A stretch of 64,000 bases of DNA from Arthrobacter dokdonellae (GTDB lineage: Bacteria > Actinomycetota > Actinomycetes > Actinomycetales > Micrococcaceae). Positions 1 to 64,000 of this stretch are shown here, piece by piece; position 1 is the stretch's first letter; every line of letters starts with the position of its first letter. The notes under the pieces were generated by a model that saw only the letters and a list, made by a program, of their open reading frames with translations, did no database searches and was not told where the DNA came from. The stretch covers positions 2,604,001 through 2,668,000 of the forward strand of contig NZ_CP029642.1 of assembly GCF_003268655.1 (NCBI RefSeq). The letters are read 5' to 3'. Made by a program: the position numbers and the translations under genes.

Positions 1-271
1 GCACGCTCATCTTGTCGATGACGACCTCGACGCCGTCGAACCCGCGGACGGCGTCCCCGTCGAGGAGCCGCTCGTCAAAGTAGAGCTGGTAGATCAGTCC
101 CGAGCACCCACCGGGCTGCACGGCGACGCGCAGCCGGAGGTCGGTGCGGCCTTCCTGCTCAAGGAGGCTGCGGACCTTGCCCGCGGCGACATCGCTGATC
201 AGCACGCCGTGGGAGGGCAGCTCGGCCACATCAACGGCCGCTGTGGTTTCTTCGTGGACATTTGCAGTCAT
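1..271 (-). CDS. erpA: Iron-sulfur cluster insertion protein ErpA (partial, C-terminus off window)
   Basis: A-type carrier of the HesB/IscA family, which passes Fe-S clusters to apo-proteins in the cytoplasm. The reverse strand reads from an ATG at 271 (MTANVHEETTAAVDVAEL...) to the window edge, 90 codons. It includes the conserved PGGCSGLIYQLYFDE segment with the first cluster-ligating Cys; the usual C-terminal CxC motif would lie outside the window. An AGGA ribosome site sits about 8 nt before the ATG. ErpA and the related SufA/IscA carriers are hard to separate on a partial sequence, but single A-type carriers of this kind in Actinobacteria are usually named ErpA. Confidence 0.85.
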   Translation of the reverse strand, partial: MTANVHEETTAAVDVAELPSHGVLISDVAAGKVRSLLEQEGRTDLRLRVAVQPGGCSGLIYQLYFDERLLDGDAVRGFDGVEVVIDKMSV

Positions 272-299
272 GGCTTTTCCTTACGTGGGGTACAAATAC

Positions 300-329
300 A
301 TGCTACGTCGGGCCCGGCAGGGGCGCTAA
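300..329 (-). promoter_or_regulatory. Candidate promoter of erpA
   Basis: On the reverse strand TTAGCG (324-329) and TAGCAT (300-305) are separated by 18 nt. This would start transcription about 20 nt before the erpA ATG, leaving room for the AGGA ribosome site. Inferred from sequence only. Confidence 0.45.
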
Positions 330-388
330 CTTAAGGCAACAGCAGGACGCCCGTTTGTGTTCCCCCGCCGGCCTTCCCCAGGGCGCCG

Positions 389-1816
389 CTAAGCCCGGTT
401 CGTCGCGGCGTTCATCGCGGCGAGCAGCAGCGCCTCGGCGGTGACCGCCTTTTCAAAGTCGCCCAGGTGCAGCGATTCATTCGCACTGTGCGCGCGGGAA
501 TCGGGATCTTCGACGCCGGTGACCAGGATCTGCGCGGCGGGGAACACCTCGGTGAGGTCGGCAATGAAGGGTATGGAGCCGCCCATGCCGCTTTCCACGG
601 CAGGAACCCCCCAGGACTCCCCCAGCGCCCACAGCGCGGTTTTGGCGGCGGGCGCGTCCGTGTCCGTGGCGAACGGCTGGCCGGCCTCCCCCGGCGTGAA
701 GGTGACGTGCGCGCCGAACGGGGCGTGCCGCTGCACATGCGCATCCAGTGCGGCCATGGCGGCTTCGGGGTCCTGTCCGGGCGCCAGGCGCAGGCTGATC
801 TTGGCCCGGGCAGCCGGCAGCAGGGTGTTGGAGCTCATCGCCACCGAGGGAATGTCCATGCCGATGATGGACAGTGCCGGCTTGTCCCACAGCCGCGAGG
901 TGATGCTGCCCGTCCCGGCAAGGACCACCCCGTCCAGGACGGCGGCGTCCGCACGGAAGGTTGCCTCCGGGTAATCCAAGATGGCGTGCTCGCTGGAGGC
1001 CAGGCCCTCGATGGCGACCGATCCGGCGTCGTCGTGGAAGGTGGCAATGAGGCGCGCCAGCAACGTGGGCGCGTCGAGGATGGGGCCGCCAAACATGCCC
1101 GAGTGCACGGCGTGGTCCAGCACGCGGACCTCCACGGTGCCGTCCACCAGGCCGCGCAGGCTGGTGGTCAGTGCCGGGACGCCCACCTTCCAGTTGGAGG
1201 AATCGGCCACCACGATCACGTCGCCGCCGAGAAGCGCGCGGTGCGTCTGCAGGAAGGTGCGGAACGTCGGCGAGCCTGCCTCCTCTTCGCCCTCGATGAA
1301 CAGGGTCACGCCGAGGCCGAAGTCGTCCCCCAGGACGTCCGCGACGGCGCGCATGGAACCGATGTGGGCCATGATGCCGGCCTTGTCGTCCGCAGCGCCG
1401 CGGCCAAACAGGCGTCCGTCCTTTTCGACGGCGGTGAAGGGTTCGGTCTCCCACAAGGAAAGGTCCGCGGGAGGCTGGACGTCATGGTGGGCGTACAGCA
1501 CCACCGTAGGGTAGCCCGGCTTCGCCGGCTTGCGGGCGACGACGGCGGGTCCCCCGGGTGCGCCGTCGTCCTTGTTCACGCGCAGGATCTGCACGTCCTC
1601 GAGGCCCAGGCCGCGCACCAGGGCGGCAACCGCCTCCGCGCTGCGGTCCAGCTGGGCGGCGTCAAAGGCGTCCCACGCGATGCCGGGGATCGCAACGAGT
1701 TCCTTCAGTTCGGCAACAGTGTCTGTGAATCTGCGCCGGACGCTGGCACGCAGCTCGTCGATGGGGACCCCGGCGCCGAGGCCGGATGCGGGTGCGGGAA
1801 GGGTTTCTTCAATCAT
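389..1816 (-). CDS. M20 family metallopeptidase (dipeptidase)
   Basis: Zinc-dependent M20/ArgE/CPG2-type peptidase, 475 residues from the chosen ATG. Seen: AHHDVQPP near residue 110 (metal-binding His and the following Asp), GRGAADDKAG (bridging Asp), FIEGEEEAGS (catalytic Glu-Glu), and a C-terminal VESGMGGSIPFIADL stretch typical of this dipeptidase group. It probably hydrolyses dipeptides in the cytoplasm; the substrate cannot be told. An upstream ATG at 1855 is in frame, but 1816 (MIEETLPAPASG) is preferred because TAGGCT lies exactly 7 nt upstream, the spacing of a leaderless start. The gene is divergent from the DUF3043 gene. Confidence 0.88.
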   Translation of the reverse strand: MIEETLPAPASGLGAGVPIDELRASVRRRFTDTVAELKELVAIPGIAWDAFDAAQLDRSAEAVAALVRGLGLEDVQILRVNKDDGAPGGPAVVARKPAKPGYPTVVLYAHHDVQPPADLSLWETEPFTAVEKDGRLFGRGAADDKAGIMAHIGSMRAVADVLGDDFGLGVTLFIEGEEEAGSPTFRTFLQTHRALLGGDVIVVADSSNWKVGVPALTTSLRGLVDGTVEVRVLDHAVHSGMFGGPILDAPTLLARLIATFHDDAGSVAIEGLASSEHAILDYPEATFRADAAVLDGVVLAGTGSITSRLWDKPALSIIGMDIPSVAMSSNTLLPAARAKISLRLAPGQDPEAAMAALDAHVQRHAPFGAHVTFTPGEAGQPFATDTDAPAAKTALWALGESWGVPAVESGMGGSIPFIADLTEVFPAAQILVTGVEDPDSRAHSANESLHLGDFEKAVTAEALLLAAMNAATNRA

Positions 1817-1823
1817 GTCAGCC

Positions 1824-1829
1824 AGCCTA
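1824..1829 (-). promoter_or_regulatory. -10 box TAGGCT for leaderless M20 peptidase transcript
   Basis: TAGGCT on the reverse strand ends 7 nt before the ATG at 1816, so transcription would begin at or next to the start codon. No Shine-Dalgarno sequence is present. This decides the start of the peptidase gene. Confidence 0.55.
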
Positions 1830-1875
1830 CCGCCGTCGGCAGGGGCCGCCGTCAAGGGGCCGGCCGCTTCCGGGG

Positions 1876-1881
1876 TATCCT
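1876..1881 (+). promoter_or_regulatory. -10 box TATCCT for leaderless DUF3043 transcript
   Basis: TATCCT ends 6 nt before GTG at 1888, and no ribosome binding site precedes the GTG. This supports a leaderless mRNA and selects the GTG over an upstream in-frame ATG at 1786 that lies inside the divergent peptidase gene. Confidence 0.55.
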
Positions 1882-1887
1882 TTACGG

Positions 1888-2490
1888 GTGTTTGGACGTA
1901 AGAAAGATCAAGCCCCCGACCCGCAGGCCGCGCCTGCCCCCGCCGCGCCGATTGACAGGTTCAGGGACCCGCAATCGGCCAAGGGCGTGCCCACGCCCTC
2001 GCGCAAGGATCAGGAGGCCGCCCGCAAGCGCCCGCTGGTGCCCAACGACCGCGCGGCCGCCAAGGAGGCGGCCAGGGACGCCCGCCGCGAGGAGCAGGCC
2101 CGCATGCGCCGCGCCCTCGACACCGGCGAGGAGCGGTTCCTGCCGGTCCGCGACAAGGGCCCGCAGAAACGCTACGCCCGCGACTTTGTGGACGCGCGCT
2201 TCAGCCTCGGGGAATACGTCATGTTCGCGGCCCTGGCCATCGTGATCCTCACCGTGGTCATCCCCTCGACCAACAACTCGCAGATCTACATCTTCATGCT
2301 GTTCTGGATCCTGGTGGCCGGCGTGGCCATTGACGCCTGGTTCATGTCCCGCAAGCTCAAGCGACAGCTGGTCGGAAAGTTCGGTTCCGTCGACTCGGGC
2401 GTCGTCTGGTATGGCACCATGCGCTCCCTGCAGTTCCGCCGCCTGCGCCTGCCCAAGCCCATGGTCAAGCGCGGGGAATGGCCCAGCTGA
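1888..2490 (+). CDS. DUF3043 domain-containing membrane protein
   Basis: A 200-residue protein of unknown function, common in Actinobacteria. The N-terminal 110 residues are hydrophilic and rich in Pro, Ala, Arg and Lys. Two hydrophobic segments follow (about residues 111-130, YVMFAALAIVILTVVIPS, and 137-155, IYIFMLFWILVAGVAIDAW), then a basic tail ending MVKRGEWPS. The likely topology is two membrane helices with both ends in the cytoplasm. The GTG start at 1888 gives VFGRKKDQ, which matches how this family usually begins. It is divergent from the M20 peptidase with only 71 bp between the start codons. No function can be assigned. Confidence 0.85.
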   Translation: MFGRKKDQAPDPQAAPAPAAPIDRFRDPQSAKGVPTPSRKDQEAARKRPLVPNDRAAAKEAARDARREEQARMRRALDTGEERFLPVRDKGPQKRYARDFVDARFSLGEYVMFAALAIVILTVVIPSTNNSQIYIFMLFWILVAGVAIDAWFMSRKLKRQLVGKFGSVDSGVVWYGTMRSLQFRRLRLPKPMVKRGEWPS

Positions 2491-2516
2491 TCCCACCCGC
2501 GGGGCCCCTCGGCCGA

Positions 2517-2522
2517 TAGTCT
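2517..2522 (+). promoter_or_regulatory. -10 box TAGTCT for leaderless aldo/keto reductase transcript
   Basis: TAGTCT ends 6 nt before the ATG at 2529. The short gap after the DUF3043 stop has no ribosome site, so a leaderless mRNA is likely. Confidence 0.5.
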
Positions 2523-2528
2523 GGTGGC

Positions 2529-3533
2529 ATGGAATACCGCTACCTCGGCCGCTCAGGCCTGAAAATCACCGAAATCACCTATGGCAACTGGCTGACCCAC
2601 GGATCCCAGGTGGAGAACGACGTCGCCACCGCATGCGTGCAGGCCGCCCTCGACGCCGGCATCACCACCTTTGACACGGCGGACGCATACGCCAATGGCA
2701 AGGCGGAGGAAGTGCTGGGCGCCGCGCTGGCCGGGCAGCGCCGCGAGTCACTGGAAATCTTCACCAAGGTGTACTGGCCCGTGGGGCCGAAAGGGCCCAA
2801 CGACACCGGCCTGTCCCGCAAGCACATCATGGAAGGCATCAACGGTTCGCTGCGGCGCCTGAACATGGACTACGTGGACCTGTACCAGGCCCACCGCTTC
2901 GACCACGAAACGCCGCTGGAAGAAACCATCGCCGCCTTTGCCGACGTGGTCCGGTCCGGCAAGGCCCTGTACATCGGCGTCAGCGAATGGACCGCGGACC
3001 AGATGCGGCGCGGTCAGGCGCTGGCCCGCCAGGCCGGCTTCTCGCTGGTGTCCAACCAGCCCCAGTACAACGCCCTGTGGCGCGTGATCGAGCCCGAGGT
3101 CATCCCCGCGGCCAGGGAGCTGGGCATGTCCCAAGTGGTCTGGTCGCCGATGGCCCAGGGCATGCTCTCCGGCAAATACCTGCCCGGCCGGCCCGCTCCG
3201 GCAGGCTCCCGGGCCACCGACGAGCACGGCGGCAAGTCCACGATCAGCCGGTACCTGGATGACTCCATCCTCGAAAACGTGCAGAAGCTGCGCCCCATCG
3301 CGGAGCAGCTGGACCTGTCGATGGCTCAGCTGGCCATCTCCTGGGTGCTGCAAAACGACAACGTCGCCACCGCACTGGTCGGAGCGTCCCGCCCGGATCA
3401 GGTGGCCGAGAACGTCAAGGCCTCCGGCGTGAAGATTCCGCCGGAGCTCATGTCAGCCATCGACGACGCCCTGGCACCGAGCATCGAAAACGACCCCGCC
3501 AAGACCACCAGCCCGGCGTCGCGCCCCGCATAG
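2529..3533 (+). CDS. Aldo/keto reductase (potassium-channel beta-subunit-like group)
   Basis: NADPH-dependent oxidoreductase of the aldo/keto reductase superfamily, 334 residues, a single TIM barrel. It starts MEYRYLGRSGLKITEI, a typical opening. DTADAYANGKAEEVLG carries the catalytic Asp and Tyr, IFTKVYWP the Lys, and DLYQAHRFD the His. WSPMAQGMLSGKYLPG and the late ALVGASRPDQVAENV segment match the KCNAB/YghZ-like branch and its NADP pocket. The substrate is unknown. The gene is convergent with pyrD and has its own leaderless-type promoter. Confidence 0.9.
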   Translation: MEYRYLGRSGLKITEITYGNWLTHGSQVENDVATACVQAALDAGITTFDTADAYANGKAEEVLGAALAGQRRESLEIFTKVYWPVGPKGPNDTGLSRKHIMEGINGSLRRLNMDYVDLYQAHRFDHETPLEETIAAFADVVRSGKALYIGVSEWTADQMRRGQALARQAGFSLVSNQPQYNALWRVIEPEVIPAARELGMSQVVWSPMAQGMLSGKYLPGRPAPAGSRATDEHGGKSTISRYLDDSILENVQKLRPIAEQLDLSMAQLAISWVLQNDNVATALVGASRPDQVAENVKASGVKIPPELMSAIDDALAPSIENDPAKTTSPASRPA

Positions 3534-3580
3534 GGAGCTCCCGGGATTTTCGGGCGGGACACCACGCAAATGGCCGCCAG

Positions 3581-4648
<1,068 letters not shown>

Positions 4649-4773
4649 GCCTCCTAGTTTTCCGTCTCGCGGTCGCAACTGCAAAACGCCGGCCCGCGGG
4701 ATGACATGGCGGCCGGGACCCACAACCGCGGGGGGCCCGCTGGGGACGTGCGGGCAGTGGGAGCGGCTGGGGA

Positions 4774-4779
4774 TAGCAT
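4774..4779 (+). promoter_or_regulatory. -10 box TAGCAT for leaderless FAD-dehydrogenase transcript
   Basis: TAGCAT ends 6 nt before the ATG at 4786, with no Shine-Dalgarno sequence in between. Confidence 0.5.
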
Positions 4780-4785
4780 GGCGGC

Positions 4786-6459
4786 ATGGGAAGCAATGGC
4801 GGGGAATCCGCGTTTCAGGCCGATGTGGTGGTGGTCGGGGCCGGCCTGTCCGGGCTGGTCTGTGCCGCCGAGGCCTACAACGCCGGCAGGAGGGTGCTCC
4901 TGCTGGACCAGGAGCCCGAGGCTTCGCTGGGCGGCCAGGCGCATTGGTCCTTCGGCGGGCTGTTCATGGTGGACTCCCCCGAACAGCGCCGGCTGGGCGT
5001 GAAGGACAACGAGGACCTTGCCCTGTCCGACTGGATGGGCTCTGCCGCCTTTGACCGCCCCGAGGACCGCTGGGCACGCCAGTGGGCGGACGCCTATGTG
5101 CACTTTGCTGCCGGCGAGAAGCGCGCCTGGCTGCACGCGCTCGGTGTGCGCTTCTTCCCGCTGGTCCAGTGGGCCGAGCGCGGGGGCTACGATGCCCAGG
5201 GGCACGGCAATTCCGTCCCCCGCTTCCACGTGGTCTGGGGCACCGGGCCGGGGATCCTGGAACCCTTTCTGGCCAAGGTGGCCGACGGCGTGGCCGAAGG
5301 CCGCGTGCAGCTGGCGTTCCGCCACCGGGCCACCGAGATGGTGTTCGAGGCCGGACGCGTCACCGGGGTGCGCGGGGACGTCCTCGCCGGCTCCACCGCC
5401 GGGCGGGGCGAGGCCAGCAGCCGGGACGTGGCGGGCGCGTTCACGGCCGCCGCCGGGGCCGTCGTGGTCACGACCGGCGGCATCGGCGGCAACCACGCCA
5501 TGGTGCGCAGCCAGTGGCCCGGAAAGGCCAGCCCGGCGTACATGCTGGCCGGCGTCCCCGCCTCCGTGGATGGGGAGTTCCAACAGGCGGTGGCCCGCGC
5601 CGGCGGCAACCTCGTCAACACCGACCGGATGTGGCACTATCCCGAAGGCATCCACAACCCTGATCCCGTTTGGCCCAACCACGGGATCCGCATCCTTTCC
5701 GGGCCCTCCCCGCTGTGGCTGGATGCCTACGGCCACCGGCTTCCCGTGCCGCTCTTCCCCGGCTTCGATTCCCTGGGCACGCTGCGGCATCTGGGCACCA
5801 CGGGCCGCGGCCATTCATGGTTTGTGCTGAACAAGACGATCATCGGTAAGGAATTTGCCCTGTCCGGTTCCGAACAGAACCCCGACCTGACCGGACGGGA
5901 CGTCAGGATGCTGGCCAAGCGGGCCCTGCCCGGGGCCACCGGGCCGGTGCAGAAGTTCCTGGACCGTGGCATGGACTTCCTGCACGCGCCCACAGCCCAG
6001 GAGCTCGCCGCGAAAATGAACGCGCTCATTGGCGAGGACCTGGTGGACCCGCAGGGGCTGCACGAGACGCTGGCCGCGCGGGACCGGCAGGTGCTCAGCG
6101 GGCTCGGCAAGGACGCCCAGCTCAACGCCATCCGGGAGGCACGCCGCTTCGCCACCGACCGGCTCATGCGGGTGGTGCCGCCGCACCCGATGCTGGCCCC
6201 CGAGCACGGGCCGTTGATTGCGGTGCGCCTGTCCGTGTTGACGCGCAAGAGCCTCGGCGGGCTTCAAACGGACCTGGCCGCCCGGGTGCTGGACACCCAC
6301 GGTGAACCCCTGGCGGGATTGTTTGCCGCGGGCGAGGCCGCCGGCTTTGGCGGCGGCGGCGTGCACGGCTACCGGTCGCTGGAAGGGACCTTCCTGGGCG
6401 GCTGCCTCTTCTCCGGCCGGAGCGCCGGACGCAGCGCCGCCGCGGACACCGCATCGTGA
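4786..6459 (+). CDS. FAD-binding dehydrogenase (fumarate reductase / 3-ketosteroid dehydrogenase-like)
   Basis: Flavoprotein of 557 residues. The N-terminal Rossmann motif [11 protein letters not shown] with acidic end LLLDQE (residues 11-42) binds [17 protein letters not shown] and the C-terminal [23 protein letters not shown] are hallmarks of the FAD_binding_2 group, which includes ketosteroid dehydrogenases and fumarate reductase-type enzymes. No heme domain, signal peptide or membrane segment is seen. The substrate is unknown; some relatives act on steroids or cyclic ketones. The stop overlaps the GTG start of the next gene (GTGA), so the two are probably translated together. Confidence 0.85.
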
Positions 6460-7526
6460 CCGGTGCCGCCGGCGGCTGGACGGAGGACATCCTGGGGCCG
6501 GACTACAGCGCGCTGACGCTGGCGGTCCCGCGCCCCGACGGCACTCCCCGGCAGGCCACCCTGGTGCGGCACCGTCCGGCGGGTCCGGAAGAGCTGGCGG
6601 CCGCCGGGGCGGGTCCCGCGCAGCGACCGGCAGTGCTGTACATCCATGGGTGGAGCGACTACTTCTACAACACGGGGCTCGCGGAGTTTTTCACCGGCCA
6701 CGGCTATGACTTCTACGCACTGGACCTGCACAACCACGGCCGCAACCTGGCCAGCCACGAACTCGGCGGGTACGTGGACGACCTGTCGGACTACGACGAC
6801 GAAATCACTTTGGCGCACGCCACCATCCAGGCCGGAGCCGGAGCCGGAGCCGGAGCCGGGGCAGGGGACGGGAACGCAGCTGGGGAAGTGGCTGGCAATC
6901 ATGCCGTCGAATTTCCCATCGTGCTCATGGGCCACTCCACTGGCGGGTTGGTCGCCACCCTTTGGGCGCACAGGTTTCCGGCCAAGGTGGGCCAGCTGGT
7001 ACTTAACAGCCCATGGCTGGAGATCCAGGGCGGTGCGGCCATCAGGCGGGCAGCCACTCCATTGGTGCGGCCGGTGGCCGACCTGCGCCCGTTGACCCGG
7101 ATGCGCGTGCCGGAACGGACATTTTACTGGCGCGGCATCAGCGATGAAGCCTACGGTGAATGGCATGTGGACCGTTCCATGCGGCCGCCCCAGGCTTTCC
7201 CGGTCCGGGCGGGCTGGATGAGGGCCGTCCTGGCGGCGCAGCGCCACGTGGCCGGCGGGCTGGGCCTGCCCATGCCCGTCCTTGTCCTGCTCTCGTCGCG
7301 CAGCATGCTGGGACCTGTGTGGAACGACGCCATGCTGCGGGCGGACGTGGTGCTTGACGTGCGCGCGCTGGCGCTGCGCGCCGTTTCCCTGGGGAACAGC
7401 ATCACGGTGGAGCGGATTGACGGCGGCCTGCACGAGGTGTTCCTCTCCCCTGTCGAGGTGCGCCGGGATGCCTACCACCGCCTGGAGCGCTGGCTGCGCG
7501 GCTACGGGCCCGTCGGCACGTTATGA
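6456..7526 (+). CDS. Alpha/beta hydrolase (serine hydrolase, lysophospholipase-like)
   Basis: 356 residues from a GTG that overlaps the upstream stop. LYIHGWSDYFYN gives the oxyanion-hole HG, LMGHSTGGLVATLW carries the nucleophile Ser at residue 161, and RIDGGLHEVFLSP supplies the likely catalytic His. It resembles the monoacylglycerol lipase/lysophospholipase branch. A run of Gly-Ala pairs at about residues 126-137 is encoded by a hexamer repeat. It is coupled to the FAD dehydrogenase, suggesting a joint catabolic or detoxifying step, but no substrate is apparent. The stop codon lies inside a palindrome, just before the transposon. Confidence 0.85.
   Translation: MTGAAGGWTEDILGPDYSALTLAVPRPDGTPRQATLVRHRPAGPEELAAAGAGPAQRPAVLYIHGWSDYFYNTGLAEFFTGHGYDFYALDLHNHGRNLASHELGGYVDDLSDYDDEITLAHATIQAGAGAGAGAGAGDGNAAGEVAGNHAVEFPIVLMGHSTGGLVATLWAHRFPAKVGQLVLNSPWLEIQGGAAIRRAATPLVRPVADLRPLTRMRVPERTFYWRGISDEAYGEWHVDRSMRPPQAFPVRAGWMRAVLAAQRHVAGGLGLPMPVLVLLSSRSMLGPVWNDAMLRADVVLDVRALALRAVSLGNSITVERIDGGLHEVFLSPVEVRRDAYHRLERWLRGYGPVGTL
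6832..6860 (+). repeat. CCGGAG hexamer microsatellite inside the hydrolase gene
   Basis: About four and a half tandem copies of ccggag code for alternating Ala and Gly. Gain or loss of units keeps the reading frame. Confidence 0.7.
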
Positions 7527-7544
7527 CACAGTTGTGCCATAACG
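7519..7544. terminator. 26-bp palindrome, likely bidirectional terminator of hydrolase and uppS
   Basis: Arms 7519-7530 (CGTTATGACACA) and 7533-7544 match with one mismatch around a 2-nt centre. On the plus strand it is followed by CGCGCTTTTC. Before the transposon arrived, this structure plus TTTTCGAAAA would have stood between the convergent hydrolase and uppS genes. It could instead be a protein-binding palindrome. Confidence 0.5.
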
Positions 7545-7547
7545 CGC

Positions 7548-7552
7548 TTTTC
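7548..7552. repeat. Target-site duplication TTTTC, left copy
   Basis: TTTTC directly abuts the left inverted repeat and is repeated exactly after the right one at 13281-13285. Five bases is the usual Tn3-family duplication. Confidence 0.9.
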
Positions 7553-7590
7553 GGGGTGGTTTGTGAAAAAGTAGAATATCCAACGCCAAG
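7553..7590 (+). repeat. Left terminal inverted repeat (38 bp)
   Basis: Begins GGGGTGGTTTGTGAAAAAGT and continues to CCAACGCCAAG. It matches the right repeat at 35 of 38 positions; the GGGG end and 38-bp length are typical of Tn3 elements. Confidence 0.93.
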
Positions 7591-8027
7591 GCTTTGTCAC
7601 CTCGTAGCGGTCGGGATGCAGGCGAGAGCCGGAAGATCCTGCCGCCGGCCACCTTACAAGCGAACGCTGGCCTTCGCCACGGACACTTCATCGGCGTGGT
7701 AGCGACTGAAATCCGGCAGAACCCGGTGACGAAGCACAAGAGTTCGCACATTCAAGGGATAACAACCAAGATACCCACAGCGATGCCTGGGCGATCACAC
7801 ACAACTTGGATGGACTTCATCCCCGTGCTCTGAGCATCTTGCCTCGGAAAAATCAAGAAATCTAGAAAACCGGCCTATTCTATTGGCGATGAATGTGTAA
7901 CGATGAGCATACGCTGAAAAAGCGCGATTGACTCACATGAGCCAGTCTCATCTTGGGGGAACAGGACTGAACTGTTGAGACGTTGCCGCTTAGTCAACTT
8001 CCCTCTCGGATTAAGAAGAGGATGATC
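7591..8027. other. Left arm of transposon, no gene recognised
   Basis: This 437-bp stretch shows no convincing gene; short open frames cross the transposon end. A TATTCT box at 7876-7881 could serve as the -10 element of the following secreted-protein gene, giving a leader of about 140 nt. Confidence 0.4.
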
Positions 8028-8543
8028 GTGAACTTTAGAAAATTTTTGCGGTTAACATTGGGATTGTTTCTGACTGCTGCCTTCATTGTTGCCGGGACCA
8101 TGACTGCTAATGCAGCAGTTGGACCGGGTGGAAGTGTTATCACTTGCGGGATCTATGCAGACTATCCCCACGCGTCGAATCATGTCAGTGGAACCATCAA
8201 CGCCGTTGGACGAGTTGAATGTGATGGCCTTGTAAACGAGATCTATCTCAAGGTTACTTTGGCCAAAAGCAACGGCTATCTGTCTTCAACCACACAGGAT
8301 CGTTTCTATCCCACTGGCGGACGTTTGAGCGGGAATGCAGCGAAAAGCTGCGCTGAAGCGCCAGGGACATTTCAGACCCGAGTCAATGCGGTGGTGCACT
8401 TCCCCGCCGGCTACACTCCCACACCGCAAGTGGGAAATCAAAACAGTGCATGGTTCGCATTGGCTTGCGGCGTAGCCTTCAAAGCCGGAGCAACTGCCCC
8501 GTCAAGCCAGCCCTTGTACACAATAGTCGCCAGAAAGCTCTAA
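8028..8543 (+). CDS. Small secreted protein with four cysteines (transposon cargo, function unknown)
   Basis: 171 residues from GTG 8028, which has AAGAAGAGG about 6 nt upstream; an ATG at 8022 is possible. A Sec signal peptide is clear: basic VNFRKFLR, hydrophobic LTLGLFLTAAFIVAG, and a cleavage-like ANA-AVG near residue 30. The mature part has four Cys (TCGIY, ECDGL, SCAEA, ACGVA), probably two disulfides, and a beta-rich pattern. It resembles the small secreted actinobacterial proteins of unknown role with a C...H.SGTINA...C arrangement; this is recalled, not searched. GC is well below the flanking chromosome, pointing to foreign origin. It is convergent with the next gene, overlapping by 4 nt at the stops. 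Confidence 0.7.
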   Translation: MNFRKFLRLTLGLFLTAAFIVAGTMTANAAVGPGGSVITCGIYADYPHASNHVSGTINAVGRVECDGLVNEIYLKVTLAKSNGYLSSTTQDRFYPTGGRLSGNAAKSCAEAPGTFQTRVNAVVHFPAGYTPTPQVGNQNSAWFALACGVAFKAGATAPSSQPLYTIVARKL

Positions 8544-9325
8544 GCGGTTGGTTCCGCTGGAAGAGTAATCTGTTTACCAGCCCTAAATTTCCAGCGGAGC
8601 CACACCGTCGTCTCGACGCTCCAAAATGAAGCCTCGATAACCTTGCCATGCCAATTAAATTCTATACTATCGATGGAAGCAACAGCTTTAGGCGTTATGT
8701 GAATTGCATCATATTCTTCTGCCGCAGCAACCCAATTTACACTGACACCAGATATTCCCTGGCGTGGAAATCGACAAACAAATGAGCACCAGTCCATTGA
8801 TGAATCGACGATCAACTGTTTAGCTTTTTCCTCTATTTCCAAATTCCATGCAAACCAGGGCCGTGTGTAAATATGTTCGTGTGTGATTACGTACAGAAAC
8901 CACATTCCAAGATCCTCAGGTGAAGCGACTGAGGTAAATATTGCTGATTTAGCCGGTTTGCCAGCCCATGAATCAGAAGGATCTGTCGGAGTGTTAAACT
9001 TCTGCAAGGACGGTCCTGGACTGGTGGCGCGCCCCGAGACCATCCAAGACTGAATGCCAGACCTCCTTCGAGCTAGATGCTCCTCATTTAGTTTCAAAAG
9101 TTCGTTTGAATGATTTACCACGTCGTCGACAAATTCTGGGTCGGCGTCGCTGTCAAGAACGGTTTGACCTAATTCGGCCTCCGGGTAGATTGAATTAATC
9201 AGAGCGAACATCCGTTTTTGAATTGTTGTGGGTTCAAATTGAATGGCCAATTCGAAAGTGGAATTATCATATCGAATCAGTTTCGAATTGAATTCATTTA
9301 GTCTATTTTCAATAAACGATTCCAT
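8540..9325 (-). CDS. Hypothetical protein, low-GC transposon cargo
   Basis: 261 residues, not recognised. The start ATG at 9325 has AAGGAA 9 nt upstream. No signal peptide or membrane segment is seen, so it is probably cytoplasmic. The N-terminal half is acidic and helical; the C-terminal half is Trp-rich (EHIYTRPWFAWNLE, SVNWVAAAEEYDAIHI, FWSVETTVWLRWKF). Base composition is strikingly AT-rich: the 60 bases at 9241-9300 are about 32% GC, in a chromosome near 68%. It faces the secreted-protein gene tail to tail within the transposon. A partner or immunity role would be guesswork. Confidence 0.6.
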   Translation of the reverse strand: MESFIENRLNEFNSKLIRYDNSTFELAIQFEPTTIQKRMFALINSIYPEAELGQTVLDSDADPEFVDDVVNHSNELLKLNEEHLARRRSGIQSWMVSGRATSPGPSLQKFNTPTDPSDSWAGKPAKSAIFTSVASPEDLGMWFLYVITHEHIYTRPWFAWNLEIEEKAKQLIVDSSMDWCSFVCRFPRQGISGVSVNWVAAAEEYDAIHITPKAVASIDSIEFNWHGKVIEASFWSVETTVWLRWKFRAGKQITLPAEPTA

Positions 9326-9629
9326 TTTCGATGCTTCCTTGAGTATTAATTACCATCAATAGAGGCGTAGCCTACCATCCAAATGTCGGCCTCTCGATCA
9401 GCCCATATGCACGGCAGGGCGTGAGCACTATGCAACCCTTGTAGTTCTGATCGAGTGCCCAGATCATTCTACTGACAGGTGGCGTTAGGCGAACAGTGTA
9501 CTGTATCGATCGTTCGCGAGACACTGTCAACCCAGTTTCGGGAACCGCGGAACCACGCGGCCCATTTTGTAACGCTTCCCGTGTACGCAGCAATGTAACG
9601 TTAAACCGGGTTGGTGATACATTTTGGGT
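9326..9629. other. Intergenic region of transposon with putative resolution site
   Basis: The 304 bp before tnpR is where elements with this gene order place their res site. Seen here: GCGAAC (9489-9494) and GTTCGC (9512-9517) as inverted arms spanning 29 bp, an inner ACAGT-GT-ACTGT palindrome (9494-9505), and a repeated GTAACG motif closer to tnpR. These could be resolvase dimer sites, but the three-subsite layout is not proven. Confidence 0.35.
9618..9623 (+). promoter_or_regulatory. -10 box TACATT for leaderless tnpR transcript
   Basis: TACATT ends 6 nt before the ATG at 9630. An upstream TTG at 9624 is in frame but would lie in the promoter spacer. Confidence 0.45.
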
Positions 9630-10202
9630 ATGCGAATCGGATACGGGCGTGTCTCAACACGCGATCAGCACCCTGAGGCCCAGCACGACGCCCTGGCCGC
9701 GGCTGGCTGCGAGCAGGTCTTTCTCGACACGGCGTCGGGGACGCTGGCCCGCCGTCCCGAACTCGACAAGGCGCTGCTCTCGGCCAACCGGGCAGGGGAT
9801 CAGCTTGTTGTCACCAAGCTCGATCGGCTCGGGCGTTCGTTGGAAAACCTCATCGACCTGTCCAAGACACTGCAGGAGCGCGGCGTGGACCTGGTGGTCC
9901 TGGACCAGGGCATCGACACGTCATCACCTGCCGGACGGATGTTCTTTCAGATCCTCGGCTCGATCGCCGAGTTCGAACACGCCCTGATGTCCGAGCGGAC
10001 CCGTGACGGGCTGGCCGCCGCTCGGGCCCGGGGCCGGACGGGCGGACAGAAACCAAAGCTCGGTCCCCGGCAGGTCAAACTGGCCCGCGACATGTATGAG
10101 GAAAAGGACGCCGACGGGAAACGTGCCCACACCGTCGAACACATCGCCCAGGAATTCGGCGTCACCCGGCCCACCATCTACCGGCACCTGGCCAAACCAT
10201 GA
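9630..10202 (+). CDS. tnpR: Tn3-type serine recombinase (resolvase TnpR)
   Basis: Resolves the cointegrate formed by replicative transposition through site-specific recombination at res. 190 residues from ATG 9630. MRIGYGRVST carries the catalytic Ser at residue 9; TKLDRLGRSLENL and SERTRDGLAAARARGR are typical of the resolvase/invertase catalytic core. The C-terminus ends with a Hin-type helix-turn-helix (VEHIAQEFGVTRPTIYRHLAK). Its length matches small Tn3 resolvases. It lies 78 bp upstream of tnpA in the same direction. In related elements TnpR also represses tnpA and itself; that is likely but not shown here. Confidence 0.93.
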   Translation: MRIGYGRVSTRDQHPEAQHDALAAAGCEQVFLDTASGTLARRPELDKALLSANRAGDQLVVTKLDRLGRSLENLIDLSKTLQERGVDLVVLDQGIDTSSPAGRMFFQILGSIAEFEHALMSERTRDGLAAARARGRTGGQKPKLGPRQVKLARDMYEEKDADGKRAHTVEHIAQEFGVTRPTIYRHLAKP

Positions 10203-10280
10203 ACGCCGGGCCCTGCGCGTCACACCAGAACGACGGCAAGACCGTTGTTCTCGCCCGTTTAGCGGATAGGAACGTCTGAA

Positions 10281-13247
10281 GTGGCCCTGCGTTCCTTGCT
10301 TACGGCTGCCGAGCGTAGCCAGATCCTGGCAATTCCCACTGGAACGGAGGACCTGGCAGCCCACTACACGCTCAGCGAGGCGGACATGTCCTTGATCCGG
10401 CAACGCCGCGGAGACGTGAACAGGCTGGGCTTGGCCGTCCAGCTGTGTCTGCTGCGCCACCCGGGAATCGCGCTGGGCGACGATACCGATGTTCCCTTGG
10501 AGCTGGTCGCCTGGCTGGCCTCGCGCCTGGCCGTCTCCGCCGAGGCGTGGACAGGCTACGGGGACCGAGAGCAAACGCGGCAAGACCACGCCAAGGAACT
10601 GCGCACCTACCTGGGCATGTCTGCGTTCGGCATCGAGGATTTTCGCCGGCTCGTGGAGCACGTGGGTGATGTGGCCGCGCAAACGGACAAGGGCCTGCTC
10701 CTGGTCGAAAGCGCCAGGGACTTCCTGCAGGCACAGAAGGTCGCCCTTCCCGGGATCGGCGTCATTGAACGGGCCTGTGCGCAGGCGCTGACCAGGGTGA
10801 ACCGGCGAATCTACGCCACCTTGGGTGAGCAACTGTCCGCGGGCCACCGGCAACGCCTGGATGGGTTGTTGCTTCGTCGCCCCGATAGTTCATTGACCGA
10901 AATCGGCTGGCTGCGGCAGGCACCCCGGCGCCCCAACGCACGGGCCATGAATGAGCACATCGACAGGCTGACTGCCTGGCGTGCCCTCGATCTTCCCTGG
11001 GCCGCCGGCAAACTGGTGCACCGGAACAGGCTGTTGAAGCTGGCTCGCGAGGGCGCCTCCATGACGGCGGCAGACCTGGCCAAGTTTGAACCCGGACGCC
11101 GCTACGCGACCCTCTTCGCTCTGTCGGTGGAAAGCATGGCTACCGTCACCGACGAAATCATTGAGCTGCACGATCGGATCATGGCCCGGATCATTCGCAC
11201 CGCCCAGAACAAGCAAAACCAGAACATCCTGGCGTCCCGCGCCACCGTCGCGGCCATGATGCGCCTGCACTCCAAGCTCGGTGATGCCCTGCTGGAGGCC
11301 AAGGAAAATGGCGAGGATCCCTTCGCCGCAATCGAAACAGCCATCGGCTGGGAATCCCTGGCCGAAAGCATCGCCCAGGCAAAGGAGCTCACCCGGCCGG
11401 CCCTCGAAGACCACCTCGCTCTGGTCAGCGCACACTTCACCACGCTGCGCCGCTATACGCCGGCGTTCCTTGCCGTCCTTGACCTCCACGCCGCACCGGC
11501 GGCGCAGGGCCTGCTGGCCGCGATCAACGTCATCCGAGCCCTGAACACCACCGGCGTCCGGAGGATCCCGGAGGATGCACCCACCTCGTTCATCAGGCCC
11601 CGGTGGAAGCCACTGGTCTTCACCGACGACGGCTTCCACCGGGGATTCTACGAGTTCTGCGCCCTCGCGGAACTAAAGAATGCCCTGCGTTCCGGGGACA
11701 TGTGGGTCACCGGATCACGTCAGTTCCGCGACTTCGATGGCTACCTTCTTGCCGGCGATGACTACACCGGGATAAAGAACTCCGGGAAGCTGCCTCTGAT
11801 CACGACCGACGGAAGCACCCAGTACCTCGAGGGCAGGCTTGCCCTCCTTCAGAAGCGGCTGAAGGAAGTCAACGACCGCGCCGCCCGCGACGAACTCCCC
11901 GGGGTGCTGGTCACCGAGAAAGGTGTGAAAATCACCCCTCTGGAGACGATCGTCCCCGCGCACGCGCAACCACTGATCGACCAGGCAAGCGCCATGTTCC
12001 CACGGATCCGGATCACCGACCTGCTGATGGAAGTCGATGGTTGGACCGGATTCACCCGCCACTTCACCAACCTCAAATCCGGACAGCCCTCCAAGGACAA
12101 ACAGCTCCTGCTCACCGCCATCCTGGCCGACGGAATCAACCTGGGCCTGACGAAGATGTCCGAGTCATGCACCGGAGTCACCTACGCCCAGCTGGACCGC
12201 CACCAGGCCGCTTACATCCGGGATGAAACCTACAGCGCCGCCCTGGCGGAACTGGTGAACAGCCAACACGGGCACCCCTTCGCCGCGCACTGGGGCGATG
12301 GCACCACCTCGTCCTCGGACGGGCAGCGCTTCCGTGCCGGCAGCCATGCCGAATCCACCGGGCATGTGAACCCCAAATACGGTTCCGAGCCCGGACGGCT
12401 GATCTACACGCATGTTTCGGACCAGTACTCGCCCTTCCACAGCAAACTCATCAACGTCGGGGAGCGTGACGCGACCTATGTCCTGGACGGGCTGCTCTAC
12501 CACGAGTCCGAACTGCAGATTCAGGAGCACTACACCGACACCGCCGGATTCACCGACCATCTCTTTGCCCTCATGCACCTGCTCGGCTACCGGTTCGCGC
12601 CCCGGATCCGCAACATCGGCGATACCCGCCTCTACACACCCACCAACGCTCCAGAGCTTGCCACGTTGGCGCCGCTGATCGGCGGCACCATCAACACGAA
12701 AACCATCGCCGCGCACTGGGACGAGATGCTCCGCCTGGCCGCATCCATCAAGACCGGCACCGTGACCGCATCGTTGATGATGCGCAAACTCGGCGCCTAC
12801 CCACGCCAAAACGGACTCGCCACGGCCCTGCGAGAACTGGGCAGGCTGGAACGGACCCTCTTCCTGCTGGACTGGGTCCAGGACCCGGGCCTGCGCCGCA
12901 AGGTCACGGCCGGGCTGAACAAGGGCGAAGCCCGGAACACCCTGGCCCGTGCCGTCTTCTTCAACCGCCTCGGCGAAATCCGGGATCGCAGTTTTGAGCA
13001 GCAACGCTACCGCGCCAGCGGACTGAACCTCCTCACCGCGGCCATCGTGCACTGGAACACCGTCTACCTCGACCGCACCATCACCACCCTGACCAGCAAC
13101 GGCGGTGACATCGACCCGGACCTGCTGCGGTTCCTCTCACCCCTGGGCTGGGAACACATCAACCTCACCGGCGACTACACCTGGCCCCGCGCCAACCAGA
13201 TCAAACCCGGCAAATACAGGCCACTACGACGCCCGGCAAAACCTTAG
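10281..13247 (+). CDS. tnpA: Tn3 family transposase TnpA
   Basis: Replicative DDE transposase, 988 residues, the usual size. The N-terminal domain ([16 protein letters not shown]..., DUF4158-like) is followed by the long central part and the catalytic domain. Candidate catalytic residues are Asp617 in [10 protein letters not shown], Asp714 in HVSDQYSPF and Glu883 in GLNKGEARN, in order and at family-like spacing. The conserved [21 protein letters not shown] segment closes the protein. The GTG start has AGGAA about 9 nt upstream. The TAG stop lies inside the right inverted repeat, as in many Tn3 elements. The frame is intact, so the element may be active. Confidence 0.96.
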
Positions 13248-13280
13248 CGTTGGATATTCCACTTTTTCACAAGCCACCCC
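13243..13280 (-). repeat. Right terminal inverted repeat (38 bp)
   Basis: Read on the reverse strand it begins GGGGTGGCTTGTGAAAAAGT and ends CCAACGCTAAG. It includes the stop codon of tnpA. Confidence 0.93.
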
Positions 13281-13285
13281 TTTTC
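13281..13285. repeat. Target-site duplication TTTTC, right copy
   Basis: Exact copy of 7548-7552, directly after the right inverted repeat. Confidence 0.9.
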
Positions 13286-13336
13286 GAAAAACGTGCCGTT
13301 CGGACCGGGACCGGTCCATGGCCGCGCTACGCGCCC

Positions 13337-14158
13337 CTATTGTCTGGCCGCGGCGGCGGCATCGACGGCGCCGCCATACCGACGGTCGCGGCGGGCAAAT
13401 TCATCCACTGCGGCCCATAGCGTCCTGCGGTCGACGTCCGGCCACAGCGTGTCCATGAAGACAAATTCAGCATAGGCGCTTTGCCAAAGCAGGAAGTTGG
13501 ACGTCCTTTGCTCGCCGCTGGAGCGCAGAAAGAGGTCCACGTCCGGCATGTCCGGAACATACAAGTACTTGTGGATGCTCCGCTCGGTGATGGACTTGGG
13601 ATTGACCTTCCCGGCCGCTACGTCCGCGGCCAGGGCGGCGACGGCGTCGGCGATCTCTGCCCTGCCGCCGTAATTAACACACATGGTTAACGTGATCGTG
13701 TCGTTATCCTTGGTGTGTTCCTCGGCCACTTGAAGCTCCTTGATGACCGAGCCCCAGAGGCGGGGCTTGCGGCCGGCCCATCGGATGCGCACCCCCCACG
13801 CGTCCAGCTGATCGCGCTGGCGTCTTAATACGTCCTTGTTAAATCCCATCAGGAAGCGGACTTCCTCCGGGGAGCGCTTCCAGTTCTCGGTGGAGAACGC
13901 GTAGACGCTGACGTACTTGATCCCCATCTCAATGGCGCCCGCCATGACATCCAGGAGCGCAGGTTCGCCGGCCTTGTGGCCCTCCACGCGCGGCAGCCCG
14001 CGCTGGTTGGCCCAGCGGCCGTTGCCGTCCATGACAATCGCCACGTGCTTGGGCACGAGGGCGGCCGGGATCTCCGGCATGGCCGCGCCTGAGGGGTGCG
14101 GCCAGGGCGCCGTGACGGCGGTCCGTGCCTTGCTGCGGCTGCTTTGGTGTCCTGCCAT
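13337..14158 (-). CDS. uppS: Isoprenyl transferase (undecaprenyl diphosphate synthase family)
   Basis: cis-prenyltransferase that makes the polyprenyl diphosphate carrier lipid for cell-wall synthesis. 273 residues. [13 protein letters not shown] holds the catalytic Asp and diphosphate-binding residues; [11 protein letters not shown], the Tyr/Gly-rich [11 protein letters not shown] and the dimer-contact [19 protein letters not shown] are all present. A variable N-terminal 34 residues precede the core. The start at 14158 (MAGHQSS) is 5 nt after the recO stop, so the genes form a unit. The 3' end faces the transposon, which sits just beyond it. Confidence 0.95.
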
Positions 14159-14163
14159 GGGTT

Positions 14164-14916
14164 CTACACACGCTCCACAAGTTTCAGGGATCGCACGGTG
14201 CGTTCCAAGTGCCACTGGACATAGCCTGCCACCAGGCCTGCCGCCTCCCGGCGGTGAATGTACTCGGACGCATCCGCCCCGGCCCAGTCCCCGCTGAGCA
14301 GGCTGGCGAGCAGCGCCATGGTCGGCGGAGCAGGGGCGGGCGATCCCGGCGGCCGGCAGTCCGGGCACACGGCCCCGCCCAGTGCCGCATTGAACGCTCC
14401 GTGCGGGCCTGGATCCCCGCACCGGGCGCAGTCGCCAAAGCTGGGCGCCCAGCCGGCAATGGACACGGCCCGTAAAAGATAGGAGTCCAGGATCAGTTCC
14501 GGTGCGTGGGCACCCCGGCTCAGGGCGGCGAGGGCCCCGACCAGCAGAAGGTAGTGGGCAGTGGATGTTTCGCCGTCGACATCGGTCAGCCGCTCGGCGG
14601 TCTCAGCCATGGCTGCGGCCACCACGTACCGGTCATAGTTGGCAGCTATCGCGTCTCCATAGCTGGCCTTCGCCACGGCCTGCGTGACGATGTCCAGGGT
14701 GCGGCCCTTGACCAGCTGGAGGTCGGCCACCATGAAAGGTTCGAGCCTGGCCCCGAACTTGCTGCTGGTGCGCCGCACGCCGCGGGCAACGGCGCGCAGC
14801 TGACCGTGCCGGTGGGTCAGCAGCGTGATGATCCTGTCCGCCTCGCCCAGTTTATGGGTGCGCAGGATGACGGCGTCGTCCCGGTAGGTGCGTGCGGCGA
14901 ACGATTGATTGGACAC
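14164..14916 (-). CDS. recO: DNA repair protein RecO
   Basis: Mediator of RecF-pathway recombination that helps load RecA onto SSB-coated DNA. 250 residues, the family size. The N-terminal OB fold ([23 protein letters not shown]), the [16 protein letters not shown] segment and a zinc-ribbon-like CARCGD...CPDCRPPG pair are visible. The GTG at 14916 ([16 protein letters not shown]) is chosen because relatives begin just there; the longer in-frame extension upstream is low-complexity. The uppS start follows 5 nt after the stop. The neighbourhood leuA-recO-uppS is common in actinobacteria. Confidence 0.92.
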
Positions 14917-15094
14917 CCCACCATTCTCCCACCTGGCGGCGCACTTGCCGTCCTCCCCCACGCCCCTCGGCGCGCCCGACGGAGCACCCGTCAACGGCGG
15001 TGACCGCTGGCCGCATCGCACGGGCGACGCCGGAGGGCGGCCCCGATGGAGCCGCCCTCCGGCGTCGAACGCCATCAGCTGATGGCATGGCTGC

Positions 15095-16931
<1,837 letters not shown>

Positions 16932-16935
16932 TGGT

Positions 16936-16980
16936 TCAGGCCTCGCCGCGGCAGCTAAGACGGAGCATTCCAGTGCGCAC
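16936..16980 (-). CDS. Putative leuA leader peptide MRTGMLRLSCRGEA
   Basis: A 14-codon ORF from GTG 16980 to TGA at 16936-16938, reading V/MRTGMLRLSCRGEA. TACGCT lies exactly 6 nt before the GTG, so the message would be leaderless. It holds two Leu codons (CTC, CTT) in the middle and is followed by a hairpin. Leucine leader peptides upstream of leuA have been predicted in Actinobacteria; this fits that pattern, but regulation is inferred. Confidence 0.5.
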   Translation of the reverse strand: MRTGMLRLSCRGEA

Positions 16981-16986
16981 ATTTTT

Positions 16987-16992
16987 AGCGTA
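16987..16992 (-). promoter_or_regulatory. -10 box TACGCT for leuA leader transcript
   Basis: TACGCT on the reverse strand ends 6 nt before the leader GTG at 16980. The leader mRNA would run about 145 nt to the leuA start. Confidence 0.5.
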
Positions 16993-17001
16993 GCACGGCA
17001 C

Positions 17002-17007
17002 TAGGAT
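17002..17007 (+). promoter_or_regulatory. Candidate -10 box TAGGAT for the M13 peptidase
   Basis: TAGGAT faces right, back-to-back with the leuA leader promoter 10 bp away. It would give a leader of about 100 nt before the TTG start at 17116. Confidence 0.4.
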
Positions 17008-17115
17008 GATGGTGAAAGGGCTCACCATTTGTGCGTTTGCGGCCCGTAACGAACCACAAGAGGCGCCTGGCAAGTCCGGCGGAACGCACCCATCAATCCA
17101 AGGGGACAGATCACT

Positions 17116-19080
17116 TTGACTCATTCCGGCATCAACCTGGACAACGTCGACCAGAACGTCAGGCCGCAGGACGACCTCTACGCCCATGTGAACGGCCGGT
17201 GGCTTGCGCGTGAAGTCATTCCGGACGACCGTGCCCTCACCGGCTCCTTCACAGTCCTGCGCGACGAATCCGAGGCCGCGGTCCGGGCCATCATTGAACG
17301 CGCCGCCGAATCCGCCGCCCGGCCCGACACCGCGGCCGGCGGCATCGAAGCCAAGATCGGCGACCTCTACGCGGCCTTCATGGACGAGTCCGCCGTGGAA
17401 ACGGCCGGAGCCGCGCCGCTCTCCCCCAGGCTCAAGGCGGTCGAAGAGGCCGGCTCCATTGCCGCCGTCGTCAGTTTGATGGGCGAACTGGACCGAAGCG
17501 GCGGGGACGGGCTGTTCGGGGCCTATGTCAACAACGACGCCGGAAATCCTGACCGTGCGCTGCTCCACCTTTTCCAATCGGGACTGGGCCTGCCGGACGA
17601 GTCGTACTACCGGGAGGAAAAGTTTGCCGCCGTGCGGGACGCCTACGTGGCACATGTCCAGGCCATGCTCGAACTGGCCGGGAGGGCGGACGCCGCGGAC
17701 AAGGCGGCCCGCGTCATGGCGTTGGAGACGGAGATTGCGGCCACACATTGGGACAAGGTGACGCTGCGGGACCCGAAGAAGACCTACAACCTCATGGACA
17801 GGCGCGACGCGCTGGAACTGCTGCCAGCCCTGGAGCTTTGGCTGGACGCCCTGGGGGTCAGTGCCAGACAAAGCGCCGAACTGGTGGTCGCCACACCCGA
17901 CTTTTTCCGAGGTCAGGCGCCGCTGCTGGTGGAGGACCGGCTGCAGGACTGGAAAGCCTGGCTCGCCATGCGCACCATCGCCAGCGCCGCTCCGTACCTG
18001 TCCAAGGATTTCGTGGATGAGAATTTTGCCTTCCACGGCACCACGCTCACCGGCACGCCGGCCATCCGCGACCGCTGGAAGCGCGGCGTGGCCTTGGTCG
18101 AGGGGGCCCTGGGCGAGGCTGTGGGCCAGCTGTACGTGGCCGAGCACTTCCCCGAGAGCCACAAGGCCCGGATGGAGGTCCTGGTGGCCAACCTCATCGC
18201 GGCCTACCGGGAAAGCATCGCCGGGCTCCGTTGGATGAGCCGGGAGACCATCGACCGCGCCCTGGCCAAGCTGGAGGCTTTCACTCCCAAGATCGGCTAC
18301 CCGTCCAAGTGGCGCGACTACTCCTCCCTGGACATCCTGCCCGGGGACCTGATCGGCAACATCGAGCGCAGCAACGCCTTCGAGCTGGCCCGTCAGCTCG
18401 CCAAGATCGGCCAGCCGATCGACCGGGAGGAATGGTTCATGACCCCCCAGACGGTCAACGCCTACTACAACCCCACCATGAACGAGGTGGTGTTCCCCGC
18501 CGCGATCCTCCAGCCGCCGTTCTTTGACGCGGACGCCGACGACGCCGCCAACTACGGCGGCATCGGCGCCGTGATCGGCCACGAGATCGGCCACGGCTTT
18601 GACGACCAGGGCTCACAGTTTGACGGCACCGGGACCCTGCGCAATTGGTGGACTGACGAAGACAGGACCGCCTTCGAGGCCCTGACGGCGAAACTCGTGG
18701 AGCAATACAACGCCCTGTCCCCTTCGGCCGCACCCGACCAGACCGTCAATGGGGAGCTCACCCTGGGTGAGAACATCGGGGATCTGGGCGGTCTGGCCAT
18801 CGGCTACAAGGCCTACCAGCTGAGCCTCGACGGAACCAGGCCGGCCGAAATTGACGGCCTGACCGGCGCGCAGCGGTTCTTCTTCTCCTGGGCTGAATGC
18901 TGGCGGACGAAGATTCGCCATGAAGAGGCCGTGCGCCGGCTGGCCGTGGACCCCCACTCCCCCGGCGAATGGCGCTGCAACGCGGTGGTCCGCAACCTTG
19001 ACGCCTTCCACGAAGCCTTCGCCACGACGGCCGAAGACGGTTTGTGGATGGAGCCCGCGGACCGCGTCAGCATCTGGTAG
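17116..19080 (+). CDS. M13 family zinc metallopeptidase (neprilysin-like, PepO)
   Basis: Zinc endopeptidase acting on small peptides, 654 residues. The zinc motif HEIGH is at residues 489-493 (VIGHEIGHGFDDQG), the third ligand Glu in ENIGDLGG near 552, and the substrate-binding NAYYNPTMNEVVFPA precedes them. No signal peptide or membrane anchor is seen, so it is probably cytoplasmic like other actinobacterial PepO enzymes. The start is TTG with AGGGGA 9 nt upstream, giving MTHSGINLDNVD. It is divergent from leuA and convergent with the LCP gene. Confidence 0.93.
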   Translation: MTHSGINLDNVDQNVRPQDDLYAHVNGRWLAREVIPDDRALTGSFTVLRDESEAAVRAIIERAAESAARPDTAAGGIEAKIGDLYAAFMDESAVETAGAAPLSPRLKAVEEAGSIAAVVSLMGELDRSGGDGLFGAYVNNDAGNPDRALLHLFQSGLGLPDESYYREEKFAAVRDAYVAHVQAMLELAGRADAADKAARVMALETEIAATHWDKVTLRDPKKTYNLMDRRDALELLPALELWLDALGVSARQSAELVVATPDFFRGQAPLLVEDRLQDWKAWLAMRTIASAAPYLSKDFVDENFAFHGTTLTGTPAIRDRWKRGVALVEGALGEAVGQLYVAEHFPESHKARMEVLVANLIAAYRESIAGLRWMSRETIDRALAKLEAFTPKIGYPSKWRDYSSLDILPGDLIGNIERSNAFELARQLAKIGQPIDREEWFMTPQTVNAYYNPTMNEVVFPAAILQPPFFDADADDAANYGGIGAVIGHEIGHGFDDQGSQFDGTGTLRNWWTDEDRTAFEALTAKLVEQYNALSPSAAPDQTVNGELTLGENIGDLGGLAIGYKAYQLSLDGTRPAEIDGLTGAQRFFFSWAECWRTKIRHEEAVRRLAVDPHSPGEWRCNAVVRNLDAFHEAFATTAEDGLWMEPADRVSIW

Positions 19081-19098
19081 GCGCAGGAGCAGGGGCGG

Positions 19099-20724
19099 CT
19101 ATTTCGTGTAGTACAGCGGGTTGACCGTCAGGCAGCCGCCGCTTTGGTCGGCGGTGCTGGCGACGATGTCCTTCGGGACAACGATCTTGCCGAACTCGGT
19201 GCCGCTGGTCCAGTCGGTTCCGATGACCAGCTGCACGCCGGCGACGGCAGGGTCGGACCGCACCGCGGAGGCCGGAATGCCGAAGAGCTTCGCGACGTCG
19301 GTGGCGACGTCGGCCATGTCATGGCCATAGAGCACTTTGGTCTGGTTCGCGGCCGCGACGTCGCCGCCGGACCAGGAATTGGTGAAACCGGCCGAGGCCA
19401 GTCCCTGGAGCACCTCCGTTGCCCGTCCCACAATGGCCGAGGCGTTGGTGACGCTGATGGGCTGCGCCGATTTGTCGTAGGCGGGAGTGCTCACCGCCGG
19501 TGCTGCATGCGTGGACGGCGCCGCCGGCGTGGAAGGCGCCGTGCCCGCAGCGCCGGACGTGGCGGCCGAGGACGATCCCTTGGCGGGAACGGCCGCGGTG
19601 CTTGGCTTGGCCGCCGGCTTGGTCAATGCCGTGTCGTGGCGCAGCGCGGCAAAGAACTGGCCGGCCGAGGGCTCCTTCAGCTGGACCCGGTTGGGATCGT
19701 CGACGTACGGTTCCGTGGGCACCGTGACAAAGGAGATGTTCGCGAGGTTGATCTTGGAAAGCCGGGTGGCGATGCCCACCATGGCCGGGATGTTGGCCAG
19801 GCCCTCGTCGATGGTCAGGTTCTTGGTGACCACGTCGGCCAGCTGGTACAGCTTGGGCAGGTTGGTGAGGGTCCCCTCCTCCTTGACCTTGCGGACCATG
19901 GATCCGAGGAAGTACTGCTGCGCCTTGATCCGGTCCAGGTCGCTGGAGTCGCCAAAGGCGTGGCGGGTGCGCAGGAATGCCAGAGCCTGTTCGCCCTTGA
20001 CCAGGCTTTTGCCGGCCGGCAGTTTCAGGAAGGAGCCGTCGACGTCGTACATGGCGTGGTCCACACAGACCTCAACTCCGCCGAGGGCGTTGGAGAGCTC
20101 CTTAACCGCCGTGAAGTCGGCGAGCATGAAGTGGTCGATGGTCAGCCCGGTCAGTTCGTTGATGGCCGCCACGGTGCAGCCGGGCCCGGCGGACAGCGCC
20201 GAGTTGAGCTGCCCCATCGCCTGGCCCGGCACGATCTGGCCGGTGGTGGCCGACTTGCAGTCCGGAATGGGGACCATGAGGTCGCGGGGGAAGCTGGTCA
20301 CGGACACCTGGGAATTGTCCGCCGAAATGTTCATCAGCAGCATGACGTCGGAGTTGCCCTCGCCGCCGGATTCCGCGGCGGTGCCGTATTCACTGTTCTT
20401 GCCCGCGCGCGTGTCCGTGCCGAGAATCAGGACTTGCAGCGAGCCGGAGTCCTCCACGGGGGCCGTGGTCTTGCCGTCCTTGAGCAGCCCGGCGTTCAGC
20501 GGCGCGGTGGTGACGTTTTGCTGCAGCTTCATGACGAGCACCCCCGCGGTGCCCAGCACCAGTACCAGCACGCCGGAGAGCGCCACGGCCGTAATCTTAA
20601 GCCACAGCGGGGCCTTGTGCCGCGGCGTGAAGTGCCGGCCAATGGGCGGTCCGTCGGGCACATGCCCCCGGGGGGACGCGGCGGCAGCCTTGGCTGCCGC
20701 CGAATCGGCGCGGCGTCGCGGCAT
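19099..20724 (-). CDS. LytR-CpsA-Psr (LCP) family protein with LytR C-terminal domain
   Basis: LCP enzymes transfer glycopolymers from a lipid carrier to peptidoglycan on the outside of the membrane. 541 residues from ATG 20724 (MPRRRADSAAAK), which has AAAGG 7 nt upstream; in-frame ATGs at 20739 and 20748 lack this. A single membrane helix (LKITAVALSGVLVLVLGTAG) follows a basic cytoplasmic segment. The LCP domain shows VLILGTDTR, NSDVMLLMNIS, SFPRDLMVPIP and FLRTRHAFGDSSDLDRIKAQQ, with the usual Arg/Asp residues. A Ser/Ala/Pro-rich linker leads to a C-terminal LytR_C domain. It is convergent with the M13 gene. Confidence 0.92.
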   Translation of the reverse strand: MPRRRADSAAAKAAAASPRGHVPDGPPIGRHFTPRHKAPLWLKITAVALSGVLVLVLGTAGVLVMKLQQNVTTAPLNAGLLKDGKTTAPVEDSGSLQVLILGTDTRAGKNSEYGTAAESGGEGNSDVMLLMNISADNSQVSVTSFPRDLMVPIPDCKSATTGQIVPGQAMGQLNSALSAGPGCTVAAINELTGLTIDHFMLADFTAVKELSNALGGVEVCVDHAMYDVDGSFLKLPAGKSLVKGEQALAFLRTRHAFGDSSDLDRIKAQQYFLGSMVRKVKEEGTLTNLPKLYQLADVVTKNLTIDEGLANIPAMVGIATRLSKINLANISFVTVPTEPYVDDPNRVQLKEPSAGQFFAALRHDTALTKPAAKPSTAAVPAKGSSSAATSGAAGTAPSTPAAPSTHAAPAVSTPAYDKSAQPISVTNASAIVGRATEVLQGLASAGFTNSWSGGDVAAANQTKVLYGHDMADVATDVAKLFGIPASAVRSDPAVAGVQLVIGTDWTSGTEFGKIVVPKDIVASTADQSGGCLTVNPLYYTK

Positions 20725-20841
20725 GGATGAACCTTTCATTACGGACAAAGAACTTCACCGAGTTTACCGGTGAAGGCTGGGAACCTCCGCAACACCGCGT
20801 CCCGTCCCGCCAGTGCCCGACCCCCAGGCCTCCCGATGCGG

Positions 20842-21807
20842 CTAAAAGCCGAGTTTGACGAGCTGCTTGGGGTCGCGCTGCCAGTCCTTGGCGACCTTGA
20901 CATGCAGGTCCAGGTAGATCCGCGTGCCCAGCAGGGCCTCGATGCCGTGCCTGGCGTTGGTGCCAACCTCCCGCAGCCGTGCCCCTCCCTTGCCGATGAT
21001 GATGGCCTTTTGCGAGGGCCGTTCCACGTACAGGTTGACCCGCACGTCCAGCAGTTCGTGTCCTTCCGTGCGGCCTTCCCGGGGGACGATTTCCTCCACC
21101 ACCACGGCGAGGGAGTGCGGCAGTTCGTCGCGTACGCCCTCCAGCGCGGCTTCACGGATCAGTTCGGCAACCATGACGGCCTCGGGCTCGTCTGTCAGCT
21201 CGCCGTCGGGATAAAGTGCCGGGGATTCCGGCATGTACCCCGCCAGGACGCCCGCCAGGGTTTCCACCTGGAAGTCCTCCACGGCGGAGACGGGGACGAC
21301 GGCGGCGAAACCGTCCGGTCCCATGACCTCCCGTCCCAGCGCCTCGACGGCGATGAGCTGGTCGGTGACGGCCTGGCGGTCCACGGTGTCGGTCTTGGTC
21401 ACGATGGCGATGACGGGCTTGTTGCCGACCTGGCCCAGCTGCTGGGCGATGTAGCGGTCGCCAGGCCCGATTTTTTCGTTGGCGGGCAGGCAGAAGCCGA
21501 TGGCGTCCACCTCGGACAAGGTTTCGGCCACTAGATCGTTGAGGCGCTTCCCCAGCAAGGTGCGGGGCCGGTGCAGCCCTGGCGTGTCCACGAGCACCAG
21601 CTGGAACGTGTCGCGGTGGACAATGCCGCGGATGGTGTGGCGGGTGGTTTGCGGCTTGGCCGAGGTGATGGCCACTTTCTGGCCCACCAAGGCGTTGGTG
21701 AGGGTTGACTTTCCGGCGTTGGGCCGGCCGGCCAGGACGGCAAAACCGGCGCGGAAGCCTTCGCTTTTGGGCGACGGCATGGCCAGCGCCCCCTTTTTCT
21801 TACTCAT
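20842..21807 (-). CDS. era: GTPase Era
   Basis: Essential GTPase that binds 16S rRNA and assists 30S maturation. 321 residues. GTP motifs: GRPNAGKST (G1), DTPG (G3) and TKTD (G4). The C-terminal KH domain shows [16 protein letters not shown]. The start at 21807 ([18 protein letters not shown]) overlaps the corC stop by 8 nt (ATGAGTAA), a strong sign of coupled translation; the longer upstream reading is inside corC. It is the last clear member of the phoH-ybeY-corC-era unit. Confidence 0.96.
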
Positions 21808-23158
21808 GGTTGCTCCTGTGGTGTGCGTTGCTTTTCGTGGCACGGCCCGGGGCACCGTGTTCGTTCGTGGCCTGGTGTTGCGGCACGTGGCCGGCCGTGC
21901 CGGTGTCCGGAACCAGGCTGGCAATCACGTGGCTGACGCGGTTGCGTGCCGGTTCCATGCGTTCGGCCACCAGGCGGATTCCGGAGACCACCACGGTGCT
22001 GCCCAATGAGGGAATGCGACCAAGCTGCTTGGCCAGCAGCCCGCCCACGGTGTCCACCTCGTCGTCGTCAAGTTCCTTGCCAAACAGTTCGCCAAAGTCT
22101 TCCACGCCCATGCGTGCCCGGATGCGGAACCGGCCGTGGCCCAGCCCCTGCACATCCGGGGACACTGAATCATATTCATCGGAAATCTCCCCGACGATCT
22201 CCTCGATCAGGTCCTCCAGGGTGACCAGGCCGGCCGTTCCGCCGTACTCGTCAACAACAATCGCGACATGGGTCGACTCGCCCTGCAGTTCCTTCAGCAG
22301 GTCGTCGACCGGCTTGGACTCCGGCACGTAGCGGACGCTGCGGGCCAGGCTTTCCACGAGTGGGCGCGGATCGGCGGCGCCGAGCCGGTGCATCGTGGCC
22401 ACGAGGTCCTTCAGGTAGAGGATGCCCAGGATGTGGTCGGTGTCCCCGCTGATGACAGGCACCCTGGAGTATCCGGATTCAAGGAACACGTCCATGGCGT
22501 CTTCCAGGCTGGCGCCCTGTTCGATGCTGCGGATGTCGGTCCGCGGGACCATGACGGCCCGCACCATCGTCTCGCCAAGGTCAAATACACTTTGGATGAA
22601 TTCGGCCTCGGTGTCCTCGATCATGTCGGAGTCGGTGGCGCGGTCGACAAATTCGCGGAACTCTTCCTCCGTGACAAAGCCCTCCTCGGAACCGGACACG
22701 TCCTTGGTGACGGCGCCGCCCAGCCGGAGAAACCAACCGGGCAGCGGGCCGAGGATGCGCAGGAGCAGGTGCACCAGCCAGGCGGTGCGGCCCACCAGCG
22801 TGCCCGCATGCAGCCGGCCCAGGCGGCGGGGCGACGTGCCCACCAAAATGAAGCTCACCACGGCCATGATGGCCGTGGCGCTCAGTCCGGCCACCCATTC
22901 GTTCCGAATCAAGCCCACCAGAAACAGGGACACGGCGACGGCGGCGGCCATCTCGAACCAGACCCGCCAGAAGCGCAGCGCGTTCAGGTGCGCCATCGGC
23001 TGCTCGAGGATCCGCGACAGGGAGGTGCCGCGGCTGTGGGCGGCCACGGCCTCGGCGTCGTGCCGGGGAAAGTAATTCAGTGCCGATTCGACGGCCGTCA
23101 ACAGGGCCGCGATGGCCGTGAACGCAACCAGCATGGCCGGCAGGACGACCAGGGTCAC
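21800..23158 (-). CDS. Hemolysin/CorC family protein (CNNM, CBS pair, CorC_HlyC domains)
   Basis: Membrane protein of the CNNM/CorC family, associated with divalent cation (Mg2+) transport. 452 residues. Hydrophobic segments lie in the first ~150 residues ([49 protein letters not shown]). A CBS-domain pair follows ([11 protein letters not shown]..., [21 protein letters not shown]), then the CorC_HlyC transporter-associated domain ([23 protein letters not shown]...). The GTG start overlaps the ybeY stop (GTGA) and its stop overlaps era. The old name 'hemolysin' is historical. Confidence 0.9.
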
Positions 23159-23628
23159 TGCATTGTCTCCCGAGGCGCTTCGCGGCCCAGGAACCCGGCG
23201 AGCAGTTCGCGCTGGAGGCCGAACATCTCTTCCTTTTCCTCCGGCTCGGCGTGGTCATACCCAAGCAGGTGCAGGACGCCGTGCGTGGTCAGCAGCAGCA
23301 GTTCCTCCTCCAGGGAGTGGCCTGCCGCCGCGGCTTGTTCCCGGGCCACCGCCGGGCACAGGACGATGTCGCCGAGCAGGCCGGCGGGGGTAGGCTGCTC
23401 CGGGGTGCCCGGACGCAGCTCATCCATGGGGAACGACAGGACATCGGTGGGGCCGGGTTCGTCCATCCACTCGATGTGCAGCTTCTCCATGTACTCCAGA
23501 TCCGCCATGATGATGGACAGTTCCGTCTCGGGGTGGACGTGCATGCGCTCGAGGATGTGCCTGACCAGCTTGACCAGCTCCTCCTCGCGGACCTCGACGC
23601 CGGACTCGTTGTTGATTTCAATGCTCAT
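23155..23628 (-). CDS. ybeY: Endoribonuclease YbeY (rRNA maturation factor)
   Basis: Metal-dependent RNase needed for 16S rRNA 3'-end processing and ribosome quality control. 157 residues from ATG 23628 ([13 protein letters not shown]). The zinc motif [11 protein letters not shown] (H-x3-H-x5-H) and [12 protein letters not shown] are diagnostic. Its ATG overlaps the phoH stop (ATGA), and its stop overlaps the next GTG. Tight packing with phoH and era is conserved widely. Confidence 0.95.
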
Positions 23629-24812
23629 CGGGAGTGCTGGTCCTTGGGTGTGGGGCGGGCGGGTGCCGCATCGCCGTCGAGGGAGGTGGCGCGGTGCGAC
23701 ATGGGGCGGGCGCGCCCGGTGCCGTTGAGCGTGACGGCGGGGGCCGGGGTGGGCAGCTGCGGGCTGACGAGCGTGTGGTGGGCTTCGTCCCACTCGTTGT
23801 ACGCGCTGACAATCGCGCCCACCAGCCGGTGGCGGACGACGTCCGTGGCGTCGAGGATGGAAAAGCTGATGTCATCGACGTCGTGCAGGATTTCCTCCAC
23901 GACGCGCAGGCCGGACCGGGTGCCGGTGGGCAGGTCAACCTGGGTGATGTCGCCGGTGACCACAATCTTGGACCCAAACCCGAGCCTGGTCAGGAACATC
24001 TTCATTTGTTCCGGCGTGGTGTTTTGTGCCTCGTCGAGGATGATGAAGGCGTCGTTGAGGGTCCGCCCTCGCATGTACGCCAGCGGGGCCACCTCGATGG
24101 TTCCGGCGGCCATGAGCCGGGGAATGGTTTCCGGGTCCATCATGTCGTGGAGGGCATCATAAAGCGGCCGCAGGTACGGGTCGATCTTGTCGTTCAGCGT
24201 GCCCGGCAGGAAGCCCAGCCGCTCCCCCGCCTCCACGGCGGGGCGGGTGAGAATGATCCGGCTGACATCCTTGCGCTGCAGGGCCTGCACGGCCTTGGCC
24301 ATCGCCAGGTAGGTTTTCCCCGTCCCTGCCGGGCCAATCCCAAACACGACCGTGTTGCGGTCGATCGCATCGACGTACGACTTCTGGTTCAGGGTCTTGG
24401 GCCGGATCGTGCGTCCCCGGGTGGAGAGGATGTCCTGGGTCAGGATGTCCACCACCGAGGCCTCCGGCCGCGCCTTGAGCATGGTGGCAAGCTGTTCCCA
24501 CGCGGCGGCGTTCAGCGTGGTCTGTCTGGCGACCATGCCCCGTGCCTCCTCCATGAGGTGCATGATGCGCGGCACCACCACGGCGGGGCCGGAAATGGAG
24601 AGCACGTTGCCCCGGGCCATGAAGCTGACCGACGGGTACAACCCTTCCACTATGCGCAGGCCCTCGTCTTCGGGGCCCAAGGTGGCCACCATCTGTTCGC
24701 TGGAGGAAAAATGGACCACTTCCGTGCGCGTGCCGTCCACGGAATGTGGGAACTGCCGCCCCGATCCGGGTTCCGGAAGCTGTTCGTGTCGGCTGGCTGT
24801 TGTCTCTGGCAT
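23625..24812 (-). CDS. PhoH family protein (ATPase / putative RNA helicase)
   Basis: P-loop ATPase of the PhoH (PhoH-like, PhoL) family, 395 residues. Walker A is [14 protein letters not shown] and Walker B is [27 protein letters not shown] is the third family motif. An N-terminal small domain precedes the ATPase. It is linked with ybeY in many bacteria and probably acts in RNA or rRNA metabolism. The start at 24812 ([12 protein letters not shown]) is the first sensible Met; its ribosome site is weak. It has a candidate promoter of its own, since the GerMN gene separates it from rsmE. Confidence 0.92.
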
Positions 24813-25230
24813 AAGTGCGGCCGTCCCAGGCCTGTGATCTCTCCTTGATGTGGCCGGTGTGCACCGGCTTGTTTCGCGTGGCGTTTCTCCTGTCAATCTT
24901 AGTGCACGCCGGCCCGCCGGTGGGTGGCGCTGGCGCCGGCGCATCCGCGCCGGCGCGGAGGCGCCGGGCTGTCAGCGCGCCCGATTGATTAAGGCGAGGT
25001 CACTTTAGTGTTTCGATACGGTTTCAGTTCACGCATTTGGCCGCCCAAGCCGGCCCGCCGCACGTTCCGTGTGCCAAGCTGTTGGAGGTTCAAAGTCTGT
25101 GGGGGCGCTTGGAACACTGCTGCGGCCGCGATGCGGCCGCCCCCCAACGACACTGAATAGCGAGCAACCTATCCGCATGCCTGTACATCCGCGCACCCCT
25201 CGACCGCACGCCTCCGTGCCGGATCGACCG
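24813..25230. other. Divergent intergenic region between phoH and the lipoprotein gene
   Basis: It holds a candidate phoH -10 box (TAAGAT, reverse strand, 24896-24901), a 16-bp palindrome (GCCGGTGTGCACCGGC, 24853-24868) in the would-be phoH leader, and a perfect stem-loop with 10-bp GCGCCGGCGC arms at 24933-24942 and 24947-24956. The right part may encode the N-terminal extension of the lipoprotein if it starts at 25177. Confidence 0.5.
24896..24901 (-). promoter_or_regulatory. Candidate -10 box TAAGAT of phoH
   Basis: It would start transcription about 80 nt before the phoH ATG, giving a leader that contains the GCCGGTGTGCACCGGC palindrome. Confidence 0.35.
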
Positions 25231-26187
25231 ATGCGCCGGGGCCCCGCCCGCCCCGGCAGGCGTGCCCGGCTGGCGGCTGCCCTGGCGGCCGCGTCCCTGC
25301 TGGCGACGGGCTGCACGACAGGCATCAGAAACCACGATGACACCGTCATGCCGACGACTGCCGGCGCGCAGTCCACCAGCCTGGTCACGAGCGCGCCGCT
25401 GGAAACGGCCACGGCAGGCCAGACGATCCCGGTCTACTGGCTGGGCCACAGTGACAGTTCGGTGTACCTGTACCGCGAATTTCTGGCCTCCCCCACCACG
25501 GATGAACCCATCGTGGCGTCGCTGGAGGCCATGATGACCCGCTCCCCCAAGGATCCCGACTATTTTTCAGTCTGGAAGAAGCCGTCGCGGCTGGGCGCGT
25601 CCATCTCGGCCAAGAACGTGATTACCGTGGACGTCTCCTCCGATGCCTTTTCCCAGACGGTGGACGCCGGCATTGCCCAGCGGGCCGTGGCGCAGTTGGT
25701 GTACACGGCCACGGCAGCGGCGGCCATGGCCGGGCTGATCAACCCCGACAGCACGCCCCAGGTCTCCGTCCTGGTGGACGGGCACACCGGCTATAAGGCC
25801 TTTGGGCAAGTCAGTCTCGACAATCCGCAAACGCGCGACCCCTCGCTGCTGGCCCCGGTGTGGATCATTGACCCCGGGAACGACTCGACGTATCACGCCC
25901 TGCCGCTGAAGGTGGATGGCCAGGGCATTTCCCCGACGGGTTCACTGACGTGGAGCCTGGCGAAGGTTGTTGACGGCAAGGCCGGCCGCGTCCAGCAAAC
26001 GGGAACAGTCAAAATCCCCAAGGGCCCGGACCAGTTCGGCCCGTTCAGCTTCAACCTGGTCCCGCCGCTGGGCACCTACGAGATTTCCGTTTTCATCACC
26101 GACCCGTCGGCGCCCGGAGGGAAGGTGGGCGTGGACAGCAAGGTGGTCACGCTGGCAGGCCCGTCGCCCACCCCGGCCCGGAAGTAG
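25231..26187 (+). CDS. Lipoprotein with GerMN and Gmad2 domains
   Basis: Envelope lipoprotein. From ATG 25231 the protein has 318 residues with a lipid-anchor signal (MRRGPARPGRRARLAAALAAASLLATGC...); the lipobox Cys is at about residue 28. The middle part (IPVYWLGHSDSSVYLYREF... to VSVLVDGHTGYKAFG) matches the GerMN domain, and the last ~90 residues (WIIDPGNDSTYHALPLKVDGQG... TYEISVFITDPS) an immunoglobulin-like Gmad2 fold. Such proteins are common in non-sporing Actinobacteria and probably act at the cell wall; the role is unknown. An in-frame ATG at 25177 would add 18 residues. It is convergent with rsmE. Confidence 0.8.
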   Translation: MRRGPARPGRRARLAAALAAASLLATGCTTGIRNHDDTVMPTTAGAQSTSLVTSAPLETATAGQTIPVYWLGHSDSSVYLYREFLASPTTDEPIVASLEAMMTRSPKDPDYFSVWKKPSRLGASISAKNVITVDVSSDAFSQTVDAGIAQRAVAQLVYTATAAAAMAGLINPDSTPQVSVLVDGHTGYKAFGQVSLDNPQTRDPSLLAPVWIIDPGNDSTYHALPLKVDGQGISPTGSLTWSLAKVVDGKAGRVQQTGTVKIPKGPDQFGPFSFNLVPPLGTYEISVFITDPSAPGGKVGVDSKVVTLAGPSPTPARK

Positions 26188-26206
26188 CTGGTCCGCGGCA
26201 GGGGCC

Positions 26207-26977
26207 CTACCAGCGCCCCAGTTCCTGGCTGAGCAGCACGACGGCGGCCGGTCCGGCCGTGGACGACCTCAGTACGTGCCGGCCCAGGAGGGCGGTATGT
26301 GCCCCCGCCGCGACAAACGCCTCGACCTCGGCCGGGCTGATGCCGCCTTCCGGGCCCACGACCATGAGAATCCTTGCGAGTCCCGGCTGTCCCCCGCCGT
26401 CCCCGCGCCAGGCGCGCACGACGCCGGACACCGTGACCGGGGCGTCCTCGTGCAGGATGAGGGCCAGCCGCGCACCCTTGATGAGTTCCACCAGCCCGGA
26501 CGTGCCGACAAGTTCGCCGACCTCCGGAATTCGGGCCCGGCGGGCCTGCTTGGCCGCGGCGGAAACCGCGTTCTGCCACTTGGCCCGGCCCTTCACTGCC
26601 TTGTCCATCTTCCACCTGACGATGGAGCGCTCCGCCTGCCAGGGCACCACGGTGTCAATGCCCAGTTCCGTGGCGGTTTCGATGGCCAGCTCGTCGCGGT
26701 CGCCCTTGGCGAGGGCCTGGACCAGCACCAGTTCAAAGTCCCCGGCGGTTTCGGCGATCACCTGGTCCACCCGGACGTCCAGGACCCCGGCCGCCGCCGC
26801 GGTGACGGTGCACACCAGACGCAGCCCTGCGCCGTCGCACACGTCAACGGGCTCTCCGGCGGCGAGTCTTTTAACCGTGGCCGCATGTCGGCCCTCGGCC
26901 CCGTCCAGGCTGAAGCCGTCACCAGGGGCCAGGGCCTTGAGCTGCCGCGACCCGGCGTAAAAGACAGGATTGCTCAC
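26207..26977 (-). CDS. rsmE: 16S rRNA (uracil(1498)-N(3))-methyltransferase
   Basis: SPOUT-class methyltransferase that modifies U1498 of 16S rRNA using SAM. 256 residues. An N-terminal PUA-like domain (FSLDGAEGRHAATVKRL) is followed by the knotted domain with VVGPEGGISPAEVEAF and LLGRHVLRSSTA, the SAM-binding and dimer motifs. The GTG start at 26977 lies 6 nt after the dnaJ stop. It is the third gene of hrcA-dnaJ-rsmE, a common order. Confidence 0.94.
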   Translation of the reverse strand: MSNPVFYAGSRQLKALAPGDGFSLDGAEGRHAATVKRLAAGEPVDVCDGAGLRLVCTVTAAAAGVLDVRVDQVIAETAGDFELVLVQALAKGDRDELAIETATELGIDTVVPWQAERSIVRWKMDKAVKGRAKWQNAVSAAAKQARRARIPEVGELVGTSGLVELIKGARLALILHEDAPVTVSGVVRAWRGDGGGQPGLARILMVVGPEGGISPAEVEAFVAAGAHTALLGRHVLRSSTAGPAAVVLLSQELGRW

Positions 26978-26983
26978 GGGACC

Positions 26984-28111
26984 CTAGAGGTTGCCGAGCT
27001 TGTCCCGCAGCTTTGCGAACATGCCGCCGCTGCTCACCAGCCTGCCCTCGCTGAACGTCTCCCCGCGCAGGGCGGCAAGCTGCTTCAGGAGCTCCTCCTG
27101 GGCGGCGTCGGGCCTGGTGGGCGTCTCCACGTGGATGTGGACCAGCAGGTCGCCGCGGCCGTAGCCGCGCAGGTGCGTCACGCCGAGGCTGCGCAGGTTG
27201 ACGACCTCCCCGGCCTGGGTTCCCGGCTTGATGTTGATGGGCTGTTCGCCATCGAACGTCGCCAGTGTCAGTTCGGTGCCGAGTGCGGCGGCCGTCATGG
27301 GCACGCTTAGGGTGGCATGGAGGTCGTCGCCCTCCCGCAGGAAGGAGGGGTCGTTGTTGACCTTCATCTCCACGTAAAGGTCCCCGGACGGCCCGCCGGC
27401 GGGGCCTGCCTCGCCCTGGCCGGCGAGCTGGATGCGGGTGCCGGTGTTAACGCCGGCGGGGACCTTGATGGTCAGCGTGCGGCGGTCGCGGATGCGGCCC
27501 TCGCCCATGCACTCGTTGCAGGGATCCTCGATGCGGGTCCCGTAACCCTGGCAGGAGTTGCAGGTGGCCAGGGTCATGACGTTGCCCAGGATGGAGCGCA
27601 TGGGGCGCTGGATCTGGCCGCTGCCGTGGCAGACGTCGCAGGTGACCGGGTGGGTGCCGGGCCGGCAGCAGCTGCCCTCGCACGTGGGGCAGGTGATTGC
27701 CGTGTCAATTTCAAGCTTCTTGTTGACGCCGAAGACCGCCTCGCGCAGGTCGATCCGGACCGTGATGAGGGCGTCCTGGCCGCGGCGCATGCGCTGTTCG
27801 GGGCCACGGCCCTGACCGCCTCCGCCGCCAAAGAAGGTCTCAAAGATGTCCTGGAAGGCGAAGCCCTGTCCGTCGAAGTTGCCGGCGCCGTTGCTGCTGC
27901 CGTTCTCGTTGCCGGTGGTGTCGTAGACCCGGCGCTTCTGGGGGTCCGAGAGGACCTCGTAGGCGTGGGTGACGGCCTTGAAACGGTCTTGCGCGTCGGG
28001 GGCGTCGTTGACGTCCGGGTGCAGCTTGCGCGCGAGCTTGCGGTAGGCCTTTTTGATTTCCTCCGCGGTGGCATCGCGGGAAACGCCCAGCGCCTCGTAA
28101 TGGTTGCTCAA
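26984..28111 (-). CDS. dnaJ: Molecular chaperone DnaJ (DnaJ2-type)
   Basis: Hsp40 co-chaperone that stimulates DnaK ATPase and delivers clients. 375 residues. J domain at residues 1-70 with HPD in RKLHPDVND, a Gly/Phe-rich stretch, then four zinc-binding repeats ([32 protein letters not shown]) and the substrate-binding C-terminal domain. The first repeat has Ser-Cys instead of the usual GxG end. It follows hrcA by 53 nt and shares its CIRCE control, as expected for the second, HrcA-linked DnaJ of actinobacteria. Confidence 0.96.
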
Positions 28112-28164
28112 AATTCTTACTCTCTTCAGTGGAACGTGTACGTGTTTTTGCTTGGGTGAGGCGC

Positions 28165-29178
28165 TTAGCCCGCCAGAATCCGGGACAGGTACCGGGCGAC
28201 GGCCCGGACGCTGGACATGGTGTTGGGGTAGTCCATCCGGGTGGGTCCCAGCACGCCGAGCTTGGCGCTGGCGCCGGGGCCGTAGCTGGTGGCCACCACT
28301 GACGCCTCCGACAATGAGTCGTGCGGATTTTCCCGGCCGATGCTCACGGCCATGCCGAGGGAGTCCTGGGCCATTTGCTCGAGCAGGCGCAGCAGCACCA
28401 CCTGCTCCTCCAGCGCGTCCAGGACGGGGCCGATGCTCAAGGGGAAATCGACGTTGGACCGGGCCAGGTTGGCCGTGCCGGCCAGCACTATCCGGTCCTC
28501 CCTGGCAGCGCTCGAGAGCTGCAGCAGCCCGTGGGCCAGCCGGTGGGCCGTGTCCTGGTCCTCCACCGGCAGTCCTGCGGGAAGCTGGGCCAGTGCGGCC
28601 GGGAGACCGGCCACGGTGCAGCCGGTGAGCACGGACAGAAACTCGTGTCGCAGCCGAGCCAACCTGACATCGTCGACGGCGGCACCGACGTCGAGCACCG
28701 ACTGTTCGACCTTCCCCGAGGCCAGAATGAGCACCACGAGGACCTGGGTCGGCCCCAGGGAGACGAATTCGATGTGGCGGACGGTTGCCTTGGCCGACCG
28801 CGGGTACTGCACGACGGCGACCTGGTTGGTCAGCTGGGCCAGCGTGCGCACCGTCCGCTCGAGGACGTCGTCGAGGTCGGTCGAACCGTCCAGGAGCGTG
28901 GCGATGGCGCGCCGTTCAGCGGATGAAAGGGGCTTGACGGTCGCGATCTGGTCCACGAAGAGCCGGTACCCCTTGTCCGTGGGGATCCTGCCCGAACTCG
29001 TGTGGGGGGCCGCGATCAGCCCCTCCTCTTCCAGGGCCGCCATGTCGTTTCGGATCGTGGCACTGGAAACGCCCAGCCGGTGCCGCTCTACGAGGGCCTT
29101 GGAACCAACCGGCTCGCGGGAGTGGACATAGTCTTCGACTATGGCTCGGAGCACTTCCAGCTTTCGTGGTTCGCTCAT
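28165..29178 (-). CDS. hrcA: Heat-inducible transcriptional repressor HrcA
   Basis: Represses heat-shock genes by binding CIRCE elements. 337 residues. The N-terminal winged helix ([61 protein letters not shown]) is characteristic, followed by the HrcA effector domain. The ATG at 29178 has a strong GAAGGAGG site 8 nt upstream; an upstream in-frame ATG at 29202 would lie within the CIRCE element. A CIRCE copy before its own gene indicates autoregulation. Confidence 0.96.
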
Positions 29179-29195
29179 GTCTGGCACCTCCTTCG

Positions 29196-29222
29196 TTGGC
29201 ACTCTACCTACTCAAGTGCCAA
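29196..29222. promoter_or_regulatory. CIRCE operator
   Basis: TTGGCACTC, 9 nt, AAGTGCCAA: one mismatch from a perfect inverted repeat and close to the consensus TTAGCACTC-N9-GAGTGCTAA. It lies between the hrcA promoter and start codon, where HrcA would block the hrcA-dnaJ-rsmE operon. Confidence 0.9.
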
Positions 29223-29227
29223 GTCTA
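29222..29227 (-). promoter_or_regulatory. -10 box TAGACT of the hrcA operon
   Basis: TAGACT abuts the CIRCE element, so HrcA bound there would cover the transcription start. Confidence 0.5.
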
Positions 29228-29298
29228 ATACTTTCCCATCCTCCTGTTTTCGGCACGCCGCCCACCCCGTCCTTCGCGTTCCGGCCAGGTGGTGGCGC

Positions 29299-29304
29299 TA
29301 GCAT
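29299..29304 (+). promoter_or_regulatory. Candidate -10 box TAGCAT of the DUF3097 gene
   Basis: It predicts a start near 29311 and a leader of about 54 nt that ends with the AAGGGGAA ribosome site before GTG 29365. Confidence 0.4.
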
Positions 29305-29364
29305 GGAATTTTCCGTCCCGGCCGCGCGCCGACGGACGTTCCGAGAGCCAAGGGGAAACGCACA

Positions 29365-30249
29365 GTGCAGTCCAATAACGGCCCGTCCGCCGGCAGCCGC
29401 ACCAGCAATTGGGGCTACCAGGACCTCAGCGCACCCAAGGCCCGCGCGCTCCCGCAGGTGCAGGCAATCCGCGGGCTGGTGGTCGAGGACGTCCAGACCG
29501 GATGGGTGGGCGCCGTAGTCAGGATCGAAAAATCCGGAGGCATGCACATCATGGAGCTGGCCGACCGGCGGGACAAGGTCAGGGCCTTTCCCCTGGGCTT
29601 CGGCTTCCTCATCGACGGCGAACCGGTGGAAGTGGTGGCGCCGGTGGCGGGCACGCCCCCGCGGAAAGCCGGCAGGACGGCGTCGGGCTCGGTCAAGGTG
29701 GAGGGGCAGCGCGCCCGGGTGGCCAAGGCCAGCCGCATCTGGGTGGAAGGCAAGCACGACGCCGAACTGGTTGAAAAGGTGTGGGGAGACGACCTGCGGG
29801 TGGAGGGGATCGTCGTCGAACCCCTTCGCGGCATCGACGACCTCACGGCTGCGGTCAAGGACTTTGCCCCCGGCCCGACCCGGCGGCTCGGTGTGCTGGT
29901 GGACCACTTGGTGCCGCACTCGAAGGAATCGCGCATTGTGGCGGATCTCATGCGATCGCCCTCGGCGAAAAACAACGTGCTGGTGGTGGGGCACCCGTAC
30001 GTGGACGTGTGGCAGGCCATCAAGCCCGCCACGCTGGGAATCCCCGCCTGGCCGGTGATTCCGCGCACCATGGAGTGGAAAAAGGGCATCCTGCAGGCGT
30101 TTGGCTGGCCGCACAGCACCGCCGAGGACATCGGGCTGGGCTGGCAGCGCCTGCTGTCACGGGTCAACAGCTATTCAGACCTGGAGCCTTCGCTGCTGGG
30201 GCGCGTCGAGGAAGTCATAGACTTTCTCACCGCACCCGTATCCTTGTAG
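29365..30249 (+). CDS. DUF3097 family protein
   Basis: 294-residue actinobacterial protein of unknown function. An N-terminal part (to about residue 95) looks like a small beta domain (RGLVVEDVQTGWVGAVVRIE). The rest begins RIWVEGKHDAELVEKVWGDDLR and continues GIVVEPLRGIDDL and RRLGVLVDHLVPHSKE. The Glu-x-x-His/Asp pattern and the later acidic LVD resemble a Toprim-like fold (topoisomerase/primase/OLD), but this is an inference. No signal peptide or membrane segment is present. GTG start with AAGGGGAA upstream; divergent from hrcA. Confidence 0.85.
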   Translation: MQSNNGPSAGSRTSNWGYQDLSAPKARALPQVQAIRGLVVEDVQTGWVGAVVRIEKSGGMHIMELADRRDKVRAFPLGFGFLIDGEPVEVVAPVAGTPPRKAGRTASGSVKVEGQRARVAKASRIWVEGKHDAELVEKVWGDDLRVEGIVVEPLRGIDDLTAAVKDFAPGPTRRLGVLVDHLVPHSKESRIVADLMRSPSAKNNVLVVGHPYVDVWQAIKPATLGIPAWPVIPRTMEWKKGILQAFGWPHSTAEDIGLGWQRLLSRVNSYSDLEPSLLGRVEEVIDFLTAPVSL

Positions 30250-30317
30250 GAACGGCCGGCACCACGCCGACAGTTCCGTGCAAAGCAGTGATCATTTTGT
30301 TGAGAGGCAAGTTACAC

Positions 30318-30710
30318 GTGAGCAATCCGGCGAAAAACTTTACTAACCCGGCGAAGCCCCCACTCACCCCGGCAGAAGACAAGCAGTGGGCGTTCCTGGC
30401 GCACTGCGGCGGCATTCTGGGCTGCATCCCCTCCGCGCTCATCTACAAGTTCATGGCGGACCGCGGCCCGTTCACGGCCCAGGAATCCCGCGAGGCGCTC
30501 AACTTCACCCTGCCGCCCACCATCCTTGCGCTGGTGCTTAACGTCATCGCGCTGGTGGTGCGCATATTCAATCCGTCCGTCGGGACCGTCTTTTCGCTGC
30601 TCGCCCTGCTCATCTGGGTGTTCCTGACCGTCTGGTCCGTCATCGCCGCCATCCAGGTCAACAACGGCAACCCCTACCGCTACGCCTGGAACCTGCGCAG
30701 GATCCAGTAA
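30318..30710 (+). CDS. DUF4870 domain-containing membrane protein
   Basis: 130 residues from GTG 30318 (VSNPAKNFTNPAK), with AGAGG about 10 nt upstream. The family is small integral membrane proteins of unknown role. EDKQWAFLAHCGGILGCIPSALIY, ESREALNFTLPPTILALVLNVIALVV and FSLLALLIWVFLTVWSVIAAIQ give three hydrophobic segments; the NGNPYRYAWNLRRIQ end is typical. It follows DUF3097 after 68 bp and is convergent with hemW. Confidence 0.85.
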   Translation: MSNPAKNFTNPAKPPLTPAEDKQWAFLAHCGGILGCIPSALIYKFMADRGPFTAQESREALNFTLPPTILALVLNVIALVVRIFNPSVGTVFSLLALLIWVFLTVWSVIAAIQVNNGNPYRYAWNLRRIQ

Positions 30711-31065
30711 CGTCTTCGCTTTTGCAGCGGCGGACCGGCATTTTTCCGTCCGGCTTTCCGGTCCTCGGCCGCGGGCGGCCCCCGGGCCTCCCTGACGCCG
30801 GACGACAAAAAATGCCGGCTCCGCCGCCGAACGCAATCAGGACCCGCCGGACCCGGTCCGCAGCCTTTCCGTATGGCTCGCCGCGCCGAATCGCGCCAGA
30901 GCCGTGGCTCGTGCCGTATTTTCTACTCGAACGGGCAGATATGGCGGGTTGGCGGGCCGTCCCGAACACCGGTTGTACGAATCTGGCGGGTTGGCGGCGA
31001 CGGAGGTCGCCGAAGCTGTACTGTCGATGGCGCCACCGCATGGAGTGGGCGGGTGAGCGCCAGGC
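30711..31065. other. Convergent intergenic region with large inverted repeat and direct repeats
   Basis: 355 bp between DUF4870 and hemW without a credible gene. It contains an imperfect inverted repeat of about 30 bp (arms 30727-30754 and 30797-30828) and a 14-bp direct repeat TGGCGGGTTGGCGG at 30942-30955 and 30984-30997, 42 bp apart. Confidence 0.6.
30727..30828. terminator. Long imperfect inverted repeat, possible bidirectional terminator
   Basis: The left arm (GCGGCGGACCGGCATTTTT...) and the reverse complement of the right arm (GCGGCGGAGCCGGCATTTTT...) match over about 28 positions with small gaps. T and A runs inside the arms would follow a shortened stem in either direction. It lies just after DUF4870. 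Confidence 0.4.
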
Positions 31066-32295
31066 TCAGTCGAGCAGGGCGCGGGTGACTGCGTCGCCCA
31101 GGAGGCGGCCCTTGAGCGTGAGCACGAGGGTGCCGTGGAAGGCCTTGACGGGATCGATGAGTTCGCCGGCGATGAGCCCGGCGACGGCCTTCCGGGCGGC
31201 GTGGCTGAGGGTGTCGATTCTCAGTCCGTCCGACAGCCGCGAGGTCAGCATGATGCGCTCCAGTTCCCGCGTGGCGTCGTCAAGCGTTTCACGGCCGGCA
31301 GCCGGGGATTCGCCCTTCTCCAGCCGGTTGGCGTAGGCGGTGGGGTGCTTGACGTTCCACCACCGCACGCCGCCCATGTGCGAGTGCGCGCCGGGGCCGA
31401 TCCCCCACCAGTCGTCCCCGCGCCAGTACGCCAGGTTGTGCCGGCAGGCATCCTCCGGGGTGCGGGCCCAGTTGCTGACCTCGTACCAGGACAGGCCGGC
31501 CTGCTGGAAGAGGGCGTCGGCGAGCTCATATTTCGCGGCGTGGTCGTCGTCGTCGATGTTCGGCACCTGGCCGCGGCGGATCTGGGCGGCCAGCTTGGTG
31601 CCCTCCTCCACGATGAGCGAGTAGGCGGAGATGTGGTCCGGTTCGTAGGACAGGGCGGTCCGCACCGAGGTCTCCCAATCGGCCACCGACTCCCCCGGCG
31701 TGCCGTAAATCAGGTCCACGCTGACGTTCAGGCCGGCCTCGCGCGCCCAGGCCACCGCCTGCGGCACGCGCTCCGGGCTGTGCGTGCGGTCCAGCACCTT
31801 CAAGACGTGCGGGACGGCCGACTGCATGCCGAAGGACACGCGGGTGAAGCCGCCGTCGGCCAGTTCCCGCAGGGAGTCCCTGGTGACGGAGTCCGGGTTG
31901 GCCTCCGTGGTGACCTCCGCGCCATCGGCCAGCCCCCACTGTTCGACGGCGGAACCCAGGATGCGCGTGAGGTCGCCTGCCGCCAGGAGCGTCGGCGTGC
32001 CGCCGCCAAAGAACACCGTGCCCAGCCTGCGGTCCTGGAGGCCTGAAGCTGCCATGGCCCGGGCGGCAAACTCCACCTCCCGCACGGCCGTGGCGGCGTA
32101 GGCGTCCTGGGACGCACCCCCTCCCAGTTCGGTGGCGGTGTACGTGTTGAAGTCGCAGTAGCCGCAGCGCACGGCACAAAACGGGATGTGCGCATACAGG
32201 CTGAACTGGCGGTCCGCCGCGCCGATGGCCGCCTGGCCGGGCAGGACGCCGTCGGCGGGGGCCGGATCGCCCAGGGGCAGTGCGCTGGGCGTCAC
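31066..32295 (-). CDS. hemW: Radical SAM heme chaperone HemW (coproporphyrinogen III oxidase-like)
   Basis: 409 residues. The radical-SAM cluster motif is [14 protein letters not shown] (C-x3-C-x2-C), followed by [11 protein letters not shown] and the HemN-type C-terminal domain. Proteins of this branch, formerly called HemN-like, insert heme into targets rather than oxidise coproporphyrinogen. The GTG start overlaps the lepA stop (GTGA), a pairing seen in many bacteria. Confidence 0.92.
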
Positions 32296-34148
32296 TTCTT
32301 CGACTTGTCCTTGGGCGATTCACCGGTGGTCAAAGCCGCGATGAAGGCTTCCTGCGGTACCTCGACGCGGCCCACCATCTTCATGCGCTTCTTGCCTTCC
32401 TTCTGCTTTTCCAGCAGCTTGCGCTTGCGGGAGATGTCGCCGCCGTAGCACTTCGCCAGAACGTCCTTGCGGATGGCGCGGATGCTTTCGCGGGCGATGA
32501 TGCGTGCACCGATGGCCGCTTGGATCGGCACCTCGAACTGCTGGCGCGGGATCAGCTCACGCAGCTTGCCGGTCATCATGACGCCATACGCATAGGCCTT
32601 GTCTCGGTGCGTGATGGCGCTGAACGCGTCCACCTGCTCGCCCTGAAGCAGGATGTCAACCTTGACCAGGTCGGACACCTGGTCGCCGTCGGCCTTCCAG
32701 TCAAGGGAACCGTAGCCGCGGGTCTTGGACTTGAGGATGTCGAAGAAGTCGAACACGATCTCGGCCAGGGGAAGCCGGTAGCGGATCTCCACCCGGTCCT
32801 CGGAGAGGTAGTCCATTCCACCCAGAATGCCGCGCCGTGTCTGGCACAGCTCCATGATGGCGCCCACAAACTCGGTGGGAGCCAGGATGGTGGCGGCAAC
32901 CATGGGCTCGCGGACCTCGGAGATCTTGCCGGAGGGGTATTCGCTGGGGTTGGTCACCTTGATGACCTTCCTGTCCTCGAGCGTGACCTCGTATTCCACG
33001 TTGGGGGCGGTGGAGATCAGGTCAAGGTTGTGTTCACGTTCCAGGCGCTCACGGGTGATTTCCAGGTGCAGCAGGCCCAGGAAGCCCACACGGAAGCCAA
33101 ATCCCAGGGCCGCCGACGTTTCCGGTTCATAAATGAGCGCGGCGTCATTGAGCATGAGCTTCTCGAGCGCGTCGCGCAGGACCGGATAGTCGGTGCCGTC
33201 CATCGGGTACAGGCCGGAGAAGACCATGGGCTTGGCGTCGTGATAGCCGGCCAGCGCCTTGGCGGCGGGCTTGAGGAAGGTGGTGACGGTGTCTCCCACC
33301 TTGGACTGGCGCACGTCCTTCACGCCGGTGATCAGGTAGCCCACCTCGCCCACGCCCAGTCCCTTGGACGGGTGGGGTTCCGGCGAGCTGACGCCGATCT
33401 CCAGGAGCTCGTGCGTGGCCCGCGTGGACATCATCTGGATCTTCTCGCGCGGGCTCAGCTGGCCGTCAATCACACGGACATAGGTCACCACGCCGCGGTA
33501 GGTGTCGTAGACGGAGTCGAAGATCATGGCGCGGGCCGGGGCCGCCGGATCCCCCACGGGTGCCGGAAGTTCGCGGACAATCTGGTCCAGAAGCGCCTCG
33601 ACGCCCATGCCGGTCTTGCCCGAGACCTGCAGCACGTCCTCAGGCTTGCCGCCAATCAGGTTGGCCAGCTCCGCGGCGTACTTTTCCGGCTGGGCGGCCG
33701 GCAGGTCGATCTTGTTCAGCACCGGAATGATGGTCAGGTTGTTTTCCATCGCCAGGTACAGGTTGGCCAGGGTCTGCGCCTCAATGCCCTGGGCGGCGTC
33801 GACGAGGAGGATGGCCCCCTCGCAGGCGGCCAGGGACCGCGACACCTCGTAGGTGAAGTCGACGTGGCCGGGGGTGTCGATCATGTTCAGGCAATACGAC
33901 GTGCCGTCGACCTCCCACGGGATGCGCACGGCCTGGGACTTGATGGTGATGCCGCGTTCGCGCTCAATGTCCATGCGATCAAGGTATTGCGCCTTCATGT
34001 CACGCTGCTGGACCACTCCGGTGAGCTGGAGCATCCTGTCCGCCAGGGTCGACTTCCCGTGGTCGATGTGGGCGATGATGCAAAAGTTCCTGATGATCGC
34101 CGGATCGGTGGCGGCGGGCACCGGGGCAGTGCGGGCCATGGGTGACAC
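32292..34148 (-). CDS. lepA: Elongation factor 4 (LepA)
   Basis: Ribosome-bound GTPase that acts during translation stress and initiation. 618 residues. [23 protein letters not shown] is the G1 region, DTPGHVDF G3 and NKIDLP G4; the LepA-specific C-terminal domain is present ([25 protein letters not shown] segment and [30 protein letters not shown]). The GTG at 34148 has AAGGAA 5 nt upstream; the ATG three codons later is possible. It is divergent from the PemK-like gene and coupled to hemW. Confidence 0.96.
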
Positions 34149-34342
34149 TGGGGTTCCTTACTGTTGCATGGACGCTGTGGCGGGACGGCGCGGACCGGCT
34201 GTGGGCCGGGCCGTGCCGGGGTTGTGGCCGTGCGGCAGCCGCCGGACACTGATCAGCCTCAAGTGTCCCACGTTTGACTCCCGGGTACGGAACCGGCCCG
34301 CCGCCTGCGCTGCATCCAAGGCGGTCCCGGGCGCCCCTTCGA

Positions 34343-34348
34343 TAAGCT
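34343..34348 (+). promoter_or_regulatory. -10 box TAAGCT for leaderless PemK-like transcript
   Basis: TAAGCT ends 7 nt before ATG 34356; no ribosome site is seen. Confidence 0.5.
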
Positions 34349-34355
34349 GGGTCCC

Positions 34356-34940
34356 ATGGCATCAACCTCCGACCGCATTTTCGGCCTCCTGCGCAGCCTC
34401 GCCGGAGCCTTCCTCAAGCCCGGGAGCACGCCCAGGTCCGGGAGCACGACGGCGCCGCCCGTCCGCAGGCCCGGCGCACGGGGAGGGACGCGCCCGGCGG
34501 GACGTCCGTCGTCGTCCGGTACGGCACAGGGACTTGCGTTCCCCTACCCCGGCGATTTTCACGGCGCCTCGCGCGCCCTGTATGCCCCGAAGCCCGACGG
34601 CGCCCCGGACCCCGGCGAGATTGTCTGGACCTGGGTGCCGTTCGAGGAGGACTACAGCCAGGGCAAGGACCGGCCGGTGCTGGTGGTGGGGCGCGCCGGC
34701 AGGCACCTGCTGGCCGTCATGCTCACCAGCAAGGACCATACCGGCGACCACCGCGGCGACAACGACTACGTTGATCTGGGCGCGGGGCCCTGGGACCGCC
34801 AGGGCAGGCCGAGCGAGGCCAAGCTGGACCGCATACTGCGCGTCAATGAAGCGGACATCCGCCGCGAAGGGGCAGTGCTGGACGCACAACGCTTCGGCCT
34901 CGTCGCCGCCGGGCTGCGCAGCCGGCACGGCTGGTCGTAA
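34356..34940 (+). CDS. PemK/MazF-like toxin-family protein without an antitoxin
   Basis: 194 residues. The first ~75 are a Pro/Gly/Ser/Arg-rich, probably disordered extension, unusual for MazF toxins. The C-terminal ~120 residues fit the PemK/MazF barrel: PGEIVWTWVPFEEDYSQGKDRPVLVVG is the typical opening, then LLAVMLTSKDHTG and AKLDRILRVNEADIRREGAVLD. No small antitoxin gene adjoins it: lepA lies upstream in the other orientation and rpsT downstream. Family members are mRNA interferases, but a lone, long copy next to ribosome genes may have another role. Confidence 0.8.
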   Translation: MASTSDRIFGLLRSLAGAFLKPGSTPRSGSTTAPPVRRPGARGGTRPAGRPSSSGTAQGLAFPYPGDFHGASRALYAPKPDGAPDPGEIVWTWVPFEEDYSQGKDRPVLVVGRAGRHLLAVMLTSKDHTGDHRGDNDYVDLGAGPWDRQGRPSEAKLDRILRVNEADIRREGAVLDAQRFGLVAAGLRSRHGWS

Positions 34941-34961
34941 GGTACGCCGGTGCCCGTCTGC

Positions 34962-34967
34962 TAGACT
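34962..34967 (+). promoter_or_regulatory. -10 box TAGACT upstream of rpsT
   Basis: TAGACT ends 7 nt before a GTG at 34975, so the rpsT message would begin at an upstream ORF. The leader to rpsT is about 137 nt. Confidence 0.5.
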
Positions 34968-34974
34968 TTTCCTC

Positions 34975-35106
34975 GTGTGTGTCCGTGCAGGTCGGCGGTC
35001 ACAACAGCCTGGCCAGACGTTCACCATAATTCGAGCATCCCCACGCCGCTGTCGACGGTCAGGCTACGCCCTCTACGACCGTATTTTCGTATCAAAAGAG
35101 AGTTAG
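34975..35106 (+). CDS. Putative leaderless upstream ORF of rpsT
   Basis: A 43-codon frame from GTG 34975 ([13 protein letters not shown]...) to TAG at 35104-35106. The TAGACT box 7 nt before the GTG makes it a candidate for leaderless translation, and its stop lies 5 nt before the rpsT GTG. That spacing would suit coupled translation. A frame this long can arise by chance in GC-rich DNA, so confidence is limited. Confidence 0.35.
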
Positions 35107-35111
35107 ACAAC

Positions 35112-35372
35112 GTGGCTAATATCAAGTCCCAGAAGAAGCGCATCCTCACCAACGAGAAGGCGCGCCAGCGCAACCTCTCGGTGAAGTCCGAGCTGAAGAC
35201 CGCGATCCGTGCTGTAAACACGGCCGTGGCCAAGGCCGACAAGGATGCAGCCGCGGCTGCTTTGGTGAACGCAGCCCGCAAGCTGGACAAGGCTGTCAGC
35301 AAGGGCGTCATCCACGCCAACAATGCTGCCAACCGCAAGTCGGCCATCTCCAAGAAGGTTAACGCCCTCTAA
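35112..35372 (+). CDS. rpsT: 30S ribosomal protein S20
   Basis: Small primary rRNA-binding protein of the 30S subunit, 86 residues, the normal length. [21 protein letters not shown] opens the protein and [21 protein letters not shown] closes it; it is rich in Lys, Arg and Ala and all-helical. The GTG start follows a weak AGAGAG site more than 10 nt away, so initiation may depend on the upstream ORF. A strong terminator follows. In many bacteria S20 synthesis is autoregulated at translation. Confidence 0.96.
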
Positions 35373-35402
35373 GCTGGGCCGACCCGCTTCGCAACTCAAA
35401 CG

Positions 35403-35433
35403 AAAGGCCCCCGCCATTTGGCGGGGGCCTTTT
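35403..35433. terminator. Rho-independent terminator after rpsT
   Basis: Perfect 13-bp arms (AAAGGCCCCCGCC and its complement) around loop ATTT, followed by TTTT. The mirrored A-run lets it also end the converging holA transcript. Confidence 0.92.
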
Positions 35434-35476
35434 CGCTGTTCCTCCTGTTATGGGACAGCGCCGGGCGCTGGTTTCC

Positions 35477-36472
35477 CTAGCGCCGGGCGCTGGTGGCGAT
35501 GAGGGTGACGGCCCGTTCGACGGCGTACACCGGGTCCCGCGCGGCACCCTTCACCTGGGCGTCTGCTTCGGCGAGGGCCTGGACCGCCGCGGCGAGGCCC
35601 TCTGCGCTCCAGTGACCGGCGTCCCGGCGCGCCGCGTCCACCTGCCAGGGCGCCATGCCCAGTTCCCTGGCCAGCTGGGCCGAGCCGCCCCGGGCCCCGT
35701 ACACCTTGGCCACCTGGCGTACTTTCATGGCCAGGGCGGCCACCAGCGGCACCGGGTCGACGCCGGTGGCCAGCGCGTGGCGCAGGCTGGAGAGCGCCAC
35801 CGGCGCGTTGCCTGCCAGGGCGGCATCTGCCACGCGGAAGGCCGTCGCCTCGACACGGCCGCCGTAGTACTTATCCACAGCGTCGCTGTCCACCATGCCG
35901 GTGGTGTCCGCGATGAGCTGCTGGCAGGCGGCGGCCAGTTCGGAGAGGTCCGCCCCCACAGCCGCGACGAGCGCGCGCACGGCCTGGGCGTCGATGCGCC
36001 GCTTGGCCAGCTGGAATTCGGAGGTCACAAAGGCTGCCTTGTCCTGGTCCTTCTTCAGGGCCAGGCACTCGACGCGCGGCATGCCGGCCGCCTTGATCGC
36101 GTCAAGGAGCTTCTTGCCACGGGTGCCGCCGCCGTGCACCAGGGTCACCGTGACCTCCGGAGCAGGATCTTTCAGGTAGGCCAGGGCGTCGGCCAGGAAA
36201 TCGTCACTCATGGACTGCAGGCCCGAGACCTCAATGAGCTTGGGTTCGCTGAAGAGCGAGGGGCTGGCAGCCATGCCCAGCGCCCCCGCGGAATACGCGG
36301 CCGCGTCGAGCGCGGTGATTTCCAGATCTTCGTTGTGGGCGCGCAGCTTTCGGCGGATACCGTCCCGCGCGCGGCTGGCAATGAAGTCCTCCGGGCCAAA
36401 GACCAGCACCACGGGCGCCAGCGGCACGTCCCGCCAGTCGGCGCCCGCAGAATGCCGGGCCGCGGGCGTCAT
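35477..36472 (-). CDS. holA: DNA polymerase III subunit delta
   Basis: Clamp-loader subunit that opens the beta sliding clamp. 331 residues from ATG 36472 (MTPAARHSAG). APVVLVFGPEDFIASRARDGIRRKL is the typical opening; FSEPKLIEVSGL and the C-terminal DPVPLVAALAMKVRQVAKVYGARGGS match the family. An upstream in-frame ATG at 36526 would add 18 residues. It follows comEC after 70 bp, the usual comEA-comEC-holA order. Confidence 0.92.
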   Translation of the reverse strand: MTPAARHSAGADWRDVPLAPVVLVFGPEDFIASRARDGIRRKLRAHNEDLEITALDAAAYSAGALGMAASPSLFSEPKLIEVSGLQSMSDDFLADALAYLKDPAPEVTVTLVHGGGTRGKKLLDAIKAAGMPRVECLALKKDQDKAAFVTSEFQLAKRRIDAQAVRALVAAVGADLSELAAACQQLIADTTGMVDSDAVDKYYGGRVEATAFRVADAALAGNAPVALSSLRHALATGVDPVPLVAALAMKVRQVAKVYGARGGSAQLARELGMAPWQVDAARRDAGHWSAEGLAAAVQALAEADAQVKGAARDPVYAVERAVTLIATSARR

Positions 36473-36542
36473 GAAACTGTTCCAGTCAGAGGTGTGTGCA
36501 CTGCATCCACTTTGCCACCTCGGCACGAGTTTCCCAAGCGGC

Positions 36543-38468
36543 TCACCACCCCAGAGCCGCCGCAGTCCACAGGGCGGCCAGGACCGCCGCGAAGCCGGTG
36601 AGGCTGCCGAAGCCCAGCACGAACCGGCATCCCGGCGGCAGCCGATCCTGCAGGACTTGGAAGGCTCGGGACACCCGCTTCCGTTCCACCAGCGCGAACA
36701 GCGCGCCCAGGAGGGCTGCGTTCATCGCCGCCATCAGCACCGCGCCCCGGGCACCGTCGGGCCAGGGCACGCTCGACGCCGGCAGCCCCGACATCCAGCG
36801 GGCAACAACTGCCACCCACCATGCTCCGGCTCCCGACACCCAAGCGCACAAGGAAGACACGGGCGGTGCCAGCGGACCGGCCACCATGCCGAGCGTGCCC
36901 ACCGTGGTCACCAGCGCGACCACCGGTGCCGCCGCCATGTTTGCCGGCACGGTGTAGAGGGCAAGACGCGGCTGCAGCAAAACAATGACGGGCGCGCAAA
37001 ACAGCTGGGCGGCCAGGGGGATGGCGACCGCCTGCGCCGCCCAAACGGGCATCCAGGCTCCCAGCATGCGCGCGCAGCGCGATCCCATCAGGTGCAGTCC
37101 CAGGGTTGCCAGCACCGACAGGATGAACGCGTAGTCCAGGGCCAGCCAGGGATCGGCGGCCACCAGCACCACAATGCTGGCGGACAGCAGGGCCCCGACG
37201 CGCCGTGGCCTTCCGCTGAGCATGGCCGCACAGCCGATCCCGCCCATGACGGCCGCCCGGAGCACGCTGGGGTCCGGGCCAACGACGGCGACAAAACCGG
37301 CCAGGCCCAGCAGGGCCGTGCCCGCGGCGGCCGCACGGGGGGCGTGCAGCGTCCGCAACCCGAGCATCAACGCCGACAACACCAACGTGCAGTTGGCCCC
37401 GCTGACGGCCGTCAAGTGTGTCAGTCCCACGGTCTTCATCGATTCGTCCAGGCCCGGCGGGCTGGCACTGCGGTCGCCCATGACCATTCCCGGCAACAGG
37501 CCGGCAACGTCCGGCGAGCTGTCGGCCCAGGTCCGTTGCGCCGCCGCGAGCCATCCGGCCCTGAAGATGAGGCCAGGCGTGCCGCCCCGTGCGGGGTGGA
37601 CCTCCAGGGGCGCCGTTGCCGGCCGCAGTATCCCGGCACCGCGGTCCCGGAGTCCGGTTGGCGATACCCTTCCGGCGGTGGAGACCGTGGCCCCGGCGGG
37701 AACGTGCGCCCAGGCCGGTCCGGCCACCACCCGAACCGGCAGCCGCCCCGCAAGACGCCGGCCGTGGACGCCAGCGTGCAGGACGACGGCGGCAAAGCCC
37801 ACCTGGCGCGGTCCCTGGCCCGGGCCCAGCAGCCGCGGGTTCTCCGTGACCTCCATCGTGATGGACAGCTCCTGACCGGCCGCCACGGCTGCGGCCAGTG
37901 GCGCGGTCTGCCGGTCGTGCTGGTGCAGGGCCACAGCGAAGAAGACGGTGCCAAGGCACAGCGCCGACAGGGCCACGGTTGCTGTGGCACGGGCAGCAAG
38001 GCTGCCCTGCGGGCCCACCCGCCGGTTGCCTGCCTGCAGCAGCCAGGAGGCGGCTGCCGCGCCCACGCACCCGGTCACGCAGCAGGCCGCCGACACTGCG
38101 GCGAACTGCCAGGGCTGTCCAATGGCCACGCCGGCCCCCGCCCATGATGCCGCGACGGCAGGCAGCAGGCGCACGTCGGCGCGGGGCCGGCGGCTGGAAT
38201 CAGCCGCATCGCCTGCCGGGGCGGCCAGTGCGTGAATCTTTTCGCGCACCCCAGCGGCCGGACGGCGCCACGTGCGGCGCAGTCCGGCCGCACGACGGCG
38301 GCCACCCACCCGCCGCCCGCCCGCCTGGTGAGGACCTCCGGGGGCGTCACGGCCTGCGTCTTCGCCGCTGGCGGCGTCCTCGCACGGTCCGGTACCGCGG
38401 GCCGCCCGACCGGCCCCATTCACCGCGGCCCTCGAATACCGGCGCCACCCCGGGTCCGGGCGCCTCAC
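36543..38468 (-). CDS. comEC: ComEC/Rec2 family competence membrane protein
   Basis: Polytopic membrane protein that forms the DNA-uptake channel. Up to 641 residues. The competence domain is clear: LTHLTAVSGANCTLVLSAL, VGPDPSVLRAAVMGGIGCAAM and DPWLALDYAFILSVLATLGLHLM, with many hydrophobic helices. The protein ends after the membrane part (GFAAVLAALWTAAALGW); the C-terminal metallo-beta-lactamase domain of many ComEC proteins is missing. The GTG at 38468 overlaps the comEA stop (GTGA), but the first ~70 residues look like non-coding composition. A GTG at 38249 (VREKIHAL) is a credible alternative start. Confidence 0.88.
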   Translation of the reverse strand: MRRPDPGWRRYSRAAVNGAGRAARGTGPCEDAASGEDAGRDAPGGPHQAGGRRVGGRRRAAGLRRTWRRPAAGVREKIHALAAPAGDAADSSRRPRADVRLLPAVAASWAGAGVAIGQPWQFAAVSAACCVTGCVGAAAASWLLQAGNRRVGPQGSLAARATATVALSALCLGTVFFAVALHQHDRQTAPLAAAVAAGQELSITMEVTENPRLLGPGQGPRQVGFAAVVLHAGVHGRRLAGRLPVRVVAGPAWAHVPAGATVSTAGRVSPTGLRDRGAGILRPATAPLEVHPARGGTPGLIFRAGWLAAAQRTWADSSPDVAGLLPGMVMGDRSASPPGLDESMKTVGLTHLTAVSGANCTLVLSALMLGLRTLHAPRAAAAGTALLGLAGFVAVVGPDPSVLRAAVMGGIGCAAMLSGRPRRVGALLSASIVVLVAADPWLALDYAFILSVLATLGLHLMGSRCARMLGAWMPVWAAQAVAIPLAAQLFCAPVIVLLQPRLALYTVPANMAAAPVVALVTTVGTLGMVAGPLAPPVSSLCAWVSGAGAWWVAVVARWMSGLPASSVPWPDGARGAVLMAAMNAALLGALFALVERKRVSRAFQVLQDRLPPGCRFVLGFGSLTGFAAVLAALWTAAALGW

Positions 38469-39289
38469 CGGACCGTCACCAGCGGCCTGATGTTCGCCAG
38501 CATCTTGGGCCCGATGCCTGAGACGGCGTCAAGTTCATCGACCGACGTGAACGGGCCGTGGTCGGTCCGCCAGGCAACGACCCGCGCCGCCAGCACCGGG
38601 CCCACGCCAGGCAGGGCATCAAGCTGCTCCGCGGTGGCCGTGTTCAGGTTCAGCAGTGCGCCCGGGGTCCCGGCCGTCCCCTGCCCCGGGGCGGCGCCCG
38701 TCCCGGCGCCGGCGGCGCCCGTCCCGGCGCCGGCGGCACCCGTCCCCGTACCACCCGTGCCGGCACCGCCCGTCCCCGCCAGGACCTGCGCGCGCGTGGG
38801 CACCAGGATTTGGGTTCCGTCGACGGCGACGGCGGCAAGGTTCAGCGCATCGGGCGCCCCGTCGGGCAACACCCCGCCGGCGGCCCCAAGTGCCTGTTGT
38901 ATTCGGCTGCCCGCCGGCAGCGCGTACACTCCCGGGTGCCTGACGGCCCCCGCCACGTGCACGACGACGTCCCCGTCCCCCGGCGGGCCCGCCGCCGGCG
39001 CCGTCCGGGTGGGCACTGTCCGAGCCGGCGAGGCGGTCCCGGCGGCGGCGGCCAGCGGCGGAACGGCAACCTTGGCCGGCTCCTGCGAGGCGAGCTGGGC
39101 GGCGGCGGCCGAGCTGCCTGCCTGTTCCAGCCACAGGACGCCGGCAGCCGCGGCGGCCATTGCCAGGAGGACGACGAGTGCGCGCAGTGACGTGGCCCAG
39201 CGCGGCCCCCTGCCTTCCGGGGTGCCGGTGCCGGGGCCGGCCGCTCCGGTGTCCGGTGTCCATGCCGCCTGGCGGCGTTCGCCTCTCAT
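38465..39289 (-). CDS. comEA: ComEA family DNA-binding competence protein (SLBB + helix-hairpin-helix)
   Basis: Membrane-anchored DNA receptor for uptake. 274 residues from ATG 39289. A single helix (LRALVVLLAMAAAAAGVLWL) is followed by an Ala/Pro linker, an SLBB domain (VVVHVAGAVRHPGVYALPAGSR...), a Gly/Thr/Ala repeat linker, and a C-terminal double helix-hairpin-helix (LNLNTATAEQLDALPGVGPVLA and FTSVDELDAVSGIGPKML) that binds double-stranded DNA. TAGCCT 6 nt upstream selects this ATG over one 6 nt earlier. Overlaps comEC. Confidence 0.93.
   Translation of the reverse strand: MRGERRQAAWTPDTGAAGPGTGTPEGRGPRWATSLRALVVLLAMAAAAAGVLWLEQAGSSAAAAQLASQEPAKVAVPPLAAAAGTASPARTVPTRTAPAAGPPGDGDVVVHVAGAVRHPGVYALPAGSRIQQALGAAGGVLPDGAPDALNLAAVAVDGTQILVPTRAQVLAGTGGAGTGGTGTGAAGAGTGAAGAGTGAAPGQGTAGTPGALLNLNTATAEQLDALPGVGPVLAARVVAWRTDHGPFTSVDELDAVSGIGPKMLANIRPLVTVR
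38691..38747. repeat. 21-bp tandem repeat in comEA linker
   Basis: Unit GCGGCGCCCGTCCCGGCGCCG at 38691-38711 and 38712-38732, then a partial copy. It codes for Gly/Ala/Thr repeats between the SLBB and HhH domains. The length stays in frame. Confidence 0.75.
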
Positions 39290-39295
39290 GTCCAT

Positions 39296-39301
39296 AGGCT
39301 A
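39296..39301 (-). promoter_or_regulatory. -10 box TAGCCT for leaderless comEA transcript
   Basis: TAGCCT ends 6 nt before ATG 39289. Confidence 0.5.
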
Positions 39302-39349
39302 GGCACGGCCTGGACGTCGCGGCGGGGGCCGGGGACCGGATGTGCGCAG

Positions 39350-40333
39350 TTACGGAGCCGGATCCCCCTGTGGAGGACCGTCGGCGTCCGATACGACCAC
39401 CACGAGCACACCAAGCCCTGCGTGGGCCGCCAGGACCGCCGGCAGCCGGGTCAGCCCGGCTGCGGCCAGGCCGGGGCAGGCGGCCCGCAGCGATTCGCCC
39501 AGGGCAAGCGCCTGCCCGGCGTTGCCGAAGTGGTGCACGCTGACCCGGGCCGTGCCCGGCGGCCGCGTGGCAATGTCCTCCGCGGCAAGCCGTTCCAGGC
39601 GTGCTATGGCGCGGACGGCGGTGCGCACCTTTTCCAGCGGCACGACGGCCCCGTCGGCAATGCCCAGCAGCGGCTTGATGTCCAGCACGGTCCCCACCCA
39701 GGACGATGCAAGGCTGATCCGCCCGCCGCGGCGCAGCTGCTCGAGGCTGGGTACGTAAAAGTACACCGTGGCGCCGGCAGCCGCCTGCCGTGCCGCCTCC
39801 AGGACAGCGCCGGCCGGGGCGCCGCCGGCGGCCGCGCGCACGGCTGCCTGGACGGCGGCGCCCTGCCCCATCCCGACCGTGGCGGAATCCAGCACGTGCA
39901 CGGGAATGCCGGCATCGGCGGCGGCCAGGGTGGCGGAGTCCAGCGTCCCGGACAGCTTCGCGGAAATGTGGACGGAGACCACGGCGTCGAAGCCGGACGC
40001 GGCCGCGTCCCGGTAGGCGCGTTCAAACTGGCCCGGCGACGGGCGGGAGGTGCGCACTTCCGTGCCCGAGGCCAGGGCAAGGGACATCTGGGTTTCCAGC
40101 CCGGCGTCGTCGTCGGCGAAGACATCGCCGCCGATGATGACCGGCATGGGGACCACCGTCAGGCGGCCGCCGGCACCGTGCTGGGCGACCCAGTCAGGCG
40201 GAAGGGCCGCCGCTGAGTCGGTGACGACGGCGATCCGCGGCCCTGCCGGCCCCGTTTCCCGGGCGTCGCCCGGCCGCGGGCGCAACCGGGCGGCATGGTG
40301 GCGCAGCCAGTCGCGCGCTCCGGCCTTTTCCAT
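39350..40333 (-). CDS. DegV family fatty-acid-binding protein
   Basis: 327 residues. DegV proteins bind a long-chain fatty acid; in firmicutes the FakB members serve the fatty-acid kinase. RIAVVTDSAAALPPDWV opens the fold, TSRPSPGQFERAY carries the ligand-binding Ser, VVSVHISAKLSGTLDSA and LDSATVGMGQG follow, and DIKPLLGIADGAVVPLEKVRT is the C-terminal lobe. The ATG has AGGGGAG 4 nt upstream. It lies between leuS (34 bp upstream) and comEA, probably co-transcribed with leuS. Confidence 0.9.
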   Translation of the reverse strand: MEKAGARDWLRHHAARLRPRPGDARETGPAGPRIAVVTDSAAALPPDWVAQHGAGGRLTVVPMPVIIGGDVFADDDAGLETQMSLALASGTEVRTSRPSPGQFERAYRDAAASGFDAVVSVHISAKLSGTLDSATLAAADAGIPVHVLDSATVGMGQGAAVQAAVRAAAGGAPAGAVLEAARQAAAGATVYFYVPSLEQLRRGGRISLASSWVGTVLDIKPLLGIADGAVVPLEKVRTAVRAIARLERLAAEDIATRPPGTARVSVHHFGNAGQALALGESLRAACPGLAAAGLTRLPAVLAAHAGLGVLVVVVSDADGPPQGDPAP

Positions 40334-40367
40334 GCCGCTCCCCTGGTTTGTGCCGGTGGTTCCCGTG

Positions 40368-42893
40368 CTAGGCCGGGACGATGTTGACCAGCTTAGGCGC
40401 CCGGACGATCACCGTGCGGATGCCTGCGCCGTCGAGGGCTTTCTGCACCGCTTCCGAGGCCAACGCAAGGTCGCGCAGTTCGGCCTCGGTGATGTCCGGG
40501 GAAACCTCGAGCCGGTCGCGCACCTTGCCCTTGACCTGCACGACTGCCGTCAGGGTTTGCTGCACCAGCAGGGCCTCGTCGACCTCCGGGAAGCCCGCGT
40601 TCGCGACGGATGCCGGGTGGCCCAAGGCATTCCACATGTCCTCGGCCGTATAGGGGGCGAAGAGGCTCAGCAGGATCGCAACCGCTTCGACGGCCTCGCG
40701 CACCGCCGGGTCTGCCGGGCCGGCGCCGGAATCGATGACCTTGCGGGTGGCGTTGACAAGCTCCATCAACTTGGCGACGACCACATTGAACTTGTGGCCT
40801 TCCAGCAGGGCCTTGGCCTCGTGGATGGTGCGGTGCGAGGTGGAGCGCAGCGCGGGGTCGCCGGTGGACGGGTCCGTGCCGGGTTCGCTGGACACATCAC
40901 GGCCCAGGCGCCAGGCGCGGGCCAGGAACTTGGCCGAGCCCGACGGCGAAACGTCCGCCCAGTCGACGTCGTCCTCCGGCGGGCCGGCGAAGACCATGGT
41001 GAGGCGGACGGCGTCCACCCCGTAGCGGTCCAGCTGCTGGCCCAGGTCCACGCCGTTGCCCAGGGACTTGCTCATGGCCTTGCCCCCGTTGAGCACCTGG
41101 CCCTGGTTGAGCAGGCGGCTGAACGGCTCGGTGGCCTCGAGCATGCCCATGTCGTGGATGACCTTGGTAAAGAAGCGCGCGTAGAGCAGGTGCAGGATGG
41201 CGTGCTCGACGCCGCCCACGTACTGGCCCACGGGCATCCAGTCGTTGACCTTGGCCGGGTCGAAGGGGCCCTCCGTGTACTGCGGCGAGACGAAGCGCAG
41301 GAAGTACCAGGACGAGTCGACGAACGTGTCCATGGTGTCGGTGTCGCGCCTGGCCGCGCCGCCGCACCGCGGGCAGCTGACGTTAACCCAGTCGCTGGCC
41401 GCGGCCAGGGGCGAGGTGCCCTTCGGGGAGAGGGCCTCGCCGCGCAGGTTGTCCGGCAGGCGCACGGGCAGCTGGTCGTCCGGGACCGGAACCTCGCCGC
41501 ATTCGGCGCAGTGGACAATCGGGATGGGCGCGCCCCAGAAGCGCTGGCGGGACAGCAGCCAATCGCGCAGGCGGAAATTGACGAACTTCTCTCCCGTGCC
41601 CAGTTTCTCCAGGATGGCGATGGCTGCCGGGATGGCCTCGGCCTTGGACAGGCCGTTGAGTTCGCCGGAATTGATCAGCGTCCCCTCACCTGTCGTCGCG
41701 GTGCCGGACACCGCCGGGTCCTCCTCGCCCGTGTCCAGGACGGCGCGCACGGGCAGGTCGAAGGCCTTGGCGAAATCGAGGTCGCGCTGGTCGTGGGCCG
41801 GGACGGCCATGATGGCCCCGGTGCCGTAGTCCGCCAGCACGTAGTCGGCCGCCCAGACGGGCAGCCTTTCGCCGGTCAGCGGGTTGACGGCGTAGCGTCC
41901 GGTAAAGACGCCGGTCTTGGCGCGGTCGGTCGACTGGCGTTCGATGTCGCTGAGGGCCTTGACCTTTTCTCGGTACTCGCTCAGGGCCTCGGCGTGCTCG
42001 GCCGTGACGAGTTCCAGTGCCAGTGGCGCGTCCGCGGCCACCACGAAGAACGTTGCGCCGTAGAGCGTGTCGGGGCGGGTGGTGAAGACCGTCAGCTCCT
42101 GCTGAGGTTTTTCGGCTCCGCATTCCTCGATGACGAACGTGACGTGCGCGCCTTCCGAGCGGCCGATCCAGTTCTTCTGCATGGCCAGCACGCGGTCCGG
42201 CCAGTTGCCCTGCAGTGCGTCCATGTCATCGAGCAGCCGGTCGGCGTAGTCGGTGATCTTGAAGTACCACTGGTTCAGCGACTTCTTGGTCACGATGGTG
42301 CCGCAGCGCTCACAGGCGCCATTGACAACCTGCTCGTTGGCCAGGACCGTCTGGTCCTTGGGGCACCAGTTGACGGGGGAATCCTTGCGGTAGGCCAGGC
42401 CGCGCTCGTGGAAGCGCTTGAACAGCCACTGCGTCCACCGGTAATACTCGGGGTCGGAAGTCTGCAGGCGGCGCGACCAGTCCACCGAGATGGCGTAGCG
42501 CTTGAACGACTCCGATTGGGTGGCGATGTTGGCGTAGGTCCACTCGGAGGGGTGCGCGTTGCGCTTGATGGCGGCGTTTTCCGCCGGCAGGCCGAAGGAG
42601 TCCCAGCCGATCGGGTGTAGCACGTCAAAGCCGAGCTGGCGCCAGTAGCGGGCGACGACGTCTCCCATGGCAAAGGCCTCCGCGTGGCCCATGTGCAGGT
42701 CGCCGGAGGGGTACGGGAACATGTCCAGGACGTAGCGGCGTTCCTTGGAGCCGTCGTCGAGGGGGGTAAATACCTTCAGGTCCTCCCAGACGGCCGGCCA
42801 TTTGGCCTCCATCGCGGCGAAACTGTAGACGCCCTCGTCGCTGTTCTCTTCAGTCTGGGACTGCACGCTCACGTACCCTGCCTTTTCAATCAT
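40368..42893 (-). CDS. leuS: Leucine--tRNA ligase
   Basis: Class I aminoacyl-tRNA synthetase charging tRNA-Leu. 841 residues. The HIGH box appears as [15 protein letters not shown], the KMSKS box as [14 protein letters not shown]; the CP1 editing domain lies between (including [17 protein letters not shown] and [13 protein letters not shown]). Zinc-type Cys pairs ([30 protein letters not shown]...[10 protein letters not shown]) are present. ATG 42893 has AGAGG 6 nt upstream; GTG 42872 (VSVQSQTEE) with AAAAGG upstream is equally possible. A leucine-codon leader ORF and terminator-like hairpin precede it. Confidence 0.96.
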
Positions 42894-42923
42894 CTGTGGC
42901 CTCTTGCACTGTCATGCCATATA

Positions 42924-42954
42924 CACACAAAAGCCCCTCGACTCAGCAAGGGGC
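42924..42954 (-). terminator. Attenuator terminator hairpin before leuS
   Basis: On the reverse strand GCCCCT (42949-42954), a 10-nt loop and AGGGGC (42933-42938) are followed by TTTTGTGTG. It lies between the leader ORF and leuS, so read-through is needed to express leuS. Confidence 0.6.
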
Positions 42955-42955
42955 G

Positions 42956-42977
42956 GCCGCAACGAACTGGTTGCGGC
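42956..42977 (-). promoter_or_regulatory. Pause/competing hairpin of the leuS attenuator
   Basis: Perfect 8-bp arms GCCGCAAC/GTTGCGGC with a 6-nt loop. Its first base overlaps the stop codon of the leader ORF, so a ribosome finishing or stalling there would affect its folding. Confidence 0.55.
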
Positions 42978-43003
42978 TAGCTAAGGAGGAGCGTTGTGTG
43001 CAC
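42977..43003 (-). CDS. leuS leader peptide MHTTLLLS
   Basis: An 8-codon ORF: GTG CAC ACA ACG CTC CTC CTT AGC TAG. Three consecutive Leu codons sit near the end, followed at once by two hairpins, the second with a T-run. TAAAGT lies exactly 6 nt before the GTG, so the leader would be translated from a leaderless mRNA. This is the classic layout of ribosome-mediated attenuation: scarce Leu-tRNA stalls the ribosome and alters folding. Regulation is inferred; no T-box motif was seen. Confidence 0.65.
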   Translation of the reverse strand: MHTTLLLS

Positions 43004-43009
43004 TTTTCC

Positions 43010-43015
43010 ACTTTA
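43010..43015 (-). promoter_or_regulatory. -10 box TAAAGT of the leuS leader transcript
   Basis: TAAAGT on the reverse strand ends 6 nt before the leader GTG at 43003. The leader to leuS is about 110 nt. Confidence 0.55.
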
Positions 43016-43043
43016 GCGCACTGTCTCCTCCCCTTAACCCAAA

Positions 43044-43136
43044 ACTGTGTTGCACTTCTTGGACCGAGATCACAGGACCGATATCAGCGAAATGACGTCT
43101 AATTCGTCCTAATTCGTCCAACAAGTGCAACACAGT
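43044..43136. repeat. Inverted repeat with 21-bp arms downstream of glpK
   Basis: Arms 43044-43064 (ACTGTGTTGCACTTCTTGGA...) and 43116-43136 match at 20 of 21 positions, 51 bp apart. The interior has direct repeats (TAATTCGTCC twice, GGACCGA twice). On the glpK strand the structure is followed by TTTT, so it may end the glp transcript; it could also be a small miniature element. Confidence 0.6.
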
Positions 43137-43146
43137 CGGGGGGATG

Positions 43147-44661
<1,515 letters not shown>

Positions 44662-44780
44662 CATTGTTTCCTTTGTTTGTGCAGCCTGCCAGCAAGCTGC
44701 GGCCCGATCCAACTTCTACTTGGTCTACTTCATAAGGCAGTTAACAACAAGGGGCTGCCTTCCAAGGCCCGGCCCCGCCG

Positions 44781-45521
44781 CTATTTGACGACGAGCGGCA
44801 GCCACTGTGCCATGAGCCCGCCAAGGGCGCCGCCCACGAGCGGGCCGACGACGGGGACCCAGGAATAGCTCCAGTCGCTGGCACCCTTGCCCTTGATGGG
44901 CAGAAGTGCGTGGGCTATGCGCGGACCGAGGTCACGTGCGGGGTTGATGGCGTAACCGGTCGGTCCACCGAGTGACGCGCCGATGGCGACAACCAGCAGT
45001 GCCACAGGCAGGGGGCCCAGGCCCGTCACGCCGCCGCCGAAGTGCAGGATGACAAACACCAGCACAAAGGTGCCGATGATTTCAGTGACCACGTTCCAGC
45101 CATAGTTGCGCTTGGCCGGCCCGGTGGAGAAGACGCCGAGCTTGGTGGCGCCGTCCGGCTCGTCGTCGAAGTGCTGCTTGTAGGCAAGCCAGCACACCAC
45201 CGCGCCGATGAAGGCGCCAAGCATTTCCCCGCCAAAGTACGTCAGGGTCGAGCCGAAGGTGATGGGCACGTTGGGTGCATAGTCCGTGGCACCGCTGGAA
45301 AGGATGCCCACGGTCACGGCGGGGTTCAGGTGGGCCCCGGACTTGGCGGCGACGAACACGCCGGCCATGACGGCCAGGCCCCAGCCCCAGTTGACCATGA
45401 GGAAGCCGCCGGCGTTGCCCTTGGTTCCCCTCAGCGCCACGTTGGCCACGACGCCGCAACCCAGCAGGGTGAGCATCATTGTTCCCATCACTTCGGACAG
45501 GAACACTATTCCAAGGTTCAT
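44781..45521 (-). CDS. glpF: Glycerol uptake facilitator (aquaglyceroporin)
   Basis: MIP-family channel for glycerol, 246 residues, six membrane helices. The two pore loops carry HLNPAVTVG and the second NPA as YAINPARDLGPR; the Asp after NPAR marks glycerol rather than water channels. The ATG has AGAAGGAG 6 nt upstream. It sits between glpD (79 bp) and glpK (119 bp), all on the same strand. Confidence 0.95.
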   Translation of the reverse strand: MNLGIVFLSEVMGTMMLTLLGCGVVANVALRGTKGNAGGFLMVNWGWGLAVMAGVFVAAKSGAHLNPAVTVGILSSGATDYAPNVPITFGSTLTYFGGEMLGAFIGAVVCWLAYKQHFDDEPDGATKLGVFSTGPAKRNYGWNVVTEIIGTFVLVFVILHFGGGVTGLGPLPVALLVVAIGASLGGPTGYAINPARDLGPRIAHALLPIKGKGASDWSYSWVPVVGPLVGGALGGLMAQWLPLVVK

Positions 45522-45600
45522 CGTTGACTCCTTCTATTCATTTTTGTGGACTGCGGCTCTCTCGCGGCCGCGGTTCTTGAGCCCCGTTGCCCAGAGGCGT

Positions 45601-47385
45601 TTAGGCGATCAAGTTTTGTATCTGCACGCCGTGGAGGCGTGAGAGAACGTCTTCGGCATGGCTGACCTCTTCAGCCTGCCGTTCCCTGGACCAGCCCAGC
45701 GGACCCGCCAGGGCCTTCGCGGTTTCCGCCAGCAACTCGGCCGTGACCAGTCCGCGGAAGGCCAGGGAGGTGCGGCGGATCATCACGTCGACGAGGTGGC
45801 CGATGTGTTCGTGGGCCGCCATGAATTCAATTTCCCGGCGGCTGAGCTCGCGGGTGGATTCAAGGGACTCGTCTTCGCCGGCGGCGAGGTATGCCAGGAC
45901 CTGGCCGGCGCGCGTGCCGTAGCGGGTGAGCAGGACGGCAGCGCGGGCGGCGTCGACGCCGCCGCCGGTGTGGGCGGCAATCCAGGCCTCCACGGCGGCT
46001 CCGGTGGCGGGGAAGCCGGCCCCTCCGCCAATGGCGAGTTTCGCCGTCGAGGTTTTCCGTTCGGCCCCCAACGCTGCCAGGACGTCGTTGGCGAGGTGCT
46101 CGGACAGTGCGCGGAAGGTGGTCCACTTCCCGCCGACCAGGCTGAACACGGGGACCGTGGCACCGGCGACGGCCATGTCCGAACGCTCGATGCGGTAGTC
46201 GCGGGAGACGAAGCCGGGCGCGGTTTCGTCGTGCCGGGGCAGGGGGCGCACGCCGGAGAAGCTGTACACAATCTCGTTGCGGGTGACGCTGATGGCCGGG
46301 AAGACGTGGCCGATGAGCTCGAAGAAATAGTCGATCTCCTCCTCCGTGCAAACGGCCTCCTCGGTGATGTCCGCGTCGATGTCCGTGGTGCCAACCAGCA
46401 CCCGGTCCCCCATGGGATAGATCAGGACAATCCGGCCGTCGGTGTGCTCAAAGAAGATTTCGCGGCCGTTACACGCGGCCAGAAGTTCGGCATGGTCCAG
46501 CACAATGTGCGATCCCTTGGTGCCGCCCATGAACCGGGTGGCCGCGCCCATTGCGGCGTTGGTGGAGTCCACCCAGGCGCCGGTCGTGTTGACGATCACG
46601 TCTGCCGTGAAGGCGAATTCGTCGCCGGTGAGCTGGTCGGTGAGCTGGACGCCCCGGTCCGTGATGGCCGTGGCCGCCACATAGTTGGTCGCCCGCGCAC
46701 GGCTGGCGCCGTCCGCCGCAGTGCCGGCTTCGGACTGCCCTGCCTTCTCACCGTCCTGGAGCACGTCCAGGGTCAGGCGTTCCGGGTTGTGCACGGAAGC
46801 ATCGTAATAGGTGGCGGCATACTTGATGCCCGGATGCAGTGCAGGCAGTTCAGCCAGCGCCTTGGCGCGGCCCTTGAACTCGTGGCGGGGGACGCTGCCC
46901 CCGTCGCGGGAGAAGGAATCGTACATGGCCAGGCCCGCCTTGATCAGGAAGGCGCCACGCTCCTGGGGCTTGCCCTGCTTGTGCGTCAGGAAGCGCATCG
47001 GGGCGGCCAGGATGCCGGAAAAAGTGCTGAAGATGGGGATGGTGGTCTGCAGCGGCTTCACGTAGTGGGGGGCGATCTTCAGCAGCCGGTTGCGTTCCAC
47101 CACGGATTCACGCACCAGCCGGAATTCGCCGTTTTCCAGGTAGCGGATGCCACCGTGGATCATGTGCGACGACGCACCGGAGGCGCCCTGGCAATAGTCG
47201 CCGCGCTCCACGAGTGCCACGTCGATGCCCTGCAGGGCCAGGTCGCGGAATGTGCCCACGCCGTTGATCCCGCCCCCGATGATGAGGACCTGGGCATGGG
47301 GCCGGCTGCGCAACGCCTCCACGTGCGGCCGCGGGGCCGCTTCGGAGTCGTTGGCGTTCTTGGCCGGCTTGCCGAGCATTCTCAC
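45601..47385 (-). CDS. glpD: Glycerol-3-phosphate dehydrogenase (FAD-dependent)
   Basis: Oxidises glycerol 3-phosphate to dihydroxyacetone phosphate and feeds electrons to the quinone pool at the membrane. 594 residues from GTG 47385 (VRMLGKPAKNAN), which has GAGG 5 nt upstream; ATG 47379 is close behind. VLIIGGGINGVGTFRDLALQG is the FAD motif; SSHMIHGGIRYLE, VNTTGAWVDS and LVGGKWTTFRALSEHLAND match the family, and a C-terminal DAO_C helical domain ends the protein. It is first in glpD-glpF-glpK and divergent from the SorC-type regulator. Confidence 0.95.
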   Translation of the reverse strand: MRMLGKPAKNANDSEAAPRPHVEALRSRPHAQVLIIGGGINGVGTFRDLALQGIDVALVERGDYCQGASGASSHMIHGGIRYLENGEFRLVRESVVERNRLLKIAPHYVKPLQTTIPIFSTFSGILAAPMRFLTHKQGKPQERGAFLIKAGLAMYDSFSRDGGSVPRHEFKGRAKALAELPALHPGIKYAATYYDASVHNPERLTLDVLQDGEKAGQSEAGTAADGASRARATNYVAATAITDRGVQLTDQLTGDEFAFTADVIVNTTGAWVDSTNAAMGAATRFMGGTKGSHIVLDHAELLAACNGREIFFEHTDGRIVLIYPMGDRVLVGTTDIDADITEEAVCTEEEIDYFFELIGHVFPAISVTRNEIVYSFSGVRPLPRHDETAPGFVSRDYRIERSDMAVAGATVPVFSLVGGKWTTFRALSEHLANDVLAALGAERKTSTAKLAIGGGAGFPATGAAVEAWIAAHTGGGVDAARAAVLLTRYGTRAGQVLAYLAAGEDESLESTRELSRREIEFMAAHEHIGHLVDVMIRRTSLAFRGLVTAELLAETAKALAGPLGWSRERQAEEVSHAEDVLSRLHGVQIQNLIA

Positions 47386-47476
47386 GGTGACCTCATTCGA
47401 GTTCGTGTTGGGTGCGCACCGGGCGGCTGTTGGCCATCGGGCGCCTGTTCCCACTATTCTTTGACGAATTGAAAAA

Positions 47477-47482
47477 TATAAT
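47477..47482 (+). promoter_or_regulatory. Consensus -10 box TATAAT of the regulator gene
   Basis: A perfect TATAAT in an AT-rich patch of the glpD/regulator intergenic region, facing the regulator. It predicts a start near 47489, just before the TGCAC palindrome. Confidence 0.6.
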
Positions 47483-47491
47483 CAACCCGTT

Positions 47492-47505
47492 TGCACAAAC
47501 GTGCA
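47492..47505. promoter_or_regulatory. Palindrome TGCAC-AAAC-GTGCA, likely operator of the SorC-type regulator
   Basis: A perfect 5+4+5 palindrome within a longer TTTGCAC...GTGCAgAAA symmetry, placed at the predicted transcription start of the regulator. This is a natural site for autoregulation and possibly for control of the divergent glp genes. Confidence 0.5.
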
Positions 47506-47522
47506 GAAAGGCAGTGTTTACC

Positions 47523-48533
47523 ATGCCAAGCAGGCGCCCCAAGCAATCAGATGCCCTGCGGGCTGCACAAATGTACTATCTGCAGGACCAGACCATGGAT
47601 GCCATTGCCAGGGAGCTGCGCACCTCCCGCTCCACGGTCTCGCGCCTGCTTTCCACGGCACGCGACACCGGCCTGGTGCAGATCCAGGTCAAGACGCCGG
47701 CCGACCGGGCGCCTGAGCTGGAACGGGCCATCCGCAAGCGATACCAGGTGGAGGTACATGTGGTGCCCGTGCTGGACACGCTGGACGAAGTGGAGGTTCT
47801 TGACCGCGTGAGCATGCAGGCGGCCCGGACCATCACGCCTCTGGTCGACTCCAACGCAGTCATCGGGGTGGCCTGGGGATCCACGCTCAGCGCGGTGAGC
47901 CGGCACCTGACCCGCAAGACCACGCATGGAACCACCATCGTCCAACTCAACGGCGCCGGAAACACGCAGACCACCGGCATCACCTACGCCTCCGAGATCA
48001 TCCGCCGCTTCGGCAGCGCCTACGGGGCAAAGGTGGAGCAGTTCCCGGTCCCGGCCTTCTTCGACCATGCCGAGACCAAGCGCATGATGTGGGAGGAACG
48101 CAGCGTGCGGCGCATCCTTGACCTCCAGGAGCGCATGACGATCGCCATCTTCGGCGTGGGATCCATGGACGCGGACGTCCCGAGCCACGTCTACGCCGGC
48201 GGCTACCTGGACTCCACCGACCTGGACGAGCTCGAGGCCTCCGGCGTGGCTGGCGACGTCGCCACGGTCTTCTTCCGCGACGACGGCACCGACACGGGGA
48301 TCGTGCTCAATGACCGCTCCAGCGGACCAGGTCTGGACAGCCTGCGCAGGGTCCGGCGTCGCATATGCGTGGTCTCGGGGGCCAAAAAGATCAAGGGGCT
48401 CAGGGGGGCGCTCGCCGCCGGCCTGGCCACCGACCTGATCCTGGACGAGGGCACGGCCCGCGAGCTCGTCGAGGCGGACGCGCATTCCAGCGACCCGATC
48501 TTCGACTTCCTGAACAGCCTGGACGGGGTCTGA
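47523..48533 (+). CDS. Sugar-binding transcriptional regulator (SorC/DeoR type)
   Basis: 336 residues from ATG 47523 (MPSRRPKQSDALRAAQMYYL), with AAAGG about 10 nt upstream. The N-terminal helix-turn-helix is QDQTMDAIARELRTSRSTVSRLLSTARDTGLV; the rest is the SorC-type sugar-phosphate-binding domain (VIGVAWGSTLSAVSRHL, IVQLNGAGNTQTTGITYASEIIRR, RRRICVVSGAKKIKGLRGAL). Such proteins respond to phosphorylated sugars or polyols. Being divergent from glpD-glpF-glpK with a palindrome between, it is a good candidate for a glycerol-pathway regulator, though that is inferred from position. Confidence 0.9.
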   Translation: MPSRRPKQSDALRAAQMYYLQDQTMDAIARELRTSRSTVSRLLSTARDTGLVQIQVKTPADRAPELERAIRKRYQVEVHVVPVLDTLDEVEVLDRVSMQAARTITPLVDSNAVIGVAWGSTLSAVSRHLTRKTTHGTTIVQLNGAGNTQTTGITYASEIIRRFGSAYGAKVEQFPVPAFFDHAETKRMMWEERSVRRILDLQERMTIAIFGVGSMDADVPSHVYAGGYLDSTDLDELEASGVAGDVATVFFRDDGTDTGIVLNDRSSGPGLDSLRRVRRRICVVSGAKKIKGLRGALAAGLATDLILDEGTARELVEADAHSSDPIFDFLNSLDGV

Positions 48534-48582
48534 AGCGGGTGAAGCCCAGGCGCGATGCACCGGCACCGGACGCATTAATCGG

Positions 48583-48588
48583 TAGAGT
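48583..48588 (+). promoter_or_regulatory. -10 box TAGAGT for leaderless aldo/keto reductase transcript
   Basis: TAGAGT ends 7 nt before ATG 48596; no ribosome site is seen. Confidence 0.5.
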
Positions 48589-48595
48589 CGTATCC

Positions 48596-49429
48596 ATGCA
48601 CCTCGCACCAAAAGTCCCGCTCAACAACGGCGTCTTCATTGACGCGCTCGGCTTCGGCGTCTACAAGGTCCCCGCCGCGGGCTGCGCGGACCTGGTCTCG
48701 ACCGCCATCGACGCCGGCTACCGCACCGTGGACACGGCCGCCCTGTACGGCAACGAGGAAGGCGTGGGGCAGGCCGTCCACGCCGCCGTTGCGGCCGGGA
48801 TGCCCCGCGAGGAGCTCTTTGTCACGTCCAAGGTGTGGAACGACCGCCACGGCTACGACGCAACCCTCGCCGCCTTTGGCGAAACCATGGACCGGCTCAA
48901 GCTCGACTACCTTGACCTGTTTCTGATCCATTGGCCCTGCCCGGAGCAGGACTTGTTCATTCCCACGTACCAGGCGCTGGAAACGCTCTACCACGAGGGC
49001 CGCGTGCGGGCCATTGGGGTCAGCAACTTTGAGCCGGAGCACCTGCGCCGGCTCCTGGATGCCACCGAGGTGGTCCCGGCCGTCAACCAGGTGGAGCTCC
49101 ACCCCTGGCTGCAGCAGCATGAGCTGCGCGCCCTCCATGCCGAACTGGGGATCGCCACGCAGGCGTGGAGCCCGCTGGCCCGCGGCCAGCTTCTGGACGA
49201 GCCGGCCTTGAGAGCCCTGGCCGACGCGCACGGGACGTCCGTGGCGCAGGTGGTGCTGCGCTGGCATGTCCAGTCCGGCCACCTCGTGATTCCCAAGGCC
49301 TCAAGCCAGGAGCGGATCGCCGCGAACCTTGACGTCTTTGGCTTTCAGCTCTCAGCCTCTGACATGGCCGTGATTGCCAGCATGGACAGCGGTCGGCGCT
49401 CCGGTTCCGACCCCAACAATGTGAACTAG
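48596..49429 (+). CDS. Aldo/keto reductase (2,5-diketogluconate reductase-like)
   Basis: 277 residues, the AKR5-type size. LNNGVFIDALGFGVYKVP opens the barrel; VDTAALYGNEEGVG carries the catalytic Asp and Tyr, FVTSKVWNDRHGYD the Lys and LFLIHWPCP the His. GVSNFEPEHLRRLL, VNQVELHPWLQQHEL and VIPKASSQERIAANL (NADP site) complete the set. The start is fixed by the leaderless -10 spacing. It follows the SorC-type regulator in the same direction; the link to glycerol metabolism is only positional. Confidence 0.92.
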   Translation: MHLAPKVPLNNGVFIDALGFGVYKVPAAGCADLVSTAIDAGYRTVDTAALYGNEEGVGQAVHAAVAAGMPREELFVTSKVWNDRHGYDATLAAFGETMDRLKLDYLDLFLIHWPCPEQDLFIPTYQALETLYHEGRVRAIGVSNFEPEHLRRLLDATEVVPAVNQVELHPWLQQHELRALHAELGIATQAWSPLARGQLLDEPALRALADAHGTSVAQVVLRWHVQSGHLVIPKASSQERIAANLDVFGFQLSASDMAVIASMDSGRRSGSDPNNVN

Positions 49430-49448
49430 CGGCCCGGTGAGGAGGAAC

Positions 49449-50372
49449 GTGAAGGAACGTACGACGCCGGGCACCGGACCCATCGCTGTTGACCTGTCCG
49501 GCCGGGCCGCCGACCACACGGTTGAGGTGGCTGGCGCGGCCGTGCGCTACTGGGACTATGCGCCCCTGGAATGGACGCCCGCCACCCGCACCATCGTCAT
49601 GGTGCACGGCTTCCGCGGCGACCACCACGGGCTGGAGCGGGTGGTGGAACTACTGCCGGACCACCGTGTCATCATGCCGGACCTGCCGGGTTTTGGGGCT
49701 TCACCCGCCTTCGACCGCACCGAGCACAGCATTGCCGGCTATGGCCACTTCCTGGCCGGTTTCCTGGACGCGCTGGCCCTGGGCAGCAAAACCGTGCTGC
49801 TGGGGCACTCCTTCGGCTCCATCGTGGCCAGCCATTTCACCGCCTCCCGCCCCGGACGGGTGCATGCCCTGATCCTGGTCAACCCCATCGCCGCGCCGGC
49901 GCTGGAAGGCCCCAGCGGCCATTTGACCAAGCTGGCGGTCTTTTACTACCGGGCCGCGGCGAAACTCCCGGCCCCCCTCGGCAATGCCCTGCTGCGCAAC
50001 TGGCTCATTGTCCATGCGATGAGCATGGCCATGGCCAAGACCAAGGAGCGCGCACTGCTGACGTTCATCCACGGCCAGCACCACGCGTACTTCAGCAGAT
50101 TCGCGAACCGGGACATGCTGCTGGAGGCATTCCGCGCCTCCGTCGGCGGCACCGTGAGGGAGGTGGCTGACAGGCTCACCCTGCCCGTGCTCCTCGTCGC
50201 CGGCGCCGAGGACGAGATTGCCACGCTCCCCAACCAGCACAAGCTCATGGACCTGCTGCCGGATGGCGAGCTGGTGGTCATCAGCGACGTGGGCCACCTG
50301 ATCCACTACGAAACGCCAGGGCCGGCTGCCGCAGCCATCCTCAACTTCCTGGAAAGGCATCCCGCCCCATGA
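49449..50372 (+). CDS. Alpha/beta fold hydrolase
   Basis: 307 residues from GTG 49449, preceded closely by AGGAGG; a GTG at 49437 is also in frame. IVMVHGFRGDHHGLE gives the HG motif, LLGHSFGSIVASHF the nucleophile Ser, AGAEDEIATL the Asp and DVGHLIHYETPG the His. It resembles small esterase/lipase-type hydrolases; the substrate is unknown. Its stop overlaps the next ATG (ATGA), so it is translated with the glycosyltransferase, hinting at an envelope or lipid-linked role. Confidence 0.87.
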   Translation: MKERTTPGTGPIAVDLSGRAADHTVEVAGAAVRYWDYAPLEWTPATRTIVMVHGFRGDHHGLERVVELLPDHRVIMPDLPGFGASPAFDRTEHSIAGYGHFLAGFLDALALGSKTVLLGHSFGSIVASHFTASRPGRVHALILVNPIAAPALEGPSGHLTKLAVFYYRAAAKLPAPLGNALLRNWLIVHAMSMAMAKTKERALLTFIHGQHHAYFSRFANRDMLLEAFRASVGGTVREVADRLTLPVLLVAGAEDEIATLPNQHKLMDLLPDGELVVISDVGHLIHYETPGPAAAAILNFLERHPAP

Positions 50373-51496
50373 CCCCCAGTAGCAGCCCCGCCACGTCCGA
50401 CGGCGGCCCGTCCGGCGGCGGCCGGCCCCGGATCGTCATGGATGCCCGGTTCACCCGGATGGACCACCACGACGGGATCAGCCGTTACGGCGCAAGCCTC
50501 ATGGCCGCCGTCGCCCCCTATGCCGACGTCACCATGCTCATCCACGACGAACGCCAACTGGCCCTGCTGCCCAAGCTGCCGTGGGTCAAGGTCAATTCAC
50601 CCCTGTCCCCGCTGGAACTGTTCGTGTCCCGCCACGTGAACAAGCTGGGCGCGGACGTGGTGTTCTGCCCCATGCAGACCATGGGCACCTGGGGCCGGAA
50701 GTACCCGCTGGTCCTGACCCTGCACGACCTCATCTACTACGAGCACCCGGCCCCGCCCGGCTTCCTGCCGGCACCCGTGCGCGTATTGTGGCGGCTGTAC
50801 CACAAGGCGTACTGGCCGCAGCGCCTGCTGCTGAACCGTGCGGACACCGTCGCGACGATCAGCCACACCACGCTGGGGCTGATGAACAAATTCCGGTTGA
50901 CGCGCAAGCCGATCCGGATTGTGGGCAACGCCCCGCAGGGCGGCCGCGTCCCCCGCGACCCCGCGGTGGCGCCGGAAAAGTCGCTGGCGTACATGGGCTC
51001 ATTCATGCCGTACAAAAACGTTGAGACGCTTATTGCCGGGATGGCCCGGCTGCCGGACTTCACGCTGCACCTGCTCAGCCGGATCACCGCCGAACGCCGG
51101 GCCAAGCTGGAGTCGCTTATTCCCGCGGGGGCGAAGGTGGTGTTCCACAACGGGGTCACCGATGCCGAATATGACGAGCTGCTGCTGCGCAGCACCGCCC
51201 TGGTCACCCTGTCCAAGGCCGAAGGCTACGGCCTGCCACTCGTGGAGGCGATGGCCCTGGGCACGCCCGTGGTGGTGGCGGACACCGACATCTTCCGCGA
51301 GGTGGGCGGCTCGGCGGCGCACTATGTCCCCGCCGACTCCCCCATCGCCTTCGCCGCCGCCGTGCGGGCCCTGGACGACCACGACGCCTGGGCGGCCAGT
51401 TCGACGGCGTCGGTGGCCCAGGCGTCAACGTTCAGCTGGGACGATTCGGCCCGGGAGCTGCTGGCAATCGTGGAGGAACTGCGCGGACAGGGCTGA
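50369..51496 (+). CDS. Glycosyltransferase family 4 (GT-B)
   Basis: 375 residues, GT-B fold with no signal peptide. RIVMDARFTRMDHHDGISRYGASLM is the N-terminal donor-side loop typical of GT4, LTLHDLIYYEHPAPPGF and VATISHTTLGLM follow, and the C-terminal lobe has LAYMGSFMPYKNVETLI and the nucleotide-sugar motif SKAEGYGLPLVEAMALGTPVVVAD (E-x7-E). It probably transfers a mannose- or similar sugar to a lipid or cell-surface acceptor. It is translationally coupled to the hydrolase. Confidence 0.9.
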   Translation: MTPSSSPATSDGGPSGGGRPRIVMDARFTRMDHHDGISRYGASLMAAVAPYADVTMLIHDERQLALLPKLPWVKVNSPLSPLELFVSRHVNKLGADVVFCPMQTMGTWGRKYPLVLTLHDLIYYEHPAPPGFLPAPVRVLWRLYHKAYWPQRLLLNRADTVATISHTTLGLMNKFRLTRKPIRIVGNAPQGGRVPRDPAVAPEKSLAYMGSFMPYKNVETLIAGMARLPDFTLHLLSRITAERRAKLESLIPAGAKVVFHNGVTDAEYDELLLRSTALVTLSKAEGYGLPLVEAMALGTPVVVADTDIFREVGGSAAHYVPADSPIAFAAAVRALDDHDAWAASSTASVAQASTFSWDDSARELLAIVEELRGQG

Positions 51497-51936
51497 AGCG
51501 GTGCGCCCGCCCCGGGTGGTTTCCGGTGCGCCTCGGCTGATGCCCGGCTGGAACCAGCCGGACCCAGCCATGGTCGGAACGGTGGTGGACGCGCTCTCGG
51601 CCCAACCCCACTTGTCCGTTGCCCGCGCGGCTGCATGGCCCGCGCGGCCGCGTGGCCCGCACGGCTTTCGCCACGGCGCCGGGTGAACCCGTCCCGCGCG
51701 TTGCCGCGGGGTGCTCCGCGCCGGAACCGGTGGGCGCCACGTTGGTTCCTAAGTTTTCGTTGTCGTACTCGACAACAGACCCCATCGATCGCGCTTCCGT
51801 TGGTCCGGATGTGCTCGCCATGATGCCCCCCAGGGCGCATCCCATGTCGTCACGATTCGAATTGATATTTGGGTAGACTAAAGCCTATTTGATTTCTGAG
51901 GTTTACATATTCTACTCTATGTGATGGAATGGAGGC
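51497..51936. other. Intergenic region before the HNH gene
   Basis: 440 bp without a credible gene. The left part is very GC-rich; GC falls sharply from about 51840, where the HNH promoter lies. No clear terminator for the glycosyltransferase was seen. Confidence 0.5.
51889..51918 (+). promoter_or_regulatory. Promoter of the DUF222/HNH gene
   Basis: TTGATT (51889-51894), 18 nt, TACTCT (51913-51918) in an AT-rich patch. A start near 51925 leaves a 12-nt leader with a purine-rich GGAATGGAGG segment before ATG 51937. Confidence 0.5.
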
Positions 51937-53721
51937 ATGGAGAACTTCCAGCCAGATGCAACTCACAGCGGCGGCCGCCAGCGTGCCGCCGGGTTTTGGT
52001 CGCCTGCCCCTGGAATCGTCGCCGCCTATCAAGTAGACGAGCCACCATCCCCGGCCCCGCACGACCAGCCCACACCTGACCCGTTCGCGGCGGCCCGGAA
52101 GCTGGCCGGCAAGCCGCACCCCGAAACCTCCTCCGCGGATCTGGACATTGATTCCATGGAGACGCTGGCAGAGGCTGAATACCTATGCGCCGTCGCGGCG
52201 CTGCGCAGCCTCGCGCTGGCTGAATCAGGGCTGGCTGCCCTGAAGGCGCGAGTGATTGAACGGCTCGACACGGCCTCCACGCGGCTTGGCATTGCCGCCC
52301 AACTTGAACCGTGGCAACAGGAGGTCCTGGCGATTTCCACCACGGCAGAGCTGTGCGCCGCGCTGGCGCTCCCCATACGCACGGGCGGGGAGCTGAAGGG
52401 CCAAAGCGTCGCGCTGGTCCGGGAGCACCCGGACACCTTGGAGGCACTGTCCAGCGGATCCATCTCGTGGCGCAACGCGGTGGTGGCCCTGGACCAGCTT
52501 GAAACACTTGAGGACCTCAAGGACCCGACGGGCGGGCCGGCCCTTTCGGCCGATTCGCTCGACGGCTTCGAACACCAGCTGCTGGAGCTGGCGCCGGGGA
52601 TGACCACCGCAAAATTCCAGCTCCAGGCCCGGCGGCTCAGGGAACGAGCCCACCCCGAGAGCATTGCCCAGCGGCACGCAAAGGCATTGGGGGACCGGAA
52701 ACTGGTCCTGATGCCGGACAGGGACGGCATGTCGTGGCTCTCCATGTTCCTGCCCGCCGACTCCGCACAAGGGATCTGGAACCAGGCCACCCGCACGGCC
52801 CGTACCCTGCAGGGACCGGCCGAACACCGAACGCTGACACAACTGCGCGTGGACGTGCTCGCGGAATGGCTGCTCGCAACCGGCACCGCCGTTCCCGAAA
52901 GGAACGAAGCCCCGGAATCGGACCGGGCCCCGGCAATTGACAACGAACCGGAAGCTGAATGGTCAGCCGGGGCGGTCCCCGACCCAGGCACAGGGCGTAA
53001 GCCGCGCACTAGCCCTGGCAAGGACATCGACGGCGAACCGCCAGCCGACGACGGTCCGGGATCCGGTCGGCCATTCGCAGGCATCCCGCGGCCCCGTGCC
53101 CAGGTTTTGGTCACCGTGCCCCTCCTGACGTTGCTCGGCCGCTCCACCGACCCCGCGGAGCTTGAAGGATACGGGCCAATCCCGCCGGAAATGGCCCGGG
53201 AATTGGCCGCGGAGTGTCCTACGTTGTACCGGATCATGGTGGACCCGTTCACGAACCAGTACTTGTCCATGGATCCAACCCAATACAGGGTCACCGGCGC
53301 CCTCAGGGCACTGCTGCGCGCACGGGACGGCACCTGCGTTTTCCCCGGCTGCAACACGGTGACTGACGACACCGAGCTCGACCATGTCCTCGCCTGGGAA
53401 GATGGTGGAACGTCAGTTCCTGAAAACCTCAAGAATGAATGTGGTGTCCATCACCGGCTCAAGCATTTCAAGGACGGCAAGTCCCGGGACGGGACCAGAA
53501 TGCCACGGGAAGCCCGGTACCGCCGTGATCGCGCGCCGGGACGGGAGTCAGGAATCCTGCGGGGGTGGACACCCACAGCAACGAACGCCCCGGATGAGAA
53601 ACCAGGCTGGATCTCCCCTGCCGGCTACCTCTATCCGCCGGACGCAACGGCCACCGCTCCGCCGATCATTCCGGCCCCGACCATGATCCAAGCCATCGAG
53701 GAGCTGCGCGGCCACGGCTGA
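51937..53721 (+). CDS. DUF222 domain-containing HNH endonuclease-like protein
   Basis: 594 residues of the actinobacterial DUF222/HNH family (13E12-repeat-like), often present in many copies per genome. DUF222 covers about residues 70-330. The C-terminal HNH motif is RARDGTCVFPGCNTVTDDTELDHVLAWEDGGTS...NECGVHHRLKHF, with CxxC, the central D-H and the last H-H, so the nuclease site looks intact. A variable Pro/Asp-rich insert lies around residues 330-385. Function is unproven; mobile or defence-related roles have been suggested for such families. It stands alone with its own promoter and converges on priA. Confidence 0.9.
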   Translation: MENFQPDATHSGGRQRAAGFWSPAPGIVAAYQVDEPPSPAPHDQPTPDPFAAARKLAGKPHPETSSADLDIDSMETLAEAEYLCAVAALRSLALAESGLAALKARVIERLDTASTRLGIAAQLEPWQQEVLAISTTAELCAALALPIRTGGELKGQSVALVREHPDTLEALSSGSISWRNAVVALDQLETLEDLKDPTGGPALSADSLDGFEHQLLELAPGMTTAKFQLQARRLRERAHPESIAQRHAKALGDRKLVLMPDRDGMSWLSMFLPADSAQGIWNQATRTARTLQGPAEHRTLTQLRVDVLAEWLLATGTAVPERNEAPESDRAPAIDNEPEAEWSAGAVPDPGTGRKPRTSPGKDIDGEPPADDGPGSGRPFAGIPRPRAQVLVTVPLLTLLGRSTDPAELEGYGPIPPEMARELAAECPTLYRIMVDPFTNQYLSMDPTQYRVTGALRALLRARDGTCVFPGCNTVTDDTELDHVLAWEDGGTSVPENLKNECGVHHRLKHFKDGKSRDGTRMPREARYRRDRAPGRESGILRGWTPTATNAPDEKPGWISPAGYLYPPDATATAPPIIPAPTMIQAIEELRGHG

Positions 53722-53867
53722 CCATGCCCGGTTCCACGGACTGCAGGACGTGGACGGCACCACTCCCCCGCGCCCAAGGCCGCCGGGCCGCCACGCGCCC
53801 GCCGCAGTTCACGCCGACTGCACAGACCGGACCTTCCACGGTAGCTCAGTGCGAAGGGGGGAACCGG

Positions 53868-56081
53868 CTAAATGACGTCGACGCCGTCGCAACGCACCTG
53901 CACCGGCGAGCCGATGCGGCGGGCGGCATTGGATGCCTTGAGGGAACGCATGGCGCCGGTGACGGCGGCGGCCATGGAATAGGGAAAGAACAGCAGGGTG
54001 CGGTAATCGGGGGCGTCGTCCGTGTCTGTGCCCGGACTGGAGGCGTACGACGCCGCGAGGGGCGCCGGGCCGATGACGCGCACTGCCTCCGGCAGGTGGA
54101 GTCCAGCGGCGAATGCGGCGACATCCTGCTCCGTCCCCGTCAGGGAAGCGACACGGACGGCCGGCGGCAGGCCGAGTTCGTGGCGCAGCAGAAACTCGCG
54201 CTCGGCATATCCGGCAGGGTCCCAGCGGACCAGCGCCTGCACCTCAACGGACTCCTCGGCGGTCACCACCACGACGCCGCCGTCCCGGGCCGGCCGGACC
54301 AGGGCCGCCGCGTTCATCCACCGGCGCAGCGTGTCTTCGCCGGAACGCAGCGACTCGCGCCGCAGCAGGGAGTCGCCGTCCAGAAGCAGCGCTGCGGCGT
54401 AGCCGCGCGGCGCCACGGGTTCGGCCCCCACCGTGGCGACCACAATGGCCGGACGGTCCGGGACAACAGTCTTAATGTGGTCGCCGGAGGACGAGATCAC
54501 CGTTGCGGACGGGAAGGCCCGGCCCAGTTCCTCGGCCGTCCGCGACGCGCCGACGGCCAGGGCGCGCAGGGACCGGTGTCCACACGTGGGGCAGCTGAAA
54601 TTGGTTTCGGCACGGCCGCACCACCGGCAGGTGACCAGCACGGCGGCGGTGCCATGGGCGCGGGCCTGCATGAGCGGGCCGGTGCATTCCGTGCAGCGGG
54701 CCACCTCCCGGCAGCGCTGGCAGGCCAGGGCGGGAGCGTAGCCCGTGCGGGCCACCTGGACCAGCACGGGACCGTGCGGTAGGGCGGCCCGGGCAGTTTC
54801 CCAGGCACGGTGGGGCAGCCGGGCCCGCGACGCGAGGGGGTCCCGTTCCTGTTCGAAGCTGTCCGCCGTGCTGATGACGCGTGCCGTGGCCGTCCGTGCC
54901 ACGGACCGCCCGGCCACGAGCGGCTGGGCCCAGCCGGTGGCCACGAGCCGCTGCGATTCGGTGCTGCGGCTGTGCCCGGCCATGAGCACAGCGGTCCCTT
55001 CAATTTCGGAGCGCAGCAGCAGGACGTCCCGGCTGTGCTGGTACGGGGCACGCCGTTCAATGTGGAGTTCGTTGCCGTCGTCCCAGCAGCACACCAGCCC
55101 CAGGTCCTGCACCGGGGCATAGGCAGCCGAGCGGGTCCCGATCACGATCTTCACCTCGCCGCTGAGCACGCGCAGGAAGTTGTCGTAGCGCAGGGTGGGG
55201 CCGTCGTCGGCCGTCAGTTTTACGTAGCTGCCCTCTGGCAGGACGGCGGCAAAGGCGGCTTCCAGCAGTTCAAGGTCGCGAAGGTCCGGGACGACCGCAA
55301 TGGCCCCCCGCCCCGACAACTGGCAGTAAGCCGCCGCCTGCGCCATCTGGTGGTGCCAGGAAAAGGACCCGTACCCGGAAAGGCATTGCAGCACGGCCTT
55401 GGGCGAGGCGCCCAGGGCAAGTTCCGTCAGGTACTCCTCGGCGTGGGAGTAGCCGGAGAACAGGGACGGCCCCGGATGGGCGGCCGGGACGGGTTCCGGC
55501 GCGTCGTGCCCGCCGGCGGCATGCCCGCCGGCGGCATGCGAGTCCGGACCGGAATCGGCAGCAGCCGGGTGTGCTGCGCTCCCCCCGGCACCGGCCGCCC
55601 CGCCGTCCTTCGTCCCCTTGCGCAGGTAGCCCTTCTCCAGGCTGGCCACGCGCGGCGGCACAGCGATGCGCAGGACGTCGGCCACCGTGCCGCTGTAGCG
55701 GGCAGCAACCCGCCGGGCCAGCTCAAGGACCCGCGGTGCCAGCACCGGCACGGCCGAATAGACGCGCGACAACGGCACCAGCTGGTCCGATTCCGAGGAT
55801 TCAATGCGGGCCACGAGAAACCCGTTAAGGTCCTGGCCCGAAAATTTCACCCTCACACGCACGCCCGGCCGGGCGTCGGCGTCGAGTGCCTTGGGCACGG
55901 AATAGTCGAAGATGCGGTCCAGATGTGGCAGCGGGGAATCAATGGCCACCTGTGCCACCGGGAGCGCCGGGGCCAGTTCCACGCCGCTGTGGGGGTCCGC
56001 CACGCGTTCGCGGCCCACGAAACCGCTGAGCAGGGTCAGCTGGATGCCCTGCTCAGGATGTGCTTCGGGGTGCCCTTCCAA
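53868..56081 (-). CDS. priA: Primosomal protein PriA, helicase-deficient actinobacterial type
   Basis: Replication-restart protein, 737 residues. The N-terminal DNA-binding domain (VAQVAIDSPLPHLDRIFDYSVP) and the eight zinc-binding Cys (CQRCREVARCTEC; CRWCGRAETNFSCPTC) are typical. The helicase motor is degenerate: no GxGKT Walker A exists where expected (LSGYGSFSWHHQMAQAAAY) and motif II reads WDDGNE instead of DEEH. Loss of the helicase is known for actinobacterial PriA. The linker near residue 190 is rich in His, Gly and Ala. The start is TTG with GGAGG 5 nt upstream. Confidence 0.9.
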   Translation of the reverse strand: MEGHPEAHPEQGIQLTLLSGFVGRERVADPHSGVELAPALPVAQVAIDSPLPHLDRIFDYSVPKALDADARPGVRVRVKFSGQDLNGFLVARIESSESDQLVPLSRVYSAVPVLAPRVLELARRVAARYSGTVADVLRIAVPPRVASLEKGYLRKGTKDGGAAGAGGSAAHPAAADSGPDSHAAGGHAAGGHDAPEPVPAAHPGPSLFSGYSHAEEYLTELALGASPKAVLQCLSGYGSFSWHHQMAQAAAYCQLSGRGAIAVVPDLRDLELLEAAFAAVLPEGSYVKLTADDGPTLRYDNFLRVLSGEVKIVIGTRSAAYAPVQDLGLVCCWDDGNELHIERRAPYQHSRDVLLLRSEIEGTAVLMAGHSRSTESQRLVATGWAQPLVAGRSVARTATARVISTADSFEQERDPLASRARLPHRAWETARAALPHGPVLVQVARTGYAPALACQRCREVARCTECTGPLMQARAHGTAAVLVTCRWCGRAETNFSCPTCGHRSLRALAVGASRTAEELGRAFPSATVISSSGDHIKTVVPDRPAIVVATVGAEPVAPRGYAAALLLDGDSLLRRESLRSGEDTLRRWMNAAALVRPARDGGVVVVTAEESVEVQALVRWDPAGYAEREFLLRHELGLPPAVRVASLTGTEQDVAAFAAGLHLPEAVRVIGPAPLAASYASSPGTDTDDAPDYRTLLFFPYSMAAAVTGAMRSLKASNAARRIGSPVQVRCDGVDVI

Positions 56082-56215
56082 GGCGTCCTCCTTCCCGGCC
56101 GGCCCTGAATTATGCGGGCTGGCACGATGCGGGCCTGCAGTGCCCGGCCTGCGCGGTGCGGGCTTGCCTGTCCGGGCCTGCAGCCTTCGCCGACAACCTG
56201 CCCTGAAACCAGCAA

Positions 56216-56251
56216 AGCACAGGCCTCCGACATGCGGGCGGTTCCTGTGCT
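56216..56251 (-). terminator. Possible terminator or stem-loop after metK
   Basis: 8-bp arms AGCACAGG/CCTGTGCT around a 20-nt loop, about 20 nt after the metK stop on its strand, followed by TTGCTGG. The T-run is poor, so it may be only partial. Confidence 0.35.
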
Positions 56252-56272
56252 CGGCTGTGGATAATTCAGCAC

Positions 56273-57475
56273 CTAGGCGTTGAAGAAGGCCTTGAGCGCT
56301 TCCACGCGGTCCAGGTATTCCCAGGTGAAGTCCGGGTCGTCGCGGCCAAAGTGGCCGTGGGCGGCAGTCTTCGCGTAGATCGGCCGCTTGAGGTCCAAGT
56401 CGCGGATGATGGGGCTGGGGCGCAGGTCAAAGACGGACTCGATGGCCTGCTCGATCCGGCGCGGATCCACCGTCTCGGTGCCGAACGTTTCCACGTAGAT
56501 GCCCACCGGGCGCGCCACGCCGATGGCATAGCCCACCTGCACCTCGGCGCGGGACGCCAGGCCGGCGGCCACTACGTTCTTGGCGACCCAGCGCATGGCG
56601 TACGCGGCGGAGCGGTCCACCTTCGACGGGTCCTTGCCGGAGAACGCGCCGCCGCCGTGCCGCGCCATGCCGCCGTAGGTATCCACGATGATCTTGCGCC
56701 CGGTCAGCCCGGCGTCGCCCACCGGACCGCCCACCACAAAGGGGCCGGCCGGGTTCAGGTGCGTCTTGATGGCGGAGACGTCCAATCCCGACGCGTCCAT
56801 GACGGGCGCGATGACGAATTCCTGCAGGTCGGCCCGGAGCCGGTCCAGGGAGGTGCCCTCGGCGTGCTGGCTGGAGATGACCACGGTGTCCACGGAGACC
56901 GGGACGTCGCCGTCGTAGCCGATGGTGACCTGGGTCTTGCCATCGGGGCGCAGGTAGGCCAGCAGCCCGGACTTGCGCACGTCCGTCAGGCGCTCGGACA
57001 GCCGGTGCGCCAGGAAGATGGGGGTGGGCATGTAGGACGCGGTCTCGTTGCTGGCGTAGCCGAACATGAGGCCCTGGTCGCCGGCACCCTGGGAATCGTC
57101 GTCGTCCACGGCGGTGCCTTCACGGACCTCCAGGGAGTTGAACACGCCTTCGAAGATGTCCTGGGACTGCTGGCCGATCGAGACCGACACGCCGCAGCGT
57201 GCGCCGTCGAAGCCGTTGGCCGATGAATCGTAGCCGATGTCAAGAATGGTGTTGCGGACAATCTGCGGGATTTCCACGTAGGCGTCGGTGGTGACCTCCC
57301 CGGCCACGTGGACCAGGCCGGTGGTGGCCATGGTCTCCACGGCCACACGGGAGTTGGGGTCCTCGGCCAGCAACGCGTCAAGGATGGCGTCGCTGATCTG
57401 GTCGCAGATCTTGTCCGGATGTCCTGCGGTCACGGATTCGGAGGTAAAAAGGCGCAAGGGGTTCGCTGAAGTCAC
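56273..57475 (-). CDS. metK: S-adenosylmethionine synthetase
   Basis: Makes SAM from methionine and ATP in the cytoplasm. 400 residues. [24 protein letters not shown] is the N-terminal ATP/methionine motif, [12 protein letters not shown] and [22 protein letters not shown] the two family signatures. The start is GTG at 57475 with TAGAGT exactly 6 nt upstream, so the mRNA should be leaderless and lacks room for a SAM riboswitch. It lies between coaBC and priA. Confidence 0.97.
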
Positions 57476-57481
57476 TGTTCT

Positions 57482-57487
57482 ACTCTA
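57482..57487 (-). promoter_or_regulatory. -10 box TAGAGT for leaderless metK transcript
   Basis: TAGAGT on the reverse strand ends 6 nt before GTG 57475. Confidence 0.55.
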
Positions 57488-57553
57488 CTGGTTCGACGGC
57501 GGCCGCCGGCGGGGGCGGTGCGTGGGCTGACACACAGGTTCACGAGCGTGCGC

Positions 57554-59008
57554 TCACATGGTGCCGAGCCGCTCCGCCACGACCCGTACGACGGCGTCCG
57601 CCACCTGGCGCTTGGACCCTGAGGCCTGCACCGGCTCGGCGCCGTCGCGGGCCAGGATCTCCACCTGGTTGCCGTCCTGGCCAAACACCTTTTCCTGTCC
57701 GGTCTCCCCCGGGCCGACTTCGTTGACCACGAGCAGGTCGCAGCCCTTGCGGGCCAGCTTGGCCTCGGCGTAGCTGCGGGCGTCGTGCTCGTCGTCGCCG
57801 GTCTCCGCCGCAAAGCCGACAATGAGCTGGGACAGGTTTTGGGCGGCACGGTGCGCCACGACCTCCACCAGGATGTCGGGGTTGCGGACCAGCTTGATGA
57901 CGGGGTCCGCGGCGTCGTCGCGCTTCTTGATCTTGCCCGTCGAGACGGTGGAGGGGCGGAAGTCCGCCACCGCGGCCGCCATGATCACCACGTCGGCGCC
58001 GGCCGCCGCGGACAGCGTGGCGGCCCGCAGTTCCAGGGCGGTGTCCACGCTGTGTAATTTGGCGCTCGACGGAGGGGCCACCTCCATGTGGGCGTGGATC
58101 AGGATGACCTCGGCGCCGGCCGCGAGTGCGGCCTCGGCGAGGGCCACGCCCTGCTTGCCCGAGGACTTGTTGCCCAGGAAACGTACCGGGTCCAGCGGCT
58201 CGCGCGTGCCGCCGGCGGTGATGACGACGCGCCTGCCCTGCAGGAGCTGGCTGTCCGCGGCCGCCCCGTCAGCGTTTTCGGAACCAATGTCTTGGGAACC
58301 TGCATCTTCGGAACCGGCGGCCCCGGCGCCTGCCGGCGGCGAAGGCGTAGCCGCATGCCCGGCAGCCGTGCCGAAGCCGGTGCCCGCGGCGTTGGCCGGC
58401 GCGGCGGACGCCGGCGACCCCGCGGAAGCCGGGGACGCGGCGTCGTGCGCGGCGCGGGGAACGGTCGGGTCCACGAGCGCGATGGCGGCGGCAAAGATTT
58501 CTTCGGGCTCCGGCAGGCGGCCGGGACCCGTGTCCGGGCCCGTGAGCCGGCCGGTGGCAGGCTCCAGCACGTGGACGCCGCGGGAGCGCAGGGTGGCCAC
58601 ATTCGCCGTGGTGGCCGCGTGGCGCCACATTTCGGTGTGCATGGCCGGGGCGAACAGGACCGGGCCGCGCGCCATGAGCAGCGTGGTGGTCAGGAGGTCG
58701 TCGGCGAGTCCGGCGGCCGCCTTGGCCAGGAGGTCCGCGGTGGCCGGGGCCACCACGATGAGGTCCGCCTCATGGCCGATCCGGACGTGGTTGACCGTTT
58801 CCACGGCGTCAAAGACGCTGTTGGTGGCGGGCCGGCCGCTGAGCGCCTCCCAGGTCGCAGCGCCCACAAACTTCGTGGAGGCCTCCGTGGGGATGACCGT
58901 GACCTGGTGGCCGGCCTCGGTGAACAGGCGCAGCAGCAGGGCGGACTTGTAGGCGGCGATGCCGCCCCCCACCCCCAGGACAACGTTCAGCACGGCCAAG
59001 GAACGCAA
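57554..59008 (-). CDS. coaBC: Bifunctional phosphopantothenoylcysteine decarboxylase/phosphopantothenate--cysteine ligase
   Basis: Two steps of coenzyme A synthesis on one chain, 484 residues. The CoaC flavoprotein half has VVLGVGGGIAAYKSALLL, NHVRIGHEADLIVVAPATADLLAK (catalytic His) and LFAPAMHTEMW. The CoaB half starts near residue 255 with RRVVITAGGTREPLDPVRFLGNKSSGKQG and includes KIKKRDD. Between them lies a long Ala/Ser/Gly/Pro-rich linker (about residues 188-250) that is longer than usual. The start is uncertain: TTG 59008 or GTG 58993 (VLNVVLGVGGG). It follows rpoZ by 7 nt. Confidence 0.94.
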   Translation of the reverse strand: MRSLAVLNVVLGVGGGIAAYKSALLLRLFTEAGHQVTVIPTEASTKFVGAATWEALSGRPATNSVFDAVETVNHVRIGHEADLIVVAPATADLLAKAAAGLADDLLTTTLLMARGPVLFAPAMHTEMWRHAATTANVATLRSRGVHVLEPATGRLTGPDTGPGRLPEPEEIFAAAIALVDPTVPRAAHDAASPASAGSPASAAPANAAGTGFGTAAGHAATPSPPAGAGAAGSEDAGSQDIGSENADGAAADSQLLQGRRVVITAGGTREPLDPVRFLGNKSSGKQGVALAEAALAAGAEVILIHAHMEVAPPSSAKLHSVDTALELRAATLSAAAGADVVIMAAAVADFRPSTVSTGKIKKRDDAADPVIKLVRNPDILVEVVAHRAAQNLSQLIVGFAAETGDDEHDARSYAEAKLARKGCDLLVVNEVGPGETGQEKVFGQDGNQVEILARDGAEPVQASGSKRQVADAVVRVVAERLGTM

Positions 59009-59015
59009 TCCGCCC

Positions 59016-59273
59016 TTAGGCGGTTTCGATCGGCGTGGAGACCAGAAGGCCCTCGTCGATCTCGCGGAAGGCGATGGAAAGCGACTTCTCGTTCAGCTTC
59101 GTGTCCACCAGCGGGCCGACGTACTCGAACAGGCCTTCGTGCAGCTGCGCGTAGTAGGCGTTGATCTGGCGGGCGCGCTTGGCACCAAAGATGACCAGCC
59201 CGTACTTCGAGTCCGCGGCTTCAAGCAGTGAGTCGATGGACGGATTGATGATGCCTTCGGGCAGTGTAGTCAA
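59016..59273 (-). CDS. rpoZ: DNA-directed RNA polymerase subunit omega
   Basis: Small RNA polymerase assembly subunit, 85 residues. [38 protein letters not shown] is the conserved core that wraps the beta' C-terminus. The start is TTG at 59273 with GGAG 7 nt upstream. It lies between gmk (35 bp) and coaBC (7 bp), the standard actinobacterial order. Confidence 0.96.
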
Positions 59274-59308
59274 TTTACTTCTCCAAAATTTGTATGGGTG
59301 GTGCCGGG

Positions 59309-59929
59309 TCAGTCACCGTGGTTGGGCGTTAGCCCCATCAGGGTGACAAGCTCGGCTGCGGCACGGCTGACATCATCGTTGACGATGGTGAAGTCAAACT
59401 CCGGTTGGGCAGCAAGTTCCAGTTTAGCGGTTTCCAGGCGGCGGTGCTGTTCCTGCGCCGATTCCGTGCCCCGGCCCACCAGGCGGCGGACCAGTTCATG
59501 CCAGCTGGGCGGGGAAAGGAACACGAAATCCGCCTCGGGCATGGCGGCCTTGACCTGGCGTGCGCCCTGGAGATCGATCTCCAGCAGCACCGAACGGCCT
59601 GCGGCAACGGCCGCCTCGACGGTGCTGCGCAGCGTGCCGTAGCGGTTGGCGCCGTGGACCACGGCCCATTCGAGCAGGTCGCCGCGGCCCACGAGTTCGT
59701 CGAACTGCTCCGGGGTTTTGAAAAAGTAGTGCACGCCCTCCACTTCGCCGGGCCGGGCCGGGCGCGTGGTGGCGGAAACGGACAGCCACACCTGGGGGTA
59801 GTTGTCCCTGATGAAGGTGGAGACGGTGCCCTTGCCGACGGCGGTGGGTCCGGCCAGGACAGTCACCCCGCTGCGCGGTTTGGTCCGCACGACGTTCTCG
59901 CCCGGCACGTCGACGGCGGTTCCGCTCAC
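59309..59929 (-). CDS. gmk: Guanylate kinase
   Basis: Phosphorylates GMP to GDP, 206 residues. The P-loop is [32 protein letters not shown] binds GMP, and [28 protein letters not shown] is the family core. The GTG start overlaps the mihF stop (GTGA), so the two are coupled. Confidence 0.96.
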
Positions 59930-60246
59930 AGGTCTTGGCCCAGATAGTCCACAAGCATGCGGCGCTGGTGGACGCCAAGGCCCCGCAGGCGGCGGGTTGG
60001 GGCTATGCCCAGCTCGCTCATGATCACAGTTGCACGTACCTTTCCAATGCCCGGGAGGGCTTCCAATAAGTCTGTCACCTTCAGCCGTCCAAGCGCCGGT
60101 TCCGCCGCTGAGGCGGCGATCACATCCGCCACGGAAACGGCCCCGCTCTTCAGCCTGCCCTTGGTGTCAGAGCGGAGGGTCCGGGCCGCAGCCGCCTTCT
60201 TCAGAGCCGCGGCGCGTTCCTGGTCTGAGAGTGGCGGCAAACTCAC
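59926..60246 (-). CDS. mihF: Integration host factor, actinobacterial type (MihF)
   Basis: Nucleoid-associated DNA-bending protein of actinobacteria, 106 residues, unrelated in sequence to IHF alpha/beta. DQERAAALKKAAAARTLRSDTKGRLKSG is the basic N-terminal helix; VTDLLEALPGIGKVRATVIMSELGIAPTRRLRGLG is the helix-two-turn-helix DNA-binding core. The GTG at 60246 has AGGAG 6 nt upstream; the longer upstream reading is rejected. It overlaps gmk and has its own promoter after pyrF. Confidence 0.95.
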   Translation of the reverse strand: MSLPPLSDQERAAALKKAAAARTLRSDTKGRLKSGAVSVADVIAASAAEPALGRLKVTDLLEALPGIGKVRATVIMSELGIAPTRRLRGLGVHQRRMLVDYLGQDL

Positions 60247-60305
60247 AACGGGCTCCTTGGCGTGGCAGCGGTGCGGACAGGTCCAGCACAACGGGGTGTG
60301 AGTCG

Positions 60306-60335
60306 AACCTATCCGCACCTGGGCGCCAAAATCAA
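60306..60335 (-). promoter_or_regulatory. Promoter of mihF-gmk
   Basis: TTGATT (60330-60335), 18 nt, TAGGTT (60306-60311) on the reverse strand. It predicts a start near 60299 and a 53-nt leader ending in the AGGAG site of mihF. It lets the downstream genes be expressed apart from pyrF-carB. Confidence 0.55.
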
Positions 60336-60360
60336 TCCACCGGGGGCGCCGCCTGCCGCG

Positions 60361-61219
60361 TCAAAGTCCGCGCAGCGATTTCTCGGCCGCGCGCCGCAGC
60401 GCACCCGCGCCGGGCCCTGCCTGCAGTATGCCGCGGCTGGAGGTGGCCAGGACCGCCGGGTAGGCGGCGCCGAACGTCTTCCTGATGTCCGACGCCGTTG
60501 CCCCCTGCGCGCCGAGCCCGGGCGCAAGGATGGGCCCGTGCACGGCAGCCAGGTCGATGTCCAGCTCCGCCAGCGCCGTCCCCACCGTGGCGCCGACGAC
60601 CAGGCCCACGGGGCCCAGGACATCTGCGGCGTGGCGCTGGTTTTCGACGGCTGCCGCGTGGGCGATGCGACGGGCCACGGAATCGGCGCCGCCCACATGC
60701 TGGACCGATGCTCCTTCGGGGTTGGAGGTCAGGGCGAGCACAAAGACCCCCCTGCCGTTGGCAGCGGCCACGTCGAGCGCCGGCCGCAGCGATTCAAAGC
60801 CCAGGTAGGGGCTCAGCGTCACCGCGTCCGCGGCAAGGGCCGAACCGTCACGCAGCCACGCGTCGGCGTAGCCCGCCATGGTGGATCCGATGTCCCCGCG
60901 CTTGGCGTCCGCAATGGTGAGCACTCCTGCCCGGGCCGCCGCCGCAAGGAGTTCCTCCAGTACGGCGAACCCGGCCGAGCCATGCCGTTCGTAGAGCGCC
61001 ACCTGAGGCTTGATGGCTGCGGCCACGGGAGCCACGGCATCCAGCACCGTCTGGGAAAACGTGCGCAGGGCGTTCACGGAGTCGTCCAGGCCCCAGGCCG
61101 CCAGCAGCCCGGGGTGCGGGTCGACGCCCACGCAGAGCTGTCCCCTGGCGTGCATGGCCTCGGCCAGGCGGGAGCCGAAGGGTTCCCGGGCGCCGGCGCC
61201 GGGGGCCGCCGCGCCCGAC

Positions 61220-61227
<8 letters not shown>
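60361..61227 (-). CDS. pyrF: Orotidine 5'-phosphate decarboxylase (type 2)
   Basis: Last step of UMP synthesis, decarboxylation of OMP. 288 residues, a TIM barrel of the long type 2. [17 protein letters not shown] and the catalytic [15 protein letters not shown] are clear; GAT and [10 protein letters not shown] at the C-terminal phosphate site follow. The ATG overlaps the carB stop by 8 nt (ATGCCTGA), so translation is coupled to carB. Confidence 0.96.

Positions 61228-64000
<2,773 letters not shown>

Follow-up and report, generated by a model that had tools for sequence, protein, structure and literature searches.

We identified, directly upstream of leuS in Arthrobacter dokdonellae, what is probably a leucine-controlled, ribosome-mediated attenuator that acts on a leaderless message and is homologous to the Streptomyces LeuL2 element. 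In the 64,000-nucleotide stretch of DNA that we analysed (hereafter the window), the device is placed between glpK and leuS on the minus strand, the same strand as leuS, and its parts are as follows:

43010..43020, minus strand: −10 element TGCGC-TAAAGT of the extended type, with TAAAGT at 43015..43010 kept in 23/23 genomes of the window's genus
43003, minus strand: predicted transcription start on the first base of the leader GTG (leaderless), placed from the spacing
42977..43003, minus strand: leader peptide ORF, GTG CAC ACA ACG CTC CTC CTT AGC TAG (fMet-HTTLLLS, 8 codons)
42983..42991, minus strand: Leu codons CTC CTC CTT, three in a row
42956..42977, minus strand: hairpin A, 8 bp, from folding and covariation
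42933..42954, minus strand: terminator hairpin T, 8 bp, 1 nt behind A, by sequence
42923..42932, minus strand: U-rich tail TTTTGTGTGT
40368..42893, minus strand: leuS, leucine--tRNA ligase (TIGR00396), with its true start probably at GTG 42872

This layout and its coordinates had been described correctly in the sequence-only reading, which listed TAAAGT, a 6-nt spacer, an eight-codon Leu ORF, its stop, two hairpins and TTTT. The spacer between TAAAGT and the leader GTG is GGAAAA in the window. Hairpin A (GCCGCAAC-CAGTTC-GTTGCGGC; 42977..42956; −13.4 kcal/mol, z −4.6) has as its first base the G of the leader stop codon TAG. Hairpin T (GCCCCTTG-CTGAGT-CGAGGGGC; 42954..42933; −13.2 kcal/mol, z −2.8), followed by TTTTGTGTGT, has the sequence of an intrinsic terminator and is predicted to end transcription between the leader ORF and leuS. 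The identity of LeuS is given by a TIGR00396 match at 959 bits against a cut-off of 548, and about 40 bases separate T from the leuS start if this is ATG 42893, or 60 if it is GTG 42872. As GGCAGGG-TA[C/T]-GTG is kept at the leuS start in 23/23 genus members (TAC in 22, TAT in 1) and the frame from the upstream ATG is not kept among them, the true start is probably GTG 42872 behind GGCAGGG, not ATG 42893.

An Rfam search of 42000..44000 gave no match up to E 1, T-boxes included, and so bore out the earlier observation that leuS has no T-box here. The accompanying remark, that leuS in actinobacteria is more often discussed with T-box control, does not agree with the accessible text of PMC1262725, which assigns T-boxes to ileS and leader-peptide attenuators to leuS. 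The device appears once in its own genome: GGGGCTTTTGTG is single-copy, and a covariance search in which 150 of 3485 first-look candidates were scored, with a model that included the window sequence, returned one match up to E 1, at E 5e-17. By eye, a 14-bp perfect inverted repeat (43136..43123 and 43057..43044) lies between glpK and the leader.

Comparison among relatives supports translation of the leucine leader, in that Leu is kept through synonymous codons and the start and stop codons interchange. Among 85 eight-codon family leaders, Leu stands at codons 5, 6 and 7 in 72, 65 and 85, respectively; the parser required at least one Leu, which in part predetermines the 85/85 at codon 7 and does not predetermine the synonymous variety. 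All three Leu are present in 62 of these 85 leaders, 14 codon combinations are used, and codons 2–4 and 8 are variable. Leaders start with ATG (97) or GTG (22; n = 119) and across relatives end in TAG, TAA or TGA. The last Leu codon is CTT in 74 and CTA in 21 of 100 family leaders (95 together), compared with 25 CTT and 1 CTA (26 together) among 318 Leu codons in seven ORFs of the window. Sensing of a single tRNA-Leu isoacceptor, through CTC and CTT only, would fit most of the genus and was rejected for the family, which also uses CTG, TTG and CTA.

Among 124 parsed leaders, a TANNNT box precedes the start codon by 6 nt in 94 and by 7 nt in 26, together 120/124, a count conditional on a parser that accepts only TANNNT 5–8 nt before ATG or GTG plus at least one Leu. 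With the usual distance from a −10 element to the transcription start, this spacing puts the 5′ end of the RNA at the start codon. The leader mRNA is thus predicted to be leaderless and to begin on the leader start codon, and the comparison agrees with the proposal that the ORF starts at the first nucleotide of the message.

Judged by its recurrence, the device is no accident. ORF, A and T occur in the same order upstream of LeuS in 23/23 genomes of the window's genus. Across the Micrococcaceae, it was found in 20/31 genera, with 11 genera lacking it, and in 106/136 sampled genomes; because the sample comprised the 23 genus members, 80 genomes across all other genera with data and a last 33 drawn only from already-positive genera, the proportion of genomes is an overestimate, whereas that of genera is unaffected. 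The sample covers 113 of the 140 non-genus family genomes with a LeuS match. The other 30/136 lack the device by the parser, and 19 of these were also read by eye; in two leaders (L134 and L022) the element is visible, and these stand outside the 124 parsed and inside the 106 positives. A search of about 85,000 species genomes for a 17-base T pattern, GAGGGGCTTTTGTGTGT, gave at least 118 matching stretches; among these, 102 were titled as Micrococcaceae (Arthrobacter, Pseudarthrobacter, Paenarthrobacter, Sinomonas, Tersicoccus, Psychromicrobium or Micrococcaceae, with one Sporosarcina-titled record counted in) and 16 otherwise. Among the matches listed, a leaderless ORF with at least two Leu is present in 96 of the 102, the six misses being four cut stretches, one masked and one (L349) real by this rule. 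A leader of this kind occurs in 1 of the 16 otherwise-titled records listed, under the title Vibrio cholerae. This record (L345) and the Sporosarcina-titled one (L263) hold Arthrobacter-type leuS leaders and are probably mislabelled.

Beyond the family, a covariance model (R1) built only from short-form leaders, 22 from the family and one from family f25, matches 106/296 genomes of the class (E ≤ 0.01). The 29 best-scoring loci beyond that of the window all lie before leuS, five of them recognised through a reversed-frame match; the downstream gene was checked for these 29 and for 20 further stretches, and some weaker matches are leaders of other genes. When 40 of the 60 positive non-family genomes of the class search and 14 of its 56 without a match were inspected, 20/54 parsed as attenuators, plus one more (L197). 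An Rfam search on 11 leader loci gave only a sub-threshold miRNA match (L248, 375..450), which lies before the leader and was taken as chance. Two LeuS types occur in the class, one of about 840 aa, as in the window, and one with open frames of about 1000 aa (Streptomyces-like); the same leader stands before both (L186 and L187 versus L150–L183), as though leuS had been replaced under a switch that stayed in place.

In S. coelicolor and S. avermitilis, leuS was predicted in 2005 to be preceded by leader-peptide attenuators, as set out in the accessible part of PMC1262725, and the accessible part of a 2021 report describes LeuL2 of S. lividans TK24, which lies before leuS, is leaderless by RNA-seq and has a hairpin and a U stretch (PMC8079986). 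The window device resembles LeuL2, as described there, in its position directly before leuS, its short ORF, predicted to be leaderless, its three adjacent Leu, its hairpin and its U-rich terminator. R1 matches Streptomyces-like genomes (G178, E 3.9e-5; G197, E 1.6e-5) in which the leader encodes MRAVRLLLSEPR, and the Streptomyces-like leaders L186 and L187 combine this peptide, identical to that of LeuL2, with the same A–T layout. Taken from these likenesses of sequence and layout, the window device is homologous to the Streptomyces LeuL2 element. The two forms differ in that the window and most Micrococcaceae have 8 codons with UAG just before A, whereas the Streptomyces-like leaders have 12 codons with UGA inside A, and in that the LeuS downstream in the Streptomyces-like genomes is longer and of the other type (open frames of 996 aa in G178 and 1067 aa in G197).

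The two hairpins are conserved in different ways. In 23 aligned leaders, the A and T helices are paired in 95.6% of cells. Double-change cells number 31, compared with 9.8 in shuffles (0/500 shuffles as many), and all 31 are in A. Swapping A arms between genera weakened the pairing from −12.37 to −6.36, a loss of half the pairing energy, and 0/100 swaps were as strong. Comparison across relatives therefore indicates that hairpin A is selected as a structure. An alignment over the Micrococcaceae had been suggested as the check on conserved Leu codons and covarying stems: Leu proved to be kept as an amino acid, not as a codon, and A covaries, but T is nearly invariant in the 23 aligned leaders and contains no double change. 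T also passes the swap test (own arm −12.23, swapped −11.09; 0/100 swaps as strong). A one-base deletion in a T arm occurs in 2/23 genus genomes (L012 and L022), and 6/7 genomes of genus g24 (L072, L109, L127–L130) keep a single-Leu leader, with the rare CTA, and a different terminator.

The position of A is fixed at both ends, and its size is not. In 84/119 leaders, A begins 8 nt past the base on which the last Leu codon starts, and in 65/119 it begins 14 nt past the base on which the first one starts. In 77 sequences, 76 of which are from Micrococcaceae, the stop codon lies immediately before A. In 33 it is inside A or overlaps it; these comprise 19 of the 20 non-family sequences and 14 family ones, a part of the latter being mis-detected hairpins, for example three of genus g20. 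As the distance from Leu to A is fixed and the stop position less so, it is the distance between the sensing codons and A that is kept. At the other end, the gap between A and T measures 0–3 nt in 119/121 sequences with an A (100/101 family, 19/20 class), a set that includes three g20 sequences (L064, L120 and L121) in which the wrong hairpins were picked up; most often the gap is 1 nt (74/121), and three family sequences are without A. The inner length of A varies widely (sd 8–12), and its gap to T has an sd of about 1. Under unconstrained folding, A ends within 3 nt of T in 115/117 sequences, compared with 1511/2340 (65%) shuffles, so the flush position is enriched, and is neither unique nor rare by chance. 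In three of the five genomes of genus g28 (L081, L092 and L135), A and all but one Leu codon are lost together, and T is retained directly behind the stop codon.

We modelled translation of the leader by masking, with an assumed ribosome footprint of about 13 nt ahead of the start of the A-site codon. With the ribosome placed at the first Leu codon, A is predicted to form in 77/100 family and 12/19 class sequences, A falling below P 0.5 in the other 23/100 and 7/19. With the ribosome at the last Leu codon, A is predicted to form in 3/100 family and 0/19 class sequences, and with the ribosome at the stop in 0/119. Since a ribosome at the last Leu codon would already prevent A, the signal would have to come from stalling at the first Leu codon alone. 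The values of this model for pairing of the T 5′ arm were set aside, their mean at the stop position being negative and so impossible. The T stem is predicted at P > 0.5 at each of these positions (first Leu, 115/119; last Leu, 115/116; stop, 114/115).

The sequence-only reading had called this the textbook layout of ribosome-mediated attenuation, a description that the comparison does not support: A and T share no base, and no alternative pairing clearly coevolves. Specifically, we did not find a mutually exclusive antiterminator among the pairings tested. Unlike A and T, none of these pairings is clearly successful in the swap test, which is low in power where one partner is invariant. No coevolution was seen between the A loop or A flank and the T 5′ arm, between the A 3′ arm and the T loop, or between the A arms and the T 3′ arm. 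The pairing of the A loop with the T 3′ arm, of the ilvB-II type, scored −3.68 for own and −3.67 for swapped partners in the family, where 51/100 swaps were as strong; in the class, 71/100 were.

The nearest of all candidates corresponds to classical competition, in which the leader ORF (region 1, CUC CUC CUU) would pair with the T 3′ arm as an antiterminator. The whole transcript of the window does fold in this way (−44.1 kcal/mol, z −5.4), with the arm-to-ORF pairing at P 0.99; a T 3′ arm that had to match the Leu codons should be nearly invariant, as GAGGGG is; and in the family own pairs are slightly better than swapped ones, 5/100 swaps being as strong. The gain over swaps is, however, tiny (−10.76 versus −10.67; family −7.30 versus −7.14; class −8.54 versus −8.29, with 13/100 swaps as strong), in a test that is weak here, both sides being almost invariant. 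Pairing of the T 3′ arm with the ORF exceeds P 0.5 in just 7/124 sequences, for which reason the long ORF:T hairpin was rejected as a conserved antiterminator. Moreover, the ribosome would mask region 1 both when stalled and when at the stop, which gives the wrong sign for leucine sensing. We consider classical competition very unlikely.

A weaker base-pair competition would run through the tail: the 3′ arm of A, once freed by the ribosome, would pair with the U tract and lengthen T, and folded A would withhold the arm. The sign of this lengthening suits repression by leucine. In the window, T with the freed arm reaches −15.5 kcal/mol compared with −13.2 for T alone, GCGG pairing with UUGU, and the gain from lengthening T exceeds 1 kcal/mol in 88/88 family and 18/19 class sequences. 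The A arm and the tail nevertheless lack coevolution (46/200 family and 162/200 class swaps as strong), swapped tails lengthen T about equally, and the arm–tail pairs of the window are mostly G–U. As the switch itself, this pairing appears improbable to us.

We instead favour, tentatively and with less than even confidence, a mechanism suggested by the anatomy, in which folded A would hinder T by the space it occupies and not by competition for base pairs. The ribosome would start on the bare 5′ end of the message. When charged tRNA-Leu is plentiful, it would reach the stop codon, where its footprint would open the 5′ arm of A; with A opened, T would close behind it, and transcription of leuS would end. 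When charged tRNA-Leu is short, the ribosome would wait at the first Leu codon, where its front edge would barely touch A, and A would stay folded. One base from T, folded A would take up the room in the RNA exit channel that T needs to close as far as the hybrid inside RNA polymerase; closure of T would be hindered, and leuS would be transcribed. This step may be aided by the open A arm, which can lengthen T. Exclusion by space would explain why A drifts freely and varies in size at a fixed gap to T. In the folding model, T is favoured wherever on the leader the ribosome is placed, and it is only with the space argument that the anatomy would give a switch. It counts against the attenuator reading as a whole that the window RNA in full length, taken alone, prefers a third fold, that of the ORF with the T 3′ arm, that 30/136 sampled family genomes are without the device, and that L081, L092 and L135 retain T in the absence of A. 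The opposite view, in which neighbouring hairpins aid each other's termination, has been published for other terminators, according to the accessible part of PMC8355165.

That part of PMC8355165, in which adjacent hairpins are also described as terminators, would suit a further reading, that A and T together form a constitutive double-hairpin terminator, which lowers leuS expression without a response to leucine. The predicted stability of T in all states is in keeping with this reading, as is the finding, in the accessible text of PMC1262725, that changing codons of the ilvB leader in Streptomyces coelicolor made no difference. Against a constitutive terminator stand the maintenance of Leu through 14 codon combinations at a fixed distance from A, the rare CTT or CTA at the last Leu codon, and the joint degeneration of the Leu run and A in L081, L092 and L135. 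Weighing these, we give the constitutive reading little credence.

The tail behind T is itself patterned. The pattern TTTTG-Y-R-TGT is mostly kept in the family; among 96 family tails that begin with TTT, position 8 is T in 90, position 9 is G in 88 and position 10 is T in 87. The tail resembles a possible elemental pause site, with the 3′ end on its eighth base. We rejected the idea that the RTG of the tail is a second start served by GAGGGG as ribosome site: class tails have CTG or no TG, and the frames behind are, by eye, closed or unrelated. In many class members, for example L168, L153 and L174, TG[TC]C[CT]GG is kept after the U tract; GC-rich DNA behind a terminator is said, in the accessible part of PMC4824070, to raise termination.

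Leaders of the same build also precede other genes. Among 20 stretches chosen because the model matched twice in a genome or away from LeuS, the downstream gene is leuS in seven, acetolactate synthase (ilvB) in seven and citramalate synthase (cimA) in six; the cimA query was a reversed frame, and two ilvB and two cimA genes were confirmed with NCBIfam above cut-off. Instead of Leu runs, the ilvB and cimA leaders contain runs of Ile, Leu and Val codons, and the gap between A and T is 0–3 nt in 12/12 analysed of the 13 (L237 was left out). The ilvB leaders (L238, L239, L241, L243, L245, L247 and L248) have ILVV, ILVL, VVVV or ILLVV runs and flush hairpins; the cimA leaders, from other Actinomycetes (L229, L230, L235, L236, L237 and L244, with L237 not parsed), have IIIP, IIIS, IIIR, HIVIP or LIIT. 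A literature search, with most subscription journals outside its scope, found no published report of cimA leaders.

These leaders raise the possibility, on balance doubtful, of a class of attenuators in the Actinomycetes, before leuS, ilvB and cimA, that would switch without an antiterminator: a hairpin abutting the sensing codons, 0–3 nt before the terminator, would block closure in the exit space when left folded by a waiting ribosome, such that any stable hairpin would serve, its sequence would drift and the two spacings would stay fixed. The Corynebacterium leaders of ilvBNC and ilvB-II, as described in the accessible parts of PMC11857589 and PMC10272879, are similar in being near-leaderless branched-chain leaders with two neighbouring hairpins, the second a terminator. 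They differ in that an antiterminator sharing terminator bases has been proposed (at a GCC boundary, or between the P1 loop and P2a), and the one for ilvBNC is reported in the same parts as partly tested by mutation. The equivalents of these pairings at leuS did not coevolve in the swap tests. Given the base-sharing antiterminator proposed for Corynebacterium ilvBNC, the space reading is not to be extended to ilvB as it stands.

Compared with trp-type attenuators, the leuS device likewise has an intrinsic terminator between leader ORF and gene, but the mutually exclusive terminator/antiterminator pair was not found among the pairings tested. With the LEU element of actinobacterial leuA, as presented in the accessible text of PMC1262725, it shares the leucine leader peptide and the phylum, and it differs in that at leuS a terminator stands between leader and gene. 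No report of a leuS leader for the Micrococcaceae was found in the literature search, most subscription journals being outside its scope. The Micrococcaceae leuS device thus appears to be of a kind already known from Streptomyces, with the Micrococcaceae as new carriers.

The finding would add the Micrococcaceae, Arthrobacter and its relatives, to the known leuS leucine attenuator, a device that is spread over much of the class and can be detected with one covariance model. It also brings together about 120 natural variants, across which the two arms of A coevolve, as do those of T, and no tested antiterminator pairing clearly does. These variants bear on an old puzzle described in the accessible text of PMC1262725, namely that actinobacterial leaders resemble attenuators, yet codon mutations in them gave ambivalent results.
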